Source: Halobacillus hunanensis
GTDB lineage: Bacteria > Bacillota > Bacilli > Bacillales > Halobacillaceae
Direction of reading: 5' to 3'
Length of the DNA: 64,000 nucleotides
Assembly (NCBI RefSeq): GCF_900166655.1
Contig: NZ_FVZB01000006.1
Span: 1,116,001 to 1,180,000 of the forward strand
In this document: positions 1 to 64,000 of the stretch, one piece after another
Position numbering within the stretch: position 1 is the first letter of the stretch
How the letters are laid out: each line of letters opens with the position of its first letter
Program-made: the position numbers and the translations under genes
The notes under the pieces: model-generated
Seen by the model: only the letters and a program-made list of their open reading frames with translations
Databases searched by the model: none
What the model was told of the DNA's origin: nothing

Positions 1-342
1 TTTCACTGCCATAAGTGTTTGGTGTGCATTAAGTTGTGGATCGAGTTCTGTATTACCAGGTGGAACCATTCCTGCAATAGCTCGCAATACAGCACTTTCT
101 CCTCCTAATAGCCGGACATCCTTTACTTTACTCGTAAAAGGCGGTGTCGGATGCTTGGCAAAAATGTCACCAAGGTGCGCGGATATCTCATCGGGTCCTG
201 TCAGCAAGCTCCCATCAAATCCAATTTGCTCCCCTGTTTCCGTATATAGTTCAGTCATTTCCTCCGCATTACGATCGTTCCAAGCATGAATTAACTTTTG
301 ATAAAGTTCAATCACTTCTGCTTTTATTTCAGTATTATCCAC
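1..342 (-). CDS. SnoaL/DUF4440-like (SgcJ/EcaC family) protein, 3' end outside window
   Basis: Reading the minus strand from a GTG at 342 gives 114 codons with no stop, so the gene runs off the left edge. The start is supported by GAGGAGG about six bases upstream. The N-terminus has a helix followed by an HAWNDRNAEEMTELY stretch and a GSLLTGPDEISAHL stretch. This is the usual opening of small NTF2-fold proteins of the SnoaL/DUF4440, SgcJ/EcaC type. Such proteins often detoxify or bind small molecules, but most are uncharacterised. The fold assignment is by recognition only, and no substrate can be inferred. The gene is divergent from the carboxypeptidase pair. Confidence 0.6.
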   Translation of the reverse strand, partial: MDNTEIKAEVIELYQKLIHAWNDRNAEEMTELYTETGEQIGFDGSLLTGPDEISAHLGDIFAKHPTPPFTSKVKDVRLLGGESAVLRAIAGMVPPGNTELDPQLNAHQTLMAVK

Positions 343-596
343 GATTTGCCTCCTCTTATAAAATCCCAGCTTATTTTAAATGTTACCATATCTGCCTTTA
401 GAGCATCTCTAAATGAACCTTCATCTCACGACCTGTCTAATAACGCAAGGAATTTATATCCATTTCTAAAGACCTCTTCTATATAAATGTCCTCGAAAAC
501 AGTAGGTACACGGAATTATTTTCCTTTTTTATAAAGGAATTATACACTCCCTGACAGAAAAAGTATTTTATAAATTACTCTTTGAGGAGGATCTCT

Positions 597-1649
597 ATGA
601 AAAACAAAATTATAACAGCTATAATGAGTGCGGTCTTATTAATGTCAGGGACATTTTTGACAGGAACAAGCACAGTCCTAGCTGGGGATAACGGCACCAA
701 TGGACCGAACTACGGTGGAAATGAAACGATTAAGAATGAGCGTCTCCACTCCTATAAAGAAATGGTTAATTTCTTAGAAAAATCCGATAAGCGTTCGGAG
801 GCATTAGAACTTGAAGTCTATGGGCAGTCTGTTCAAGGAAGAGATTTATACTTGGCCAATTTCGGTATCGATGAAGACAACCCCACCATATTATTTCTGA
901 CCCAGCAGCATGGAAATGAAACACTCACGACAGAAGGCGCCCTTCAAGTCATCAAACACTTAACATCAAATGGAAAACAAGTACAGGAAATCCTCAAAAA
1001 TGTAAATGTTCTTATCGCTCCCCGGCTAAATGTTGACGGAGCTGAGGGTGATGTCAATTTCTCCTTAGAGGATTATGTTGCCGGTACTCACACCCGTTAC
1101 AACGCAAATGGTGTTGACCTAAATCGTGATCATGTTGAACGTAATCAGCCTGAAACGAAAGCACTACATCAGAATATTCTACAGACATATAAGCCTGATT
1201 ATATGATTGACCTGCATCACCAAGGGACTCAAACGACATTAGGGGATACAGGAGAGCTCGTATCCGGATCCATCCTATATCCGACAAACGAAAATGTAGA
1301 TCCAGAAGTACGGGAACAATCAAAACAGCTAGGTGCAGTCGTGTACAATGCCATTGACTCAAAAGGATATGGTCTTCTGTCTAAATATCCAGGCAGTAAC
1401 AAACCAACGATCAGCCGTAACGGACTAGCCCTCGAGTATGGAATTTCTACCTTACTGCTGGAGGTACGTGGAATGGCAGACCATTGGTACGAAGATTACG
1501 TCCTTGGACAGAAGAGTAACGGGTATCTCATTAAACAGGTGGTAACAGCAATGGAAGCAAGCTTGAAGGCGCTTGCTGACGGCTCGATCCAATCTGCTGA
1601 TACTTCATTCTGGGAAACCTTACCTGAAAGTAACTACTCTGGTGAATAA
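597..1649 (+). CDS. Secreted M14-family zinc carboxypeptidase-like protein (first of a tandem pair)
   Basis: Predicted exported zinc carboxypeptidase of 350 residues. The start at ATG 597 is chosen over an in-frame TTG at 582 because GAGGAGG (584-590) sits just upstream. An N-terminal hydrophobic signal peptide ends near residue 30. The M14 zinc ligands are visible as HGNE (H105, E108) and the third histidine in IDLHHQG (about 207). The catalytic glutamate is in LLLEVRG (E289). VDLNRDH gives the substrate-binding Asn-Arg. It is followed closely by a second M14 gene with its own ribosome site, so the two probably form an operon that degrades peptides outside the cell. Substrate preference cannot be told from sequence. 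Confidence is high for the family. Confidence 0.88.
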   Translation: MKNKIITAIMSAVLLMSGTFLTGTSTVLAGDNGTNGPNYGGNETIKNERLHSYKEMVNFLEKSDKRSEALELEVYGQSVQGRDLYLANFGIDEDNPTILFLTQQHGNETLTTEGALQVIKHLTSNGKQVQEILKNVNVLIAPRLNVDGAEGDVNFSLEDYVAGTHTRYNANGVDLNRDHVERNQPETKALHQNILQTYKPDYMIDLHHQGTQTTLGDTGELVSGSILYPTNENVDPEVREQSKQLGAVVYNAIDSKGYGLLSKYPGSNKPTISRNGLALEYGISTLLLEVRGMADHWYEDYVLGQKSNGYLIKQVVTAMEASLKALADGSIQSADTSFWETLPESNYSGE

Positions 1650-1679
1650 TTGCTAAAAAGCTTGAAGGAGTTGAAGAAT

Positions 1680-2879
1680 TTGAAGAAAAGAAACCTGCTA
1701 ACTGTCCTGAGCACGATTGTACTTTCTGCAAGTATTGTCATCCCTGCCTCCGCAGCGGGTAACCATCCTGGAACCCCTGAACAGCAGACCTATAATAGTT
1801 CCGGTTTCACGAACTATGCTCAATTAGGAAAAAAACTTAAAAAAATAGAGCGGACCAGTAACGGAAAAGTCGATGTTAGTGTGGCAGGACACTCTAATAG
1901 CGGGAGAAATATCTATCAGGCAAGAGTCGGTGATGGTGACCGTGTCATCATGATTGAAAGTGAGATTCACGGAAACGAAAAAACAGGAACAGAAGCTCTA
2001 TTAAACATTTTGCAACACCTGGGTTCCAGTAATTCTCCTCAGGTGCAGAAAATTCGTGAAGAAATTACTTTAGTCGCTTTGCCGAAGATGAACCCGGACG
2101 CCTCTGAGTTGGAGCGAAGAGGGAACGACATGACATGGGCAGAGGTTGTAAAGAATTTTCCTCAGTTGGCCAATTCTGATGGCCCTACGTGGAATTATTA
2201 CACAGGTACTTTGCAGGGTGATCAATATGCTGATAAACCTGGATTCGACGTCAATCGTGATTTTAACCCCGATCTGGATTATGTACCACAAGCTGATGAT
2301 ATTCCAGGCGCATCAGATGACCCAGGCTGGTTTATCACGCCTGAGGCCCAGACCGTTCGGGATGTTTACAAAGGGTTAAAACAAGAATTTGGCAAGGTAG
2401 ATGTTTTTGTAGACCTGCATCACCAAGGGCTTTATTACGTCGACGGAACCGATGAACCCGTCACCCTTTCCCTGTCAGGTCAATTTGTTCCCCATCCATC
2501 AAGTGAAGAAGGTCAAGAATACGCAGAATATACGGATACTTACAACTATGAATTCTCAAAGCAGCTTAATGTAGCAGCCTATGACGCTCTTCAATCTATG
2601 GGAAAATCACCTTTTGATAATATTACTTTATATAGTCAGGGGTTGGATCTTCCAGGTACAGCGTTAGGTTCTTTTGCCTTAAATGGAAGTGGGACAGTGC
2701 TTTTTGAAGTTACAGGACAAACCCAAAGCATGGGTCAAAAGAAAAAAGGAATGCTTGTTAAGGCCGTCGAAACGGGCTTAAACGGTATCATAAAAGGTGT
2801 TGCTGAAGGAACTGTACAGAACCTTGATGCCGATCGATATTATGAGATTCCAGAAACTTCATATTCGCCAGGCATATAA
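1680..2879 (+). CDS. Secreted M14-family zinc carboxypeptidase-like protein (second of a tandem pair)
   Basis: Second M14 peptidase, 399 residues from a TTG at 1680. That start lies nine bases after AAGGAG (1665-1670), whereas the upstream in-frame TTGs lack a properly spaced site. MKKRNLLTVL and the following hydrophobic run form a signal peptide with a likely cut after PASAA. Zinc ligands are H97 and E100 in SEIHGNEKTG and the histidine in VDLHHQG. The catalytic glutamate is in VLFEVTG, and DVNRD supplies the Asn-Arg pair. It lies 30 bases after the first M14 gene and shares its DLHHQG signature, so the pair looks like an old duplication. It is longer than the first copy by an insert between the zinc motifs (around residues 115-200). 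Confidence 0.87.
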   Translation: MKKRNLLTVLSTIVLSASIVIPASAAGNHPGTPEQQTYNSSGFTNYAQLGKKLKKIERTSNGKVDVSVAGHSNSGRNIYQARVGDGDRVIMIESEIHGNEKTGTEALLNILQHLGSSNSPQVQKIREEITLVALPKMNPDASELERRGNDMTWAEVVKNFPQLANSDGPTWNYYTGTLQGDQYADKPGFDVNRDFNPDLDYVPQADDIPGASDDPGWFITPEAQTVRDVYKGLKQEFGKVDVFVDLHHQGLYYVDGTDEPVTLSLSGQFVPHPSSEEGQEYAEYTDTYNYEFSKQLNVAAYDALQSMGKSPFDNITLYSQGLDLPGTALGSFALNGSGTVLFEVTGQTQSMGQKKKGMLVKAVETGLNGIIKGVAEGTVQNLDADRYYEIPETSYSPGI

Positions 2880-2883
2880 ATTA

Positions 2884-2953
2884 TTAGGAATGGAGAGAGG
2901 GTGACCCCTGCAGAAGGGCAACAGAGCCCATCCAATCTCCGATACCAATTCCA
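2884..2953 (+). other. Long imperfect inverted repeat after the peptidase genes
   Basis: GGAAT, GGAGA and GGGTG blocks on the left arm pair in order with CCCATC, TCTCC and ATTCC blocks on the right arm. A small CCC/GGG hairpin lies at the tip. There is no T-run after it, so it is not a standard intrinsic terminator. It could be a 3' stabilising structure of the M14 transcript. It ends just before the extended -10 promoter of the mnmH leader. Function unknown. Confidence 0.35.
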
Positions 2954-2965
2954 TGAGCATTTTTA

Positions 2966-2974
2966 TGATATACT
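2966..2974 (+). promoter_or_regulatory. Extended -10 promoter for the mnmH leader RNA
   Basis: TGATATACT is a good extended -10 element (TGN followed by TATACT). No convincing -35 is seen 16-18 bases upstream, which is acceptable for an extended -10. A transcript would start near 2981, giving about 214 bases of leader before mnmH. Confidence 0.5.
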
Positions 2975-2980
2975 AAAATA

Positions 2981-3163
2981 GTAAATGACTCATTAAGGGG
3001 TTATGAGCGTCACTATTCATTTGCTGTGGTGTTGCTTTTGTACAATTCCTGTGCGCGATTCCTGCAGATGATTCCACTAAAATTTCAAGAACTACTAAAA
3101 AATTCCCAGAACATGTAATCATAACCCCTTCAGTGTTTTAAATCAGCACTGAGGGGGTTTTTT
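2981..3163 (+). ncRNA. Structured leader or small RNA with mutually exclusive helices, upstream of mnmH
   Basis: Between a good promoter and an intrinsic terminator lie about 183 gene-free bases. AAGGGGTTATGA (2995-3006) is perfectly complementary to TCATAACCCCTT (3119-3130). The latter overlaps the 5' arm of the terminator stem (3125-3135), so the two helices cannot coexist. This is the architecture of a transcription attenuator or riboswitch controlling mnmH 30 bases downstream. Equally, a 180-base RNA with paired ends and its own terminator could be an independent small RNA, and 6S RNA has that size. I do not recognise a known aptamer core and see no T-box consensus. Confidence 0.5.
3125..3163 (+). 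terminator. Intrinsic terminator in the mnmH leader
   Basis: CCCCTTCAGTG (3125-3135) pairs over 11 positions, one of them G:U, with CACTGAGGGGG (3147-3157). Six T residues follow. The hairpin stands 30 bases before the mnmH start codon. Confidence 0.8.
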
Positions 3164-3194
3164 CTAAGAGCTATTGTGAAAGGCGGATATACGA

Positions 3195-4232
3195 ATGTTT
3201 CAAGATGTTACGCTAAATGAATTATCAACGTTAAAGGAAAATGGGGAGATTATCTTAATTGATGTCCGCTCCCCCTCAGAATATAATGATGCCACAATTC
3301 CTGGCAGCCTAAATATACCTATATTTAATAACGACGAAAGAGCCGAAGTGGGAACACTTTATAAGCAAGTCAGCACAAATGCTGCAAAGGAACGCGGGCT
3401 TGAAATCTTTTCTGCTAAACTACCTGACTTTATTAAGAAATTCAGTAAGATTAGTACAGAGAAAGCTGTATTTTGCTGGCGAGGCGGAATGCGTAGTGAG
3501 ACTGCGGCAACTGTCCTTGATTTAATGGGAATTCACGTTTATCGATTAAAAGGGGGGATACGCAGTTATCGCCAGTGGGTCGTACAGACCTTAGAACAAA
3601 TGGAATTCAAACCGCGGACTTATGTTCTTAATGGTTATACAGGATCTGGAAAAACGGCTATTTTGCAACACCTTCAAGAAGATGGCTATCCTGTTCTCGA
3701 TTTAGAAAAAATGGCTAATCATAGGGGGTCCATTTTTGGCCAAATTGGACTAGAACCTCATAATCAAAGGAAATTTGAGTCGCTGCTTGTTCAAGATTTG
3801 CTGCGCTTCCAACAATCACCATATGTACTGCTGGAAGGGGAGAGCAAGCGAATCGGTAAAGCCGTTCTGCCTGACTTTCTATTTGAAAAAAAAGAACAAG
3901 GCACACAGCTGTTTATTGATTTACCTTTAAACGAGAGAATACTCAATATATTGGATGATTATCAACCATGGGAACATCAAGAGCAATACATGGAAGCTTT
4001 CCGAATTATTAAGAAACGAATCCATACACCGGTTGCTAAAAAAATTGAGAGCAACCTTGAAAACGGTGAGTTTTACTCAGCTGTTCAATTGCTGCTCGAG
4101 TATTATTACGACCCTCTCTATGATCATACAGTCGAGAAATATCCGGACAAAATTACGATTCAAGCCAATAACAACACCGAAGCCATTAAAGGTGTTCAAA
4201 ATCTTGTAAATGAAATACAAGTAGGAATGTAA
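3195..4232 (+). CDS. mnmH: tRNA 2-selenouridine synthase / tRNA 2-thiouridine geranyltransferase-selenotransferase
   Basis: MnmH (SelU, YbbB) converts 2-thiouridine at the wobble position of some tRNAs, via a geranylated intermediate, to 2-selenouridine. The 345-residue protein has the family's two parts. The first is an N-terminal rhodanese domain with the active cysteine C94 in VFCWRGGMRS. The second is a C-terminal P-loop domain with GYTGSGKT near residues 147-154 and the family signature NHRGSIFG about 25 residues later. The length matches the family. No selD (selenophosphate synthase) lies in this window, so selenium use by this organism cannot be judged here; geranylation alone is possible. 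The gene is preceded by an attenuator-like leader. Confidence 0.92.
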   Translation: MFQDVTLNELSTLKENGEIILIDVRSPSEYNDATIPGSLNIPIFNNDERAEVGTLYKQVSTNAAKERGLEIFSAKLPDFIKKFSKISTEKAVFCWRGGMRSETAATVLDLMGIHVYRLKGGIRSYRQWVVQTLEQMEFKPRTYVLNGYTGSGKTAILQHLQEDGYPVLDLEKMANHRGSIFGQIGLEPHNQRKFESLLVQDLLRFQQSPYVLLEGESKRIGKAVLPDFLFEKKEQGTQLFIDLPLNERILNILDDYQPWEHQEQYMEAFRIIKKRIHTPVAKKIESNLENGEFYSAVQLLLEYYYDPLYDHTVEKYPDKITIQANNNTEAIKGVQNLVNEIQVGM

Positions 4233-4241
4233 TAGCCCTTG

Positions 4242-4273
4242 GACAGGTTCCCCATTGGCTGGCGGAGCCTGTC
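4242..4273 (+). terminator. Hairpin after mnmH, probable weak terminator
   Basis: GACAGGTTCC (4242-4251) and GGAGCCTGTC (4264-4273) form a 10-position stem with one mismatch or wobble. Only an AT-rich tail follows rather than a clean T-run, so it may terminate weakly. Confidence 0.5.
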
Positions 4274-4465
4274 AAACTATTTATATAAAGTGATTTAATG
4301 TGTTAAATCCTCGATAATTCCAGCTGACTCTCCTTCTTCACTTTAGAAAACTCCGTAATTAACAGTAACTTCACAATGATTAAATATTTCATTAAAAGTG
4401 GTCTGCTAGTTTATTAATAGATTACCTTATAGGGTTATTTTTTAATGAATAAGGGGGCATCTTTA

Positions 4466-5899
4466 ATGACAGGCAATTCTAATATGAACAGACGTGACTT
4501 TTTCAAAGTTAGCGGAATGAGCACAGCAGCGTTAGCACTTGGCACATCAGGAATTCTTTCCTTAGGCAGTAAGAGCGTTTCAGCAGCACCCGGGAAGCCA
4601 AAAACATTAGGTGGATACGGGCCATTAGTCAAAGACCCCGGCGGTATCCTGGACCTCCCTCAAGGTTTTCAATACCGGATTATTTCAGAGGAAGGCGGTA
4701 AGCTTTCGGATGGCCGCCCTATACCGGAAAACTTTGATGGAATGGCTGCTTTCAATGGACCGCACAATTCTACGATTCTCGTTCGCAACCATGAACTAAG
4801 CGGCAATCCTAAATACCCAGTCATAGGTAAAAACCCGTACCATAAAGACAATACTGGCGGCACTACAGCTCTAGTTGTTGGGGCTAATCGCAAGGTGAGC
4901 AAGGAGTATGTTTCATCTGCAGGGACTATTCGAAATTGCGCTGGCGGGGCTACCCCGTGGGGAACATGGCTGACCTGTGAGGAAACACTTGAAGAAGGAC
5001 ACGGTTATGTGTTCGAAGTCGACCCTCAAGAACCGGAAAATAAAATGTCTAAAACTCCAATCAGAGAGATGGGCGCCTTTTCACACGAGGCGACTGCTAT
5101 CGATCCTGCCACAGGGATTGTTTATCTGACGGAAGATGGCGGTCCGAGTTACCTTTATCGCTTCCTTCCAAATGATCGCAGTCAAAAAGCTGGTTCCTTG
5201 CAAAAAGGCGGTACATTACAGGCTGCTGCTATGGAAGAAATGAGTTCAGATAGCTCAAGTGATTTTTATACGGGACATGCATTCGGAATTGTCTGGAAAG
5301 ATGTTGATCCAGAAAAGCCTACATATGATGCTGGGCAAAAAGGCTGCATTGCATTCAGCCGTTTGGAAGGGGCTTATTTTGAAGGTGGAGTATTTTGGTT
5401 TGATGATACATCTGCAGGGGATAAAAATTTAGGGCGTGTATATCGTTATATCCCTGCTACTAACTCATTGGAACTTTTTTATGAATCAACGGCTGCCAAT
5501 GATCTAGAAATGCCCGATAACATTTGTATTACTCCATGGGGAGATTTATGGATTTCCGAAGATGGCGGCGGAGTTGACCGGATTATCGGCATTACTCCTG
5601 AGGGAGAGTCGTATGTATTTGCTGAAAATAAAATCAACAACTCAGAATTGGCAGGTCCTACATTCTCTACAAGAGGGGACACATTCTTTGTGAATATTCA
5701 AAACCCTGGGCTGACTTTTGCAATTTGGGGTCCGTTTGCACGTAAAAATGCCGGACGCAGAAGACAAATGGGGCACGCGGCTCCACCTTCCCAGTATGCA
5801 CCAAAAGTGTCGGACAAACTTTCTGTATTTGCTGAAGTTCAAGGGTTGACTGATTTAGAAGCTGCAGCCTTCTCGCGTCACGGCATGCCAATTGCGTAA
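4466..5899 (+). CDS. Tat-exported PhoX-family (DUF839) phosphatase-like protein
   Basis: Predicted extracytoplasmic protein of the PhoX/DUF839 family, 477 residues. PhoX enzymes are calcium- and iron-dependent alkaline phosphatases exported folded through Tat. The N-terminus carries a twin-arginine signal, NRRDFFK, followed by a hydrophobic stretch ending near SVSAAPG. Family blocks seen in order are GYGPLVKDPGGILDLP, LVRNHELSGN, RNCAGGATPWGTWLTCEE, GAFSHEATAID and YLTEDGG. ATG 4466 is preferred to an in-frame ATG at 4445 because AAGGGGG (4451-4457) is spaced eight bases from it. The gene stands alone between two terminators. Phosphatase activity is inferred from the family; no Pho box was identified. 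Confidence 0.82.
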   Translation: MTGNSNMNRRDFFKVSGMSTAALALGTSGILSLGSKSVSAAPGKPKTLGGYGPLVKDPGGILDLPQGFQYRIISEEGGKLSDGRPIPENFDGMAAFNGPHNSTILVRNHELSGNPKYPVIGKNPYHKDNTGGTTALVVGANRKVSKEYVSSAGTIRNCAGGATPWGTWLTCEETLEEGHGYVFEVDPQEPENKMSKTPIREMGAFSHEATAIDPATGIVYLTEDGGPSYLYRFLPNDRSQKAGSLQKGGTLQAAAMEEMSSDSSSDFYTGHAFGIVWKDVDPEKPTYDAGQKGCIAFSRLEGAYFEGGVFWFDDTSAGDKNLGRVYRYIPATNSLELFYESTAANDLEMPDNICITPWGDLWISEDGGGVDRIIGITPEGESYVFAENKINNSELAGPTFSTRGDTFFVNIQNPGLTFAIWGPFARKNAGRRRQMGHAAPPSQYAPKVSDKLSVFAEVQGLTDLEAAAFSRHGMPIA

Positions 5900-5955
5900 G
5901 AAAAGAAAATAAGCACTTTCGTTCAAAACAATACGAGAAGTTAGAAGACTTTGAG

Positions 5956-5994
5956 AAAGATGTGAGCAGGAATTACCCCCTCACATCTTTTTTT
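5956..5994 (+). terminator. Terminator after the PhoX-like gene
   Basis: AAAGATGTGAG (5956-5966) pairs with CTCACATCTTT (5980-5990) and is followed by more T residues. Confidence 0.85.
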
Positions 5995-6006
5995 ATCCAA
6001 CTTCCT

Positions 6007-6138
6007 TTACTTGTTCCGTTTACGTGCTTCTTCAGCATCTTCAAGCTGAGTAGCACCAGGGAAGTCTAAACTTTGATCACGGTCAGATTCTACCCTTTCT
6101 GACTTCTTAAGCTTCTTCTCTTGTCGGTCTTTGCCCAT
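6007..6138 (-). CDS. Small hydrophilic YfhD-like protein (43 residues)
   Basis: A 43-residue reading frame starts at ATG 6138 with a strong AAGGAGGG site. The product is very hydrophilic: a lysine/arginine-rich start (MGKDRQEKKLKK), a middle SLDFPGATQLEDAEE stretch and a basic end. It resembles the short YfhD/YfhE-type proteins of Bacillaceae, whose role is unknown. That link is tentative and rests on composition and layout. It is convergent with the PhoX-like gene and faces its terminator. Confidence 0.55.
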   Translation of the reverse strand: MGKDRQEKKLKKSERVESDRDQSLDFPGATQLEDAEEARKRNK

Positions 6139-6326
6139 TATCTACCCTCCTTTCTTTGTTATTATGAAGAGAAGACAAAGTTTCATACTTCAAGTAATTA
6201 CACTGTTTCTTTAATGTACATTTGTGGTTAGGGCAGAATAATTGGTCGTTAGGGGAGAATTCCGAGATTTAACTTCAACATGACTATGATAAAATAGTGG
6301 AAAATTGAACGAGGAGAGTAGGAAAG

Positions 6327-6746
6327 ATGAAAAAAAAGTTAGACCATATTGGTGTTGCTGTCAGACAGCTTGAGGAAAGCATTGACTTTTATAAAAACAT
6401 CTTAGGAGCTACTTTGATTGACCGCTATCGCAGCGAAGCACCTGGAGTTGAAAGCGAAATCGCCATAATGGAGATCGACGGAGATCGAACAGAACTATTG
6501 TGTCCGACAAACAATACTACCTCTCCAATTGCTCGTTTTATCAAGCAAAAAGGAAAAGGCGTTCACCATGTAGCTTACCAGGTTGATGACCTGGATGAAG
6601 CTATTGTGTCGCTGAAAAGGGAAAACCTCCGGGTTATGGAAGATACAAGGAGAACAAACAAACACGGGCGACGTCTGATTTATTTAAATCCGGCAGACAC
6701 CGAAGGAACGATCATTGAGTTTTGTGACTATCCTAACGAACAGTAA
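6327..6746 (+). CDS. VOC superfamily protein, methylmalonyl-CoA epimerase-like
   Basis: A 139-residue single-module vicinal-oxygen-chelate protein. The pattern KKLDHIGVAVRQLEESIDFY at the start is typical of methylmalonyl-CoA epimerases and related glyoxalases. Candidate metal ligands are H7, the first histidine of VHHVAYQ and the glutamate in IIEFCDY. AGGAGAG precedes the ATG. No methylmalonyl-CoA mutase or propionyl-CoA carboxylase genes lie nearby, so an epimerase role is not supported by context. A generic lyase, epimerase or dioxygenase is equally possible. Confidence 0.75.
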   Translation: MKKKLDHIGVAVRQLEESIDFYKNILGATLIDRYRSEAPGVESEIAIMEIDGDRTELLCPTNNTTSPIARFIKQKGKGVHHVAYQVDDLDEAIVSLKRENLRVMEDTRRTNKHGRRLIYLNPADTEGTIIEFCDYPNEQ

Positions 6747-6935
6747 GAACTAGACAGGAGGCCGGAGGCGGGTGATGGCATTATAATTGCTTCCAGCTAT
6801 GCTTTCGGCTGTCCGAATGTCAACCTTAACCCGTACTTAATGAAGTCGAACTCATTGCTTATACACCGGATCCTGAGCGATACTGCACATGTCCTATGCT
6901 TTTCCCCGCTGTTCTAAAAATTTGTGTATCATACG

Positions 6936-8786
6936 TTATGATGTGATTTTTTCAGAGGTTTCGTTTCCAAACTGACTGTTGTAAAGCTCAGCATAGAAAC
7001 CGTCTTTCGCTAACAGTTCATCATGTGCTCCTTGCTCGATCACACTGCCTTTATCCATAACGAGAATTGTATCTGCGTCCTTAATCGTGGAAAGTCTGTG
7101 AGCAATGATGAAGCTTGTTCTCCCTTCCATTAATTCACTCATGGCCTGCTGAATATGGCTTTCTGTTCTTGTATCCACACTGCTGGTAGCTTCATCTAAC
7201 ACAAGGATTGCAGGGTCCGTAATGATCGCACGAGCAATAGTAAGCAATTGCTTCTGACCTTGTGATATATTGGATGCTTCTTCATTCAGAACCGTATCGT
7301 AACCTTCAGGGAGTGTCCGAATAAAGTAATCAGCATGTGCGGCTTCAGCTGCTTGAATAACCTCGCCTTCAGTGGCATTTTCGCGACCGTAGGCTATATT
7401 ATCTCGTATCGTCCCATTGAAGAGCCACGTATCCTGGAGCACCATGCCAAATAGGCTGCGCAACTCCCCTCGTTTTACATCGCGTATGTCTACACCATCG
7501 ATTGTAATTTTGCCTTTGTCTATTTCATAAAAACGCATCAATAGATTGATCAGTGTTGTCTTTCCGGCTCCAGTCGGCCCTACAATCGCTACTTTTTGGC
7601 CTTGCTCTACGTTTACTGTCATTTCTTTAATCAGCTGGGAATCCTTTTGATAGCCAAAATCAACACTTTGAAAACTAACGGAGCCGTTTGCAGATGGCAT
7701 CGACTTCACATTCGCCGATACCCATTCTTCCTCATCGTCAAGAATTTCAAAAACACGTTCAGCTGATGCAACCGTTGATTGAATGACATTTGCTATGCTG
7801 GAAACTTGAGTAATCGGTTGGGAAAACTGTCTAATATATTGGATAAATGCTTGGATTCCGCCGACTCCGATCACTCCCCTTGTAACTAACAGAGCACCAA
7901 TTACACAAATGAATACATAAACAATATTATTTACAAATTTTAAAATTGGCTTAATCAGACCGGAAATAAATTGTGCTTTCCAGCCTGTTTGATAAAGGCT
8001 CTCGTTCATTTTCTTAAATCGGTCAATAGACTGATCCTCACGACCGAACGCCTTGATCACCTGATGCCCTGAAAACATTTCCTCTACGTGGCCGTTCAAT
8101 TGTCCAAGGGCTTTTCGCTGGCCTATGAAATAGTTCTGTGAACGTACAGCCACTTTCTTTGTTATGATAAAACTTATCGGTAAGGTTATAAAAACAATCG
8201 CAGTCATTAACGGACTAATGGTAAGCATCATCACCGCAACACCAACTAATGTTACGATGGATGTAATGAACTGTGTAAGACTTTTTTGCAGTGTGCTGCT
8301 GATATTCTCCAGATCATTAACAGCACGACTTAATAGGTCGCCATGTGTTCGTGAATCAAAATATTGAAGCGGGAGACGGGAGAGTTTTTCGTTTACTTCT
8401 TCACGGATGGTATAGACGGTCTTTTGCGCAACGCTCGCCATAATATACTGTTGAATGTAGCTGAATAGGACACTCAAAAGGTATAGCACACCTAAAATAA
8501 TCAAAGCTGCCTGAATAAACTCAAAGTCAACCCTGGCATTTTGAATGCCGTACCTCTTCATCACCGTGGATTGAAATAAACCCGTTGTAATCATTCCAAT
8601 GATTTTAGGGCTGAGAATGGCAAAAATTGTGCTGAGGACAGCCGTTACAAGCACGTTCAGCAATGGTACTCTATGAGGTTTCAGGTAGCCGATCAGTCTT
8701 TTTAATGTTCCTTTAAAATCTCTGACCTTTTGCTCTTGCTTACCTTTGCGACGGTTTCTTTGCTGTTTTTGACGCTTTTCGCTCAT
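6936..8786 (-). CDS. Heterodimeric ABC exporter, catalytically intact half (YfiC-like)
   Basis: A 616-residue fused permease-ATPase. A long basic N-terminal tail precedes six predicted membrane segments (about residues 40-330), then the nucleotide-binding domain. The ATPase has Walker A GPTGAGKTT, signature ISQGQ, Walker B ILVLDEATSSVD with the catalytic glutamate, and switch histidine IAHRLSTI. It overlaps the partner gene by four bases (ATGA), so the two are co-translated. The partner has degenerate catalytic residues, which marks an asymmetric heterodimer of the YfiBC/BmrCD/TM287-288 kind. Substrate is unknown; such pumps export drugs, lipids or peptides. The four small peptide genes upstream on the same strand suggest one possible cargo. 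Confidence 0.88.
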   Translation of the reverse strand: MSEKRQKQQRNRRKGKQEQKVRDFKGTLKRLIGYLKPHRVPLLNVLVTAVLSTIFAILSPKIIGMITTGLFQSTVMKRYGIQNARVDFEFIQAALIILGVLYLLSVLFSYIQQYIMASVAQKTVYTIREEVNEKLSRLPLQYFDSRTHGDLLSRAVNDLENISSTLQKSLTQFITSIVTLVGVAVMMLTISPLMTAIVFITLPISFIITKKVAVRSQNYFIGQRKALGQLNGHVEEMFSGHQVIKAFGREDQSIDRFKKMNESLYQTGWKAQFISGLIKPILKFVNNIVYVFICVIGALLVTRGVIGVGGIQAFIQYIRQFSQPITQVSSIANVIQSTVASAERVFEILDDEEEWVSANVKSMPSANGSVSFQSVDFGYQKDSQLIKEMTVNVEQGQKVAIVGPTGAGKTTLINLLMRFYEIDKGKITIDGVDIRDVKRGELRSLFGMVLQDTWLFNGTIRDNIAYGRENATEGEVIQAAEAAHADYFIRTLPEGYDTVLNEEASNISQGQKQLLTIARAIITDPAILVLDEATSSVDTRTESHIQQAMSELMEGRTSFIIAHRLSTIKDADTILVMDKGSVIEQGAHDELLAKDGFYAELYNSQFGNETSEKITS

Positions 8787-10510
8787 GCCGTTTCCCCCTC
8801 TGACAACTGGGATGATACAATCTCCTGGTAGACTTCACAGTTTTCCATTAACTCTCGGTGTGTTCCAACGCCTGCCATTTCTCCGTGATCTAAAACAATA
8901 ATCTGGTCTGCATCCATAACTGTACTGATCCTTTGAGCAACAATGAATACGGTGGCTTCAGATGTCTCCTGTTGAAGGGATGCACGCAGCTTAGCATCGG
9001 TTTTAAAGTCAAGTGCTGAAAAACTATCATCAAATATATAGATATTAGCTTCTCTTATTAGAGCGCGGGCGATGGAAAGGCGCTGTTTCTGTCCACCCGA
9101 GACGTTTGCCCCTTTTTGAGCGATAACAGAGTCAAAGCCGTTCTTCGTCTCTAAAATAAAGTCTGATACTAGGGCGTCATCCGCTGCCTTCCTTACCTCT
9201 TCATCTGTCGCGTTTTTCTTTCCATAGCGAATATTATCTGCAATAGTTCCCGAGAAAAGAACTGCTTTTTGAGGGACTAAACTGATGTTATTTCTCAAAT
9301 TACTCTGCAATATGTCACGTGTATCGACACCATCTATCTTGATGCTGCCCCGATCAACATCATAGAATCTTGGGAGCAGGTTAATAAGTGTCGATTTTCC
9401 AGCTCCAGTGCCCCCTACAATAGCTGTTACCTGTCCTGGCTTGGCAGAGAATGAAAGGTTTGAAAGGACAGGCTCTTCAGCTCCCGGATAACTGAACGTT
9501 ACATGATCAAAGTCCACAACTCCCTCTAGCAAGTGTTCATCTTTATCACCAACCGGATCCTTCACATCAGGAACTTTATCGAGTACCTCGTTAATCCTGG
9601 CGGCTGAGACCGAGGCGCGGGGAATCATGATGAGCATCATCGATGACATAATTAAGGAAAACATGATTTGCATGGCATACTGAATAAAGGCCATTAATTC
9701 ACCGACTTGAAGGTTTTCATTACTGATTCGAATACTGCCGAACCATATAATCGCAATGATTGAAAAGTTAAGAACAAACATCATGACCGGTGTTAACGTT
9801 GCCATAATCTTGTTAACTTTAATTGCCGTGTTTGCAAAATCTAAGTTTGCTTCTTTAAAACGATTCTGTTCATGATCAGTGCGATTAAAAGAACGAATAA
9901 CCCTAATGCCGTTCAGCCCTTCCCGAAGTACGAGATTCATTCGATCCAACTTCTTCTGCAATGCTTTAAAAAGCGGGAGTCCTTTTTTGGCCACAACGAT
10001 AATCGCAGCAACTATGATAGGAATAACCGCGATAATAATCAATGACATAGCCGCGTCTGTAGCAATAGCTATAAGGATTCCCCCAATAAACATCATCGGA
10101 GCCATAATCAAGACTTTCAGCATCATTGTCAGCACTTGCTGAACTTGCATAATATCATTGGTCGTCCTAGTAATAAGCGAGGAAGACCCAACATTATCAA
10201 ATCCTTGCAGCGAGAAATTTTCAATATGTGTAAACATTCTTTCACGAACAACATTTCCAAATCCCATGGACACTTTCGAAGAATAGAATCCTGCCAAGAT
10301 CGAAACAACCACACCCCCTGCAGCCACCAACAACATGAGGCCGCCTATCTTAACAATATAGGAAATGTTACCATTCACGATCCCTTTATCCACAATATTC
10401 GCCATTAAGGCAGGAAGAAAGAGCTGAGATAAGGCTTGAAAAAGTGTTAGCACCAAAATAACTATGATAGGGATGCGATAGGGCTTTAAATATTTGAACA
10501 ATTTCATCAT
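8783..10510 (-). CDS. Heterodimeric ABC exporter, degenerate half (YfiB-like)
   Basis: A 575-residue permease-ATPase and first gene of the exporter pair, starting at ATG 10510 after GGAGGTGATG. Six membrane segments occupy about the first 300 residues. The ATPase keeps Walker A (GGTGAGKST) and a canonical signature (VSGGQKQR). The catalytic glutamate after Walker B is aspartate (IFDDSFSALD), and the switch histidine is glutamine (IVAQRISTV). These changes are the hallmark of the non-hydrolysing site in heterodimeric exporters, so it should not work alone. A terminator at 10580-10609 separates it from the peptide array upstream. Partial read-through or a weak promoter in 10511-10580 would drive it. 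Confidence 0.88.
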   Translation of the reverse strand: MMKLFKYLKPYRIPIIVILVLTLFQALSQLFLPALMANIVDKGIVNGNISYIVKIGGLMLLVAAGGVVVSILAGFYSSKVSMGFGNVVRERMFTHIENFSLQGFDNVGSSSLITRTTNDIMQVQQVLTMMLKVLIMAPMMFIGGILIAIATDAAMSLIIIAVIPIIVAAIIVVAKKGLPLFKALQKKLDRMNLVLREGLNGIRVIRSFNRTDHEQNRFKEANLDFANTAIKVNKIMATLTPVMMFVLNFSIIAIIWFGSIRISNENLQVGELMAFIQYAMQIMFSLIMSSMMLIMIPRASVSAARINEVLDKVPDVKDPVGDKDEHLLEGVVDFDHVTFSYPGAEEPVLSNLSFSAKPGQVTAIVGGTGAGKSTLINLLPRFYDVDRGSIKIDGVDTRDILQSNLRNNISLVPQKAVLFSGTIADNIRYGKKNATDEEVRKAADDALVSDFILETKNGFDSVIAQKGANVSGGQKQRLSIARALIREANIYIFDDSFSALDFKTDAKLRASLQQETSEATVFIVAQRISTVMDADQIIVLDHGEMAGVGTHRELMENCEVYQEIVSSQLSEGETA

Positions 10511-10579
10511 GTTTCATCACCTCCATCCATCTTGAATCGAGCCAAAATTAATGTGATTTATAGATCCTGTTTTATACGA

Positions 10580-10609
10580 AAAAAGCCGAGGTGAAGTGAT
10601 TCACCCCGG
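10580..10609 (-). terminator. Terminator after the peptide array
   Basis: On the minus strand CCGGGGTGA pairs with TCACCTCGG across a six-base loop (10586-10609), and six T residues follow. It closes the transcript of the four peptide genes about 70 bases before the exporter start codon. Confidence 0.8.
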
Positions 10610-10652
10610 AGTGTTAACAAGTCTATACTGCCTTAATATTTCAAGGCATGTA

Positions 10653-10745
10653 TTAAAGTAAGCTATCAAGGTCCAAGTCAACATTGCCAGAATCGTTCAC
10701 GCTTCCATTAGCAATATCGCTTAAGATTTGTGTTACGTCTAACAT
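10653..10745 (-). CDS. 30-residue acidic peptide, array copy 1 (promoter-distal)
   Basis: An exact 30-codon frame from ATG 10745 with GGAGGTGACATT before it. The peptide begins MLDVTQILSD and ends DLDLDSLL. It has six aspartates and no lysine, arginine, histidine, cysteine or aromatic residue (net charge about -6). It is identical to copy 2 over the first 23 residues although the DNA differs at ten synonymous positions there. That is strong evidence of selection on the protein. It is the last gene of the array, before a terminator and the ABC exporter. I recognise no family, and a function is not inferred from sequence. Confidence 0.8.
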   Translation of the reverse strand: MLDVTQILSDIANGSVNDSGNVDLDLDSLL

Positions 10746-10746
10746 A

Positions 10747-10956
10747 ATGTCACCTCCAATGGCTTTTTATTTCTTATTCATTACGAATATGCCTTATAGC
10801 AAATCGCTGATGTCTGCATCAACATTGCCAGAGTCGTTGACACTACCGTTAGCAATGTCGCTCAAAATCTGTGTTACGTCTAACATGATGTCACCTCCAA
10901 TGGCTTTTTATTTCTTATTCATTACGAATATGCCTTATAGCAAATCGCTGATGTCT
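10747..10956. repeat. Exact 69-bp direct repeat with 141-bp period in the peptide array
   Basis: Positions 10747-10815 and 10888-10956 are identical over 69 bp. Each block spans a ribosome site, the intergenic spacer and the 3' end of the next peptide gene. The coding cores on either side differ at many synonymous sites, so the spacer block has been homogenised more recently than the gene cores. Confidence 0.85.
10794..10886 (-). CDS. 30-residue acidic peptide, array copy 2
   Basis: 30 codons from ATG 10886 with GGAGGTGACATC before it. The start is MLDVTQILSD, the shared core is NGSVNDSGNV and the end is DADISDLL. Net charge is about -6, with no basic, cysteine or aromatic residues. The stop codon, the following spacer and the ribosome site of copy 1 fall in a 69-bp block repeated exactly 141 bp away between copies 3 and 2. 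No signal peptide or double-glycine leader is evident; the N-terminal half could form an amphipathic helix. Confidence 0.8.
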   Translation of the reverse strand: MLDVTQILSDIANGSVNDSGNVDADISDLL

Positions 10957-11027
10957 AAATCAACATTGCCAGAGTCATTGACACTGCCGTTTAGAATGTC
11001 GCTTAAAATTTGTGTTGAATCAAACAT
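10935..11027 (-). CDS. 30-residue acidic peptide, array copy 3
   Basis: 30 codons from ATG 11027 with GGAGGTGACACC before it. The start is MFDSTQILSD, the core is NGSVNDSGNV and the end is DLDISDLL. It differs from copies 1-2 at residues 2 and 4 and has L12 instead of A12, shared with copy 4. It carries the only aromatic residue in the set (F2). The C-terminal codons are identical to those of copy 2, which points to recent duplication or gene conversion of that block. Confidence 0.8.
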   Translation of the reverse strand: MFDSTQILSDILNGSVNDSGNVDLDISDLL

Positions 11028-11140
11028 GGTGTCACCTCCCATGGCACAAGTTTTTTGTTCTCAAAAGGAACAACAGTACACTGTCCTAAGATAGAATTAA
11101 TTATAAACATATACCCTATTCATGGATTCATAGGTAAGTG

Positions 11141-11233
11141 TTATAGCAAGTCACTGATATCCACACCAACATTTCCGGAATCGTTGACACTGCCGTTTAG
11201 AATGTCGCTTAGAATTTGCGTAATATCTTGCAC
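11141..11233 (-). CDS. 30-residue acidic peptide, array copy 4 (promoter-proximal)
   Basis: 30 codons from a GTG at 11233 with GGGAGGTGAGAC before it. The start is MQDITQILSD, the core is NGSVNDSGNV and the end is GVDISDLL (net charge about -5). It is the most diverged copy and is separated from copy 3 by a longer 113-base spacer that holds a TATAAT-like element at 11100-11105. All four copies keep exactly 30 codons, residues 5-11 and 13-22, D25 and the final LL. Confidence 0.78.
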   Translation of the reverse strand: MQDITQILSDILNGSVNDSGNVGVDISDLL

Positions 11234-11302
11234 TGTCTCACCTCCCTTACCTTTCTACATACAGCTATCGAATCAAATAGACAATTGGATCACTTTTTTT
11301 AA

Positions 11303-11324
11303 TAGATTTTTTTAAAAAAATCTA
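11303..11324. promoter_or_regulatory. 22-bp perfect AT-rich palindrome upstream of the peptide array
   Basis: TAGATTTTTTT and AAAAAAATCTA form a perfect palindrome about 70 bases upstream of peptide copy 4. GGATC and GATCC sequences flank it farther out. It may be an operator, or a terminator-like hairpin with no loop. Confidence 0.4.
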
Positions 11325-11665
11325 TAAATCGATCCATATCTACCTTTATAGGAGAACCATAATCCCTTTTATGACGGGGAAAATTGCATCTTCAAAGACT
11401 AAAAAGATAACTAACGAAGTCTTGCAAAAGAGTTTTTGTAGAGTGGGGAGAGGCATTTATTAAGACTGGGTTAGAAATATATTAAATACGTGGTAATGGT
11501 ATATAGTACGAACAAAGTTCTTTGCTTTCATCGTTCGAAAGCAATTTCTTCCCTGAAAAATGGGTTAAGTTCAAGAATATACCTTTGCGCTTGCCCATAT
11601 CTCAGTGACAAAAAAGCTTTACTGTTTAGGGTAATTTCAAGATGACTCTAAAAAAAACATAAGGC
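11325..11665. other. Gene-free stretch before the 11.7-kb repeat
   Basis: I see no convincing gene here. The only clear structure is an 8-bp inverted repeat, TTGCTTTC (11522-11529) with GAAAGCAA (11537-11544). Confidence 0.5.
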
Positions 11666-11787
11666 AAGGGGAGATGGGGAGGGGGAGACTCCTGTGGGAT
11701 TAAGTTACAGGGTGAGATCCCGCAAGGCGACAGCCTGAGGAAGCTCACCGTACGCCCACGGAAAGCGGCCTCTCCCCATCTCCCCTT
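11666..11787. repeat. Dispersed Bacillaceae-type GC-rich palindromic repeat
   Basis: A 122-bp element bounded by near-perfect 17-18 bp inverted ends (AAGGGGAGATGGGGAGG and its complement). The GC-rich inside carries GACTCCTGTGGGA, GAGATCCCGCAAGGCG, GAGGAAGCTCACCG and CCCACGGAAAGCG blocks. These blocks match my memory of an interspersed intergenic repeat common in alkaliphilic and halophilic Bacillaceae. It is much more GC-rich than its surroundings and folds into a cruciform-like structure. No transposase is present. The identification is by recognition, not search. Confidence 0.65.
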
Positions 11788-11976
11788 CTCTACTCAAACT
11801 TCTCGGAATTGAGCTTTCAAGATAACTGTCCCTTTAACTCAATAACAATGACAAATTTCATTTTTCCCAAAAGAAGTTACTTAATATCCCTTCTATCTTT
11901 AATGTCAAATGTCAGGCGCTGAGACGTGGTCTAAGTATTCTTCATGCAGAACCTTTTTCAATTTAAAATTTACTAA

Positions 11977-12453
11977 TTATTCTGTATAGCTCAATTGATT
12001 AGCTTCACACCATTCCACTGCGATCTTTCTATATTGCTCTTCACGGAAGGTGTACCATTCTTCCTCTATCCCTAATTCATTAATACGATCCTTGAATCTT
12101 CTAAACGCTCCCCTGCCTTTAATAAGAATTAATAAATTTTCCCTTGCATCTGGATCCTGTATATTCAAACAAAATTCTTCAATCATTTCGTATTCATGAA
12201 TTTCATATTTCGATGGCAGTTGTTTATATTTCATGGGATGATCAACAATATCATAGGCCAATTTTAAAACATCCTTCTCCCAATCCTGTAAACCTTCCAT
12301 CGCATCCATAGGTTCTTCCTCTTCTGCTGTATGTAAATCTTCTTCAAACAAGGACACAATTCTTCCCGTATTTACATTTAGAAAAGCCAGATATTCCTCC
12401 ATTTGCATATCCATTTCTTCTACAATATCTTTAATACTTACCGAAGTTGACAT
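11977..12453 (-). CDS. UPF0158 family protein
   Basis: A 158-residue soluble, acidic protein of the UPF0158 family, whose function is unknown. The family's C-terminal signature is clear: an I-K-GRGAFRRFKD run followed by WYTFREEQYRKIAVEWCE. The middle is aspartate/glutamate-rich, and the N-terminus has a helix around KDIVEEMDMQMEEYLAFL. It starts at ATG 12453 with AAGGTGG upstream. It stands alone, divergent from the antiporter. Confidence 0.8.
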   Translation of the reverse strand: MSTSVSIKDIVEEMDMQMEEYLAFLNVNTGRIVSLFEEDLHTAEEEEPMDAMEGLQDWEKDVLKLAYDIVDHPMKYKQLPSKYEIHEYEMIEEFCLNIQDPDARENLLILIKGRGAFRRFKDRINELGIEEEWYTFREEQYRKIAVEWCEANQLSYTE

Positions 12454-12689
12454 CTAAACACCACCTTAAAATAATTTTTCCTTCTAACCCTTGAAAATAT
12501 GATTTATTCAGACTTGTCAATAACTCTGGGTTCTTGTGTTTATTCTACCCCACCTAACTTAACTGACAAAACACTATTATGGCTTTTGAATCAACTCCCT
12601 TTTTCTTTAATTACTCAATTCTCATGCATATAAACCACTTACTTCACCCATGCTAAAAAAATGATCTATCAACGGAAAGAGGTGCCACA

Positions 12690-14117
12690 ATGGGTTGGTT
12701 ATCAATTATCCCTTTCGTTGTCGTAATTATTGCGGCAATTTGGACAAAGCAAGTGGTTCCGAGCTTACTATTTGCCGTGATTGTTGCCGGATATTTAGCA
12801 GAACCTCACTGGTTAAATGGAATGCTCACTGCTATCCAGTTCATCATTCAAGGCCTTCAAGATGAAAATAATTTAAAAATCATTATCTTCTTATATGGTT
12901 TTTCAGCCATGATCGGGCTCGTCCGCATGTCAGGGGGAATTAAAGGATTTGTTAAGGCAGCTACAGAAAAAGTAGAGAATAAGCGAGGAGCATTTATATT
13001 ATCATGGTTGTCTGCCGTTGGAACGTTTAGTACGCCGAGTTTTCGTATCGTAACGATCGCCCCAGTTATGAAGGCGATGCGCAGGAAAATTCCAATGTCT
13101 AAACAGGAGATCGGGTTCGTAATTGAAACAACAGCCTCACCTCTCGTAGCTGTTATACCTGTTGCAACAGCGTTCGTAGGCTACATGACCTCGGTTGTGG
13201 AGCTGTCCATTCATCAGGCGGGGACATCTGGCGACCCTTATACCCTCTTCTTACAAAGTATTCCCTTTAACTTCTTTGCCTTTTCGATGCTGCTGCTCGG
13301 ATTTTATTTAAGTTTTTTTCATCGTTCGAAAAAAAAGGCAACAGATGCAGAGAAGAAAAATAATCAAGGGGACAATGCGAAAGACGATCAGCAGGATGAT
13401 GACAAGTGGGAGGATTGCCATCCCGCTGTAAAAAAAGATCTTCCGGCAAATCCATGGAACCTGATTATCCCTCTCGCCAGTGTCATCATTCTTACGTTTG
13501 CCTTCATGTATGCGATTGGAGTTGAAAAGGGCAAATCTGGATTCCAGGCGCTGATTAATGACAACGTGCTCGGTGCTATGGTGTTAGCGGTTCTTTTAAC
13601 ATTGATTTGGTTCGTCGTGTACTTGAAATTTTCTAAAGAACCGCTTCGTAAACAAATGAAAGAGTTGATCGAGGGCGGCAATGAGATGATGGGTGTTATT
13701 TTATTGCTTGCGATGGTGTGGGGGCTGAGTAAAGGAACCGAAGCGCTAGGCTTTGCGGATACGATTTCCACTTGGTTCAATTGGATTCCACCTGGATATG
13801 TAGCTGTTGTTATTTTTGTCCTCGGCTGTGGACTTGCCTATTTCATTGGTTCAGCATGGGGAGCATGGGGGATTTTGATGCCGGTGGCGCTCTCAATCGC
13901 CGTTACCGCAGGCAGCTCACTTCCCATTGTAATTGGTGCCGTATTTGCCAGTGGAACGTTCGGTGCTTTCGCTTCTCCTTTGAGCGACGACACAAATACG
14001 ACAGCTGGTATTTTGAATCTAAATACGATTGAGTACGCCAAATTTAAGCTGAAACCAGGTTTGATGGCAGCAGGTGTCGCAGCTTTAGGTTACTTAGCAC
14101 TGGCAATATTTTTATGA
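12690..14117 (+). CDS. NhaC-family Na+/H+ antiporter-like membrane transporter
   Basis: A 475-residue polytopic membrane protein with roughly 11-12 hydrophobic segments. A charged cytoplasmic loop (about residues 215-250, rich in K, D and Q) lies between segments. The conserved layout, including GTFSTPSFRIVTIAPV, IETTASPLVAVIPVATAFVG and the late GSAWGAWGILMPVALSIA and SPLSDDTNTTAGI blocks, is that of the NhaC / ion-transporter superfamily. An antiporter that expels sodium fits a halophile, but the substrate is inferred from the family. GAAAGAGGTG precedes the ATG and a strong terminator follows, so it is monocistronic. Confidence 0.82.
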   Translation: MGWLSIIPFVVVIIAAIWTKQVVPSLLFAVIVAGYLAEPHWLNGMLTAIQFIIQGLQDENNLKIIIFLYGFSAMIGLVRMSGGIKGFVKAATEKVENKRGAFILSWLSAVGTFSTPSFRIVTIAPVMKAMRRKIPMSKQEIGFVIETTASPLVAVIPVATAFVGYMTSVVELSIHQAGTSGDPYTLFLQSIPFNFFAFSMLLLGFYLSFFHRSKKKATDAEKKNNQGDNAKDDQQDDDKWEDCHPAVKKDLPANPWNLIIPLASVIILTFAFMYAIGVEKGKSGFQALINDNVLGAMVLAVLLTLIWFVVYLKFSKEPLRKQMKELIEGGNEMMGVILLLAMVWGLSKGTEALGFADTISTWFNWIPPGYVAVVIFVLGCGLAYFIGSAWGAWGILMPVALSIAVTAGSSLPIVIGAVFASGTFGAFASPLSDDTNTTAGILNLNTIEYAKFKLKPGLMAAGVAALGYLALAIFL

Positions 14118-14120
14118 AAA

Positions 14121-14150
14121 AAATCCTCACCCAAGTTGGTGAGGATTTTA
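14121..14150 (+). terminator. Terminator after the antiporter gene
   Basis: AAATCCTCACC (14121-14131) pairs with GGTGAGGATTT (14138-14148) across a six-base loop; T residues follow. Confidence 0.85.
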
Positions 14151-14153
14151 TTT

Positions 14154-14260
14154 GAGCGTTTTTACAAATTCTGGAGCGATTTTTAATCATTTATGAGCTA
14201 ATCGGACGTATTGTGATCGTTATTCACAAATTGCGAGCGCTTCAAAGCTAAAATGGAGTG
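14154..14260. repeat. Degenerate 20-21 bp repeat with GAGCG at each unit start
   Basis: GAGCG-like words begin at 14154, 14174, 14195 (GAGCT), 14215 (GATCG), 14235 and 14256 (GAGTG), spaced 20, 21, 20, 20 and 21 bases. The bases between are AT-rich and diverged. The array fills the gap between the antiporter terminator and the argF stop codon. Confidence 0.5.
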
Positions 14261-14261
14261 G

Positions 14262-15221
14262 TCACGAAATATCACCGATTACAGCCTGAAGGATCGCCTT
14301 TTGTACGTGCAAGCGGTTTTCAGCCTGTTGAAAGACCACAGACCGAGGGCCATCAATGACGCTTGCTGTCACTTCTTCTTCTCTATGAGCCGGCAAGCAA
14401 TGCAGGAAGTGAACATCATCTTTAGCTGCACTAAGCAGCTGTTGATTGACCTGAAAGCCCTCAAAAGCTTTCATGCGTTCTTCTGCTTCTTCCTCTTGCC
14501 CCATACTAGCCCAGACATCAGTATAAAAGATATCAGCGTCTTTTACGGCCTGCATAGGATCATGCTCAACCATAACAGATCCGTTGTTTTCTACAGCTGT
14601 TTGCTTGGCTTTTGCCAAAATTTCCGAATCAGGTTCATACCCTGCTGGCGAAGCAATCACAATCTCCATGCCCATCATTGCGCCAAGAATCATGAAAGAA
14701 TGGGCCACATTATTGCCATCTCCGATATAAACAGCTTTAATCCCAGCCAGTCTCCCTTTAAGCTCAAGGATAGTAAAAATGTCTGCCAGGGCCTGACAAG
14801 GATGGTATCGATCACAGAGACCATTAATAACAGGAATTGAAGCATGTTGGGCAAGCTCCTGTAATTTCTCATGTGACGTCGTTCGATACATTATGGCATC
14901 CACATACCCTGATAGCACCTTTGCTGTATCTGAAATGCTTTCACCGCGGCCAATTTGAATATCCCGCGTATTTAAATAGAGGGCATGCCCGCCCATCTGA
15001 ATCATCCCTACTTCAAAGGAGACACGAGTACGAGTGGATGACTTTTCAAAGATCATACCTAATGATTTTCCAGTCAAAATATTGTTATGAGGGTTTTCCT
15101 TTAAATGTTGGGATTGAGCGAGCAAGCCGGATACATCGGACTGGGAGAAATCGAGCCAAGTGCTGACATTTCTCCCTTTCAGTGAATGTGTGTGGCTGAC
15201 CATTTGATGCATTAAGTTCAT
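14262..15221 (-). CDS. argF: Ornithine carbamoyltransferase
   Basis: Catalyses ornithine + carbamoyl phosphate to citrulline, and is the last gene of the arginine operon here. The 319-residue protein has the carbamoyl-phosphate site STRTR (residues 62-66), the HPCQ motif in the middle, and the ornithine-site HCLPAHR near the C-terminus. It starts at ATG 15221 and overlaps the carB stop by ATGA, implying translational coupling. No argG or argH follows; citrulline-to-arginine genes must lie elsewhere. Length and motifs match typical anabolic enzymes. Confidence 0.95.
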   Translation of the reverse strand: MNLMHQMVSHTHSLKGRNVSTWLDFSQSDVSGLLAQSQHLKENPHNNILTGKSLGMIFEKSSTRTRVSFEVGMIQMGGHALYLNTRDIQIGRGESISDTAKVLSGYVDAIMYRTTSHEKLQELAQHASIPVINGLCDRYHPCQALADIFTILELKGRLAGIKAVYIGDGNNVAHSFMILGAMMGMEIVIASPAGYEPDSEILAKAKQTAVENNGSVMVEHDPMQAVKDADIFYTDVWASMGQEEEAEERMKAFEGFQVNQQLLSAAKDDVHFLHCLPAHREEEVTASVIDGPRSVVFQQAENRLHVQKAILQAVIGDIS

Positions 15222-18200
15222 CCTAATTTCACTCCTTCATTTAAACTCCCGGGCAGCGGGGCTGGAAGATATGGACTTACATGCAGCGAAGCGAGGTAAG
15301 CTTCAAACGTCTCTTTTTGACTAAAGACGGTGACACCATATTTCAAAGCTTGAATTCTTCTTTCCATAGCTTCCGTAGTTTGTTGATCGTTCACATAAAT
15401 ACTTGCTTGATCAGTTTGTATCCATTCTGAAAAGGGAAGCTGACTTGGTGATTCCATATGGGAATAACCCTCTTCCACAAAGCTTACATGTTCTTCGTAA
15501 AAATGAGGCAGGTGCTCGAAAACTTTGGCCAGAGCTTCCTGTACTGTTCCTCCCAGGCACATGCCTTCGCCCGTTGATTTCATGTTGGCATTAAGCTTAT
15601 GATCAAGTTCTGGTAAAGCATGGGCCGAAAACAACGGATATTTTACCGCTACATGTTCAAATTCGGGAGGCTGCACCTGATTTAAGTGAGAAGAAACATC
15701 CCCTGCTAGTACGCGTGTCGCCAAATCAATCAGCGATCGGTTCGACACCTTACTCACGATCGGAACGGTTCGGCTCGCTCGTGGATTCACTTCAAGCACA
15801 TAGACCGCGTCCTCTGTCAGTAGAAATTGAATGTTCATAATCCCTTTATAATCTGTATGCTGAACTATTTTGCTCGCATATTCCTTAATCGTCGCCTTCA
15901 CATCTTCATCTAAAGTAGAAGGAAAAATTGCCATACTATCGCCAGAGTGAATCCCGGCGGGTTCTACATGCTCCATGATTTCCGGAATAAAGATATGCTC
16001 CCCGTCAGCGACGAGATCAACCTCTGCCTCCTGACCTGTTATAAATTCATCAAGCACAATAGGATAATGACGGGCATCTGTGCCGGCAAGTGCACCCTTC
16101 AGTTCATGTTCATTGTTAACTTTCACCATTCCCTGGCCGCCTATGACGTATGATGGGCGGCATAGAAGCGGATACGTATAGGAGCTCGCTGCGAACATGG
16201 CCTCATCAAAGGTATGGCAGACCGCTCCTGGAATGTGCGGAATATCCAGGCTTTTTAACATCGAGTAAAATTGTTCACGGTCTTCGAGCTGGGCGATCGT
16301 ATCAACCGAAACACCCGCCAGAGGTATGCCTGCCTCTTCTAGTTGAGCAGCCAGGTTAATAGCAGTCTGACCGCCAAACTGTGTGTAGACCTGGTCTATT
16401 TGTTCGTGTTCTACGATGGCCTCGATGATTTCTTTAGTGATCGGTTCAAAGTATAGACGATCGGCTGTTTCGTAATCGGTACTGACGGTTTCCGGGTTAT
16501 TGTTGATCATGATCGTCGACCACCCCAGTTCCTTCAATGTTTCGATAGCCTTGACAGCACTATAATCGAATTCGACACCTTGACCGATCCGAATCGGTCC
16601 TGCACCAACAATCAATGCTTTCTTGGCTGAAGGAAGGGGATCAATTTCGTTCACGCCAGAATAGGTTGCATAAACATAGTTTGTAGCCGCTTCAAATTCA
16701 GCTGCACATGTGTCGACCATCTTATAACTTGGATAAAGATGATAACCTAATCTCTTCTGGGTGATGGTTGATTCTGATGTTTGCACCAGTTTCGCAATGC
16801 TTGCATCTGTGAACCCGTAGACTTTGGCTAGCTGCAGCAACTCTTCAGACAATGTTTCCGTCGTACAGGCTTTCAATTTGTTCTCAATCTTAACAAGGTT
16901 TTGTAGAATGCTTAGGAAAAATAGGTCGATGGCTGTTTCTTTATGAATTTGTTCGATCGTCTCTCCCTGGCGCAATAAATCCAGAATTGCAAAGTAGCGT
17001 AAGTCTGTCGGCTGTGTCAGATGTGTCTTTAACTGCGTAGGATCCAGTTCGGGAATAGACTGGTCCAGTGAAGCTAAAGCCTTTTGAAAAGCACCTTCGA
17101 GCGTGCGGTCAATGGCCATCACTTCACCAGTTGCTTTCATTTTCGTTCCAAGCTTACGGTCAGCTTCTGAAAATTTGTCGAATGGCCATCTCGGAAATTT
17201 AACAACTACATAATCCAGGGCTGGTTCAAAACTCGCATATGTCGTGCCTGTAAGCGGGTTTTTTAATTCATCAAGTGTAAAGCCCAGAGCCAGTTTGGTC
17301 GCCATTTTCGCAATCGGATAGCCCGTCGCCTTCGATGCAAGGGCAGATGAACGGCTCACTCTTGGATTGACTTCAATCACATAATATTGATTGCTGTTTG
17401 GATCAAGTGCGAACTGGACGTTACAGCCCCCAACGACTTCCAGCTCGGAAATGATCGTAAAGGCAGCCGTGCGCAGCATTTGATATTCTTGATCTGTCAG
17501 TGTTTGTGATGGTGCAACAACAATGGAATCGCCTGTGTGAACGCCAACAGGATCAAAGTTCTCCATATTACATACAGAAATACATGTGCCGTTGTGATCA
17601 CGCATGACTTCATATTCAACTTCTTTAAACCCGGCAATACTTTTTTCTAAAATCACCTGACCAATAGGGCTGGCCTTTAAGCCGTTGTGGATCAGTTCCT
17701 CAAGTTCCGACTCATAATCAACAATTCCGCCGCCACGACCGCCAAGGGTGTAGGCTGGTCGACTAATGACGGGATAGCCAACTTTCCGGGCAAAATCTTT
17801 TGCACCTTGCACAGTTTCGATCACTTCACTCTCGGGGACTGGCTGACTAAGTTCACTCATTAGTTCACGAAATAATTCACGGTCTTCCCCTTTTTGGATC
17901 GATGTGACACTCGTTCCTAACAGTTCTATATTATATTTCGATAATATTCCTTGTTTGTCGAGTTCAACAGCCAAATTCAGAGCTGTTTGACCGCCAAGTC
18001 CGGCCAGCAGAGCATCTGGCTGCTCTTTCTTGATGATAGCTTCGATACTGTTCACCGTAAGTGGTTCGCAATACACGGTATCGGCCATTGTCGTATCTGT
18101 CATAATGGTCGCCGGGTTATTATTAACGAGGACGACATTAAAGCCTTCCTCCTTCAGGGCAAGACAGCCTTGCGTCCCGGAGTAATCGAATTCTGCCGCC

Positions 18201-18250
18201 TGACCGATCAAGATCGGTCCGGACCCGATAATGAGAATCTTCTTAGACAT
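15218..18250 (-). CDS. carB: Carbamoyl-phosphate synthase large subunit (arginine-type)
   Basis: The large subunit makes carbamoyl phosphate from bicarbonate, ATP and ammonia delivered by CarA. The ATG at 18250 (MSKKILIIGSGP) is chosen because upstream in-frame codons have no ribosome site and a GGGGGAG site precedes this ATG. The product has 1010 residues, slightly shorter than pyrimidine-type PyrAB. It shows the expected internal duplication: two ATP-grasp halves, each opening with an IxIGxGPIxIGQ block (residues about 5 and 550). It overlaps carA by eight bases and argF by four. Its place in the arginine operon marks it as the arginine-regulated isoenzyme. Confidence 0.95.
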   Translation of the reverse strand: MSKKILIIGSGPILIGQAAEFDYSGTQGCLALKEEGFNVVLVNNNPATIMTDTTMADTVYCEPLTVNSIEAIIKKEQPDALLAGLGGQTALNLAVELDKQGILSKYNIELLGTSVTSIQKGEDRELFRELMSELSQPVPESEVIETVQGAKDFARKVGYPVISRPAYTLGGRGGGIVDYESELEELIHNGLKASPIGQVILEKSIAGFKEVEYEVMRDHNGTCISVCNMENFDPVGVHTGDSIVVAPSQTLTDQEYQMLRTAAFTIISELEVVGGCNVQFALDPNSNQYYVIEVNPRVSRSSALASKATGYPIAKMATKLALGFTLDELKNPLTGTTYASFEPALDYVVVKFPRWPFDKFSEADRKLGTKMKATGEVMAIDRTLEGAFQKALASLDQSIPELDPTQLKTHLTQPTDLRYFAILDLLRQGETIEQIHKETAIDLFFLSILQNLVKIENKLKACTTETLSEELLQLAKVYGFTDASIAKLVQTSESTITQKRLGYHLYPSYKMVDTCAAEFEAATNYVYATYSGVNEIDPLPSAKKALIVGAGPIRIGQGVEFDYSAVKAIETLKELGWSTIMINNNPETVSTDYETADRLYFEPITKEIIEAIVEHEQIDQVYTQFGGQTAINLAAQLEEAGIPLAGVSVDTIAQLEDREQFYSMLKSLDIPHIPGAVCHTFDEAMFAASSYTYPLLCRPSYVIGGQGMVKVNNEHELKGALAGTDARHYPIVLDEFITGQEAEVDLVADGEHIFIPEIMEHVEPAGIHSGDSMAIFPSTLDEDVKATIKEYASKIVQHTDYKGIMNIQFLLTEDAVYVLEVNPRASRTVPIVSKVSNRSLIDLATRVLAGDVSSHLNQVQPPEFEHVAVKYPLFSAHALPELDHKLNANMKSTGEGMCLGGTVQEALAKVFEHLPHFYEEHVSFVEEGYSHMESPSQLPFSEWIQTDQASIYVNDQQTTEAMERRIQALKYGVTVFSQKETFEAYLASLHVSPYLPAPLPGSLNEGVKLG

Positions 18251-19310
18251 AGGCTTTCTCCCCCTTTGTTGCCGTGATCTGTTTGAAAAAATCTTCGAAT
18301 AACCAATAAGCATCCTCAGGTCCAGGGTTGGCCTCCGGATGAAATTGCGCGGATAATACAGGTAACTTGTCATGCTTCAGCCCTTCCAATGACTGATCAT
18401 TTACGTGAATTAGGTAAGGGTGCAATCCTGTATCCGCCAGACTTTCTTCATCGACAACGTAATTATGGTTTTGCGAAGTAAGGAAAACACTTCCCGTCTC
18501 GAGATCCTTCACTGGATGGTTCGCACCGCGATGCCCGAAAGAAAGCTTCTTCGTTTCCCCGCCAAATGCCAACGCAATCACCTGGTGGCCGAGACAAATC
18601 CCGAGTGATGGAAAGGATTTCAGTACGTGTTTTATTTTTGATAAATATGGTGCCACATCCTTTGGATCTCCAGGGCCATTGGAAAGGACTACTCCATCCG
18701 GCTTAAGTTCATCTATAGCATGGAGTTCAGTAAAAGGAACAACTGTCACGCGAACACCTTTTTCCAAAAGATGATGTAAAATGGAATGCTTAGATCCGAA
18801 GTCAATTAAAACAATATGGTCGGCTCCGTCCCCGTGTGTCGTCAGTTTCGTACCCTTAACCTGATAAATTTGATTCGTCATTTGAGTACTCGTCGGCTTC
18901 TTTGGTGTGCTTGCCAGTGCAGCCTGGCGTGTACCTCCTGTCCGGATCGCTTTCGTTACTTCACGGGTATCTACATTGGTTAAAAAAGGGACCCCTTTAT
19001 CGTGAAGGTAGTCCTTTAGTGATGTCGTGGCTTTATAGTGCGAAGCTGTCTCAGCACAGTGCAGCATCACAACACCTTTCACTTGTGGGTGCTCGCTTTC
19101 AAAATCATCTTCGTTGATTCCATAATTTCCGATGAGCGGATATGTGAAAACAACGATTTGACCCTGATAGGAAGGATCGGTGAGTACTTCCTGATAACCG
19201 GTCATGCCGGTGAAAAAGACAATTTCGCCTTCGATGGGATCCGCCCAATCTTCAGACGCTTCGCCTTGGAATTGTTGACCATCTTGTAAGGTAAGATATC
19301 CTTGTTGCAT
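18243..19310 (-). CDS. carA: Carbamoyl-phosphate synthase small (glutaminase) subunit
   Basis: Hydrolyses glutamine and channels ammonia to CarB. 355 residues from ATG 19310; GAGGTG lies just upstream, making this better than an in-frame GTG at 19319. The C-terminal class I glutamine amidotransferase domain has the nucleophile C239 in GICLGHQ and the His-Glu pair in FHPEANPGPED. The N-terminal half is the CarA-specific domain. It overlaps carB and lies 27 bases after argD. Confidence 0.95.
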   Translation of the reverse strand: MQQGYLTLQDGQQFQGEASEDWADPIEGEIVFFTGMTGYQEVLTDPSYQGQIVVFTYPLIGNYGINEDDFESEHPQVKGVVMLHCAETASHYKATTSLKDYLHDKGVPFLTNVDTREVTKAIRTGGTRQAALASTPKKPTSTQMTNQIYQVKGTKLTTHGDGADHIVLIDFGSKHSILHHLLEKGVRVTVVPFTELHAIDELKPDGVVLSNGPGDPKDVAPYLSKIKHVLKSFPSLGICLGHQVIALAFGGETKKLSFGHRGANHPVKDLETGSVFLTSQNHNYVVDEESLADTGLHPYLIHVNDQSLEGLKHDKLPVLSAQFHPEANPGPEDAYWLFEDFFKQITATKGEKAYV

Positions 19311-19337
19311 GCCTAACACCTCGCTGTATGAAATAAA

Positions 19338-20513
19338 TTATCGGTTTGAGCTTAGTTCCTCTTCGTCTGCTGCTTTAGTTTGTTTGAGGACAGACTCTAG
19401 CTGCTGGACTGCAGTCTGTAATTCTTCATAAGAAACATTCAGGGGCGGGAGCAGACGTAGAACATGGGTCCCCGCAGGAACGGCCAGCAATCCCTGCCCC
19501 CTTAATTCTCCAATAATCGTTGGAACAGAGCCCTTCACTTCTATCCCAATCATCAATCCCTGCCCGCGCACTTCACGAACGGTGGACAAAGGAAGCAGAC
19601 GAGTTTGTAATTCCTCTTGAAAATAAGCAGCCTTCTCTTTTACTTCCTGTAAAAAATGGTAGTTAAAAATGGTCTCAAGTGTTGCTTTTACAGCAGCCAT
19701 AGCTAACGGATTTCCTCCAAATGTCGTCCCGTGTGATCCTGGGGTAAAGGATTCAGCTAATGGTGCTTTGCCGATCATGGCTCCGACTGGAAAGCCGCTA
19801 CCCAATCCCTTGGCTGCTGTCACAATATCAGGGTCGAGTTCAGCATGCTGAAAGGCAAAGGGGGCACCAGTGCGTCCAATCCCTGTTTGTACTTCATCAA
19901 TAATGAGCAGGGCTCCGAGTTTCCGGCATTTTTCCTGAACAGCTTCAAGAAAGGATGCTTTTCCTTCTACGAGCCCACCTTCTCCTTGAATGACTTCAAT
20001 CATAATGGCTGCTATATCTTCACCCTGGAGATCTTTTAGAGCTTCCATTTCGTTATATGGGAGATATTCGAACGTAGGCAACATAGTTCCATAGCCTTCT
20101 TGAACCTTCTCCTGTCCAGTTGCGCTCATAGTTGCAAACGTCCGGCCATGGAAGGAATTCGTAAACGTTATAATTTTTTCCCTGCCTGTATGTTTTCTCG
20201 CCAGTTTGATTGCTGCTTCATTAGCTTCTGCTCCACTATTACAAAAGAAGACGCAGTCGAGATTAGTAACGTTTGTCAAAAACTCTGCAGCTTCTTGCTG
20301 CAGTGGTATTTGATACAAGTTCGATACATGCCATAACTTATCGAGCTGTTCCTCAACGGCTTGCTGTACTGCAGGTGGACGATGGCCTAAATTGCATACA
20401 GCTATACCTGAAACAAAATCCAAGTATTCGTTTCCTTGATCATCGACAACCGTTGTACCTTTTGCTGACTCAATCGTTAATGGAAATCGTTTATAGGTTG
20501 GAAATAAACTCAT
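19338..20513 (-). CDS. argD: Acetylornithine aminotransferase
   Basis: PLP enzyme converting N-acetylglutamate semialdehyde to N-acetylornithine. The 391 residues show the class III aminotransferase layout: FCNSGAEANEAAIKLARK for the phosphate-binding region, a Ser-Phe-His-Gly-Arg-Thr block, IIDEVQTGIGRTG, and the PLP lysine in AAKGLGSGFPVG. The first codon abuts the argB stop, consistent with coupled translation. An ornithine or GABA transaminase is the other possibility for the family, but operon position settles the call. Confidence 0.94.
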   Translation of the reverse strand: MSLFPTYKRFPLTIESAKGTTVVDDQGNEYLDFVSGIAVCNLGHRPPAVQQAVEEQLDKLWHVSNLYQIPLQQEAAEFLTNVTNLDCVFFCNSGAEANEAAIKLARKHTGREKIITFTNSFHGRTFATMSATGQEKVQEGYGTMLPTFEYLPYNEMEALKDLQGEDIAAIMIEVIQGEGGLVEGKASFLEAVQEKCRKLGALLIIDEVQTGIGRTGAPFAFQHAELDPDIVTAAKGLGSGFPVGAMIGKAPLAESFTPGSHGTTFGGNPLAMAAVKATLETIFNYHFLQEVKEKAAYFQEELQTRLLPLSTVREVRGQGLMIGIEVKGSVPTIIGELRGQGLLAVPAGTHVLRLLPPLNVSYEELQTAVQQLESVLKQTKAADEEELSSNR

Positions 20514-21331
20514 TAGACTTCTTCCTTTCGTCTCGCTCGGATCCTTGTTCCTTTCATCTGATTGTGTTCGATTAATGGATGTTCACCACTTACAATCATG
20601 ACTTCCTGCAGCTGACCTGATAAAGCCTCTACCGCTGCATTCACTTTTGGGACCATACCGCCATGAATCAATCCTGTTTGGATAAGGGACTCAATGTCCT
20701 CAGGTGTGGTCTCTTCAATAACAGTCCCCTCCCGTATAATGCCAGGAACATCTGTTACAAATAATAATTTCTCTGCACTCAAGGCCTTCGCCACTGCTGC
20801 GGCAGCCACATCAGCGTTGATATTGACCGTTTGCCCTTCAGACGTTTTGCCTAGCGGGGCAATGACAGGCATGTAACCAGCATTTAGGCAACGAAGGAGC
20901 AAGTCTGTTTCTACATGTTCTATCGTTCCTACATAACCCCATTTCTCCTGGTCGATGAGCTTCGCTGTCAGCATCATCGCGTCAGAGCCTTTCAAACCAA
21001 TTGCTCGTATGGATTGTTGAGCAAGATCAGCCGTTATTTGCGCGTTCACTTTTCCACTCAAAGCCATCTCCACAACTTCAAGTGTTTCTTTCGTTGTCTT
21101 TCGGAATCCCTCATAGAACTCGCTTTCTATATTCAAACGGTCCAGCATCAATGTAATCGCCGGTCCACCGCCATGGACAATGATGCAGTGGTAATGCTTA
21201 CGAAGCTCTCCAAAGCTCTGGTAAAAATCTTCCGATAACTGATCCAGCATGCTTCCTCCAAGCTTTACAACCACAACAGGCTTCTGCTCAAGGTCACGTT
21301 CGATAGCTAGCGTTGATTTTGACATAATCAT
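20513..21331 (-). CDS. argB: Acetylglutamate kinase
   Basis: Phosphorylates N-acetylglutamate. The amino acid kinase fold is evident from VVVVKLGGSM near the start, the IIVHGGGPAI block, and the VTDVPGI and GGMVPK motifs. The start is uncertain. ATG 21331 (or 21325) overlaps argJ by 38 bases and has a GGGGGTG about 11 bases upstream. A TTG just after the argJ stop would give a protein closer to the usual N-terminus. I keep the ATG. Confidence 0.92.
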   Translation of the reverse strand: MIMSKSTLAIERDLEQKPVVVVKLGGSMLDQLSEDFYQSFGELRKHYHCIIVHGGGPAITLMLDRLNIESEFYEGFRKTTKETLEVVEMALSGKVNAQITADLAQQSIRAIGLKGSDAMMLTAKLIDQEKWGYVGTIEHVETDLLLRCLNAGYMPVIAPLGKTSEGQTVNINADVAAAAVAKALSAEKLLFVTDVPGIIREGTVIEETTPEDIESLIQTGLIHGGMVPKVNAAVEALSGQLQEVMIVSGEHPLIEHNQMKGTRIRARRKEEV

Positions 21332-22517
21332 ACGTCAAATCGCACCCCCAAGCCGTTCCAGTTCCGCTCCCTTCATAAAGCTCAATGTCTATCGTCACTT
21401 CCTCTTTACTCAAGTCCTGTTTCGCTTGCTCCTCTGAAAAAGTACATGGCGTGCCATCTCTGAATACCAGTTGGCCTTCAATAGAAATACTGCAGCTATC
21501 CGCATTAACCTTAGCCTGGCTGTAGCCAATCGCACCGACGATTCGGCCCCAGTTAGCATCCGCTCCATAGATCGCTGTCTTGACAAGGTTTGAACCGACG
21601 ACGTTCTTAGCAATGATTCTCGCCTCTTCATTCGATACAGCCCCCGTAACGTTGACTTCGATTAACTTAGTAGCCCCTTCCCCATCTTTAGCAATTTGTT
21701 TGGCTAAGTCCTCACATACTTGCTGAAGAGCTTGCTGGAAGGCTGGCCATTCGGAATGCTGCGGCGTAAGCGTTTGATGATTTATACGGCCATTGGCAAG
21801 CGCAAGTACCATGTCATTGGTGGATGTTTCACCATCAACGGTGATTTGATTAAAAGATTTTTCAATCGAAACACTTAATGCTGACTGGAGATGCTGCGAT
21901 GAAATGGAGGCATCTGTCGTAATAAAACCTAGCATCGTGGCCATGTTTGGATGAATCATCCCTGAACCTTTGGCCGCGCCCGCAATCGTTACCGTTTCCC
22001 CATCAATATCCACCTGGTAACACGACTTCTTTTCACAAGTATCAGTGGTTAAGATCGCTTGCTGAAAATCACTGGCTCCATTCTTTGTTGCTTGCACATG
22101 TTGAGTGCCGTACTCGATTTTATCCATTTGAAGCTGTTCACCGATGACCCCTGTTGAGGCAACGGCAATGTAGCTTTTTGAGATAGATAGTTGTTGTGAT
22201 AAGAGCTCCCTCATTTTATAGGCGTTTGCTAGCCCTTGTTCACCTGTACAGGCATTAGCAATTGCACTGTTGACGACAATCGCCTGAATTTGGCCGGCCT
22301 CTTCAATACTTTCCTTTGTGATCTGAAGCGGAGGAGCTTGAAAATGACTTTGCGTATAAACAGCTGCGACGGAGGCAGGCTGGTCACTCATCAGCAATCC
22401 GAAATCTTTTTTGGCACGCCTGAGACCACTGTGTATTCCTCCTGCACTAAACCCGACAGGTGTAGAAATCGTCCCTTCTTCAACTCTCTCAATCTTGTAT
22501 GCCTCCGTACTCTGCAT
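21294..22517 (-). CDS. argJ: Bifunctional ornithine acetyltransferase / N-acetylglutamate synthase
   Basis: Recycles the acetyl group from acetylornithine to glutamate and may also acetylate glutamate from acetyl-CoA. The 407-residue precursor contains the self-cleavage site with the nucleophilic threonine (T194) in HPNMATMLGF, preceded by AAKGSGMI. It starts at ATG 22517, six bases after GGAGGAG. It lies between argC and argB, as in Bacillus subtilis. Presence of argJ and absence of argA or argE here indicates the cyclic acetyl pathway. Whether it is bifunctional cannot be read from sequence. Confidence 0.94.
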   Translation of the reverse strand: MQSTEAYKIERVEEGTISTPVGFSAGGIHSGLRRAKKDFGLLMSDQPASVAAVYTQSHFQAPPLQITKESIEEAGQIQAIVVNSAIANACTGEQGLANAYKMRELLSQQLSISKSYIAVASTGVIGEQLQMDKIEYGTQHVQATKNGASDFQQAILTTDTCEKKSCYQVDIDGETVTIAGAAKGSGMIHPNMATMLGFITTDASISSQHLQSALSVSIEKSFNQITVDGETSTNDMVLALANGRINHQTLTPQHSEWPAFQQALQQVCEDLAKQIAKDGEGATKLIEVNVTGAVSNEEARIIAKNVVGSNLVKTAIYGADANWGRIVGAIGYSQAKVNADSCSISIEGQLVFRDGTPCTFSEEQAKQDLSKEEVTIDIELYEGSGTGTAWGCDLTYDYVKINASYRT

Positions 22518-22539
22518 CAAATTCTCCTCCCTTTCATTC

Positions 22540-23574
22540 TTATGGATAAACAGGAATATGAAGTAGCCCCGTCGTTTCTTCGATCCCTGCTGCTAGATTC
22601 ATATTTTGGACAGCCTGACTCGCCGCCCCTTTCATTAAATTGTCAATGACAGATACAATCGTCACCCGTTGAGTCCGCTTATCGACCGTTACGCCAATAT
22701 CGCAGTAGTTCGATGCATAAACATCCTTTGTACTCGGCAAGTGACCCGGCTTATGCACTCTTATAAACGGCTGCTCTCCGTAATAGGCTCTCAAACACTC
22801 GTGCAACTGCTCAGTTGAATGAAACCTTGTCAATTCACCATATATCGTCGTCATAATCCCCCTGGTCATCGGGATTAAGTGGGTAGAAAACGACACGGGC
22901 TCCATTGATTCCTCCCAGCTAGTAAGCTGCTGCTCTATTTCCGGAATATGTTGATGTTGATTAACCTTGTAAATCTGGACGTTCTCCTGAGTATGAGCAA
23001 AATGGGCCAAGGGATTCGGATTTTTCCCTGCCCCTGAAACACCGGTTTTGGCATCAATGACAATTCGGCTCGTGTCCAGCATCTTCTCTTTTATAAATGG
23101 TCCTAAACCGAGCAGTGCCGCTGTCGGAAAACAACCTGGATTGGCAATCAGTTCCGCAGACTGAATGGATTCCTTATTCCATTCAGGTAAACCATAGACA
23201 GCTCGCTGAAGGACCGGTTGAGGTGCTGCCTCCTTCTTATACCAATTTGTATAAACATCCCGATCCGAAATACGAAGATCTCCAGATAAGTCGATCACCC
23301 TGGCTTTTCCGCCGAGGAGATCCGGAGTGAGCTTACTGGATACTCCTGCAGGTGTGGCTAAAAAGATAACGTCAAGGTCAGCCTTCATTGCAGCTGGTTC
23401 CAATGGCTGCAGTTGATCAAGTGCTGTATTCAAATGACTGTATGATTCACTTATCCCTTCCCCCGACTGAGTGGAAGAATATAATGTGATCGATTCAATA
23501 TGCGAATGAGAGGATAATAGTCGGTATAATTCAACACCGCCATATCCAGTAGCTCCAACGATTCCTGCCTTCAA
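22540..23574 (-). CDS. argC: N-acetyl-gamma-glutamyl-phosphate reductase
   Basis: NADPH-dependent reduction of acetylglutamyl phosphate; the first gene of the arginine operon. 344 residues begin with the Rossmann motif GIVGATGYGG. The active cysteine is C148 in ANPGCFPTA. AAGGAG lies eight bases before the ATG. Two ArgR-like boxes lie immediately upstream, so the whole argCJBD-carAB-argF operon should be repressed by arginine. Confidence 0.95.
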   Translation of the reverse strand: MKAGIVGATGYGGVELYRLLSSHSHIESITLYSSTQSGEGISESYSHLNTALDQLQPLEPAAMKADLDVIFLATPAGVSSKLTPDLLGGKARVIDLSGDLRISDRDVYTNWYKKEAAPQPVLQRAVYGLPEWNKESIQSAELIANPGCFPTAALLGLGPFIKEKMLDTSRIVIDAKTGVSGAGKNPNPLAHFAHTQENVQIYKVNQHQHIPEIEQQLTSWEESMEPVSFSTHLIPMTRGIMTTIYGELTRFHSTEQLHECLRAYYGEQPFIRVHKPGHLPSTKDVYASNYCDIGVTVDKRTQRVTIVSVIDNLMKGAASQAVQNMNLAAGIEETTGLLHIPVYP

Positions 23575-23600
23575 TCTTTTTACTCCTTTCGTATATAAAT

Positions 23601-23641
23601 GTATAATTATTAATTATTCCGTATAATTATGCTATTATTCC
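23601..23641 (-). promoter_or_regulatory. Pair of ArgR/AhrC-type ARG boxes before argC
   Basis: Two near-identical AT-rich words, GTATAATTATTAATTATTCC (23601-23620) and GTATAATTATGCTATTATTC (23621-23640), sit head to tail about 27 bases upstream of argC. Arginine repressors bind tandem boxes of about 18-20 bp spaced close to two DNA turns apart, and this matches. No ArgR gene is in the window. Confidence 0.6.
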
Positions 23642-23824
23642 TTTTTATCTGGTAATTGTCAATAGGTTGGGAAGAAGTTTCTGAATTTTTCTTACCGGAC
23701 TTGGGGATCTTAATCGGGGAAATGCCCTCAACGAACAGATTTGTGCAATAAATCTTAATTTCATGCAATGATGCTTTCGGTTCGAGCAATTGTCTCTGAA
23801 CCTCCAGACAATTCCTTTTCAACA

Positions 23825-23857
23825 TGAAAAAAAGGCCAGCATTATGCTGACCTTTTT
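23825..23857 (-). terminator. Terminator after the N-monooxygenase gene
   Basis: AAAGGCCAGCAT (23831-23842) and ATGCTGACCTTT (23844-23855) form a stem; on the minus strand seven T residues follow. Confidence 0.85.
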
Positions 23858-23864
23858 GCGAAAG

Positions 23865-25175
23865 TTATAGTCCAAAGTTCTGGAAGATATTATTTTCAGG
23901 TAACTTGTAAACCTCCCGTCCCATTAAATGGTTAATAATCACTTTATTTCGATGAACAGAGAGCCCTAGATTCGTTGAGCCGACACCATGTGTATGGGAA
24001 ATGCCGCTGTGGACATAAATTTCATTGCTGGACTCCTCAGCTTTCTGCAGCCGATAATCGTGCTCAACTTTATAGCGTCCCTCTTCATCCCACTCGAGGA
24101 AATCACCAAGGTGATGGACGAAATCCGGCACGTTCGGTTTATACCCGGTTGCAGTAATTACTACCTCACTTTCATGAGTGAATTCTTCCTTCTTTTGCGT
24201 ATGATAACAGGTGATTTCGTATCCTTTGCTTGATGATTTCGGTGTAATATCCTTCACTTCACTAAGTACTTGAAGGCCGACATTAAGTTCATCCCCGCCT
24301 ATAGAATATTCATATAAAAGATTATAAATATCATTAATGGTGTGATTGCTGATTCCTTTATAATACAAGCCCTGGTTAGCAAAAATCTCGTCTTTTTGCT
24401 TCTGTGGTAATTGGTAAAAATAGTTCACATAGTCGGGTGAAAAATGCTCAAGACTCAGCTTGGACTCTTCCATAGAAGCGAACCCTGGTGAGCGGGTGAT
24501 CCAGTCGATACGGTAGCCGTAATCTTTCTGTTCTTTTAAGAGTTCGCGAAACGTTTCAGCGGCGCTCTGTCCTGAGCCGACGACAGTGATCGACTTAGCG
24601 TTTCCGCAACGCTCTTGATTAGGGAGGAAATCTGCGGTGTGGAACACGTCTGCGGCAGGTAGATTCCTCAACGATTTCGGCATAACAGGAACAGTCCCCG
24701 TACCCATAACGAGGTGCCGTGTCTTAAATTCGCTCGTCTGGTTGGTGACAAGATTAAGGACTTCGACTTGAAAGTATTCCTCGTTATCCTGGATATGACG
24801 CACGCCGGTTACACGTTGACCAAATTGACAGCTTGGAAGTCTTTTTGAGACCCATTGGCAGTATTCGTTATATTCACGGCGCGGTATGTCGAGTCGTTGT
24901 AAAAAATAAAATTGATACATGCGGTCGTTTTGGCTAATGTAGTTGAGAAAGCTATGTTTGTTGGTTGGATCGGCCATCGTGACTAGGTCTGCGAGGAAAG
25001 GCACCTGCATTTTCGTACCTTCAATGAGCATGCCCGGATGCCAGTCAAAGTGATCGTTCTGTTCGAAGAAAACACTAGTAATATCTTCTATTTCGTCGAG
25101 AAGTGCAGCCAGGCTTAGGTTAAAGGGGCCCACTCCTACCCCGATGAGATCATACATTTTGTCTTGTTGTTCCAT
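23865..25175 (-). CDS. Siderophore-type lysine/ornithine N-monooxygenase (IucD/SidA/PvdA family)
   Basis: Flavin enzyme that N-hydroxylates the side-chain amine of lysine, ornithine or a diamine, the first step of hydroxamate siderophore synthesis. The 436-residue protein has the FAD site GVGVGPFNLSLAALL, the family block DWHPGMLIEG, the NADPH site VVGSGQSAAETFREL, and a C-terminal ATGYKPN. It starts at ATG 25175, eight bases after AAGGAG. It is a lone gene with its own terminator. No siderophore synthetase or uptake genes are nearby and no clear Fur box was found. It lies next to the arginine operon, which makes ornithine, but substrate choice cannot be decided by eye. Confidence 0.85.
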   Translation of the reverse strand: MEQQDKMYDLIGVGVGPFNLSLAALLDEIEDITSVFFEQNDHFDWHPGMLIEGTKMQVPFLADLVTMADPTNKHSFLNYISQNDRMYQFYFLQRLDIPRREYNEYCQWVSKRLPSCQFGQRVTGVRHIQDNEEYFQVEVLNLVTNQTSEFKTRHLVMGTGTVPVMPKSLRNLPAADVFHTADFLPNQERCGNAKSITVVGSGQSAAETFRELLKEQKDYGYRIDWITRSPGFASMEESKLSLEHFSPDYVNYFYQLPQKQKDEIFANQGLYYKGISNHTINDIYNLLYEYSIGGDELNVGLQVLSEVKDITPKSSSKGYEITCYHTQKKEEFTHESEVVITATGYKPNVPDFVHHLGDFLEWDEEGRYKVEHDYRLQKAEESSNEIYVHSGISHTHGVGSTNLGLSVHRNKVIINHLMGREVYKLPENNIFQNFGL

Positions 25176-25363
25176 TTTCACTACTCCTTTTTCTGAAAAA
25201 ATTCCATTTCAGAACACTACTACCATGGTACCATAATGGCAGGAAAACGGTAACATGGGGGAAGGGGGCTTACCGGGTAATATCCTTCGTCAGTATAGAG
25301 ACTATCCTTACTAGGTTTACAATTTCATACATCTTTATGCACAAGTCATTGTTTAAGGAAACA

Positions 25364-25882
25364 TCAGGAATACCGTAGCTCTTTCCCCATCACTAGTAAT
25401 AGTGGAACTTCAGGTATGACAACTGCATGTTCTTTCACCACTTGCCATCCACTCTGTCTATACAATTCAATCGCCGGGACATTATCTATAGAGGTCGTAA
25501 GTATGGAGGTGGTATGGTTGACAGTCTGCAATAATTCATCATGCAACAGTCGGCCAATACCTTTTTTTCTTCTGGCAGGTTCAACAGCTAATTCCACAAA
25601 CTCAAAACAATCAGTAAGCCATTGATGAATTTCTTTATCAGTCAACTGTGCTGCTATCTTTTCATGATAATATTGCCCGGGGAATGACGTATAACCATAT
25701 GCAAATTCCAGGACATCCCCACTTTCGCCCACATATTTCACACCGGAAAAACCTTTATATGTAACATGTTTTGTTATCATTTCTAAGACTTGTTCTGGTT
25801 TTGTGTCTTCAAATGAATTGCTGTAAATGTCAATCATATCATTTACACCCTCACCTATTTCACCCCAAAATTTTACTTCCAT
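25364..25882 (-). CDS. GNAT-family N-acetyltransferase
   Basis: 172 residues from ATG 25882, with AGGAGAGG seven bases upstream. The acetyl-CoA-binding motif A of GNAT enzymes is visible as ELAVEPARRKKGIGRLLHDE, followed by IELYRQSGWQVV (motif B). The N-terminal half is less conserved. Substrate unknown. It stands alone; the 190 bases between it and the monooxygenase hold no other gene. Confidence 0.78.
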   Translation of the reverse strand: MEVKFWGEIGEGVNDMIDIYSNSFEDTKPEQVLEMITKHVTYKGFSGVKYVGESGDVLEFAYGYTSFPGQYYHEKIAAQLTDKEIHQWLTDCFEFVELAVEPARRKKGIGRLLHDELLQTVNHTTSILTTSIDNVPAIELYRQSGWQVVKEHAVVIPEVPLLLVMGKELRYS

Positions 25883-26235
25883 ATTCACACCTCTCCTTAT
25901 TAAAATTCATGGACTACCACCCTATGTGGGTAGAAAAGGCGCATGTTCAAACAGTTTTCCAATGTATGATTGATCAATGAACTGAAAAGGGGTTTCAGGG
26001 GAAGTATGGACGGTAAAAGTGATAAAGCAACACCATGTCGTACTGGCAGAGGTTGAATTTTTTCAATCTGATCAGTAATTAATGCAGTGTGTGAATGAAT
26101 AGGCTGGACCAGCTTATTTTAAGGAAGTTCGCAAAAGGGTTTGTACAATTTAACTATCTATAGAGGGGCAGAAAATCCACAACCACCTTTTCGAAAAATT
26201 GGGTTAAGCTGGATGATCTGGTTCGGTGTAAGTGG
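25883..26235. other. Gene-free stretch
   Basis: About 350 bases with no reading frame that carries a ribosome site and plausible product. It may contain decayed coding remnants, but I cannot identify them. Confidence 0.5.
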
Positions 26236-26409
26236 TCACTCCATTTGCTGTTCTTTCATCTTCATTATTCCCGATATGAGCAACAATACAGCTCCTGCAC
26301 CTACTAGCACAGAATCAATATCAACAAAAGGCAAGTTTACATCTGCTATCCAAAAGCAGGCGCCCACAATGAACAACACCCATCCTGCTAAGGAGACCTT
26401 CTTTTGCAT
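26236..26409 (-). CDS. Small two-helix membrane protein (57 residues)
   Basis: 57 codons from ATG 26409, eight bases after AAGGAG. The product is two hydrophobic segments (about residues 8-22 and 34-48) joined by a short acidic turn, with a charged tail KMKEQQME. The pattern is that of the many small orphan membrane proteins of Bacillaceae. Function unknown. It is too short and too plain for a confident family call. Confidence 0.6.
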   Translation of the reverse strand: MQKKVSLAGWVLFIVGACFWIADVNLPFVDIDSVLVGAGAVLLLISGIMKMKEQQME

Positions 26410-26555
26410 CACACATACTCCTTCCCTGTCCTTTTAGATTATTCTAACATTTTTGAAACCAACTTCCTCATTATTCGTATAGTTAAGACAATGATTTTCA
26501 GAAAAGGTAGGCTTCTTACTCAATTATATGCTGCAGAGAGGAAAGGTTGATTGAC

Positions 26556-26963
26556 ATGGAGCATCAGTTTTATATGAACTTTTCAGATCAAATGCTTCTA
26601 GGTTTGGCATGGCTGGCAGTCGCGGCAATAAATATCGTGTTAATCTGCTTCGATATTTATTTGGCAGAGACTCTACTTTTTGTCTTTATCCTCCATATTA
26701 TTACATCCGGAATTAGTATTTATTTAGCCATATCCTTTATGAACATTCACAAATTATCGTACGTTAGAATCGACGAAGACAAACTACTTATTCGCCCTGG
26801 CATTTATCCTTACGAGAAAGAAATTCCTTTGGTTTCTCTAAATAAATAAGTCGAAAAAGAGGGTTACCTCCACATTTATTATGGAGATGGAAGAAGTGCT
26901 AAAATTCATCGTCATCAATTAAGTCATCATGATTTCGTGCAACTCAGAGAAAAGCTGTCTTAG
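26556..26963 (+). pseudogene. Membrane protein gene interrupted by an in-frame stop
   Basis: From ATG 26556 (nine bases after GGAAAGG) the frame encodes two or three membrane segments, then a PH-like stretch ending at a TAA at 26847-26849. The same frame continues without a break for 37 more codons to TAG 26961. That part, starting VEKEGYLHIYYGDGRSAKIH and going on through HQLSHHDFVQLREKLS, looks like a genuine protein end, with alternating beta pattern and a final helix. The simplest reading is a nonsense mutation in a gene of about 135 codons. The shorter 97-residue product could still be made. Confidence 0.6.
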
Positions 26964-26977
26964 TTAAGGAGGTTTCT

Positions 26978-27439
26978 ATGGAAAATTCAATCACACTGTC
27001 ACCTGTTCAAAAGAGACAAGTCTATTTACCGTATCTTCTGTTAGCAGATGAGACAGAGGAGATTATTAATGAGTATATCGACGAAGGGGAAATGTACGCA
27101 ATTGAGTATGAGAAACAAACGATAGGAGTCTGCCTGTTTATTTTCCCCACCCCACACACTGTTGAAGTGAAAAACTTTGCTATTGCCACTGAGAAGCAAG
27201 GGCAAGGGTTCGGAAAACGGGTGATGAACAATGCTTTCCAACTGTATAAAGAAAAAGGGTTCCACAACATGGTTGTCGGCACGTCTAATTCAAGTCTTGC
27301 CAATCTCGCTTTCTATCAAAAAGCAGGTTTTCGGATGGATGGAATCATCAAGGATTTCTTCACCCGCTATCCTGAGCCGATATACGAGAACGGTATTCAG
27401 GCGCTTGACACGGTTCGATTCAGTAAAAGACTTACCTGA
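26978..27439 (+). CDS. GNAT-family N-acetyltransferase
   Basis: 153 residues with a strong AAGGAGG seven bases before the ATG. Motif A is clear: VKNFAIATEKQGQGFGKRVM, with the Q-GxG pyrophosphate loop. It is followed by SNSSLANLAFYQKAGF (motif B). It starts 14 bases after the broken membrane gene and may be co-transcribed with it. Substrate unknown. Confidence 0.82.
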   Translation: MENSITLSPVQKRQVYLPYLLLADETEEIINEYIDEGEMYAIEYEKQTIGVCLFIFPTPHTVEVKNFAIATEKQGQGFGKRVMNNAFQLYKEKGFHNMVVGTSNSSLANLAFYQKAGFRMDGIIKDFFTRYPEPIYENGIQALDTVRFSKRLT

Positions 27440-27515
27440 ATGAGAGAATCGAGAATCAATCTAGAAAAGGAAAGCTTGATCCATTAAGTTATAATTTTCT
27501 ACTGGTGGTGCACAG

Positions 27516-27728
27516 ATGAAATTCATTGCTAAATTGATTAGCCAATACCTTTTAGGAGTTATTGGGATCATTTTAATCAGTTCTATCCCCGCACTTTTTC
27601 ATAAAAGATATAATTTTGACCCTCTTTCTTATTTTCAAAATGCAGGGGAGGTTGTCTCCAAGAATTTCACCCCATCAGAATGGTCCTTTATTTCCCACCT
27701 CAGGTCATCCAATATTTGTATGACCTGA
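27516..27728 (+). pseudogene. N-terminal fragment of a probable ABC-transporter permease
   Basis: A 70-codon frame with GGTGGT upstream. The first 55 residues look like the amino end of an oligopeptide/nickel-type ABC permease: KFIAKLISQYLLGVIGIILI membrane segment followed by FDPLSYFQNAGEVVSKNF. After residue 55 the frame runs into a hairpin and loses that character. The rest of the permease is missing, so this is probably a deletion remnant. The permease assignment is by pattern only. Confidence 0.5.
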
Positions 27729-27734
27729 GGTGGG
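27694..27734. terminator. Perfect 15-bp hairpin between the permease fragment and the PTS operon
   Basis: CCCACCTCAGGTCAT (27694-27708) and ATGACCTGAGGTGGG (27720-27734) are perfect complements around an 11-base loop. Neither side has a good T-run, so termination may be weak in both directions. It lies just past the PTS gene stop. Confidence 0.6.
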
Positions 27735-27743
27735 ATTAATTGA

Positions 27744-29144
27744 TTATTCATCCAGAAACTTATCTAGTTCACTTTTTACAGTTGTGGCTTCTGAGCCAAT
27801 AACAATTTGTATATTTTGCTTATCGACTTTTACTACACCATGGGCACCAGTTTGTTTGATTCGCTTTTCATCAACTATATCTGTGTCCTTCAATTCCAGC
27901 CGCAGACGTGTCATACAATGGTCATTCGTTATGACGTTTTCTTTTCCACCAATAGACTGAAGGATCTTCTTGGCCATGTATTCATGATTGGAGTGGGACA
28001 ATTCTAGATCCTGTTCCTTACTAGAAGCAACTTCATCAAATTCGAGGTCGTGTTCTCTTCCGATTAATGGGATGTCCTTCTTGACGATAATGGTATAGAA
28101 AGTGAAGTAATATAGTGCAGAGAATACCAAACCTATTGGTATAATCCACAACCCTCCATCTGATAGATTGATATTCAAGAAATAGTCAATTGCTCCCGCT
28201 CCCCAGGAGAACCCATGCCTGATGTGAAGCAGGTAAAGAACAGCCCCTGCTAAACCAGTGTAAATGGAATGCAGGAAATATAATAACGGGGAGGTAAAAA
28301 GAAATGTGAATTCAATAGGCTCGGTAATCCCCGTTACAACAGACGTCGCTGCACCTGATGACATCAATGATTTCGTCTCCTGTTTCCTTTTTCTTGCAGC
28401 CTTCGTAATGGCTAGCGCGATGGCAGGAATCCCGAACATCATGGTAATGAAAAATCCGCCAATAAAGTACCCTGCAGTTGGGTCGCCACTGAGAAATCGT
28501 GTAATTTCACCAGTTACGACCTCACCGGAAGCAGTTTCATATTCACCTAAACCAAAGTAAACATACGTATTAATCACATGATGCAAGCCAAATGGCAGTA
28601 AAAATCGATTTAAGAATCCAAATATAAATACTCCCAGGGCTCCAAGGCCCATTAATGTTTGACTGAAGGCATCAATTCCAGCTTGAGCATAAGGCCAAAT
28701 CAAGGCCATAACTCCAGCTACCGGAATCATCGTGAAAATAATCATCGTAATCGGGAACTTTTCACCACTGAAAAAGGCAAACATACTAGGAAGCTTTGTA
28801 TCTTTAAATTTATTATAAATATAAGCTGCTATTAAACCCGCTAGGACCCCGCCAAAAACGCTCATATTCAGCTCAGGGTCCATAATCTTGAGCCCTTCTT
28901 CTAAAACGATAATAGCCAGGAAGCCTGTAAGTGCCGGTATCCCCTTATCCTTTGCCTTTGCTAGGCCCATAGCAATACCAATGGCAATTAGTGCATCCAT
29001 TTGCGCTAAAATAACCCCAGAAGCCTGAAACAGAGGAATATCAAGCATATCCTCAGCTGTAATCCGCAGCAGCAACCCAGCAATAGGCAAAGCAACAATG
29101 GGAATTAATAACGATTTTCCAAACTTTTGCAAAAAGCTTTTCAT
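27744..29144 (-). CDS. PTS sugar transporter subunit EIICB (glucose/GlcNAc superfamily)
   Basis: 466-residue permease of the phosphotransferase system. The EIIC part (about residues 1-370) has around ten membrane segments and the motifs LLPFGLHHVIN and GITEPIEFTFLF typical of the glucose/N-acetylglucosamine superfamily. A linker leads to an EIIB domain with the phosphorylated cysteine in CMTRLRL. There is no EIIA domain, so EIIA must come from another gene. It is the last gene of an operon with a ChbG-type deacetylase and a GH4 glycosidase. The sugar is therefore likely an N-acetylated disaccharide such as chitobiose, although chitobiose permeases are usually of the lactose/cellobiose superfamily. 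Confidence 0.87.
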   Translation of the reverse strand: MKSFLQKFGKSLLIPIVALPIAGLLLRITAEDMLDIPLFQASGVILAQMDALIAIGIAMGLAKAKDKGIPALTGFLAIIVLEEGLKIMDPELNMSVFGGVLAGLIAAYIYNKFKDTKLPSMFAFFSGEKFPITMIIFTMIPVAGVMALIWPYAQAGIDAFSQTLMGLGALGVFIFGFLNRFLLPFGLHHVINTYVYFGLGEYETASGEVVTGEITRFLSGDPTAGYFIGGFFITMMFGIPAIALAITKAARKRKQETKSLMSSGAATSVVTGITEPIEFTFLFTSPLLYFLHSIYTGLAGAVLYLLHIRHGFSWGAGAIDYFLNINLSDGGLWIIPIGLVFSALYYFTFYTIIVKKDIPLIGREHDLEFDEVASSKEQDLELSHSNHEYMAKKILQSIGGKENVITNDHCMTRLRLELKDTDIVDEKRIKQTGAHGVVKVDKQNIQIVIGSEATTVKSELDKFLDE

Positions 29145-29157
29145 TTTTCGTTCCTCC

Positions 29158-29895
29158 TCATATGATCGGCTTTAAAAGTCCCTTAAACGTGGTCAATTGA
29201 ATATCTGACCGCCCCTGAATCAAGCCCACAATTCCTGGATCTGTTAAAAACTCCACTTCATCCACCCTTGGATAGGTGAAGGAAGACGTCGAGAGCAGCG
29301 GTTTATCTAAATAAGCTGGATGGGACATGACTTCGACTGTATCATGTTCCCTAAATAACTCATTAAGGGCCTGCTCATCTTTTAAAGCGCTTTCAATTAA
29401 ATAAGCAAAAAAATCTGTTGTTTTCACTTCTTTCTGCTCCATATTATTACGAACAGGCAAGCTGTACTCCTTGGCTAGCTGCAAAAAAACTTGAGGAATG
29501 TCACCAAATGAATTGATATGATGATGACTATCTAAATGAGTTGGTTGTAAACCATAGGAGAGGAATTTTTCAATTTGCGCCTTCCATTCGAAATACACTT
29601 CATCATAATCAATCGTAAAAGCCCCCTTGTAAAAGGCTAGCTTTCTGAAGTCCCCTTTTGAATCAACAATCGTTCGATGATTAGCCAATAAAGGTCTCCC
29701 ACAAGTTAAAACAAGGTGCACTCCTACTCCAAGGCCTGGGTTTTGCTTGGCCAGGTCAGCCGCGTGGTCTGCCCCTGGCATGTTTGACATAAAAGTTGTC
29801 GAAGTTAGCACACCATACTGATAAGAATCAATGATTCCGTAATTCACCCCTCTTGAATAGCCAAAATCATCTGCATTAATAATAAGCTTTTTCAT
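29158..29895 (-). CDS. chbG: ChbG/YdjC-family carbohydrate deacetylase
   Basis: 245-residue metal-dependent deacetylase. Family members remove one acetyl group from chitobiose or chitobiose-6-phosphate. The metal and catalytic motifs are present: NADDFG at residues 7-12, a central GVHL, and THLDSHHHIN. AAGGGGA precedes the ATG. It lies between the GH4 glycosidase and the PTS permease with short spacers. In the chitobiose pathway deacetylation comes before hydrolysis by the GH4 enzyme, so its presence is the strongest pointer to the operon's substrate. Confidence 0.85.
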   Translation of the reverse strand: MKKLIINADDFGYSRGVNYGIIDSYQYGVLTSTTFMSNMPGADHAADLAKQNPGLGVGVHLVLTCGRPLLANHRTIVDSKGDFRKLAFYKGAFTIDYDEVYFEWKAQIEKFLSYGLQPTHLDSHHHINSFGDIPQVFLQLAKEYSLPVRNNMEQKEVKTTDFFAYLIESALKDEQALNELFREHDTVEVMSHPAYLDKPLLSTSSFTYPRVDEVEFLTDPGIVGLIQGRSDIQLTTFKGLLKPII

Positions 29896-29913
29896 GATAT
29901 CCCCTTCTCTTTT

Positions 29914-31284
29914 CTAATTATTACTATCAGATGTTGTCTGAAAAAATGATTCCGTATTTTTCTTAATATCCGGCCAGTATTTTTCATTGGCAGCGATCAA
30001 ATCATCGACAATCTCCTTAGCCTTAGAAACATTGACTACTGTGCGGTTTAATGTAAGTGCCTGAACAAGCTTTTGATAACTTCTTTCAAAATAGGCGTCA
30101 ACAACTAGCTGTTCATAAGCTAACTGACCTTCAATAAGCCCCTTATAAAAAATAGGAATCTCACCAACAGAAAATGGCTTAGGTCCCTGGCTTGTCAAAA
30201 GAGCTGGTACTTCAACCATGGCCTCCACTGGCAAATTAGGAATAACACCATTGTTTTCCACCATAACTATGAATCGTTTATTTAAATTATAGGCCAGAGA
30301 TTCAGCTGCCCTAACCATAAAGACACCATGAATATCAACATCTAAATCTTCTCCTTCGGCTGTCTCTTTCATGATGATACGATTACATAAATCATGAACG
30401 TGCTTCTGGCGCCCTTCTATGACTTGTCGTGCCCGCGTGCGGCTGGGGTTCTCTTTTTCAACCATGGCTTCAGGGTATAAGTAATATTGCAAGTACGTAT
30501 TAGGTAGAAATTCCGGAAAATCAATCAGCATTTGGCGTGCCTGTTCAAATGTCTTCTGCCAGGAGGTATCATTAGCAATTGCTTCATCCTCTGGGGTAAA
30601 ACCTGTTTCAATAATAAGCCTCTTTAAACGTTCTGTGTGATCATTGCCTTCTTTGTCATAAATTTTCGTGAACCAGCCAAAGTGATTTAACCCGAAGTAT
30701 TCCGGTACAATATCCCATACATTGAGACCAAGAATTTTAGCATAACTGATCATAATAGCAATTGGCATATCACAAATATTGAGAATGCGCTGATCTTTTG
30801 GAAACTCCCTGTTAAGTGCTTCCGCTACGATTGCGGCTGGATTTGTATAATTTAATATCCAGGAATCGGGTGAGTAAGCACGGACGTCATTTACAAGTTC
30901 AATCATATCTCCAATTGAACGCAGCCCATAAGCCATTCCTCCAGGGCCACATGTTTCCTGTCCTACAACGCCATGTTTTAAGGAAATCTGTTCATCCCGC
31001 TCTCGCATGGCTAAACCACCCGTACGGATTTGCACAAATACAAAATCAGCCTGTTTAAAAGCTGTCTCTTTGTCCGTTGTGTAGGAGAAAGACTCCAATT
31101 CTGGATAGCGTTCTTTAAATAAAATTTCAGTTGCTCTTGCGTTTCGTTCCTGACGTTGTTCATCAATATCGTAGAATATGACATCTTTTAAGGGGAAACG
31201 TTCTTTTTCTTCGATTAAGCTCATCATCATCCCCATTGTATAAGTGCTTCCACTGCCGACTACAACTAAGCGCTGTCTTTTCAT
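29914..31284 (-). CDS. Glycoside hydrolase family 4 6-phospho-glycosidase (LicH/ChbF-like)
   Basis: NAD- and metal-dependent hydrolase that splits phosphorylated disaccharides by an oxidation-elimination mechanism. 456 residues from ATG 31284, nine bases after AAGGAG. Features are the NAD site VVVGSGSTYT, the QETCGPGG block, the metal-binding cysteine in NICDMP and the histidine in GLNHFGW. First gene of the PTS operon, divergent from the GntR regulator. 6-phospho-beta-glucosidase and chitobiose-6-phosphate hydrolase are the likely choices; the ChbG partner favours the latter. Confidence 0.87.
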   Translation of the reverse strand: MKRQRLVVVGSGSTYTMGMMMSLIEEKERFPLKDVIFYDIDEQRQERNARATEILFKERYPELESFSYTTDKETAFKQADFVFVQIRTGGLAMRERDEQISLKHGVVGQETCGPGGMAYGLRSIGDMIELVNDVRAYSPDSWILNYTNPAAIVAEALNREFPKDQRILNICDMPIAIMISYAKILGLNVWDIVPEYFGLNHFGWFTKIYDKEGNDHTERLKRLIIETGFTPEDEAIANDTSWQKTFEQARQMLIDFPEFLPNTYLQYYLYPEAMVEKENPSRTRARQVIEGRQKHVHDLCNRIIMKETAEGEDLDVDIHGVFMVRAAESLAYNLNKRFIVMVENNGVIPNLPVEAMVEVPALLTSQGPKPFSVGEIPIFYKGLIEGQLAYEQLVVDAYFERSYQKLVQALTLNRTVVNVSKAKEIVDDLIAANEKYWPDIKKNTESFFQTTSDSNN

Positions 31285-31439
31285 AATAGTGCTCCTTTCC
31301 ATTCAGCTCTTACATTATTTATATCACCATTATAATACTAATTCAATACCAATTATGCATTATATTTGTATTAATTTCATTTTAATATATGAACAAAAAC
31401 TATTTTACAATATAGAAGGATGAAAATAATTTCGGATTC

Positions 31440-31476
31440 GTTTATAGTTGTATTGATGATTAATACAACTATAAAC
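31440..31476. promoter_or_regulatory. 37-bp operator between the GH4-PTS operon and the GntR gene
   Basis: GTTTATAGTTGTATT (31440-31454) and AATACAACTATAAAC (31462-31476) are perfect 15-bp arms around a 7-base centre. The core TTGTATT-N7-AATACAA is a plausible dimer site. It is 23 bases upstream of the regulator start, which fits autoregulation. A related ATTTGTATTAATT word occurs near 31365 on the operon side. Confidence 0.7.
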
Positions 31477-31499
31477 ACATAACCATGGTGGTGACGTAA

Positions 31500-32213
31500 A
31501 TGAATACAAATACGCCGTTATATAAGCAAGTAGCAAGCAAAATCAAAAGAGAAATCATTACCGCAAAGCTTAATAAAGATGAAGCTATTCCCTCGGAGAA
31601 AAAACTAGCTGAAAAATATCAGGTCAGCAGAGTAACCATTCGTCAATCCATTCAACAGCTAGTGAATGAAGACATACTTTATAAGGTTCGCGGAAGCGGT
31701 ACATATGTAAAAAACCAGAAAATCGAACACGATATATACAGGTTGCAAAGCTTTACTGAAGAAATGACCCATTTAAATCAAACACCAACTAACCAAGTGC
31801 TTGATTTTCACATGCAAGAACCTAGTGATCAGGTAAGAGAAACTTTACAACTTAACCAAGGGGAAAAGGTCTTTTTTATTCGGAGACTGCGTTGTGTGGA
31901 TGACGAACCGATGATTTTGGAGGAAACATACATGCCAGTCTCCCTATTTCCAGATTTGTCAGTAGAAGTGATGACTCGTTCTAAATACGAATACGTGGAA
32001 AACAAAGGCTATATCATTAAAGAACGTCAAGGAGAGATTCTACCGCTATCCCCAAATGAAGAATTGAAGAGAATTCTCCTATTAGAAGGTGAAGCATCAA
32101 TTCTAACCATGAATTTATGGGCATATTTGGATGATGATACAATTTTTGAATATACCCGTCTCTATTTCAGAAGTGAGAAGTATACATTTAAATTTACATC
32201 TAAACGGTTTTGA
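31500..32213 (+). CDS. GntR-family (HutC/UTRA) regulator of the sugar operon
   Basis: 237 residues. The N-terminal winged helix-turn-helix has the GntR signature IPSEKKLAEKYQVSRVTIRQ and ends with VRGSGTYV. A UTRA ligand domain of the HutC subfamily follows, with FFIRRLRCVDDEPMILEETY near residues 122-141. GGTGGTGA precedes the ATG. It is transcribed away from the GH4-ChbG-PTS operon and probably represses it until a sugar phosphate binds. Confidence 0.88.
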   Translation: MNTNTPLYKQVASKIKREIITAKLNKDEAIPSEKKLAEKYQVSRVTIRQSIQQLVNEDILYKVRGSGTYVKNQKIEHDIYRLQSFTEEMTHLNQTPTNQVLDFHMQEPSDQVRETLQLNQGEKVFFIRRLRCVDDEPMILEETYMPVSLFPDLSVEVMTRSKYEYVENKGYIIKERQGEILPLSPNEELKRILLLEGEASILTMNLWAYLDDDTIFEYTRLYFRSEKYTFKFTSKRF

Positions 32214-32219
32214 TATAAT

Positions 32220-32254
32220 AAGGAGCTGGGCAAATCAATTGCCCAGCTCCTTAT
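32220..32254 (+). terminator. Terminator after the GntR gene
   Basis: AAGGAGCTGGGCAA (32220-32233) and TTGCCCAGCTCCTT (32239-32252) form a perfect 14-bp stem with a five-base loop. Confidence 0.75.
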
Positions 32255-32274
32255 TGGTTCAATCAATTGTAACT

Positions 32275-32304
32275 AAAAAAGAAGCCCAATGGACTTCTTC
32301 TTTT
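32275..32304 (-). terminator. Terminator after the carbonic-anhydrase-like gene
   Basis: On the minus strand AGAAGTCC and GGGCTTCT pair across a three-base loop and six T residues follow. Confidence 0.65.
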
Positions 32305-32313
32305 CACTTTCAA

Positions 32314-32697
32314 CTATTCCTTTACAACTTCTACTTCCCAGTTTTCATTCACATAAAGCCCAAGAACCTTGACTTCCAGTCCCCAGTTTTTAATTTTCTC
32401 CACAGACTTTTCAATCTGCCCAAACAATTCATCTTTTGGAATCGGGTTCCCTGCACAGCCATAATGCCCTACAATCGCTACTACCTCTGAGCCATGGGCT
32501 TCATAAGAAACTTGAACCCTGGACTGTATGGATTCAACCTCTCGCTCTGTTCCTTCTAACAGCACTTTGTTCGGACCAGCCTCAGTAATCATATCTATGT
32601 ACTCAACTGAAAACTGTTCTTTCATCCACTCAAATACCGGCTGTTGAACTCTCCCATCCATGCAGTTAATGGCTGTCGCAAATTTTGAATCAGACAT
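32314..32697 (-). CDS. Short beta-carbonic-anhydrase-like zinc protein
   Basis: A 127-residue protein keeping the beta-carbonic anhydrase zinc site: C12 in NCMDGR (with D14 and R16), then H78 and C81 in GHYGCAG. It is much shorter than a normal beta-carbonic anhydrase (about 190 residues or more) and lacks the usual helical extensions, so activity is uncertain. It is a lone gene between terminators. Confidence 0.72.
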   Translation of the reverse strand: MSDSKFATAINCMDGRVQQPVFEWMKEQFSVEYIDMITEAGPNKVLLEGTEREVESIQSRVQVSYEAHGSEVVAIVGHYGCAGNPIPKDELFGQIEKSVEKIKNWGLEVKVLGLYVNENWEVEVVKE

Positions 32698-32820
32698 AAC
32701 TTTTAGCCTCCTGTAATAGTCATTTTATAGCTTTATATAATGTAACGATACTTCTATCATACCAATTCATTGACTTTATGTCGCCTCTCTGGAACTATCA
32801 CTTTCCCCTGAATAAAAAAA

Positions 32821-33336
32821 TTAATCTGAAATTCGCTCCCTTATTATATCTTGTACATTCTTTAGCCATTTCAGATGAAAGTTTAACATTCCGTAGTAAT
32901 GACTGTGAATGGCAGCTGCCAATTCAGAACCTGAAGGCGGATTGTCGTCTAATACACGTTCAAGATTCACGATCCATGAAGTAATAAGCTCCGATACTTT
33001 GTCTAAGTTTACGTAATCAACAAATAGCAGCGCCGGATAGAGCGACCGCCCATCCATTTTCTGAGTTTCAAAAACCTCATAAATCAAGTTGATCAAATGG
33101 TTATGCCCTTCTGATGTAATTGAATAGATTGTACGATTAGGCCGCTTCTCCACCTTTTCTGTTTTTATGGACTGAATATAATTCTTTTTTTTAAGACTTT
33201 CTATGGAATAATATAGATTTCCATCTGTCATGTCGAAAAATTGGTCCCACTTGTTCTCTTTTATCATTTTTTTGATTTCATAAGGATGCTGATCGTTCGA
33301 TTTTAACAACCCTAGGATGACGATTTGTATTGACAT
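32821..33336 (-). CDS. PadR-family transcriptional regulator
   Basis: 171 residues. The N-terminal winged helix shows the PadR pattern: ILGLLKSNDQHPYEIKKMI, then GNLYYSIESLKKKNYI and RTIYSITSEGHNHL. The C-terminal half is helical with a YPALLF motif, typical of the dimerisation part of this family. It is divergent from an SDR gene. The intergenic region carries a site also found upstream of a second SDR gene, so all three genes probably belong to one regulon. Confidence 0.85.
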   Translation of the reverse strand: MSIQIVILGLLKSNDQHPYEIKKMIKENKWDQFFDMTDGNLYYSIESLKKKNYIQSIKTEKVEKRPNRTIYSITSEGHNHLINLIYEVFETQKMDGRSLYPALLFVDYVNLDKVSELITSWIVNLERVLDDNPPSGSELAAAIHSHYYGMLNFHLKWLKNVQDIIRERISD

Positions 33337-33362
33337 AGCTGTCTCCCTTTCTCGATAAACTG

Positions 33363-33383
33363 ATTACTTTGCACAGAGTATAT
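33363..33383. promoter_or_regulatory. Candidate PadR operator, copy 1
   Basis: ATTACTTTGCACAGAGTATAT lies between the PadR and first SDR genes and closely matches the perfect palindrome at 35012-35033. AGAGTATATA recurs immediately downstream (33385-33394). Confidence 0.6.
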
Positions 33384-33422
33384 AAGAGTATATAATGTAA
33401 ATAAACTGACAGGAGTGATTCC

Positions 33423-34172
33423 ATGCAATTAGCTAATAAAGTCGCAATTATAACAGGTGGTGCAGGAGGTATAGGAAAAGGTATTGCCAAAGCCTTGCTG
33501 AAAGAAGGCGCTAACGTAGTCATTGTAGATATTAATAAGGATGCTGGTGAATCTACAATGAAGGAGTTGAAACGATTTGGCAAAGTCCACTTCATTTTAA
33601 AAGATATTTCTATCGCTGAACATGCAACAGAAATTGTTCGGGAAACCATCGATACGTTCGGCAAGCTCGATATTCTCATCAATAACGCCCATGCTTCCAG
33701 GCAAAAACCATTTACAAATACATTGCGCGATGATTTTGATTTATCCTTTAACACTGGATTTTACCCTACTGTGAATTTAATGCAAGCAAGTTATGAACAA
33801 TTGAAAGAAAACCGAGGTTTTGTCATTAACTTCGCTTCAGGAGCAGGGATATCCGGCCAGCCAAATCAAGCCTCTTATGCAGCTGCCAAAGAAGCAATTC
33901 GAGGTTTAACGCGTACGGTGGCAAACGAATGGGCTAGAGACCAAATTAATGTGAACTTAATTTCGCCGATCGCCTATACTGCCGGTGTAGAGGGATGGAG
34001 ACAGCAACACCCTGAACAGTATCAATCCATGATAGCTGGAATTCCACTAGGGAGGTTGGGGGACCCAGAGCAGGACATCGGAAAAGTCGCTGTCTTTCTA
34101 AGCAGTGATAATAGCTCATATATTACGGGTCAAACGATCATGGTGGATGGAGGCACAGTTAAATTAACATAA
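33423..34172 (+). CDS. Short-chain dehydrogenase/reductase (divergent from padR)
   Basis: 249-residue SDR oxidoreductase. NAD(P) motif TGGAGGIGKG (residues 12-21) with a D at the end of beta-2 (VIVDIN), which favours NAD. The NNAH motif is present, the catalytic serine is in FASGAG, and the pair Y-x3-K is in YAAAKEA. The C-terminus ITGQTIMVDGG is standard. It resembles 3-oxoacyl-ACP reductase-like SDRs; substrate unknown. It is probably controlled by the adjacent PadR protein. Confidence 0.85.
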   Translation: MQLANKVAIITGGAGGIGKGIAKALLKEGANVVIVDINKDAGESTMKELKRFGKVHFILKDISIAEHATEIVRETIDTFGKLDILINNAHASRQKPFTNTLRDDFDLSFNTGFYPTVNLMQASYEQLKENRGFVINFASGAGISGQPNQASYAAAKEAIRGLTRTVANEWARDQINVNLISPIAYTAGVEGWRQQHPEQYQSMIAGIPLGRLGDPEQDIGKVAVFLSSDNSSYITGQTIMVDGGTVKLT

Positions 34173-34177
34173 GTAAA

Positions 34178-34210
34178 AAGATGCACCCTTGTAAGAGAAG
34201 GGTGCATCTT
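34178..34210 (+). terminator. Terminator after the first SDR gene
   Basis: AAGATGCACCCTT (34178-34190) pairs with AAGGGTGCATCTT (34198-34210). Confidence 0.8.
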
Positions 34211-34232
34211 CTATAAATAACCAGTCATATGT

Positions 34233-34970
34233 TTATTGAGCTGAAAAACCACCATCAATGACTAGCTCAGCACCTGTAACATAGGCCGCGTTGTCGGATG
34301 CCAAATATAAAACAGCCTGTGCTACGTCCTCCGCCGTACCAAATCTTTGTAACGGAGTAGCACGAACAAGTCTATTAACAGTCTCACCAGCTTCCTTTAA
34401 CCCATCCGTCATTGGCGTTTGAATAACTCCAGGGAACACCGCATTTACCCGTACACCATATGGACCGTATTGAGTAGCTGCTGCTTTTGAAATAGCACGT
34501 ACCGCCCCTTTTGATGCCGAATAGTTATTCAGCCCCATTCCAATTTGAGCTGTATAACTTGAAATATTGACGATTGAACCTGACTTCTGTTCCATCATAT
34601 AAGGGATAACATGCTTCATACCGGCAAATGGACCGAAACTGTTAATTCGCATCATCGTATCCCAATCCTCAATAGTAATATCTTGAACCGTTTTTTCGCT
34701 TGAAATTCCTGCGTTGTTAATAAGGATATCAATTCTTCCATAGGTGTCGATCACTTGTTTAGTAAGGCTGATCCAATTATTCTCAGATGAAACATCAAGA
34801 TACTGACCTTCCACACCTTCTAAGTTGTCAACTTCTTGTAAACGATCTCTGTTGATATCAGCAGCAATCACTAAAGCTCCCTCTTCGCTGAATAATTCAA
34901 CCATACGACGCCCCATGCCAGAAGCACCGCCAGTTATAATAGCCACTTTATTATCAAATTTCCCCATCAT
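34233..34970 (-). CDS. Short-chain dehydrogenase/reductase (second SDR of the PadR regulon)
   Basis: 245-residue SDR. NAD motif TGGASGMGRR, an acidic residue after beta-2 (IAADIN), NNAG motif, catalytic serine in NISSYT, and YSASKGA. It ends with VTGAELVIDGGF. GGGAGG lies five bases before the first of two adjacent ATGs (34970 and 34967). It is convergent with the first SDR gene, and its promoter carries a perfect copy of the PadR-type site. Substrate unknown; the two SDRs may act on the same xenobiotic or alcohol. Confidence 0.85.
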   Translation of the reverse strand: MMGKFDNKVAIITGGASGMGRRMVELFSEEGALVIAADINRDRLQEVDNLEGVEGQYLDVSSENNWISLTKQVIDTYGRIDILINNAGISSEKTVQDITIEDWDTMMRINSFGPFAGMKHVIPYMMEQKSGSIVNISSYTAQIGMGLNNYSASKGAVRAISKAAATQYGPYGVRVNAVFPGVIQTPMTDGLKEAGETVNRLVRATPLQRFGTAEDVAQAVLYLASDNAAYVTGAELVIDGGFSAQ

Positions 34971-35011
34971 GGTTTCCTCCCTTAAAGGATATATAACTAT
35001 CCTATCACTTT

Positions 35012-35033
35012 ATATACTTTGTGCAAAGTATAT
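35012..35033. promoter_or_regulatory. Candidate PadR operator, copy 2
   Basis: ATATACTTTG-TG-CAAAGTATAT is an inverted repeat with 10-bp arms about 42 bases upstream of the second SDR gene. It matches the site in the padR-SDR intergenic region. Confidence 0.6.
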
Positions 35034-35071
35034 GGATTGGGTATATATTTAACTGCTGATAGGACAAATTT

Positions 35072-35112
35072 AAAACGCGGGCATGAGGTGTATAGACTCA
35101 TGCCCGCGTTTT
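35072..35112. terminator. Bidirectional terminator between SDR promoter region and carnitine operon
   Basis: AAAACGCGGGCATGAG (35072-35087) and CTCATGCCCGCGTTTT (35097-35112) form a perfect 16-bp stem. It ends the carnitine operon on the minus strand. Confidence 0.85.
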
Positions 35113-35130
35113 TGATAGTTATAAAAAACA

Positions 35131-35604
35131 TTATTTTTTCTTCTTTATTCCGATCACTCGGCCGGCTTCTTTCGGCTTTGTTTCAACTGAGAACTTGTCT
35201 GCCAATGATTGCAGCTTTGAAAAAACCTCATCCGGAAACGGGCCAGGCCGGCCAGATTCCTGGTCCATGCCCATTAGCATTTGTTCGCTAGTAGCCGCCC
35301 GTTTACCTTCCTTTCCATATAACTCGAGAAAAAGGTGGACGCGCTTCGCGTCATAGTCAAGTACGGTTGCATGGACTTCCAATGACTCTTCAAAATTCAT
35401 TTCTGCTAAGTAACAGACGTGATTTTCAAGGGTGAACATGGTGTACCGTTCTTTTTCACGAAAAGCATCAGTTACACCCATTTCCCTCATGAAACCATCA
35501 ACCGCCCAGCTGAATGCCCGGACGTAATCAGCATCATTCATATGACCGTTGTAATCAATCCACTCTTTTCTTACATGATCTTTTAAAACGACTAACGGAG
35601 TCAT
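35131..35604 (-). CDS. Hot-dog thioesterase, probable betainyl-CoA thioesterase
   Basis: 157 residues from ATG 35604. AAAGGAG lies eight bases upstream, just after the preceding gene's stop, making this better than an ATG at 35631. The hot-dog fold start VRKEWIDYNGHMNDADYVRAF, with the N-G-H-M-N motif, is characteristic of the 4-hydroxybenzoyl-CoA thioesterase group. It is last in an operon with an L-carnitine dehydrogenase and a BKACE enzyme. In Pseudomonas the equivalent CdhC releases glycine betaine from betainyl-CoA, and context supports that role here. The C-terminus is lysine-rich. Confidence 0.75.
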   Translation of the reverse strand: MTPLVVLKDHVRKEWIDYNGHMNDADYVRAFSWAVDGFMREMGVTDAFREKERYTMFTLENHVCYLAEMNFEESLEVHATVLDYDAKRVHLFLELYGKEGKRAATSEQMLMGMDQESGRPGPFPDEVFSKLQSLADKFSVETKPKEAGRVIGIKKKK

Positions 35605-35617
35605 ATCTTCCGCTCCT

Positions 35618-36589
35618 TTATAATCTGCCATTCAAATTAGCGGCCGGCCAGTATTTTTCCAACAGCTCTTGCAGCTCGATTAAAAATTGGTCACGGCGTT
35701 TTTCAAGCTCTGCCATATCGCTTCCCTCTGTTTGGGCTTCACAACCAGTGATTACCTTTTCCGCCAGCTCGTCCGTAAGCTCTGGTGCTTCAAGTTTCGT
35801 CCACGGCAGCTTCAAGGCTGGTCCGAATTGGTGAAGCAAATGTCTCATTCCTTGTTTGCCTCCACCCATATGCAAAGTCAGAAATGGTCCCATTAAAGCC
35901 CAACGCAACCCTGGGCCATACACAATTGAAGCATCAACTTCTTCTGTCGTAGCAACCCCATCATTTACGATATGCAGCGCTTCTCTCCAGATCGCTTCCA
36001 TCAATCTGTCTGCAACATGACCTTCGACTTCTTTTTGCACAATTAGTGGCTTCATATTAAGCGTTTCATAAAATTCACGTGCTTTTTCTATGAATGCCTG
36101 GTCTGTTTTCTCGCCGCCAACAACTTCCACAAGCGGAACTAGATAAACGGGGTTAAAGGGGTGAGCGACCATGACGCGCTCGGGATGTGCTGTGCAATCC
36201 TTTTGCAGAACACTAGGAACAATCCCGGATGTGCTTGAGGCAATGATTGCCTCTGCTTTAGCGTATCCATCGATTTCAGCAATGACCTGCCGTTTCAATT
36301 CTTCCCGTTCTGGCACATTCTCCTGGATAAAGTCGGCTTCAGCCACCGCTGTCTTCAGATCCTTTTCAAAAGAAAGGTTATCCAGTGAAGCGCCTTGGCT
36401 AAGTCCGTATTTTTCCATGGCTGGCCAGGCATTCTTCACCGCCGCATACATGTTGGACTCTGCTTCTGGTGCAGGGTCTGTAGCCGTTACTTTGTACCCG
36501 TTCGCCAGAAAGCGAGTAATCCATCCATTGCCAATCACTCCGGTTCCGACTACAGTAATGTGTTTTACCATTGTTGTTTGCTGTTCCAT
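35618..36589 (-). CDS. L-carnitine 3-dehydrogenase
   Basis: NAD-dependent oxidation of L-carnitine to 3-dehydrocarnitine. 323 residues from ATG 36589, whose AAGGA site lies inside the end of the preceding gene. It belongs to the 3-hydroxyacyl-CoA dehydrogenase superfamily: Rossmann motif VVGTGVIGNGW, SSTSGIVPS, the catalytic-histidine block HPFNPVYLVPLVEVV, and the C-terminal helical domain. The specific assignment rests on length, the HPFNPVYLVPLVE block and the flanking BKACE and thioesterase genes. Related hydroxyacyl-CoA dehydrogenases are the alternative. Confidence 0.83.
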   Translation of the reverse strand: MEQQTTMVKHITVVGTGVIGNGWITRFLANGYKVTATDPAPEAESNMYAAVKNAWPAMEKYGLSQGASLDNLSFEKDLKTAVAEADFIQENVPEREELKRQVIAEIDGYAKAEAIIASSTSGIVPSVLQKDCTAHPERVMVAHPFNPVYLVPLVEVVGGEKTDQAFIEKAREFYETLNMKPLIVQKEVEGHVADRLMEAIWREALHIVNDGVATTEEVDASIVYGPGLRWALMGPFLTLHMGGGKQGMRHLLHQFGPALKLPWTKLEAPELTDELAEKVITGCEAQTEGSDMAELEKRRDQFLIELQELLEKYWPAANLNGRL

Positions 36590-36590
36590 A

Positions 36591-37484
36591 TTATTGTTCC
36601 TTTCCATGCGGGTTTCGCAGATTCAGCGTCTCTCGTGCTTCTGCCGGAGTCATAATGTCAGAACCCAGGCTTTGTGTTATGCCGACAGCTTTATCGACCA
36701 GTTGTTCATTCGATGCCAGTACACCTTTTTTCAAATAAATATTATCCTCCAGGCCTACACGGATGTTACCGCCTTGTAGAACGGACTGTGCTACAACGGG
36801 CATTTGCATTCTACCGATACCAAAGGCTGCCCAGCGCCCATTTTCTGGAATGCGGCTCTTCATATATGCAATGGTCTCTGCATCCGCAGCAGCTCCCCAT
36901 GGTATTCCCAGGCAAAATTGGAATAGTGGGTCTCCGTCAATCAGCCCTTCTTTCACTAATTGGTTAGCAAAACGAATATGACCTGTGTCAAAACACTCAA
37001 GTTCCGCCCGCACACCGCTTTGCTGGATGAGGCTGGCCTGTTTCCTCAGCCAGTCTGTTGGACTGATGTACACTTGATTCCCGAAGTTAACACTTCCACA
37101 ATCCAATGTACAGATTTCAGGAAGCAGTTCGCCAACCGGTTCATGACGTTCCTCAGGTGTTTGCATATCTGTGCCTGCTCCGCCTCTCGTTGGATCTTCG
37201 TCACTCGGGACCCAGTCACCGCCGCCACCGGCAGTTATATTTAAAATGACATCCGTGTCAGCTTCACGGACGCGCTCAACGACTTCCCTGAATAAATTCA
37301 CATCATGACTCAATTGTCCTGTCTCTGGATCACGAACATGAATGTGTGCAATGGTGGCACCTGCCTTCGCAGCTTTAATGGAAGCATCTGCGATTTCCTT
37401 AGGTGTTACAGGAACAGCAGGGTTTTTAGAAACAGTATCGCCAGCACCAGTCACAGCGCAAGATAAAATAACTTTCTTCTGCAT
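36591..37484 (-). CDS. BKACE (DUF849) enzyme, probable 3-dehydrocarnitine cleavage enzyme
   Basis: 297 residues from ATG 37484, eight bases after GGAGG; upstream in-frame codons lack a ribosome site. The beta-keto acid cleavage enzyme family is marked by the zinc-binding [10 protein letters not shown] near residue 50 and the [10 protein letters not shown] block. Members transfer the tail of a beta-keto acid to acetyl-CoA and release acetoacetate. With dehydrocarnitine the products would be betainyl-CoA and acetoacetate, the step CdhB carries out in Pseudomonas. Its position between the GbsR-like regulator and carnitine dehydrogenase supports this. Confidence 0.82.
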
Positions 37485-37539
37485 AGTATTTCCTCCTAGC
37501 ATTTTCTCATTTTTATAGTTTGGTCTTAGGGCCAATCAA

Positions 37540-38100
37540 TTATTTATCCCTATCCTGTCGAACGGGTACATGCTTAAAAATTTCACCACTTTCGAAAAAC
37601 TCCGTTACCCGGCTAATCCAGTCATAATAATCCAGCCAGATTCTCGTTTCCTTAAGTAATTCATTGACCTTCTGTTCAGTTTCTTCATCCACAGCTTCTT
37701 CTTTTTCAATTTCAGCAAGTTCACGCTGGAGCTTTTGCTCGAACATTTTACTTTTGCTAATCGCTTTACGCCAATTTGAAGTAAACAGCGATACGAAAGT
37801 TTGGTAATAATCACGCTCAACGTTGTATAGATCTTTGCGAACGCCTTTTTTAAAGACTTTCTCCGCAATATTTAGATCTACCATTTCACGAACAACTTGG
37901 CTCATTCGAGTTTTACTCATCCCGACGCTCTCCGACAATTCATCGAGTGTCATCGGCTCTCTATTCATATAAATAGTCCCCAGAACGCGTCCGACAGTGG
38001 TCGATATTCCGAATGTATTCATATTGTCAGCAATTTTTTCTATAAACTGTTCTTCAATTTCTTTGGTTTTGTCGAACGGTTTTTCTTCCACATGCTTCAT
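37540..38100 (-). CDS. GbsR/MarR-type regulator of osmoprotectant genes
   Basis: About 186 residues. It resembles Bacillus subtilis GbsR and OpcR, choline- or betaine-sensing repressors of glycine betaine synthesis and choline uptake. The DNA-binding part reads GISTTVGRVLGTIYMNREPM then SESVGMSKTRMSQVVREMVD. A long coiled-coil-like helix follows, then a WLDYYDWISR segment. The start is uncertain: ATG 38100 is used, but GTG 38091 has the better-spaced AAAGGATG site. It leads the carnitine catabolic operon and is divergent from opuC, so it can control both. Confidence 0.82.
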   Translation of the reverse strand: MKHVEEKPFDKTKEIEEQFIEKIADNMNTFGISTTVGRVLGTIYMNREPMTLDELSESVGMSKTRMSQVVREMVDLNIAEKVFKKGVRKDLYNVERDYYQTFVSLFTSNWRKAISKSKMFEQKLQRELAEIEKEEAVDEETEQKVNELLKETRIWLDYYDWISRVTEFFESGEIFKHVPVRQDRDK

Positions 38101-38231
38101 CCTTTCGACTTTCGGTTTTATATAAGCCAATTTAACATACCGGACAAGAAATGGAAAACGAGCAAATCAAAGCATTTTTAACTAAGAAAGGGGAATTTTA
38201 AGCAAGATCCCTAATGAACTTTATACAATAA

Positions 38232-38343
38232 AAAGTTTACAAACTTTACGTATTATATGTGCAATAAATAAATTTTGTAGTTTACAAAAACTATCTTATA
38301 CTTAATTAGCGAATCATTCATAGTTTTGTCGAAAAGAAACTAT
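38232..38343. promoter_or_regulatory. Three related inverted repeats and promoter between the GbsR-like gene and opuCA
   Basis: AAAGTTT-AC-AAACTTT (38232-38247), TAGTTT-ACAA-AAACTA (38278-38293) and ATAGTTT-N10-AAACTAT (38320-38343) share an AGTTT/AAACT core. The second lies exactly between a -35-like TTGTAG (38275-38280) and a -10 TATACT (38297-38302; 16-base spacer) of the opuC promoter, a position where a bound repressor would block RNA polymerase. The bound protein is probably the adjacent GbsR-like regulator. Confidence 0.55.
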
Positions 38344-38373
38344 ATTACTAATTATTTTGGAGGTGGCTTTCAC

Positions 38374-39519
38374 TTGCTTAAATTCGATCACGTAACAAAA
38401 GTGTACGAAGGTAACAATAAAGCGGTTGATAACATGAACCTTGAGGTAGAAAAAGGTGAATTCGTTGTATTTATCGGTCCAAGTGGCTGTGGTAAAACGA
38501 CAACAATGAAAATGATTAACCGACTAATCGAACCTTCAGATGGAAGCATTTATATTGAAGAGGAAAATATTCTAGAAAAAGATCTGGTGCAGCTCAGGCG
38601 CGAAATTGGTTATGTTATTCAGCAAATCGGATTATTTCCACATATGACGATTCAAGAAAACATTTCGATTGTACCGAAGCTGTTAAAGTGGCCAGAGGAA
38701 AAGAGGAAAAGTCGGGCAGCAGAATTGTTGCAGCTTGTCGACATGGAACCTGAATACTTAAACCGCTATCCACATGAATTAAGCGGAGGTCAGCAACAGC
38801 GCATCGGTGTACTGCGGGCACTTGCTGCAGACCCTCCCCTTATTTTAATGGATGAGCCATTCGGTGCTCTTGATCCGATTACGAGAGATGCCCTGCAGGA
38901 AGAGTTTAAGAAGCTTCAGCAGTCACTCGGAAAAACAATCGTTTTTGTCACGCACGATATGGATGAAGCTCTTAAACTGGCTGACCGAATTGTGATCATG
39001 CGCGATGGTCAACTGGTACAAGTTGGCACACCCGATGAAATTCTAAGAAACCCAGCAGATCAATTTGTTGAAGAGTTTATCGGCAAAGAGCGTTTAGTAC
39101 AGGCCCGGCCAAGTATTCAGACGGTTGAACAAATTATGGGGTCTGATCCTGCAACAATAACTGAAGATAAAACATTAACTGATGCTATTCAGATCATGAA
39201 AGAGCGCAGGGTTGATTCATTGTTAGTTGTTGACGAAGAACAAGTGTTAAAAGGTTTTATCGACATTGAAATGATTGATCAAAATCGCAAAAGAGCAACC
39301 CGTGTCGGGGACGTGTTAGAAACAGAACTGTATACCGTGAATGAGGGAACATTACTGCGGGATACCATCCACAAAATATTGCGGAGAGGCATGAAATATG
39401 TCCCTGTTGTTGATGATAATCAGCGTCTCCGTGGTCTTGTGACAAGGGCAAGCCTTGCAGATGTAGTATACGACTCAATTTGGGGCGAAGAAGATCAACT
39501 CGCCACGACAGAAGTATAG
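38374..39519 (+). CDS. opuCA: Osmoprotectant ABC transporter ATP-binding protein
   Basis: 381 residues from a TTG at 38374, six bases after GGAGGTGGC; longer in-frame starts have no ribosome site. The ATPase has Walker [10 protein letters not shown], signature [10 protein letters not shown] and Walker [15 protein letters not shown]-terminal pair of CBS domains follows (about residues 255-370), the part that senses ionic strength in OpuA/OpuC systems. The sequence is very close in style to OpuCA. It is first of four transporter genes for carnitine, choline or betaine uptake. Confidence 0.93.
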
Positions 39520-39530
39520 GAGGGGATAAG

Positions 39531-40172
39531 ATGGATCAGTTGTTAGAGTTTTTGGCGAATAACGGGAATCAATTGCTCATGAAAACATGGGAACACTTTT
39601 ACATTTCACTGCTCGCTGTTCTCCTTGGTGTTATTGTTGCAATCCCGCTTGGAGTAGCACTCACACGTGTTCCTAAGCTAGCAGGATTTGTAATCGGGAC
39701 AGTTGGAGTTGTTCAAACATTCCCAAGTCTTGCGATCCTCGCCTTCTTTATACCGATTCTCGGTGTTGGTAAAATTCCTGCGATTACAGCATTGTTTTTC
39801 TACTCCATGCTGCCTATGTTGAGAAACACGTATATCGGAGTTAAGGAAGTAAATAAAAGCTTATTAGAAGCTGGACGAGGAATGGGCATGAGCGGCTGGC
39901 AGCGCATTCGTGATGTGGAACTGCCGCTCGCCATACCAGTGATTATGGCCGGAGTCCGGGTATCGACTGTCTACTTGATTGGCTGGGCAACCCTTGCTTC
40001 ATTTATCGGTGCCGGCGGATTAGGTGATTATATCTTTAATGGTCTAAACCTCTACCGCCCTGACCTGATTATTGCCGGAGCTGTGCCTGTTACACTATTG
40101 GCCTTAGCTACCGACTTGATACTAGGACGCCTTGAAAAACGCGCGACCCCTAAAGGGATAAGGACTGCTTAG
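39531..40172 (+). CDS. opuCB: Osmoprotectant ABC transporter permease
   Basis: 213 residues from ATG 39531, preceded by AGGAGG, 11 bases after the opuCA stop. About six membrane segments are present. The coupling-helix EAA motif reads [20 protein letters not shown]. The C-terminal segment [15 protein letters not shown] is typical of OpuCB/OpuCD. It forms the channel with OpuCD. Confidence 0.92.
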
Positions 40173-40187
40173 AAAGGAGGATCATAC

Positions 40188-41105
40188 ATGGTGTTTAAAA
40201 TAATTAAGAAACCCTTCATTGCATTGTTGCTAGTTACAACACTGCTCAGCGGCTGTTCATTGCCAGGACTGAGCGGACCTGCTGAAAAGACTGTCACGAT
40301 AGGTACATTAGGAACAGCGGAATCAGCTATCATGGGCAATATGGTTCGACTCATGATACAACATTACACAGATCTCCAAACAGAAATGATAACCAATCTT
40401 GGATCCTCTACTGTGCAGCATGAAGCTATGATGTCTGGCGAAGTAGATATTACGGCTACAAGATATACAGGAACAGATTTGGTCGGTGCCCTTGGGATGG
40501 AACCTATTACAGACCCAGACAAAGCTATGAAAGTAGTAAAAAGAGAATTTCAGGAACAATTTAACCAAACGTGGTTCGATTCTTATGGTTTTGCCAATTC
40601 GTATGCTTTTACAGTAAAAAGTGAACTGGCTGAAAAAGAAAACTTAGAAACTGTTTCAGACTTGGAAGCCATTGCCGCTGATTTGCGGCTAGGAGTGGAC
40701 AGCGCATGGATTAGACGTCCAGCCGTAGGTTACGACTCGTTCATAAAAAAATACGGGTTTGAGTTCGGCCGTGTATTTCCGATGTCGATTGGTTTAGTTT
40801 ATAAAGCCGTAGAAAGCGGCGAAATGGATGTTGTGCTGGCCTATACTACAGATGGACGCTTAGAAGCCTTCGACCTCGTGACCTTAAAGGATAATAAACA
40901 TCTATTCCCTCCGTATGATGCTTCACCGGTTGCCCGTGACGAATTCCTCGAGAAACATCCTGAACTTCGCGATGTTCTCCAAAAGTTAGCGGGTACGATT
41001 GATACGGAACAAATGAGAAAGATGAATCATAAAGCCAACGTAAAAATGAAAGAACCGAAACTTGTTGCTAAAGAATTCTTAGAAAAACATAATTACTTTG
41101 AATAA
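40188..41105 (+). CDS. opuCC: Osmoprotectant-binding lipoprotein
   Basis: 305-residue substrate-binding protein. A lipoprotein signal ends with the lipobox LLSGC (C23), so it is anchored outside the membrane. The mature part starts with VTIGTLGTAESAIMGNM and belongs to the OpuAC/glycine-betaine-binding type II fold. Ligand residues cannot be assigned by eye. The neighbouring carnitine genes suggest carnitine is among the ligands. AAAGGAGG precedes the ATG. Confidence 0.92.
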   Translation: MVFKIIKKPFIALLLVTTLLSGCSLPGLSGPAEKTVTIGTLGTAESAIMGNMVRLMIQHYTDLQTEMITNLGSSTVQHEAMMSGEVDITATRYTGTDLVGALGMEPITDPDKAMKVVKREFQEQFNQTWFDSYGFANSYAFTVKSELAEKENLETVSDLEAIAADLRLGVDSAWIRRPAVGYDSFIKKYGFEFGRVFPMSIGLVYKAVESGEMDVVLAYTTDGRLEAFDLVTLKDNKHLFPPYDASPVARDEFLEKHPELRDVLQKLAGTIDTEQMRKMNHKANVKMKEPKLVAKEFLEKHNYFE

Positions 41106-41129
41106 AGATCACCAGGAGGTGAAGATATT

Positions 41130-41804
41130 TTGGAAACACTTACGGATTTAGGGCTGTATTATTCACAAAATATGGGGTATGTGTGGGAACAATTTTTTCG
41201 GCACTTTCTAATGTCTGCCTACGGTGTTTTACTTGCAGCTATGGTTGCTATTCCTGTAGGGATTGTCATTGCACGTCATGCTAGATTAAGTGCCTGGGTG
41301 ATTTCCTTGACGAACATTATTCAAACGGTTCCAGCCCTGGCTATGCTGGCTGTCCTCATGCTGGCTATGGGACTCGGAGCCAATACAGTTGTCTTTGCGT
41401 TATTTCTCTATTCCCTTTTACCGATTCTAAGAAACACATATACAGGTATTCGCAGTGTCGACCGGGCACTGATCGAATCGGGACGAGGTATGGGAATGAC
41501 AAAGTTTCAACTATTAAGGATGGTAGAGTTACCTCTCGCACTGTCCGTTATTATGGCAGGGCTGAGAACTGCTCTAGTTATTGCCATCGGTATTGCCACG
41601 ATTGGAACATTTATCGGGGCAGGTGGATTAGGTGATATTATTATCCGTGGAACAAATGCGACAAATGGAACAGCTATTATACTAGCCGGAGCTATTCCAA
41701 CAGCAGTAATGGCGGTTGTTGCTGACGTCGTCATGGGTTGGTTTGAGAAGCTGCTTTCACCAGTCAAAGGGAAAAAGACGGATAAAATGGAAAAAACAGC
41801 TTAA
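41130..41804 (+). CDS. opuCD: Osmoprotectant ABC transporter permease
   Basis: 224 residues from a TTG at 41130, eight bases after AGGAGGTG. It is a paralogue of OpuCB with the coupling motif ESGRGMGMTKFQLLRMVELP and the [14 protein letters not shown] segment. It has around six membrane segments and a short charged tail. It completes the opuCABCD operon, which ends at a terminator overlapping its last codons. Confidence 0.92.
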   Translation: METLTDLGLYYSQNMGYVWEQFFRHFLMSAYGVLLAAMVAIPVGIVIARHARLSAWVISLTNIIQTVPALAMLAVLMLAMGLGANTVVFALFLYSLLPILRNTYTGIRSVDRALIESGRGMGMTKFQLLRMVELPLALSVIMAGLRTALVIAIGIATIGTFIGAGGLGDIIIRGTNATNGTAIILAGAIPTAVMAVVADVVMGWFEKLLSPVKGKKTDKMEKTA

Positions 41805-41832
41805 CAGCAGGGGCTGCTCCCTGCTGTTTTCA
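41803..41832 (+). terminator. Terminator after opuCD
   Basis: AACAGCAGGG (41803-41812) and CCCTGCTGTT (41819-41828) form a 10-bp stem followed by T residues. The CocE-like gene starts 37 bases farther on and may depend on read-through. Confidence 0.8.
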
Positions 41833-41868
41833 TATATCTTAAATTCGTATAAAAAGGAGGCGCTCTCC

Positions 41869-43617
41869 ATGGAGATTCTAGTAGAAAAAAATGTGCCCTG
41901 CACAATGCGCGACGGAACAGTATTATACTCTGACATCTATCGCCCTCATCTAGAAGGTAAATTTCCTATATTATTAACTCGCCTTCCCTACAGCAAAGAT
42001 CTGCCCTTTTATTCTCATCGTTACCTGGATACAAACCGCCTTGTGGAGAATGGCTACATTGTAATTGTTCAAGATGTACGGGGAAGGTTTCAATCTGAAG
42101 GAGAATTCGAGCCGTTTATTTACGAAGCTGAAGATGGTTACGATACGGTTGAGTGGGCGGCGTCATTGCCTTACTCATCAGGAAAAGTAGGCATGTTCGG
42201 TCTTTCCTACTACGGTTTTACACAACTATTAGCTGCAGCGGAACGCCCTCCCAGCTTACGAGCTATCTTTCCGGCTCAAACGTTAAGCGACCAAAGGAAA
42301 GGTAATTTTTACTATGATGGTGCTTACGGGTTGGGGTTATCACAAACTTGGGTACTAGAATCCATAGCTCCTGATCTAATAAAAAGAAAATACAAAGATC
42401 CAGAAACATATAATGCAGTAATGGGCAAATGGGCTAAGAGTGTAGACCATATAGAAGAATGGTATCATCATGCGCCGATAAAAAATTGGCCGCCGCTCAA
42501 GGAACTAGGTGTTGCGGAGTATTTCTTCGAGCAAATGGAGCGCGAGTTAAATGATGAGAGCTGGGAAAAGTCAAGCATCGCAACCCAATATGATCAGATG
42601 AATGTTCCCGCCTATCACCTTGGCGGATGGTACGATAGCCTTCTAGGATCCACCATAGACAATTATACTGAAATGAAAGCGAAAGCGGACGGTCACAGTG
42701 TGAGGAAACAGCAGAGATTAATGATCGGACCCTGGGCCCATGGAGATTTTGGTTCGTTGATTGGAGACCGGAAATTTGGCCTTCACGCCTCAGAAGATTG
42801 GATTGACTTTAAGGAAAGTCTGACAGACCTTCATGTTCGCTGGTTTGACTATTGGTTAAAAGGTGAACATACACACATCCGGGAAGAATCCCCCGTTAAG
42901 CTATTTGTCATGGGGATCAATCAATGGCGCGATGAACTTGAATGGCCGCTCGCACGTACAAACTATACCCCTTACTATTTACACAGCCAGGGCCACGCTA
43001 ACTCACTTTCTGGGGATGGAAAGCTTTCAGAGATAACTCCCGGGCACGAGCCGGCCGATCAGTTTACGTACAACCCTGAAAAGCCGGTCCCTTCAAACGG
43101 AGGAGGCACGTTGTATGATGGCGTTAATACTACAGGGCCTCGTGATCAAAGAACTATAGAAAACCGAGACGACGTGTTAATCTACACCACAGCACCACTA
43201 AAAGAGCCAATTGAAGTTACCGGCCCTATTAAAGTCCGCCTTTGGGCTTCAACTGATGCAAAAGATACCGATTTCACAGCCAAACTAGTGGATGTGATGC
43301 CAGATGGTACAGCATATAACTTAACAGATGGCATCGTTCGTGCACGGTATCGAAATGGGTATAAACCAGAGCTAGAGTTAAACGGTGAAATCGTTGAATA
43401 TGAGATAGATTTATGGGCAACGAGCAATGTATTTCTAACTGATCACCAAATCAGAGTTGAAATCTCCTCCAGTAATTTTCCGCGCTTTGCTGCTAATCTA
43501 AATACTGGAGAAACCATATTCGACAGCAATGAAAGTAAGATTGCGCATCAAACGATCTATCACAGTGAAAAATATCCATCGCACATCCTGCTTCCGCTCA
43601 TCCCAACAGATCAATAA
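41869..43617 (+). CDS. CocE/NonD-family (S15) alpha/beta hydrolase
   Basis: 582 residues from ATG 41869 with AAGGAGG upstream. The N-terminal hydrolase domain has the DVRGRFQSEGEFEPF block, the nucleophile serine in GLSYYG and a histidine in GPWAHG. The C-terminal jelly-roll is typical of X-Pro dipeptidyl-peptidase and cocaine-esterase relatives (from about residue 340). No signal peptide, so cytoplasmic. It sits directly after opuC, so an ester or amide of the imported osmolyte, for example an acylcarnitine, is a reasonable but untested substrate. Confidence 0.82.
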   Translation: MEILVEKNVPCTMRDGTVLYSDIYRPHLEGKFPILLTRLPYSKDLPFYSHRYLDTNRLVENGYIVIVQDVRGRFQSEGEFEPFIYEAEDGYDTVEWAASLPYSSGKVGMFGLSYYGFTQLLAAAERPPSLRAIFPAQTLSDQRKGNFYYDGAYGLGLSQTWVLESIAPDLIKRKYKDPETYNAVMGKWAKSVDHIEEWYHHAPIKNWPPLKELGVAEYFFEQMERELNDESWEKSSIATQYDQMNVPAYHLGGWYDSLLGSTIDNYTEMKAKADGHSVRKQQRLMIGPWAHGDFGSLIGDRKFGLHASEDWIDFKESLTDLHVRWFDYWLKGEHTHIREESPVKLFVMGINQWRDELEWPLARTNYTPYYLHSQGHANSLSGDGKLSEITPGHEPADQFTYNPEKPVPSNGGGTLYDGVNTTGPRDQRTIENRDDVLIYTTAPLKEPIEVTGPIKVRLWASTDAKDTDFTAKLVDVMPDGTAYNLTDGIVRARYRNGYKPELELNGEIVEYEIDLWATSNVFLTDHQIRVEISSSNFPRFAANLNTGETIFDSNESKIAHQTIYHSEKYPSHILLPLIPTDQ

Positions 43618-43652
43618 GGTTTGGATGATGAAGAATTTTCTATGCAGACATA

Positions 43653-43692
43653 AAAAGCCCCGTTTTTCTTTTTAGAATGACGGGGCTTTACG
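43653..43692 (+). terminator. Terminator after the CocE-like gene
   Basis: AAAGCCCCG and CGGGGCTTT pair around an 18-base T-rich loop. Confidence 0.75.
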
Positions 43693-43792
43693 TTTATTGA
43701 GAAGAAATTTGGACGCCTAAAGATATCGACGCCCTCTTGATCAACCTGCTTCTTGATCGATTCATAGTGAACAATATCGAAAAAATGTTCAT

Positions 43793-44689
43793 CTATTCCA
43801 ACTGAGACCTCCACAAGTAAAAAGCTGCATATGCTCGCCAGTCTCCCCATTTCTTTGACAATTCCTCAACATAGTTAGTCGTTGGTTTCTGATCTAATTC
43901 CAGATGCTTTCGAAGGGCATGATGAATTCCAATATCCGCTGAGGGAAAAGCTTGGGGCTGAAGCAGGCATCGCAGCATAACATAATCGGCTGTCCATGCG
44001 CCGACACCTCTAAGTTTCATTAAGCTGTTTTTCATCCCTTCATAATCCATTTGTAAAAGTGCTTCCTTCGTTATTGCCCGGGAAACTATTGACTTGGCGA
44101 TCCCGATAACATACTCGGCTTTTCGTGTTGTGAATTGCAGCTTTTTAAGGTGGCTGACGTCCAGGGAGGCAATCTGATGGCAATCAGGATACAACCAGTA
44201 GAGCTGCCCATCATATTCAAAGCTTTTACCAAAATGTTCTACAAATCGTTTCTTTAATGTATAAGCAAACGTTAGATTGATTTGCTGCCCGATGACTGCC
44301 CACGTTAATGCTTCAAACAAATCGGGGATACCGACAATTCGTAACCCACGGTGTCTGGATACAATGTTAGTTAAAACAGGATCATTTTGGGCCATTGCAT
44401 AAAAGTCAGTCATATCTTTATTTAGATCAAACCATTCATGAATATATTTAGTAATCAGGTCGCCTGTCTCTTTATTTACTTTACCAAACGGAAGCTCCGC
44501 GATAATCGCATTTTCCTTACTTCTTATCTTTATTAAAACAAAAGATTGGTTGACATTGAGAAGTTTGATAATCAATTCTCCCTCAGCTTTATGCAGAACT
44601 TCTTGAGAAGAGCGATTGAGGTAAACTAAGCATTCTTTAAAGCTAAAGTCAGTGGGCGTGGGTATACTAAGATAATGGTCACTGCTCAT
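43793..44689 (-). CDS. DNA-3-methyladenine glycosylase, AlkA-like
   Basis: 298-residue base-excision repair enzyme of the HhH-GPD superfamily. The C-terminal two thirds contain EALTWAVIGQQINLTFA, the helix-hairpin-helix LRGVGAWTADYVMLR and the catalytic aspartate shortly after (FPSADIG). The N-terminal third matches the AlkA-type beta domain. It removes alkylated bases from DNA. It is a lone gene, convergent with the CocE-like gene. Confidence 0.87.
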   Translation of the reverse strand: MSSDHYLSIPTPTDFSFKECLVYLNRSSQEVLHKAEGELIIKLLNVNQSFVLIKIRSKENAIIAELPFGKVNKETGDLITKYIHEWFDLNKDMTDFYAMAQNDPVLTNIVSRHRGLRIVGIPDLFEALTWAVIGQQINLTFAYTLKKRFVEHFGKSFEYDGQLYWLYPDCHQIASLDVSHLKKLQFTTRKAEYVIGIAKSIVSRAITKEALLQMDYEGMKNSLMKLRGVGAWTADYVMLRCLLQPQAFPSADIGIHHALRKHLELDQKPTTNYVEELSKKWGDWRAYAAFYLWRSQLE

Positions 44690-44813
44690 CTTTAGACTCC
44701 TACCTTCTAGAAAATGTATGGTTATAGTAACATATCCCTCTCAACTTCATGTACTCGTCCAACCTCATAACTCTTCTACTACAAGAGGACACTTTGTTAG
44801 TCAACACAACAAA

Positions 44814-44851
44814 AAAGACCTCCTAATTACTTAAAGCTGAGTGAGGTCTTT
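44814..44851 (-). terminator. Terminator after the cupredoxin gene
   Basis: AAAGACCTC and GAGGTCTTT pair across a 20-base loop; on the minus strand a T-run follows. Confidence 0.7.
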
Positions 44852-44874
44852 ATACAATCTATTCGAAGTTAACC

Positions 44875-45333
44875 TTAATCAACAACTATATAAGCAATCA
44901 TCGGCCCATTAGATTGGATGTCCGAATGGGTGGTGCAAATCAGCCTGTACACGCCTTCCTCATCAAATTTTAAATCAACGATCGTCTCTTTCCCTTTTTT
45001 AACGACACCTTTGACATCAGTTCCCTCAATATGAAATGGGTGCTCTTTTCCATTCACACCGTATATATTCAGTCTGAATGGTTCCCCTTTTTCTACATAA
45101 ATAGTCCCTGGATCCCAACGATAAGCTTCTATTTCTTCACCATTAGCCGTCTCGGATTTGAATTCCCCTGTCACGAGATGAATAACGCGTGTATCTGCGC
45201 TTGCTGGTTTGGAAAGAGTAGGGACAGCCTCACTCCCCCATAATGAAGTGCCAATGAAAAATGCGACAGCCATTGCCACCAAGATACCGAAAAACACACC
45301 TATTTTCTTTTTAGTAATAAGTAAAATTTTCAC
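44875..45333 (-). CDS. Membrane-anchored cupredoxin-like protein
   Basis: 152 residues. One N-terminal hydrophobic anchor (about residues 10-32), then a single cupredoxin beta-sandwich outside the membrane. Candidate type-1 copper ligands are a histidine in HPFHIEG, the cysteine in LICTTH and the histidine after it. The last ligand is not obvious, so copper type is uncertain. The ribosome site is close to the first duplicated segment. Possible roles are electron transfer or copper handling. Confidence 0.78.
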   Translation of the reverse strand: MKILLITKKKIGVFFGILVAMAVAFFIGTSLWGSEAVPTLSKPASADTRVIHLVTGEFKSETANGEEIEAYRWDPGTIYVEKGEPFRLNIYGVNGKEHPFHIEGTDVKGVVKKGKETIVDLKFDEEGVYRLICTTHSDIQSNGPMIAYIVVD

Positions 45334-45487
45334 AATTAATTCCTCCCATAGCTTGTTTACTTATGCATATGCAAGCAAACCATGAGAACTTGTCTAATTT
45401 ATCACTGGCAAAAAGAAAAATCAGCCTCCTTCATAAAAGAGACTGATCTCAAAGGTTTAATTCCATACTAAAGAATATTCCCTCACC

Positions 45488-45624
45488 TTATACCTTTTGG
45501 AGGGTTAGAAGCTGCTCACCTAAATACTTTGCGAGCGCAAGCATTCCGTAAACATCTGCATTGGCTTCAGCATCAGAATTGTAGTTTGTGTTCGTGTTCA
45601 CATCATACGTGTAAAGCTGCCCAT
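45488..45624 (-). pseudogene. Duplicated 3' fragment of the ATP-grasp gene
   Basis: Copy 1 of the tandem duplication contains the C-terminal coding part of the ATP-grasp protein (from about GQLYTYDVN to LLTLQKV and its stop). It has no start and no upstream reading continuity, and is a non-functional leftover of the duplication. Confidence 0.85.
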
Positions 45625-45693
45625 GCTTGTTTACTTATGCATATGCAAGCAAACCATGAGAACTTGTCTAATTTATCACTGGCAAAAAGAAAA

Positions 45694-45721
45694 ATCAGCC
45701 TCCTTCATAAAAGAGACTGAT
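45694..45721 (-). terminator. Terminator after the ATP-grasp gene (second copy at 45420-45447)
   Basis: On the minus strand ATCAGTCTC and GGAGGCTGAT form a stem with one bulged or mismatched position, followed by T residues. The tandem duplication provides two identical copies. Confidence 0.65.
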
Positions 45722-45761
45722 CTCAAAGGTTTAATTCCATACTAAAGAATATTCCCTCACC

Positions 45762-46706
45762 TTATACCTTTTGGAGGGTTAGAAGCTGCTCACCTAAATA
45801 CTTTGCGAGCGCAAGCATTCCGTAAACATCTGCATTGGCTTCAGCATCAGAATTGTAGTTTGTGTTCGTGTTCACATCATACGTGTAAAGCTGCCCATCT
45901 TGGTCCTGAATCGCTTCAATTCCGGCAACTTGAATATTATTCTCCTGGAGAAACTTCTCATATTGATCCAAGATTGGATGATGATAACCTTCAAGAATCT
46001 CGAACTTAGGTCCGCCTGTCTCTTGTTCACCAGTAGGACAATACATATCATCAATCGTGCAAGCGTCCGCAGGGCACAATTCAAAACCTTCAGAGGTATC
46101 CACTTTGACGGCATATAGAAACTCCCCGCCTACAAATTCATGTCGTACGATATAAGGCTCCGGGGCTTCTACGTACTGTTGGATGAGGGTAACACCATCT
46201 ACCGGTTCTTCAAAGGAGTCTCCATAAACATACTCTTTCAACGCTTCAATAGAATGAAAAAGCTGCACGCCCTGACCTTTTCCAGCACGGTTATGCTTCG
46301 TAATAAAAGGTGCTAAGTCCAGCTTTTTGGCAGACTCAATGATGTGGTCTTTTCCTACAGCAGCGATTGTTTTCGGTGATGTGACCCCGGCACTGTTCAA
46401 TGCCATATACTGGTTTACTTTGCTTACTTCAAGACGCAGTGCTCGACTTCCGTTTATAACAGTTCGACCATGCCGCTCAAGCCAAGCAAGCACTGCTTCT
46501 GTAAATTCAGGAGCAAAGCGATGGTCTCTTGTATGAGAAGAGGCACTTATCCGATTGTAAAAAACGCCTTCTGGAGGCTCATTAGTTAAGTCTATATTCC
46601 CTTGATCCAGATGCCATAATTCAAAAGGTAACTGCAATTCCTTTAATCGCTTCGTTAAATGATCCGTCCATTCATCATTTTCGTGCAATACATAAATTTT
46701 TCTCAC
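45762..46706 (-). CDS. ATP-grasp ligase, RimK-like
   Basis: 314 residues. The ATP-grasp core is recognisable: lysine in ITKHNRAGKGQGV, the EAPEPYIVRHEFVGGEF block, and the metal-binding YDVNTNTNYN near the C-terminus. It resembles alpha-L-glutamate ligase (RimK)-like proteins that add amino acids to a carboxylate, but the substrate is unknown. It starts at ATG 46706 with AAGGAG upstream. Its last 45 codons lie in the tandem duplication, and the gene itself is intact. Confidence 0.8.
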   Translation of the reverse strand: MRKIYVLHENDEWTDHLTKRLKELQLPFELWHLDQGNIDLTNEPPEGVFYNRISASSHTRDHRFAPEFTEAVLAWLERHGRTVINGSRALRLEVSKVNQYMALNSAGVTSPKTIAAVGKDHIIESAKKLDLAPFITKHNRAGKGQGVQLFHSIEALKEYVYGDSFEEPVDGVTLIQQYVEAPEPYIVRHEFVGGEFLYAVKVDTSEGFELCPADACTIDDMYCPTGEQETGGPKFEILEGYHHPILDQYEKFLQENNIQVAGIEAIQDQDGQLYTYDVNTNTNYNSDAEANADVYGMLALAKYLGEQLLTLQKV

Positions 46707-46851
46707 GGATCAAACTCCTTTCCTGGATACTACAAGTATCAACTGTATTTCAACTATAACATATTATTCCGACCCTTTTACCATGTTATGCTCATACAGT
46801 ATTTGGAGGAGTTCACATAATAACAGTTACAATTTCCAGAGCTTTCTCTTT

Positions 46852-47838
46852 CTATTCATCATCGGCAGGGTACTGAATCCCCATTTGCCTTCTGGCCTCT
46901 TGCATAATTTGCGTAGCAATCAGCGTATTTTTGTGGGAATTGACAGTGGACTGTATTTCACCCTTTTGGACTAGATTAACAAACTCCATAAGTTCATAAT
47001 ACATCGGTGGGTAAATATCCCGCTTCCCTAAGTGTTCAACTGTCCCATCATTATAGCGGATCTCAATGTTTTTCGGCTCTGAAATATTAGGAATAATCAT
47101 CACACCTTCTTCTCCCTGTATTTCAGAAGGAGCATAAGAATGGTTGATTTTCGAATGAGTAATGACAGCCTCCATCTCCTCATATTCAGCTAGAATACTA
47201 CCTTCTCCATCAACACCCGAAGCAAGCCTCACTCCATTTGCTTTAATCGATTCCGGTTCTCCGAAGAGCACTACTAGGGGGTAAACCCCATACACACCTA
47301 AATCCATCAAAGAGCCATTTGAGAAAACAGGATTAAATGCATTGAGGACCTTCCCTTCCCGGTAAGCGTTATAACGTGAAGAATACTTGCAGAAGTTCCC
47401 TGTAAAACGGCGCACTTTACCAATTTTATGTAAATGCGCTTGTACTCTGACAAAACCTGGCATCAATGTTGATTTAACAGCTTCCATCAGAAGTACTTGA
47501 TTAGCTCTCGCCACCTCAATCATACGTGCTGCTTCTCGTTGGTTGGAGGCCATAGGTTTTTCACACAAAACATGTTTCCCATGCTCCATTGCGGTGATCG
47601 CTTGCTTAGCGTGAAATGAATTCGGACTGGCCACATATATGGCATCGACCTCTTCCGAACTACACATTTCCTCAATTGAGGTAAAGGTGAGTTCAGCTCC
47701 GAATTGCTCTGCAAACTCCTTAGCTCGTTCTTCTGTTCTGGAATAGACGGCTTTCAATTCAAACTGTTCCACATGCCGACCTGCTTTTATCATTGATTCA
47801 GTTATAAAGTTCGTTCCTATAATGCCAAAACGTACCAT
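46852..47838 (-). CDS. Gfo/Idh/MocA-family oxidoreductase
   Basis: 328-residue NAD(P)-dependent sugar or polyol dehydrogenase-like protein. Rossmann motif FGIIGTNFIT at the N-terminus, the family hallmark CEKPMASN with the catalytic lysine at about residue 95, and the C-terminal beta-sheet domain. It may be co-transcribed with the upstream alpha/beta hydrolase (21-base gap). Substrate unknown. Confidence 0.85.
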   Translation of the reverse strand: MVRFGIIGTNFITESMIKAGRHVEQFELKAVYSRTEERAKEFAEQFGAELTFTSIEEMCSSEEVDAIYVASPNSFHAKQAITAMEHGKHVLCEKPMASNQREAARMIEVARANQVLLMEAVKSTLMPGFVRVQAHLHKIGKVRRFTGNFCKYSSRYNAYREGKVLNAFNPVFSNGSLMDLGVYGVYPLVVLFGEPESIKANGVRLASGVDGEGSILAEYEEMEAVITHSKINHSYAPSEIQGEEGVMIIPNISEPKNIEIRYNDGTVEHLGKRDIYPPMYYELMEFVNLVQKGEIQSTVNSHKNTLIATQIMQEARRQMGIQYPADDE

Positions 47839-47859
47839 ACAGCTAACTACTCCTTTTTG

Positions 47860-48738
47860 TCATAGTGTACCAAACTCACCCTGGCTGCTTTCCCCTTGAT
47901 TAGGGATAAATGTTGAGATGGTACGCTTGAATTTTGTTTTTTCCTCCAGGAAGGGATAATGGTTACTATGCGTAAACACTACTAACTTCGAGTTCGGAAT
48001 AAGCTCTTTCATTTCAACTGAATACTCTAATGGGCACTGGACATCATGCTCACCGCACATGATCAGCACAGGGGACTTAATGAAAGATAACTTTCTGCTA
48101 ACATCAAAAATGGGAAGCTCTCTGACGAAATAATTCATTCGAACGGCAGACATCTTCTTCTGAATACTCTTGCAAAACAACTCCTCATAGCGATCAGGTT
48201 TATGTAGAGACAGCTTAGTCCTTTCTTTAGATAACTTGCTGCGATTGCTCTCCGATAATTCACTGCTTTTTAGTTCTTCTATTAGGTCTTGCATGCGTTG
48301 AAATTTGGGGTGATTAACATTATAGATACACTTCTCAGAGAACGTCATATACTCCCTTGCAGCTGCCCCTGCAATAATAAGGAAATTCAAGCGTTCGGAA
48401 AATTGAATGCCATATACAATTCCAAGCATCCCCCCAGTTGAATGCCCAGCAAACCCCCATTTTTCTATACTCATCTCTTCCCGAATGGCTTCCAGATCAA
48501 AAACAGTCTCAAGCATACTTAATTGGTAAGGTTCTTCCGCCTTCGCAGAATCCCCTGTCTCACGTAAGTTTACGATGTAAACGCTGTTTGTATCCGTGAA
48601 CGTTTCCGCAAAATAATCACCTGATTCGTTAAATTCTGAATAGAGATGGGTGACGCATAAAGGCGGTCCGCTACCTTTTGCAAACACTTCGAATACTCCT
48701 CGATTTGTCGTAATTAAATTCTTCTTCCAACTATTCAC
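47860..48738 (-). CDS. Alpha/beta-hydrolase (proline iminopeptidase-like)
   Basis: 292 residues from a GTG at 48738 with AAGGA six bases upstream. Alpha/beta-hydrolase elements: NLRETGDSAKA after strand 4, the nucleophile elbow GHSTGG, and a late aspartate in CGEHDVQCP with histidine in THSNHYPF. It resembles prolyl aminopeptidases and lactone or ester hydrolases; specificity is not predictable. Confidence 0.78.
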   Translation of the reverse strand: MNSWKKNLITTNRGVFEVFAKGSGPPLCVTHLYSEFNESGDYFAETFTDTNSVYIVNLRETGDSAKAEEPYQLSMLETVFDLEAIREEMSIEKWGFAGHSTGGMLGIVYGIQFSERLNFLIIAGAAAREYMTFSEKCIYNVNHPKFQRMQDLIEELKSSELSESNRSKLSKERTKLSLHKPDRYEELFCKSIQKKMSAVRMNYFVRELPIFDVSRKLSFIKSPVLIMCGEHDVQCPLEYSVEMKELIPNSKLVVFTHSNHYPFLEEKTKFKRTISTFIPNQGESSQGEFGTL

Positions 48739-48815
48739 ATGCCATCCTTCTTTCTTCTATTCTCCCCTAACCTTAATTATTTCGATAACCTCGATATAAA
48801 AACCTCCCCAAACTA

Positions 48816-48843
48816 AAAAGCCCACACATCTTGTGCAGGCTTC
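48816..48843 (-). terminator. Terminator overlapping the end of the GDSL gene
   Basis: On the minus strand AGCCTGCACA and TGTGTGGGCT pair across AGA, then a T-run. The stem begins at the stop codon of the lipase-like gene. Confidence 0.75.
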
Positions 48844-49552
48844 ATTTTTCAATAAGCTTCAGTCCTATTTCTGCTAACACGATCTGACCTTGCCTAGTAG
48901 GATGAACATCACCCTTTATAATATACTCTGGGTGTCCTTTAAAAGCTTTATAAGCATTCGCCATTTCTACATTAGTGAAGCGGCTTAACAGTTCAATTAA
49001 AGAGCTGTATTGAGCATTAATATAGTTTAGCGGAGCCTCCAGCTTGTCACCCGCTTCAGGATAAGGATTGTAGATGTTGTAAACAATGATGTCACCCTTT
49101 GTCAATCGTTCTAGCTCGATGACAGTTGAGTAAACATTAAAGATTAGATCGCGGACTACAAGAGCTACTTCTTCCATTTTGATACCTTTAAGACCCTTAT
49201 TTTCTTTCAAAAGATTTAAAAGGTCATTTCCTCCAATACTTACAACAATATAATCAGCATGCTTGATCGTATTACGAAACTTATCGTTAGTACGTACAGC
49301 TTTAAGCAGCTCAGAAGAAGTCATTCCTGGTATCCCAAGATTAGTCACCTCTAAACCGGCTTCCTCGCCCATGATGTAAGGAAACGCTTCCCCTGCTGGC
49401 AAGGTGTTATCTTTCGTCAGGTTATATCCATAGGGAATCGAATCCCCAATTGCGACAAGCTGCTCTGACTCCCTTGCATAGATGTGGTGAGGAGCGAGCA
49501 CAGCTCCAAGTAAAAGACAAACTACGCAAAAAAGGGCCGATAATTTCTTCAA
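48842..49552 (-). CDS. Secreted SGNH/GDSL hydrolase
   Basis: 236 residues from a TTG at 49552, eight bases after AAGGGG; a GTG at 49561 is an alternative. A signal peptide (LKKLSALFCVVCLLLGAVLA) is followed by the SGNH blocks: block I AIGDSIPYG (serine), block II glycine in LGIPGMTS, block III SIGGNDLL (asparagine) and block V DVHPTRQGQ (aspartate and histidine). A secreted lipase or esterase, possibly acting on the cell wall or lipids. Confidence 0.85.
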   Translation of the reverse strand: MKKLSALFCVVCLLLGAVLAPHHIYARESEQLVAIGDSIPYGYNLTKDNTLPAGEAFPYIMGEEAGLEVTNLGIPGMTSSELLKAVRTNDKFRNTIKHADYIVVSIGGNDLLNLLKENKGLKGIKMEEVALVVRDLIFNVYSTVIELERLTKGDIIVYNIYNPYPEAGDKLEAPLNYINAQYSSLIELLSRFTNVEMANAYKAFKGHPEYIIKGDVHPTRQGQIVLAEIGLKLIEK

Positions 49553-49659
49553 AACCTTCACCCCTTCACCACGGATTAACATATAATCCTGCTTACTGCT
49601 CAGTATTCCAGAAATATATAAGTTCACTCATGTAAAAATCATCCTTTATTTACAATGAA

Positions 49660-49690
49660 AAAAGGCGCCAAACTTATTTCGGCGCCTCCA
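49660..49690 (-). terminator. Terminator after the CAP gene
   Basis: AGGCGCC (49663-49669) and GGCGCCT (49681-49687) pair; a T-run follows on the minus strand. Confidence 0.75.
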
Positions 49691-49693
49691 TGG

Positions 49694-50380
49694 TTATTTA
49701 CTTATAAAAAGTTGAGTCCAGTGCTGGCCCTCTTCCGTGTAGCCGACACCAATCTGGGTTACTTGCTCATTCATGATATTTTTACGGTGCCCTGGACTGT
49801 CTAACCAATCCTGGACCACCTCATCGGGAGTCTTCTGTCCGACCGCAATATTTTCTGCAGCATAGTTGAACTCTATCCCGAACTGTTTCAACATTTGAAT
49901 AGGGCTGCCATAAGTGGGCGATATGTGAGCAAAGTAATTATTTTTTGCCATGTCAGTTGATTTTTTCTTGGCAACCTTAGATAATTCACTGTTAATTTTA
50001 AGAGGCTTCAACCCGTTCTTTTTGCGTGCTTGATTGGTTAATTGAACCACTTGTTCCTGAAAAGCACCTGTTACTTCATCCACACGTTGTTTGTTTGTAC
50101 CAGTATTATTACCGTCCGCCTCGAAGCGATCAGAGTTCGGTGCGTCGTTATTATGGTTTTCCATAGGCAGACCCGGATCTGTGCCTTCGAAAGGAATATT
50201 AGGACTAAAACGATTTTGCTCTCGTTCCAGCTCAACTTGTTCACGCTGTTCTGGACCATATTCTACCTGGTTATAATTATAGGATTCGCGTTCCACAGCT
50301 CCCTCATCACCTGTACCACACGCCGCAAGAACTGACATGAGCATAACTGTGAAAAGGAACAATAATAAAGACTTTCTCAT
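49694..50380 (-). CDS. CAP-domain lipoprotein (YkwD-like)
   Basis: 228 residues. A lipoprotein signal with C21 in LAACGTG is followed by a glutamine/asparagine-rich linker (about residues 25-95). A CAP/SCP domain occupies residues 105-228, with HISPTYG, AENIAVGQ and SPGHRKNIMN motifs. CAP proteins of this type occur in spore coats and cell envelopes; their function is poorly known. AAGGAGG lies upstream of ATG 50380. Confidence 0.85.
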   Translation of the reverse strand: MRKSLLLFLFTVMLMSVLAACGTGDEGAVERESYNYNQVEYGPEQREQVELEREQNRFSPNIPFEGTDPGLPMENHNNDAPNSDRFEADGNNTGTNKQRVDEVTGAFQEQVVQLTNQARKKNGLKPLKINSELSKVAKKKSTDMAKNNYFAHISPTYGSPIQMLKQFGIEFNYAAENIAVGQKTPDEVVQDWLDSPGHRKNIMNEQVTQIGVGYTEEGQHWTQLFISK

Positions 50381-50484
50381 CTTCCATCCTCCTTAAGGAA
50401 TTGATCATCATTACTATTTGCAACGATGAAAAAATTATCCTTAAAAGTCTGAAGGAGAAAGCCAGGAAAAAGAACCATAGAAAT

Positions 50485-50514
50485 ATCCTGATGCTGTGAG
50501 AGCATCAGGATCCA
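50485..50514 (-). terminator. Terminator after the ectoine cluster
   Basis: ATCCTGATGCT (50485-50495) and AGCATCAGGAT (50501-50511) form a perfect 11-bp stem just beyond the aldehyde dehydrogenase stop. The following tract is only moderately T-rich. Confidence 0.65.
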
Positions 50515-50517
50515 ATA

Positions 50518-51966
50518 TTACAACATATTTTCTTGAAGACGGAAACATACCACTTTGGATTCAGTCATCGATTCCATGGCGTAACGTACGCCTTCACGAC
50601 CGACCCCGGAGCCTTTAGTTCCACCAAATGGCATGGCGTCAATTCGATAATCACTACTATCGTTAATCATAATGCCACCTACATTCATATGCTTGATGGT
50701 GTAAAAAGCATGATGAATGTTTCTTGTGAAAATACCTGCCTGCAGCCCATAATCCACATCATTTGCCAATTCTACTGCATGGTTCAAGTCGGCGACAGGC
50801 TGAATAATGACGACAGGTCCAAAAATCTCCTCTTTTGCTATTTTAGCTGACTCAGGAACATTCGTTAGCACGGTTGGATAATAATACGCCCCTTCACGCT
50901 TTCCACCAACTTCCACTGTGGCCCCAGATGTTACTGCTTCATTCACCCATAACTCTACACGCTCCGCTTCTTTCTCTTCAATCATTGGCCCTATATCTGT
51001 CAGTTCATCCATTTTATCGCCAACCATTAACTCTGCTGTGCGAGTAACAAACGTGTCCAGAAATTGGGAGTAAATGTCCTTTTCCACGTAAATTCGCTGA
51101 ACCCCAATGCAATTTTGCCCCACTGCCGAAAAAGCACCCGATACAGAAGATTGCACAGCATCGTGAAGGTCAGCGTCACTTAGCACAATAACCGGAGAAT
51201 TGGACCCTAACTCCATGCTGACTTTTTTAGTTCCTGCCTTTTGCGTGATCCTGTTTCCTGCATTCGGACCACCCGTGAACGATATCATTTGCACTGACGG
51301 ATGTGTAACAAGTGTATCTCCAAGTTCCCGGCCTGATCCTGTAACAACTGATAAGAACCCTTCCGGAAGACCTGCTTCCACAAAAGCCTCTGCTAACTTT
51401 AGTGCACTTAGCGGGGTTACAGAAGCCGGCTTCACAACAATAGCATTTCCAGCGGCAATGGCCGGGCCGATTTTGTGAGCTACCAAATTTAAAGGGTCAT
51501 TGAAAGGAGTTATTGCTCCAACTACGCCTACAGGAAAGCGATAGTGATATCCTACGCGATTTTCACTTCCCTCATTTTGGTCAAAATTAATGGTTTCTCC
51601 ATTCATCCTTCTTGCTTCTTCTGCACTAATTTTAATGGTTTGTGTGGCTCGCTTTACCTCCCCCCGTGCTTCATTAATCGTTTTACTTCCTTCAGAAGCA
51701 ATAATACGTGCAAATTCTTCAGCATTCTCTTTCATAAAAGAGACGACTCGATCCAAAATGGTAATTCGTTCATGCGTCGGCCAAACTTGCGTATTTCGAT
51801 AAGTCCGCTCCGCTTTATCAATAGCGAGAGACATATCCTGTTTTGAAGCAAGGGGGACACGTGCGATTACTTGGCTGCTTTGAGGGTTGCGCACTTCAAA
51901 TGTCTTTTCACCACTTACCCACTTCCCACCGATTAACATTTTCATCTCCTTTACCTTTGTGTGCAT
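50518..51966 (-). CDS. Aldehyde dehydrogenase, probable DoeC-like aspartate-semialdehyde dehydrogenase
   Basis: 482-residue NAD(P)-dependent aldehyde dehydrogenase. Motifs: PFNDPLN, VVKPASVTPLSALKL, the SFTGGPNAGNRI cofactor loop, MELGSNSPVIV (glutamate) and the nucleophilic cysteine in GQNCIGVQR. It starts at ATG 51966 with AGGAGG; ATG 51939 has its own AAAGGAG and is an alternative. It is the last gene of the ectoine cluster. In other bacteria DoeC oxidises aspartate semialdehyde, the product of diaminobutyrate transamination, to aspartate. That role is inferred from context. Confidence 0.8.
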   Translation of the reverse strand: MHTKVKEMKMLIGGKWVSGEKTFEVRNPQSSQVIARVPLASKQDMSLAIDKAERTYRNTQVWPTHERITILDRVVSFMKENAEEFARIIASEGSKTINEARGEVKRATQTIKISAEEARRMNGETINFDQNEGSENRVGYHYRFPVGVVGAITPFNDPLNLVAHKIGPAIAAGNAIVVKPASVTPLSALKLAEAFVEAGLPEGFLSVVTGSGRELGDTLVTHPSVQMISFTGGPNAGNRITQKAGTKKVSMELGSNSPVIVLSDADLHDAVQSSVSGAFSAVGQNCIGVQRIYVEKDIYSQFLDTFVTRTAELMVGDKMDELTDIGPMIEEKEAERVELWVNEAVTSGATVEVGGKREGAYYYPTVLTNVPESAKIAKEEIFGPVVIIQPVADLNHAVELANDVDYGLQAGIFTRNIHHAFYTIKHMNVGGIMINDSSDYRIDAMPFGGTKGSGVGREGVRYAMESMTESKVVCFRLQENML

Positions 51967-51980
51967 TACTATCCCCTCCT

Positions 51981-53030
51981 TTATATTTTCGCCGGTTGTC
52001 TCTCCTTTTGATAATGAATTAAATCAATCAGCAGTGAAAATCCGGTTTCTTTTAATCCTGCGCCAGCTCCTGTCAACAAAATAGGTCCCGCTAAATCGCA
52101 TTCATAGACGATTGCGTTTGTAGCTCCTGTCACTCCGGATAACGGATCATCCGCATCGATGCGTTCAGGCTTAACACTGGCTTTGACCGTTCCTTCTTCA
52201 TTTCTCACCCGAGCAAGCAATCGTAATTTTTTCCCTTCCCGAAGTGCCTCCTGTACTTGATCAACGGTTACTCCAGAAATCCCTTCACATTCAACTTCCG
52301 TATGGGAGAGAGACTCACCCATTAAATAATTCGCTAAAATGGCCGCTTTATAACGAGCGTCGTAACCTTCCACATCGCTAGTAGGATCTGCTTCAGCATA
52401 GCCAAGCTGCTGCGCTTTTTCTAAGGACTCCTCGTAAGAAAAGCCCTTTTCCATTTCTGTTAGAATAAAGTTAGTCGTTCCATTGAGAATCCCTTTGATT
52501 TCAGTTATCTTATTGCCTGCCAGTGTTTCAACAGGCATTCTAAGCGCTGGCGTACCGCTCATTACTGTTCCTTCAAATCCAAAAAATACACCCTGCTCCT
52601 CAGCAAGCTTCGCTAACTCTTTATAAGCTAAAGCTACTGGACCTTTATTGGTCGTCACGACACTTTTCCTGTTTTCAAAAGCCGTACGACAGTGAGAAAT
52701 CGCCGGTTCTCCCGTTTTAACATCTGTAAAGGTAACTTCTACAATTACGTCAGCGTTTGAATGGATAATAGTATCCATACTGCTCCAGCCTTTTTTTGCT
52801 TGAGGCCCTCCAGAAATACCCTCTACTGTTCCTTCAGTTCGAACAGTTTGCAGAAGCTGCCCCACATCGAGTCCTTCCGGGTCATAGATTGACCCTTTCA
52901 TCATATCGGCAACCGCTACGACCCTCGTATCGAGGCCATATGCACTACTCAAATTCTCTTTTCGCTCAATTAAAATTTCTGCAAGAGCTTGCCCTACGCC
53001 GCCAAAGCCAATAAATGCTATATTCACCAT
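51981..53030 (-). CDS. Homoserine dehydrogenase-like protein in the ectoine cluster
   Basis: 349 residues from ATG 53030, which overlaps the previous stop as TAATG and follows GGAGGGG. N-terminal Rossmann motif FIGFGGVGQAL. Homoserine-dehydrogenase catalytic region: TTNKGPVAL, GTVMSGTPAL, GILNGTTNFILTEM and AEADPTSDVEGYDARYK. It lacks the C-terminal ACT domain of many biosynthetic enzymes. It would reduce aspartate semialdehyde to homoserine (or the reverse). That is a surprising step in ectoine catabolism, which normally oxidises the semialdehyde. Confidence 0.85.
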   Translation of the reverse strand: MVNIAFIGFGGVGQALAEILIERKENLSSAYGLDTRVVAVADMMKGSIYDPEGLDVGQLLQTVRTEGTVEGISGGPQAKKGWSSMDTIIHSNADVIVEVTFTDVKTGEPAISHCRTAFENRKSVVTTNKGPVALAYKELAKLAEEQGVFFGFEGTVMSGTPALRMPVETLAGNKITEIKGILNGTTNFILTEMEKGFSYEESLEKAQQLGYAEADPTSDVEGYDARYKAAILANYLMGESLSHTEVECEGISGVTVDQVQEALREGKKLRLLARVRNEEGTVKASVKPERIDADDPLSGVTGATNAIVYECDLAGPILLTGAGAGLKETGFSLLIDLIHYQKERQPAKI

Positions 53031-54223
53031 TACAATTCCCCTCCTTCGCGTTGTAGAAGCTGATACACACATTTCACAAAGATTTCTACACCATCTGATA
53101 GTGCTTCTTCGTTAATATCAAAACCCGGATGATGCAAGCCCCGCTCCTCTTCAATCCCGCATCCGAGGAAAAACATCGCCCCAGGCTTACGTGCTGTCAT
53201 ATGACTGAAATCTTCACTCCCCATTCCAAATGGTTCGTTTATGACTTTCATACCAGCCGCCGCATCGCGAATGACTTTATTTACCGTTGGATCGTTAACT
53301 AAAGCCGGTTCACCGCGATGAACTGTCAAGTCAAAATCCCCGCCTAATGCAGTGACTACTCTCGCAGCTCCCTCAATCTCTTTTATAAGCAACTCACGTA
53401 CCTCTTTTTTATAAGAGCGGATCGTTCCCTGAATTTCAACCAATCCAGGAATCACGTTATTAGCTTCTCCTGCATGGATCTGGCCAACACTAATGGTTCC
53501 GACGTCTAAGGGATTTACTTTACGCCCATTAATACTGTATAGAGCCTGCAGCAAGTAAGTCGACATCCATACAGGATCTTTCGTATGATGAGGATACCCT
53601 CCGTGCCCGCCAGTGCCCTTAACGATCAAATAAAAATCATCATTATTGGCCATACTAGGACCATCATGGATTTGGATTTCACCCTTTTCCCGCCATGGAC
53701 ACATATGAAGGGCGAGAATGGCCTCTACATCATCCAGAATACCGCATTGGAGCATTTTCACAGCTCCTGTCTCCCCTAACACATCGCTATCTTCTTCAGC
53801 TGGCTGAAAGATCAGCTTCACAGTTCCTTTGAAAAGCCCTTTTTTTGCGTCTTCCGCTAGTAACTTCGCTGTACCCAAAAGGATTGAAATATGGGCGTCA
53901 TGGCCACAAGCGTGCATGACACCCGGATGTTTAGAACTATACGAGAGACCCGTTTGCTCATAGATCGGCAGAGCATCCATGTCTGCCCGAAGTGCTATCA
54001 CAGGTCCATCCCCAGTTGTAAGGGTTGCTACTATTCCGTAACCTCCAATGTTCTTCTCAATAGAATAAGCTTTAAACGAATCCAAAATTTGTGCAATTTT
54101 TTCACTCGTAGCTTTCTCTCGGAAGCTAAGCTCTGGAAACTGGTGAAAATGTCGCCTCCATTTAACCATCTCTGGGAGAATATCTAATGACCTTTCAACT
54201 AAGTCCGCCAATTTCGTTGTCAC
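53030..54223 (-). CDS. M20-family amidohydrolase, possible N-acetyl-diaminobutyrate deacylase
   Basis: 397 residues from a GTG at 54223 with AAGGGGGTGG upstream. M20D (IAA-amino acid hydrolase / aminoacylase) motifs: ALRADMDALP, MHACGHDAH, FQPAEED, the GTGGHGGYPH lid region and GSEDFSHM. It removes an acyl group from an amino acid. In this cluster it would deacetylate N-acetyl-diaminobutyrate, the product of ectoine hydrolysis. The classical enzyme DoeB belongs to the unrelated AstE/aspartoacylase fold, so this would be a non-orthologous replacement. Confidence 0.83.
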   Translation of the reverse strand: MTTKLADLVERSLDILPEMVKWRRHFHQFPELSFREKATSEKIAQILDSFKAYSIEKNIGGYGIVATLTTGDGPVIALRADMDALPIYEQTGLSYSSKHPGVMHACGHDAHISILLGTAKLLAEDAKKGLFKGTVKLIFQPAEEDSDVLGETGAVKMLQCGILDDVEAILALHMCPWREKGEIQIHDGPSMANNDDFYLIVKGTGGHGGYPHHTKDPVWMSTYLLQALYSINGRKVNPLDVGTISVGQIHAGEANNVIPGLVEIQGTIRSYKKEVRELLIKEIEGAARVVTALGGDFDLTVHRGEPALVNDPTVNKVIRDAAAGMKVINEPFGMGSEDFSHMTARKPGAMFFLGCGIEEERGLHHPGFDINEEALSDGVEIFVKCVYQLLQREGGEL

Positions 54224-54235
54224 AGGGCCACCCCC

Positions 54236-55435
54236 TTAGTTTTTGATCATGATATTTGATGGCAGAGCTTTAAATGCCTGTTCTAAATCCTGTTTCAAGT
54301 CATCAATATCTTCAATACCTGCTGAATAGCGGATCAGCCCTTCTGGAATGCCCATAGCTGCCCGCTCTTCAGGTGTGCATTCAACATGGCTCGTTGTTCT
54401 GGATGGCCCCACAACCGTTTCTACTGAACCGAGGTTTGCTGCCCGATTTGCGAACTTTAGTTTTGGCAGTAAATGACGAACTGTTTCTACACCGCCTTTG
54501 ACAGAGAAACTGAGCATGCCGCCAAAACCATTCATTTGTTCTTTGGCAATATCATGATTGGGGTGAGTTTCCAACCCAGGATAAAACACATCTTCTACCA
54601 ACTCTATACTTTTGAGGAATTCTGCGATTTCCTGAGCATTTTTATTTTGCTGATCAATTCGGAGCTTCAACGTCTTCATTCCACGCAGCAGCAAGTAAGC
54701 GGCCATCGGATCGAGTGTTGCCCCGTTGATTTCACGGTAGTGATAGACCGCTTCAACGAGTTCTTTGCTTCCACAGACAGATCCACCCAGAGCATCAGCA
54801 TGACCTCCCAAGAACTTTGTAGCACTATGAATGACCAAATCTGCCCCTAACTCCAATGGGTTTTGGTTAACTGGCGTAGCAAAAGTATTGTCTACAACTA
54901 CGATGGCTCCAGCCGCTTTCCCCGCGCTCGCCATTCGTTTAATATCCGTAATCTTGACGGTTGGATTTGTCGGACTTTCTAAATAGAGGACTTTACAGCC
55001 TCTTTCAATTTCTTGCTCAATAGCATCATGGTCGCCGGTGTCACAAAGCACAACCTCTACTTGCTGTTTTGGTAAAAATTCCGTAAAAATTTTGTTTGTG
55101 CCGCCGTACGTGTCTTTTATCGAAACGATCCTGTCTCCTGGAAATAACAATGTTCCTAGAGTATTACTAATCGCGGCCATTCCCGTTGAAAAGCTTGTTG
55201 CTGCCTCTGCCCCTTCCAAAATTCTGATCTTCTCCTCAAATGCTTGAACGGTTGGATTTGTATTACGACCATAAATATGTCCTTTCTTCTTACCCACAGC
55301 TACTTCATACCATTCATCCATGTCGTCGTATCCAAATGATACGCTATGGACCACAGGTACTTGTGTTGCACCAAATGCTAGTTGATCCTTCTCACCAGCC
55401 CAAATTGATTTCGTACCAAGTTTAGCCTTTTCCAT
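54236..55435 (-). CDS. Cystathionine gamma-synthase-family PLP enzyme in the ectoine cluster
   Basis: 399 residues from ATG 55435, nine bases after AAGGAGG inside the end of the previous gene. The Cys/Met metabolism PLP fold is clear: YGRNTNPTVQAFEEKIRILE, the VVVDNTFATPVNQNPLELGAD block and the PLP lysine in HSATKFLGGH. Such enzymes perform gamma-replacement or gamma-elimination on homoserine esters, cystathionine or methionine. No other sulfur amino acid gene is near. Position suggests a step on diaminobutyrate or on homoserine made by the neighbouring dehydrogenase. Confidence 0.85.
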   Translation of the reverse strand: MEKAKLGTKSIWAGEKDQLAFGATQVPVVHSVSFGYDDMDEWYEVAVGKKKGHIYGRNTNPTVQAFEEKIRILEGAEAATSFSTGMAAISNTLGTLLFPGDRIVSIKDTYGGTNKIFTEFLPKQQVEVVLCDTGDHDAIEQEIERGCKVLYLESPTNPTVKITDIKRMASAGKAAGAIVVVDNTFATPVNQNPLELGADLVIHSATKFLGGHADALGGSVCGSKELVEAVYHYREINGATLDPMAAYLLLRGMKTLKLRIDQQNKNAQEIAEFLKSIELVEDVFYPGLETHPNHDIAKEQMNGFGGMLSFSVKGGVETVRHLLPKLKFANRAANLGSVETVVGPSRTTSHVECTPEERAAMGIPEGLIRYSAGIEDIDDLKQDLEQAFKALPSNIMIKN

Positions 55436-56396
55436 TACAATCATCCTCCTTAGCATTCAATAACTTCCAGGTGTAGCGGGCAATTTGCGTATCTTGCACT
55501 CCTGTGCCTGTTAAGTCACAAACAGAAAGTTGTTGATCATTTGTTCGACCTGGCTTTTGCCCGCTGGTTATTTCTCCTAATTCATGGACTTGGTCCAGTA
55601 TTTGCTTATTTGAAACGGTTCTAAGTTCCCCCAGCATCATCGATTGCTCTTTGACGTCACACACGAATAAGTCCGCCTTTTTGATGATGTCGTTATCCAG
55701 TTCCTGCTTATGCTGAGCGTCTGACCCCATGGCCGTGATGTGCTGACCTGCGTGGAACCACTCCGCTTTAAGAACGGGCTCTGTGGCCGGGGTAGTTGTA
55801 ATGATCACATCGCTGTTGCTGACAGCTTCGGATGGTGTCTCCTTAACGTCTACTTGCACATTAAATGTTTTTTCAACGAAAGATTTATATTGTTGAGCTC
55901 GTTCTGAATTACGCCCATAGACAAATACTTGAGTAATTGGTCTGACTTTAGTTAGAGCTTCTAACTGGTATTTGGCTTGTGAACCGGTCCCTATGATGGC
56001 GACGGTACTGCTGTCTTCACGGGTTAAATGCTTTGCAGCAACGGCTCCTGCTGCAGCTGTACGGATGTCTGTTAGCAAACCATTATCTGCTAAAACTGCC
56101 TTAGGTTCCCCTGTCGTTGTGTCAATTAAAATCATCATCCCATTAGCGCTGGGTAAGCCAAGTTTCGGATTGTCAAAGAATCCCGATGAAAGTTTAACAG
56201 CAAAACTATCGTACCCTTCGACATAAGCAGATTTAATGTCGACTTCTCCATTGCTAGCCGGTATATCTATACGCATAATAGGGGGCATCGTAACTTTTTT
56301 CGTTTGCAATGCTGTGAATGCGTTTTCAATTTCGCTGATAACGGCAGCGTTAAGTTGTATCACTTGTTGAATATCTTTTTTTGAATAAAGGCGCAA
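55422..56396 (-). CDS. eutC: EutC-like ornithine cyclodeaminase/mu-crystallin family protein
   Basis: 324 residues from a TTG at 56396, eight bases after AGGAGG; a GTG at 56405 abuts the ribosome site and is less likely. The ornithine cyclodeaminase/mu-crystallin fold shows MPPIMRIDIP, the KLSSGFFDNPKLGLPS block, GLLTDIRTAAAGAVAAKHL and the NAD motif IIGTGSQAKYQL. In ectoine clusters the family member EutC is associated with hydroxyectoine or ectoine use. It overlaps the next gene by 14 bases. Confidence 0.8.
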   Translation of the reverse strand: MRLYSKKDIQQVIQLNAAVISEIENAFTALQTKKVTMPPIMRIDIPASNGEVDIKSAYVEGYDSFAVKLSSGFFDNPKLGLPSANGMMILIDTTTGEPKAVLADNGLLTDIRTAAAGAVAAKHLTREDSSTVAIIGTGSQAKYQLEALTKVRPITQVFVYGRNSERAQQYKSFVEKTFNVQVDVKETPSEAVSNSDVIITTTPATEPVLKAEWFHAGQHITAMGSDAQHKQELDNDIIKKADLFVCDVKEQSMMLGELRTVSNKQILDQVHELGEITSGQKPGRTNDQQLSVCDLTGTGVQDTQIARYTWKLLNAKEDDCNGKG

Positions 56397-56408
56397 AACG
56401 TACACCTC

Positions 56409-57620
56409 CTAGCTGATTTGACCATTTGAATTAATGTTGTAAGGATCACGTCGTACAACTAGTTCCTGCGGATATGTGGTAAACCGTTCAGTCCCTGCCT
56501 CCGTAACTCGGAACGTCTCGCTGATCTCGATTCCATCGTGATCGAACCAGAGCCCTGGGATAAGATGGAACGTCATATTTGGCTGCAAAACTGTCGTATC
56601 ACCTCTGCGAATACTTGCTGTATGCTCACCCCAATCTGGAGGATAATTCAAGCCTACGGAGTATCCGAGTCTTGATTCTTTCTCAAACCCATGCTTTTGA
56701 ATACTCTTACGCCAGATTCCTTCCAAATCACTGCAGGTCATACCAGGTTTAGCTGTTTGCAACACATTTTGTATTCCTTCCGTCACAACAGCTGCCAAAT
56801 GGTTTAACTTTTCACTCGGCTCTCCAACCGAAACCGTACGAGCTAGCGGGACATGATACCGTTTATAACACCCTGCCAGTTCAACGATTACGGCACTATT
56901 TTCCAAAAAAGGTCTGTCTGTCCAAGTCAGATGAGGAATCGACGTATGGTCACCAGTAGGAAGCAATGGCACAATGGCTGGATATTCACCACCAAATTCA
57001 GGAGTACCGCGTACCATGTGATAATAGATCTCAGCAGCCGTATCACACTCTCTTCCGCCTGCACGAATGCTTTCTACACCTTTAGTCATGGCTAGATCAG
57101 CGATTGTGGCAGCACGCTTCATGTATTCAATTTCCTGATCCGATTTAATCATCCGAACTCGATTGACCAGAACTGATGCATCATGGAATTTCGCATTAGG
57201 CATTCCCCGCTTTAATCGATCAAGTGACATTGCTGTGAAATAATAATGATCCATTTCAACCCCTATATGACGATTTCCCTGCCCAATTTGAGTTAAGATT
57301 TCTGAGATAAAATCCATTGGATGATAAACACTGGAATGCACATAATAATCTGGGTATGAGATGATATTTTCATCGTAGATCCATGTCTTGACCCGAGCCC
57401 CGTTTGCATCTTGGAAACGCCCAATCCATATAGGCTGCGGTTCATCAATGATGATGACAAGCATTTGATGAACGTAAAACGACCATGCATCGTAACCAGA
57501 TAAATAATTCATATTAGCTGGATCAGTAATCAGCAGGACCTCAATCCCTTTCTCATCCATGCGATCCTTTGTTTCCTTAAGACGGTTTTGATATTCCAAA
57601 ATATCAAATGGAAGCAACAT
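56409..57620 (-). CDS. doeA: Ectoine hydrolase (M24 family)
   Basis: 403 residues from ATG 57620 with GGGAGGG upstream. It has the pita-bread M24 fold but follows the ectoine hydrolase (DoeA/EutD) pattern closely. Examples are NYLSGYDAWSFYVHQ, GRFQDANGARVKTW, ISYPDYYVHSSVYHPM, VEMDHYYFTA, GGEYPAIVPLLPTG and GYSVGLNYPPDWGEHT. The enzyme opens the ectoine ring to N-acetyl-diaminobutyrate. It is the first gene of a six-gene minus-strand operon with short gaps or overlaps. No EnuR- or AsnC-type regulator of ectoine genes is in the window. Confidence 0.9.
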   Translation of the reverse strand: MLLPFDILEYQNRLKETKDRMDEKGIEVLLITDPANMNYLSGYDAWSFYVHQMLVIIIDEPQPIWIGRFQDANGARVKTWIYDENIISYPDYYVHSSVYHPMDFISEILTQIGQGNRHIGVEMDHYYFTAMSLDRLKRGMPNAKFHDASVLVNRVRMIKSDQEIEYMKRAATIADLAMTKGVESIRAGGRECDTAAEIYYHMVRGTPEFGGEYPAIVPLLPTGDHTSIPHLTWTDRPFLENSAVIVELAGCYKRYHVPLARTVSVGEPSEKLNHLAAVVTEGIQNVLQTAKPGMTCSDLEGIWRKSIQKHGFEKESRLGYSVGLNYPPDWGEHTASIRRGDTTVLQPNMTFHLIPGLWFDHDGIEISETFRVTEAGTERFTTYPQELVVRRDPYNINSNGQIS

Positions 57621-57727
57621 GTTTTTCCCTCCCACCATTATCTGAATATTTGAATGACTATTACATTTATTGTATTCAATAGGCTTTTTTTATGTAATGT
57701 AAAAAATGTATGAAAATTCAAGATTCC

Positions 57728-57741
57728 AAATTGTACAATTT
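57728..57741. promoter_or_regulatory. 14-bp palindrome upstream of doeA
   Basis: AAATTGTACAATTT is a perfect palindrome about 108 bases upstream of doeA, in the region shared with the divergent Dph6-like gene. It is a possible operator; the regulator is unknown. Confidence 0.35.
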
Positions 57742-57885
57742 AGGAAAGATGCAAGAAGACATTTGTCCAGCATTTTGAAAAGCTGTATGATTTGAGGTAG
57801 AGATTAATATAGGAACTTCGGAATGGAATGGTGCAATTAAACTGGTGTAACATGGCACTATCTTATTAAGAAGGAGGTGTCTTGG

Positions 57886-58554
57886 ATGGAGAATGTCATT
57901 GTTTCCTGGAGTGGGGGAAAAGACAGTACGCTTGCACTCTATAATCTTATGGAAAATAGTGATTATTGCATTAAAGGATTGTTATCGACCACCTCTCAAG
58001 CGAGCGGCAGACTGCCCATACATGAGGTGCGAAGAGAGTTCATTCAGGCCCAAGCTGAGTCAATGGGCCTTCCTTTGTATGACGTTCCATTACCTGAAAT
58101 GGCGGACAACAATACTTATGAACAGACACTTCAGCAAAAGTTTGATCAGTTTAAGTCAGAGGGCGTCTTTACAATTGTTTACGCGGATTTATTTCTCGAA
58201 GATATAAAAGAATACCGGGACCGCCTACTCGCTAAGTCAGGAATGTCAGGGCTTTATCCCTTGTGGGGAAGAGCTTCCAATACCATTGCAAAGGAGTTTA
58301 TCTCAGCGGGTTTTAAAGCTATCGTTTCGACCGTTGATACAGAAAAGCTCCCCGCTGACCAGGCAGGATGTAAAGTTGATAACAACTTCCTCTGTTCACT
58401 GCCGACAGATGTAGATCCTTGTGGTGAAAATGGGGAATTCCATACATTTGTAGTAGACGGGCCGATCTTTCATTATCCTGTCTCTGTACAGCCTGGTATT
58501 CAATTTACGACAAACAATGGAAAGTTTGTCCACGTTGAATTAATAGAAGTATAG
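57886..58554 (+). CDS. Dph6-like ATP-pyrophosphatase (diphthine-ammonia ligase family)
   Basis: 222 residues from ATG 57886, eight bases after AAGGAGG. The N-terminal PP-loop VSWSGGKDSTLAL binds ATP. Family blocks include VYADLFLEDIKEYRD, YPLWGR and the C-terminal GENGEFHTFVVDG. In eukaryotes and archaea Dph6 amidates diphthine on elongation factor 2. Bacteria lack diphthamide, so the bacterial homologue must act on another carboxylate. It is divergent from the ectoine operon, with its own terminator. Confidence 0.85.
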   Translation: MENVIVSWSGGKDSTLALYNLMENSDYCIKGLLSTTSQASGRLPIHEVRREFIQAQAESMGLPLYDVPLPEMADNNTYEQTLQQKFDQFKSEGVFTIVYADLFLEDIKEYRDRLLAKSGMSGLYPLWGRASNTIAKEFISAGFKAIVSTVDTEKLPADQAGCKVDNNFLCSLPTDVDPCGENGEFHTFVVDGPIFHYPVSVQPGIQFTTNNGKFVHVELIEV

Positions 58555-58636
58555 TTGAAAGCTTGACATCCTAACCATACCTGAATTATTCTCATCCCCA
58601 TGGCTTTTGAGGGAAACACTATTTCGGTACCTTTAT

Positions 58637-58660
58637 AAATGGGCGCTATCGCGTCCATTT
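58637..58660 (+). terminator. Terminator after the Dph6-like gene
   Basis: AAATGGGCGC (58637-58646) and GCGTCCATTT (58651-58660) form a short stem with one mismatch; TT-rich sequence follows. Confidence 0.6.
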
Positions 58661-58816
58661 TCCATTTTAGGTAATAGATCAAAGCTATTATGGCTACAAC
58701 AATATGGAGTAGTCTGTGCAATTTCCCTAAGTTTGAATAATTTGTGTCAAAATTGAATAGAAATCGTGATTTTTATATGACAATTTTTTTAACTAGGTCT
58801 CTATTGAAGCTTTATT

Positions 58817-58825
58817 TGCTATACT
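58817..58825 (+). promoter_or_regulatory. Extended -10 promoter of the qox operon
   Basis: TGCTATACT, an extended -10, lies about 70 bases before qoxA. No good -35 was found. The rest of 58661-58895 holds no gene that I can support. Confidence 0.45.
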
Positions 58826-58895
58826 AACCCCAGTAATTCATTAATTGGAACAACCATCCCTTTTAATATATTTGTGAGAAGGAGTGTATTGCCAA

Positions 58896-59846
58896 GTGGA
58901 ACGCAACAAACGGCATATTAAAAAATGGCTGGCTATGCTGCCACTCAGCCTGGTGCTATTATTAAGCGGCTGCAGTCAACTGACTGTCCTTGATCCAAAG
59001 GGTCCTGTCGCAGAAAGTCAAAAAGACCTGATTATGTATTCAATCTGGTTTATGCTCGTGATTGTAGTGGTTGTCTTTGCCCTATTTACTTATATGGTCA
59101 TTAAATACCGCGACCGTCCTGGGCGGGGTGATAAAGACTACAACCCGCACCTTCACGGAAACACAATGATTGAGGTCATCTGGACGGTGATTCCGATTCT
59201 CATCGTAACAGCTTTATCAGTACCGACCGTACAAACATTATTTGATCTCGAAAAACCGCCCGAATCAACAGCTTCAGCAACAGCTGCCAAAGAACCACTC
59301 GTTATCCATGCAACATCGGCCGACTGGAAATGGTTCTTTAGTTATCCGGAACAAAACATAGAAACAGTCAATTATCTTCATATTCCTACTGATCGCCCAA
59401 TCGAATTCAAAATAGCTTCTGCAGACTCAATGTCCTCGCTCTGGATTCCAGCTTTAGGTGGGCAAAAATACGGTATGGCAGGGATGCAGAATACGCTTTA
59501 CCTACAAGCAGATGAACAAGGAGTGTATGATGGGCGAAACGCAAACTTCACGGGGGAAGGCTTTGCAGCTCAGACATTTGAAGTTTACGCAGAAAGCAGT
59601 GAGGAATTTTCCAACTGGGTAGAACAAGCACAAAATTCCCCTGAGCTTACGCAGGATCAATATAATAAGCTCCTTAAACCTGGATTAACAGACCGGAAGA
59701 CCTTTTCTTCCACCCACTTACAATGGGTTAATCATGGTACGATGGCCGGAATGGACTACGCTATCGAACTTCATGGAGAAGCTTATGAGAAAGAATTACA
59801 TTTAAAAAGCGGGGATATTGAAATTGATGCTACAGATGAAGAGTGA
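58896..59846 (+). CDS. qoxA: Cytochrome aa3 quinol oxidase subunit II
   Basis: 316 residues from a GTG at 58896, 11 bases after AAGGAG. A lipoprotein signal with C26 in LLLSGCSQ is followed by two membrane segments (about residues 45-65 and 90-110) and an outer cupredoxin domain. The CuA-binding cysteines of cytochrome c oxidases are absent, which identifies a quinol oxidase. First gene of qoxABCD. Confidence 0.92.
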   Translation: MERNKRHIKKWLAMLPLSLVLLLSGCSQLTVLDPKGPVAESQKDLIMYSIWFMLVIVVVVFALFTYMVIKYRDRPGRGDKDYNPHLHGNTMIEVIWTVIPILIVTALSVPTVQTLFDLEKPPESTASATAAKEPLVIHATSADWKWFFSYPEQNIETVNYLHIPTDRPIEFKIASADSMSSLWIPALGGQKYGMAGMQNTLYLQADEQGVYDGRNANFTGEGFAAQTFEVYAESSEEFSNWVEQAQNSPELTQDQYNKLLKPGLTDRKTFSSTHLQWVNHGTMAGMDYAIELHGEAYEKELHLKSGDIEIDATDEE

Positions 59847-59870
59847 TAGAAAGAAAGCAGGTGAGGAATT

Positions 59871-61805
59871 ATGCAACTAGATGAATTTTTTGTCACGGGG
59901 GAACCACTCATTTACGCTGGAATGGTTTCCATCGTGCTCGTTACAGCTGCTATTATCTTTGTTCTAACTTACTTTAAAAGATGGGGATGGTTGTGGCGTG
60001 AGTGGTTGACTACTGTTGACCATAAAAAGATAGGTATTATGTATATTCTCAGTGCTCTAGCGATGTTGTTCAGAGGTGGGATGGACGCCTTAATGATGCG
60101 TGTCCAACTAGCATTTCCCGGTATGGACTTCTTAGGTTCGCAACACTATAACGAAATTTTTACGACGCACGGAACGGTTATGATCATTTTTATGGCTATG
60201 CCATTCTTGATCGGCTTAATGAACGTGATCGTACCATTGCAAATCGGCGCCAGGGACGTTGCTTTCCCGGCACTTAATGCCTTGAGTTTCTGGTCCTTCC
60301 TTTTTGGGGCATTGCTGTTTAATATTTCTTTCGTAATCGGCGGTTCTCCAGATGCCGGTTGGACCAGTTACACACCACTTGCCGGTGCAGCCATGAGCCC
60401 TGGTCCCGGACAGAACTTTTACTTGATGGGTCTTCAGTTATCAGGGATTGGAACACTGGCAACGGGGATAAACTTTATGGTTACCATAATTAAAATGCGT
60501 GCTCCTGGGATGAAAATGTTCCAAATGCCTATTTTCACTTGGTCAACTCTTGTTACAGCGTTCATTATTGTTTTTGCCTTCCCTATCCTAACAGTGGCAT
60601 TAGCTTTAATGACGATCGACAGAGTTTTTGGTTCTCAGTTCTTCACACTGACCGGCGAAGGCTTACCAATGATGTGGGCCAACCTGTTCTGGATGTGGGG
60701 ACACCCTGAAGTTTATATTGTAATATTGCCTGCCTTTGGTATTTTCTCAGAGGTTATTGCCACATTTGCCCGTAAGCAATTGTTCGGCTATAAAGCCATG
60801 GTTTGGTCAATGATCCTCATCGCAGGGTTAAGTTTCCTTGTATGGGTTCACCACTTTTTTACGATGGGTGCCGGTGCATTTGTTAACTCAGTATTTTCTG
60901 TTTCAACAATGTTAATCGCCGTTCCCACGGGTGTTAAAATATTCAACTGGCTTGCCACACTGTATAAGTCAAAAATTCAGTTTACAGTAGCCAACCTTTG
61001 GGCACTTGCTTTTATCCCGAGTTTTGTGATTGGCGGGGTTACTGGTGTTATGCTGGGTATGGCTGCTGCCGATTATCAGTTCCACAACTCATACTTCCTA
61101 GTGGCACACTTTCACTATGTGCTTATAGCAGGAACCGTGTTTGCCTGCTTTGCAGGTCTTGTGTACTGGTATCCGAAAATGTTCGGACACAAACTTAATG
61201 AAAGACTTGGCAAGATTAGCTTTTGGTTCTTCCTTATTGGATTCCATGTTTGTTTCTTCCCACAATACTTCGTGGGACTGGATGGTATGCCGCGTCGAGT
61301 CTTTTCAATCATTCCTGAATGGATGCCGCTTAACGTTATTTCGACTGTAGGGGCTTTCGGTATGGGACTTGGCTTTGCCATCTTTGTTTACAACATTTAC
61401 TATAGTTATCGTTACAGCGAGCGTGAAAAAACCGGAGATTCTTGGGATGGACGCACACTGGAATGGGCTACTCCAACTCCAGTACCGTTTTACAATTTCG
61501 CGACGGTTCCTCACGTAAACTCACATGATGCCTTTATAGAAATGAAGGAAAAAGGTGAAACAACATTCGATGAAGAAAAAGTGGAGCCAATTCACATGCC
61601 AAGCAATACCGGTCAGCCGATTATCATGATGGGAATTGCAGGTATAGCAAGTTTTGGACTTGTGTTTGAATGGATGTGGATGGCTATTGCCGGTTTAATC
61701 GGACTAGTCGTTATGATGGGAGTCCGCTCCTTTGACTATGATGATGGGTTCCATGTTGAAGTAGACGAAATCAAGCGTACCGAACGCAAAGCAAGGGGGT
61801 TGTAA
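59871..61805 (+). CDS. qoxB: Cytochrome aa3 quinol oxidase subunit I
   Basis: 644 residues, the catalytic haem-copper subunit. Key blocks: FTTHGTVMIIF (a haem-a histidine), GHPEVYIVILPAFG (CuB histidine and cross-linked tyrosine), VWVHHFFTMG (CuB histidines), TMLIAVPTGVKIF (K channel), and the haem pair in YFLVAHFHYVLI. About 14-15 membrane segments. AGGTGAGG precedes the ATG. It reduces oxygen to water while pumping protons. Confidence 0.95.
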   Translation: MQLDEFFVTGEPLIYAGMVSIVLVTAAIIFVLTYFKRWGWLWREWLTTVDHKKIGIMYILSALAMLFRGGMDALMMRVQLAFPGMDFLGSQHYNEIFTTHGTVMIIFMAMPFLIGLMNVIVPLQIGARDVAFPALNALSFWSFLFGALLFNISFVIGGSPDAGWTSYTPLAGAAMSPGPGQNFYLMGLQLSGIGTLATGINFMVTIIKMRAPGMKMFQMPIFTWSTLVTAFIIVFAFPILTVALALMTIDRVFGSQFFTLTGEGLPMMWANLFWMWGHPEVYIVILPAFGIFSEVIATFARKQLFGYKAMVWSMILIAGLSFLVWVHHFFTMGAGAFVNSVFSVSTMLIAVPTGVKIFNWLATLYKSKIQFTVANLWALAFIPSFVIGGVTGVMLGMAAADYQFHNSYFLVAHFHYVLIAGTVFACFAGLVYWYPKMFGHKLNERLGKISFWFFLIGFHVCFFPQYFVGLDGMPRRVFSIIPEWMPLNVISTVGAFGMGLGFAIFVYNIYYSYRYSEREKTGDSWDGRTLEWATPTPVPFYNFATVPHVNSHDAFIEMKEKGETTFDEEKVEPIHMPSNTGQPIIMMGIAGIASFGLVFEWMWMAIAGLIGLVVMMGVRSFDYDDGFHVEVDEIKRTERKARGL

Positions 61806-61806
61806 A

Positions 61807-62412
61807 ATGAGTTCACATGAATTAAAAACTGGCCCGCTGGAATACCGCACACAGCAAGGTCAAATGAATATTCTCGGTTTTTGGATATTCCTCGGTGCTG
61901 AAATAGTTCTATTCTCAACACTCTTTGCGACCTATGCTGTATTATTCGGGCGAACAGCAGATGCTCCGTTGCCAGGGGAATTGTTTGAACCTGGCTCCGT
62001 ACTCATTATGACCTTTTTATTGCTTACAAGTAGTTTCACATGTGGTATAGCGATTCATGAAATGCGACGGGGTTCTAAGAAAGGACTCATAACGTGGATG
62101 ATCATTACACTAGCTCTAGGCCTTGGGTTCATTGGGTTAGAAATTGAAGAGTTCATTCACTATGCGCACGAAGGCGCCACTTTACAATCCAGTGCGTATT
62201 GGTCCGGCTTCTTTATATTAGCTGGTACCCATGGGCTGCACGTAACTGTGGGAATTGGCTGGGCAATTCTGTTATTGATCCAAATAGCAAAACGCGGCTT
62301 AACACCTGTTACCAGCAGAAAATTCTTTATTATCAGCTTGTATTGGCACTTCCTTGATGTCGTTTGGATTTTCCTCTTTACAAGCATCTATTTGATCGGG
62401 ATGGTGGTTTAA
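61807..62412 (+). CDS. qoxC: Cytochrome aa3 quinol oxidase subunit III
   Basis: 201 residues with five membrane segments typical of the short subunit III of quinol oxidases. GTHGLHVTVG and the terminal YWHFLDVVWIFLFTSIYL block are diagnostic. Its ATG is one base after the qoxB stop; AAGGGGG lies inside the end of qoxB. Confidence 0.93.
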   Translation: MSSHELKTGPLEYRTQQGQMNILGFWIFLGAEIVLFSTLFATYAVLFGRTADAPLPGELFEPGSVLIMTFLLLTSSFTCGIAIHEMRRGSKKGLITWMIITLALGLGFIGLEIEEFIHYAHEGATLQSSAYWSGFFILAGTHGLHVTVGIGWAILLLIQIAKRGLTPVTSRKFFIISLYWHFLDVVWIFLFTSIYLIGMVV

Positions 62413-62413
62413 C

Positions 62414-62782
62414 ATGGCAGAACACAATAAACGTATTCCTGTTCAGCACATTGTTGGCTTCGTCTTGTCTTTAGTCTTAACATTACTGGCAGCCTGGGCT
62501 GCTCTCAGATCAGATTTATCAACGTTTTGGATTATCACATCGATTATGATTTTAGCCGTCATACAGGCTGGTATCCAGTTATTTATGTTCATGCATATGA
62601 CTGAATCCGAAAGCCATAATGGCCATGTACCATGGAATATGATGTTTCATGGTTTTGTCCTCGCAGCGATTGTTGTTGCCGGGTCACTATTTACTATGTC
62701 ATTTGGCCATGATCATGACCCGCAGCATAACGGAGGACACGAACAGCACCAACAGCAGGAGGAACATTCTGGCGGCCATTAA
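62414..62782 (+). CDS. qoxD: Cytochrome aa3 quinol oxidase subunit IV
   Basis: 122 residues, three membrane segments. PVQHIVGFVLSLVLTLLAAW starts the first, and QLFMFMHMTESESHNGHVPW is the family signature between the second and third. The tail after residue 100 is strikingly rich in histidine, glutamine and glycine and could bind metal. It follows qoxC by one base. Confidence 0.92.
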   Translation: MAEHNKRIPVQHIVGFVLSLVLTLLAAWAALRSDLSTFWIITSIMILAVIQAGIQLFMFMHMTESESHNGHVPWNMMFHGFVLAAIVVAGSLFTMSFGHDHDPQHNGGHEQHQQQEEHSGGH

Positions 62783-62864
62783 CTCAGTCTGGAATTAATC
62801 GCTCCTGATTATAAAATTAAGCCTTACAGTATCGCAACATCAAAAGACCACGGTGGTGATTAGA

Positions 62865-63086
62865 TTGGAAAAAAACAAACAGCTCTACAATGAATATAGT
62901 CAGAATTCAGGCAGTTTCCCTTGGAAGCATGTAGTAAGCTTTACCTTATGTATTATCCTAGCTGCCTTCACACTCTGGGGAACCCTGTATTCAGATTATA
63001 GTTTCAAACCATTATTAGCCATCATATCGGGCGTTGCTTTCTTACAGGCATTACTTCAACTGTTCTATGTGCAACCTCGACAATAG
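62865..63086 (+). CDS. Short QoxD paralogue, truncated subunit IV-like membrane protein
   Basis: About 73 residues from a TTG at 62865, preceded by GGTGGTGA. Two membrane segments, FPWKHVVSFTLCIILAAFTL and a second around LLAIISGVAFLQALLQLF, align position for position with the first two segments of QoxD. The protein then stops after QPRQ and lacks the third segment. It looks like a duplicated and shortened subunit IV retained at the end of the qox operon, before a strong terminator. It could be a real accessory subunit or a decaying copy. Confidence 0.65.
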   Translation: MEKNKQLYNEYSQNSGSFPWKHVVSFTLCIILAAFTLWGTLYSDYSFKPLLAIISGVAFLQALLQLFYVQPRQ

Positions 63087-63104
63087 CCTTAATATAGACT
63101 TTAA

Positions 63105-63139
63105 AAAAGCCCTCTTTTCTATTTGAAAAGAGGGCTTTT
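63105..63139. terminator. Bidirectional terminator after the qox operon
   Basis: AAAAGCCCTCTTTTC (63105-63119) and GAAAAGAGGGCTTTT (63125-63139) form a perfect 15-bp stem with T/A tracts on both sides. Confidence 0.9.
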
Positions 63140-63148
63140 AGTATAATA

Positions 63149-63424
63149 TTAATATCTTACTGCTTCACGAGGTTTTTCGTGTGTATTGGCCACATGGATA
63201 ATAAACATAACCCAAGCTACTTCAGCAACAATCAGGCTCAAGTAAAACATTGACCAAGTAATCGAAAATGCTGAAGGAGCTGAAATGAACATCGTCTCAA
63301 AAAAGTAGACCCACATGCCCACGAGCAGAATGGTTTGAGTGATAGCTAACTTTGTCCTTTTCAAATGAATAAATACAAATGGGGCAACCGTTGCAATTAA
63401 CAAAAACATAAGCACAATACCCAT
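63149..63424 (-). CDS. Small three-helix membrane protein of unknown function
   Basis: 91 residues from ATG 63424, eight bases after AAGGAG. Three hydrophobic segments (about residues 2-20, 30-46 and 55-80) are joined by short loops, with a charged tail ANTHEKPREAVRY. I recognise no family. It is convergent with the qox operon and shares its terminator. A role near the respiratory chain is possible but not shown. Confidence 0.65.
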   Translation of the reverse strand: MGIVLMFLLIATVAPFVFIHLKRTKLAITQTILLVGMWVYFFETMFISAPSAFSITWSMFYLSLIVAEVAWVMFIIHVANTHEKPREAVRY

Positions 63425-63680
63425 TATATCCATCTCCTTAATTTAATGATCCCGTGTAATCGTATTCATATTCTAATTGTAACAAATCATTCTCAAAAAG
63501 GACACAAATTATTCACATTTAACTGTTGATTTTTTTGACTTTTTTTAATGGAGTACTTAATTTGGCTCTATAGAAGGTTTCCTGTAGAACAAATTGAAAT
63601 TGTTAGAGTGCCATTATTTCATCACTAGCCAGACATGTTTACCAATCATTGTTGATAAAATATACAAGGAGGCGATCGAA

Positions 63681-64000
63681 ATGCCAATTGTAAAATTAAA
63701 TGATGGAGCCGAGTTATATTATGAAGTATCTGGAGAAGGAAAACCTGTTTTATTTTTGCATGGAGTTTGGATGAGTAGCCGTTTTTTTCAAAAGCAAGTT
63801 CCCTATTTTCGTGAAGGATATCAAACGATCACATTGGATTTCAGAGGACACGGACAGTCTTCAGCAATAGATTCAGGTCACACAGTCGCCAACTATGCTC
63901 GTGATGTAAAACAATTTATCCAGCACCTAGGTCTTAAAGATGTGACCCTGTTAGGCTGGTCTATGGGAGCATTCGTAATTTGGGAATATATTAGCCAATT
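63681..64000 (+). CDS. Alpha/beta-hydrolase, 3' end outside window
   Basis: The first 106 codons of an alpha/beta-hydrolase, starting at ATG 63681 after AAGGAGG. It shows the oxyanion-hole region VLFLHGVWMSS, the DFRGHGQSS turn and the nucleophile elbow GWSMGAF. It resembles haloperoxidase-like and ester hydrolases. The catalytic aspartate and histidine would lie beyond the right edge. Confidence 0.8.
   Translation, partial: MPIVKLNDGAELYYEVSGEGKPVLFLHGVWMSSRFFQKQVPYFREGYQTITLDFRGHGQSSAIDSGHTVANYARDVKQFIQHLGLKDVTLLGWSMGAFVIWEYISQ

Follow-up and report, generated by a model that had tools for sequence, protein, structure and literature searches.

Four very short reading frames lie in tandem before an ABC exporter in the window, the 64,000-nucleotide stretch of Halobacillus hunanensis DNA analysed here, and they raise the question of whether frames of this size are genes and, if so, what their peptides do. 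Each frame is 30 codons and a stop on the minus strand between 10653 and 11233: copy 1 at 11141..11233 (GTG start, VQDITQILSDILNGSVNDSGNVGVDISDLL), copy 2 at 10935..11027 (MFDSTQILSDILNGSVNDSGNVDLDISDLL), copy 3 at 10794..10886 (MLDVTQILSDIANGSVNDSGNVDADISDLL), and copy 4 at 10653..10745 (MLDVTQILSDIANGSVNDSGNVDLDLDSLL), with start-to-start spacings of 206, 141, and 141 bases. All four have a GGAGGTGA-type ribosome site directly 5' of the frame; the ORF tool began copy 2 at an ATG further upstream, for 35 aa, and its ribosome site supports the 30-aa start. We re-found the coordinates and sites given in the earlier note, and the segments that it listed as common to the copies (TQILSDI, NGSVNDSGNV, and the terminal LL) are exact. 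Its count of ten synonymous differences over residues 1-23 is exact for the two lowest copies (10794 and 10653), whose peptides are identical there.

At the level of coding sequence, a search of the genome gave only four peptide matches, all in the window array, and found no further copy. Nei-Gojobori dN/dS, with start codons skipped, was 0.06 for three copy pairs of the window and a relative (G008) taken as orthologues, and 0.09-0.23 within six arrays. These calculations used 7 of 11 copies in L065, 6 of 7 in L066, 10 of 12 in L077, and 6 of 7 in L082; synonymous sites were saturated within the window and L082 arrays, which gave no within-array ratio. The first copies of the window and G008 are mutual best partners that differ by two silent changes and one replacement, and so are the last copies, with eight silent changes and one replacement. 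Thus, the purifying selection suspected from the synonymous differences is also seen in a codon-substitution test. Since the own-genome matches are these four, homologous arrays occur in other genera, and dN/dS is low, the frames are not chance, and comparison across genomes confirms the array as genuine selected peptide genes.

The homologous short frames expected in relatives were recovered in other genera. Intact copies occur in 14 genomes of the order, with 2 (Scopulibacillus L193) to 12 (Geomicrobium sp. JCM 19039) copies per array and members of 28-30 aa, counted from the start that follows the ribosome site. A profile search found intact arrays in 6 of 397 order genomes: H. hunanensis itself (G000), Geomicrobium sediminis (G077), Bacillaceae bacterium JMAK1 (G270), Lentibacillus sediminis (G212), Peribacillus cavernae (G247), and G233. 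A search of 100 relatives added the G008 array, and a pattern scan of named genomes returned 13 stretches. Besides G008 and G233, the further array genomes are Lentibacillus jeotgali, L. kapialis, Alkalicoccobacillus porphyridii, Shouchella shacheensis, Scopulibacillus darangshiensis, and Geomicrobium sp. JCM 19038 and JCM 19039. By NCBI taxonomy, both Geomicrobium and Scopulibacillus belong to Caryophanales (Bacillales under the older name), and Scopulibacillus to Sporolactobacillaceae within it.

Weaker matches were taken as chance: partial ones in 9 of the 17 matching genomes among the 397 (E 0.01-0.07), those of G002, G080, and G081 among the 100 relatives (E 0.05-0.74), and, beyond the own genome, a single 15-residue partial match in G450 with no array among 398 phylum genomes. 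Among 299 class genomes, the matches other than G000 and G077 were partial, with E above 0.001, and searches of plasmids, phages, and viral contigs gave no peptide match. Two members depart from the common form: the first copy in L066 is strongly diverged in sequence, and one in L. jeotgali has 48 aa with a doubled second half. In the latter (L070:6710-6855), NDSANDSGNxDVDVSDxL stands twice, which suggests that the second half is a unit of its own. In two Geomicrobium loci (L026, L077), parts of the array alternate MLDL... and MNDI... peptides, as if a two-gene unit had been duplicated.

The peptides appear to form a new family, and searches of Pfam, NCBIfam, PHROGs, and PDB gave no convincing relative, in line with the earlier note, which had recognised none. 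With 42 members scanned, Pfam gave a single one-member match (BON, E 0.046), NCBIfam none, and PHROGs five one-member matches at E 0.16 or worse. The four window copies alone had no match in Pfam or NCBIfam, nor had the one copy scanned with PADLOC. The best PDB match, an anti-CRISPR at E 0.52 over 14 residues, was taken as chance. We found no literature on this array or regulon among open-licence papers.

Across 42 aligned members, D3, T5, Q6, and L8 are invariant and I7, D10, L12, N13, S15, N17, S19, N21, and D25 nearly so, and the net charge is -4 to -7 in all 42. The composition described earlier (no K, R, H, E, C, W, or Y and five to six Asp) holds for the window copies, whereas in relatives Glu is common and K, H, and Y occur rarely; a diverged copy in L066 carries several K and R. 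Residues 2-13 follow an amphipathic helix pattern, equalled in 16 of 2000 column shuffles, and residues 13-28 alternate hydrophobic and polar positions, equalled in 7 of 2000; both tests were devised after the pattern was seen, and they are two of 13 segment/angle combinations, the strongest for their segments. The AlphaFold model of the monomer has a helix at residues 4-18 and no strand (pLDDT 70), so the strand-like tail is a pattern in the sequence only. A length of 30 aa leaves no room for a signal peptide.

The exporter follows the array on the same strand. Subunit A (8783..10510, minus strand, 575 aa) has a degenerate pair of FDDS as Walker B and Q in the switch loop, and a VSGGQ signature; subunit B (6936..8786, minus strand, 616 aa) has LDEA as Walker B, H in the switch loop, and a degenerate ISQGQ signature. 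Pfam ABC_membrane and ABC_tran domains are present in both subunits, and the degenerate motifs are complementary, which makes visible the asymmetry claimed for this two-gene exporter. The subunits match the two chains of TM287/288 (PDB 3qf4) at E 3e-148 and 1e-171, and the best PDB match of both is 8wcw. Judged by their motifs, the two subunits are an ordinary heterodimeric exporter with one degenerate site. As in TM287/288, the degenerate motifs of the heterodimer complement each other; unlike TM287/288, the exporter here goes with a peptide array and an ECF promoter.

That link recurs. An exporter lies 3' of an array on the same strand in 14 of 14 array genomes, with only subunit A within the fetched stretch of Shouchella, and with the link made to the last copy in A. 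porphyridii and JCM 19038, whose arrays are split by contig ends. In a tree of 43 subunit-A proteins (L026, L075, and L082 as partial rows), the 14 array exporters form one clade with support 100/99. The remaining 29 are array-less by the peptide searches, and these rows are the exporters returned as loci, not every genome with a match. Thus, the proposed recurrence of the array beside the exporter was borne out by synteny as well as by the clade, and we consider it a strong inference that the pump exports the peptides. A 15th array, of three copies (Scopulibacillus L081), has no adjacent exporter and a gene of another kind behind it. The nearest relative of the clade (95/84) is an array-less second exporter of the same Scopulibacillus genome, preceded by a MarR gene. 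Inspection by eye of 10 loci of array-less exporter relatives (50-58% identity; at L129 the upstream sequence spans only 307 bases) showed no other small-frame arrays 5' of the exporter. A MarR gene lies upstream in 3 of these 10 loci and also in L196.

Between array and exporter lies a predicted intrinsic terminator (10586..10609, minus strand), a 10-pair stem followed by CTTTTTTC (z -3.7). By eye, a similar hairpin and T-run stand at the same place in L025, L026, L065, L067, L081, and L193. A terminator in this position fits the production of much peptide and little pump. Three observations concern the layout of single loci. The gap between terminator and exporter is widened in G008 by about 0.5 kb of inserted DNA (L025:5600-6150), and there the UPF0158 gene 5' of the array is split into two frames (L025:7375-7727). 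In G. sediminis, subunit A is in two frames owing to a stop or frameshift (L026:4419-6144) and is whole in the sister JMAK1.

Upstream, the arrays have a block in common, composed of GTGATCCAA, 14 bases, and CGWTAGC. In the window, it is an ECF-type promoter (AAAAGTGATCCAA-N14-CGATAGCT; 11263..11297, minus strand) 29 bases before copy 1. A fixed-spacer scan placed this promoter within 250 bases of the first copy at 12 of 14 loci, the window included. The spacer is of 15 bases in L. sediminis, the promoter precedes copies 2 and 3 and not copy 1 in Shouchella, and it is also present in Scopulibacillus L193. The earlier note did not contain this promoter, which ties the array to a regulon of sigma/anti-sigma, sortase, and surface-protein genes.

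Scanning the H. hunanensis genome for the 35-base match with up to 3 mismatches gave five sites vs. 0 for a reversed-pattern control. One lies before the array and two before surface-protein genes, the first of which has a class F-like sortase gene behind it. The other two precede another sortase gene of this kind and the gene pair for an ECF sigma factor and its zf-HC2/RskA_C anti-sigma. The site has 0 mismatches at the array and 1 before the sigma operon, and sites before the sigma gene were also found in G003, G006, G007, G008, and G010. It is a strong inference that the ECF sigma drives the array via this shared promoter type, and this particular sigma probably is the one that uses it.

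Both sortases pass the Pfam Sortase cut-off, and their best match is the NCBIfam class F sortase model, under its cut-off (145-148 vs. 166). The surface proteins end in a DMPKTGMGG-type signal (MPKTG), which we read as a probable sortase signal because of its form and the neighbouring sortase; those scanned matched no family in Pfam or NCBIfam above cut-off. One surface protein was modelled as all-helical at pLDDT 54.9. Proteins of this kind, about 445 aa long and with an MPKTG-type end, are found at L087:3223-4569, at L125:4980-6314, and in relatives, with one low-confidence model, all-helical. The second sortase and its ECF site are on a 90-kb contig (L089, G000:C3) that, by eye, has a resolvase-like gene and is possibly a plasmid.

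Over 18 genomes, we counted 52 promoter sites vs. 5 control matches, with none in G002. After these sites, 24 of 27 stretches hold sigma/anti-sigma genes, proteins with MPKTG or MPQTG ends (two of them CHRD-type), or sortases; most were recognised by eye, and two genes, one of them CHRD-type, were run on Pfam. The genes in two other stretches (L168, L186) are unrelated, and the sites there seem to be chance matches. The last, in G007 (L175:261-632), encodes a secreted, very acidic protein of 124 aa behind a 2-mismatch ECF site. It has a signal-peptide-like start, ends in LLSDIL, and might stand in for the array in this array-less species of the same genus. Parts of the regulon are present in the array-less genus members G001, G003-G007, and G010.

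The anti-sigma with an adjoining sigma gene was found in 13 of 13 array genomes tested (all but JCM 19038). At E 1e-20, the anti-sigma is matched in 146 of the 397 order genomes, sometimes over its outer domain only. All 6 array genomes of the order sample are among the 146, with a chance probability of 0.002 if the genomes were independent, which they are not quite. Intact arrays occur in only 6 of the 397, and by these counts the array is optional: the surface system works without it. The L. sediminis locus has surface protein, sortase, array, and exporter side by side. Seven loci have, 5' of the array, a separate protein that matches the C-terminal FN3-like domain of the own-genome sortase (Pfam fn3 match for one of them at E 9e-5, under cut-off), and L065 has a whole sortase with the FN3-like domain upstream of its array. 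Taken together, the genes, the regulon, and the exporter link are well supported by these genome comparisons.

Two genomes of one genus, which count as one case, seem to hold relics. G337 and G394 have no anti-sigma match at E 1e-4, their best exporter is only 40% identical, and each has one peptide-like frame, the weak copy of the profile search. One of these frames has an internal stop; the other is open, departs from the invariant residues near the start, and has no clear ribosome site. Such decay is expected if the peptides need the exporter or the sigma.

The gene family, its selection, the common promoter, regulon membership, and co-inheritance with the exporter are read directly from the genomes, and on this basis we propose that the array encodes leaderless exported peptides of a sortase-organised surface under an ECF sigma. 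An envelope signal would release the sigma from its RskA-type zinc-finger anti-sigma, and the sigma would then transcribe its own operon, the class F-like sortases, the MPKTG-type surface proteins, and the array from one promoter type. With a strong ribosome site for each, several copies would amount to bulk production. Most transcripts would end at the terminator past the last copy and the remainder would read into the exporter, and the dedicated heterodimeric pump would move the peptides out as they are synthesised. Once outside, they may assemble at the sortase-anchored proteins, on them or close by, and contribute to a surface layer or matrix. We hold this whole explanation tentatively and judge its chance of being right to be slightly short of even.

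The last step is the less firmly grounded one. That the peptides are structural material of the cell surface is suggested by their company (sortase and anchored proteins), their copy number, and their conservation across genera; conservation would equally fit a ligand with a conserved receptor, and we regard the structural role as a fair possibility that is somewhat more apt to be wrong than right. The earlier list of signal, toxin, surface-active, or metal-binding peptides is narrowed towards the cell surface by the ECF regulon, without proof. A more specific form of the structural reading is a self-assembling coat, in which the helical start and the alternating Asn/Ser/Asp-hydrophobic tail would polymerise into fibres or a layer, nucleated by the sortase-anchored proteins and switched on by one ECF sigma/RskA pair; we find it possible and rather doubtful.

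Other roles for the same peptides have to be weighed against the structural one. They could be exported pheromones by which cells signal their density or the condition of the envelope, perhaps sensed by RskA through its outer domain, with feedback on the ECF regulon. Short peptides exported by ABC transporters are common signals, and the sigma whose regulon includes the array has an anti-sigma in the membrane. However, up to 12 similar copies suit a bulk product better, the sigma system works without the array in 140 of the 146 anti-sigma genomes (apparently the same sample), and we noticed no co-inherited receptor on informal inspection; a signal is therefore unlikely in our judgement. A role as extracellular polyanion, with acidic peptides in bulk taking up cations (Ca2+, Na+, metals) or protons at the cell wall of a halophile or alkaliphile and no ordered assembly, appears about equally unlikely. 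It would account for the acidity of all 42 aligned members and their near absence of basic residues. Several host genera are halophilic or alkaliphilic (Lentibacillus, Geomicrobium, Shouchella, Alkalicoccobacillus), and the secreted acidic 124-aa protein at the 2-mismatch site of the array-less sister species points the same way. Against it, a pure polyanion would have no need of the invariant D3, T5, Q6, and L8 or the N-x-S-x-N-x-S ladder.

In aureocin A70 and garvicin KS, several short leaderless peptides are encoded in tandem together with an ABC transporter, and this resemblance makes a leaderless multi-peptide bacteriocin or cannibalism-type toxin conceivable, with the exporter for secretion and immunity. 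The descent of the array exporters from a group with several members behind MarR regulators, as drug pumps often are, would agree with it. Those bacteriocins are cationic, whereas the peptides here have a charge of -4 to -7 and are conserved across genera rather than diversified; no recurring extra gene was seen as an immunity candidate, and the array is regulated together with sortase and wall proteins. We consider it quite improbable. Least credible of all is that the frames encode leader peptides of a transcription attenuator acting on the exporter, the arrangement known for bmrB and bmrCD in Bacillus subtilis. The order of short frames, terminator, and heterodimeric ABC exporter would suit it, but arrays have 2-12 whole copies under selection at the amino-acid level, and the L081 array has promoter and terminator with no exporter behind.

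Among known systems, two resemble the proposed surface role. Phenol-soluble modulins (PSMs) of Staphylococcus are several short signal-less amphipathic peptides with a dedicated four-component ABC transporter, Pmt, and can form amyloid-like fibrils in biofilm (PMC5052566). The array peptides are short too, with a predicted amphipathic helix at residues 2-13 and no room for a signal peptide, and they are linked to an ABC exporter by synteny and clade. They differ in having a fused-domain heterodimeric exporter and an ECF promoter, and in being acidic and nearly lysine-free; curated models in Pfam and NCBIfam gave no sign of PSM kinship for the 42 members. Chaplins of Streptomyces have signal peptides, the general secretion route, and class E sortases, whereas the array peptides are leaderless, have an ABC pump and a class F-like sortase, and are unrelated in sequence. 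The array hosts are presumably unicellular rods, unlike Streptomyces. The likeness to chaplins is one of working plan, not homology: a sigma with a neighbouring anti-sigma, a sortase, and MPKTG-ended proteins here, and, in Streptomyces, ECF sigma BldN with anti-sigma RsbN and small coat proteins, of which the long chaplins are sortase-anchored and the short ones secreted (PMC4255298). No chaplin model in Pfam or NCBIfam matched the 42 members, which are too short for signal plus domain. Thus, membership in chaplins or PSMs is not supported by the sequences.

Annotation easily misses genes this short, and the family has no credible model in the libraries tried. It is accompanied by a clear promoter, a sigma-factor candidate, an export pump, and enzymes for wall anchoring, which makes its function directly testable. 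If the proposed explanation holds, it would show a leaderless peptide export module that can be added to a sortase-based surface programme. It also proposes an output for a type of sigma/anti-sigma pair whose anti-sigma is matched at E 1e-20 in 146 of the 397 order genomes. Should the self-assembling coat prove true, unicellular relatives of Bacillus would have their own, independent equivalent of the chaplin coat, one that uses an ABC pump.
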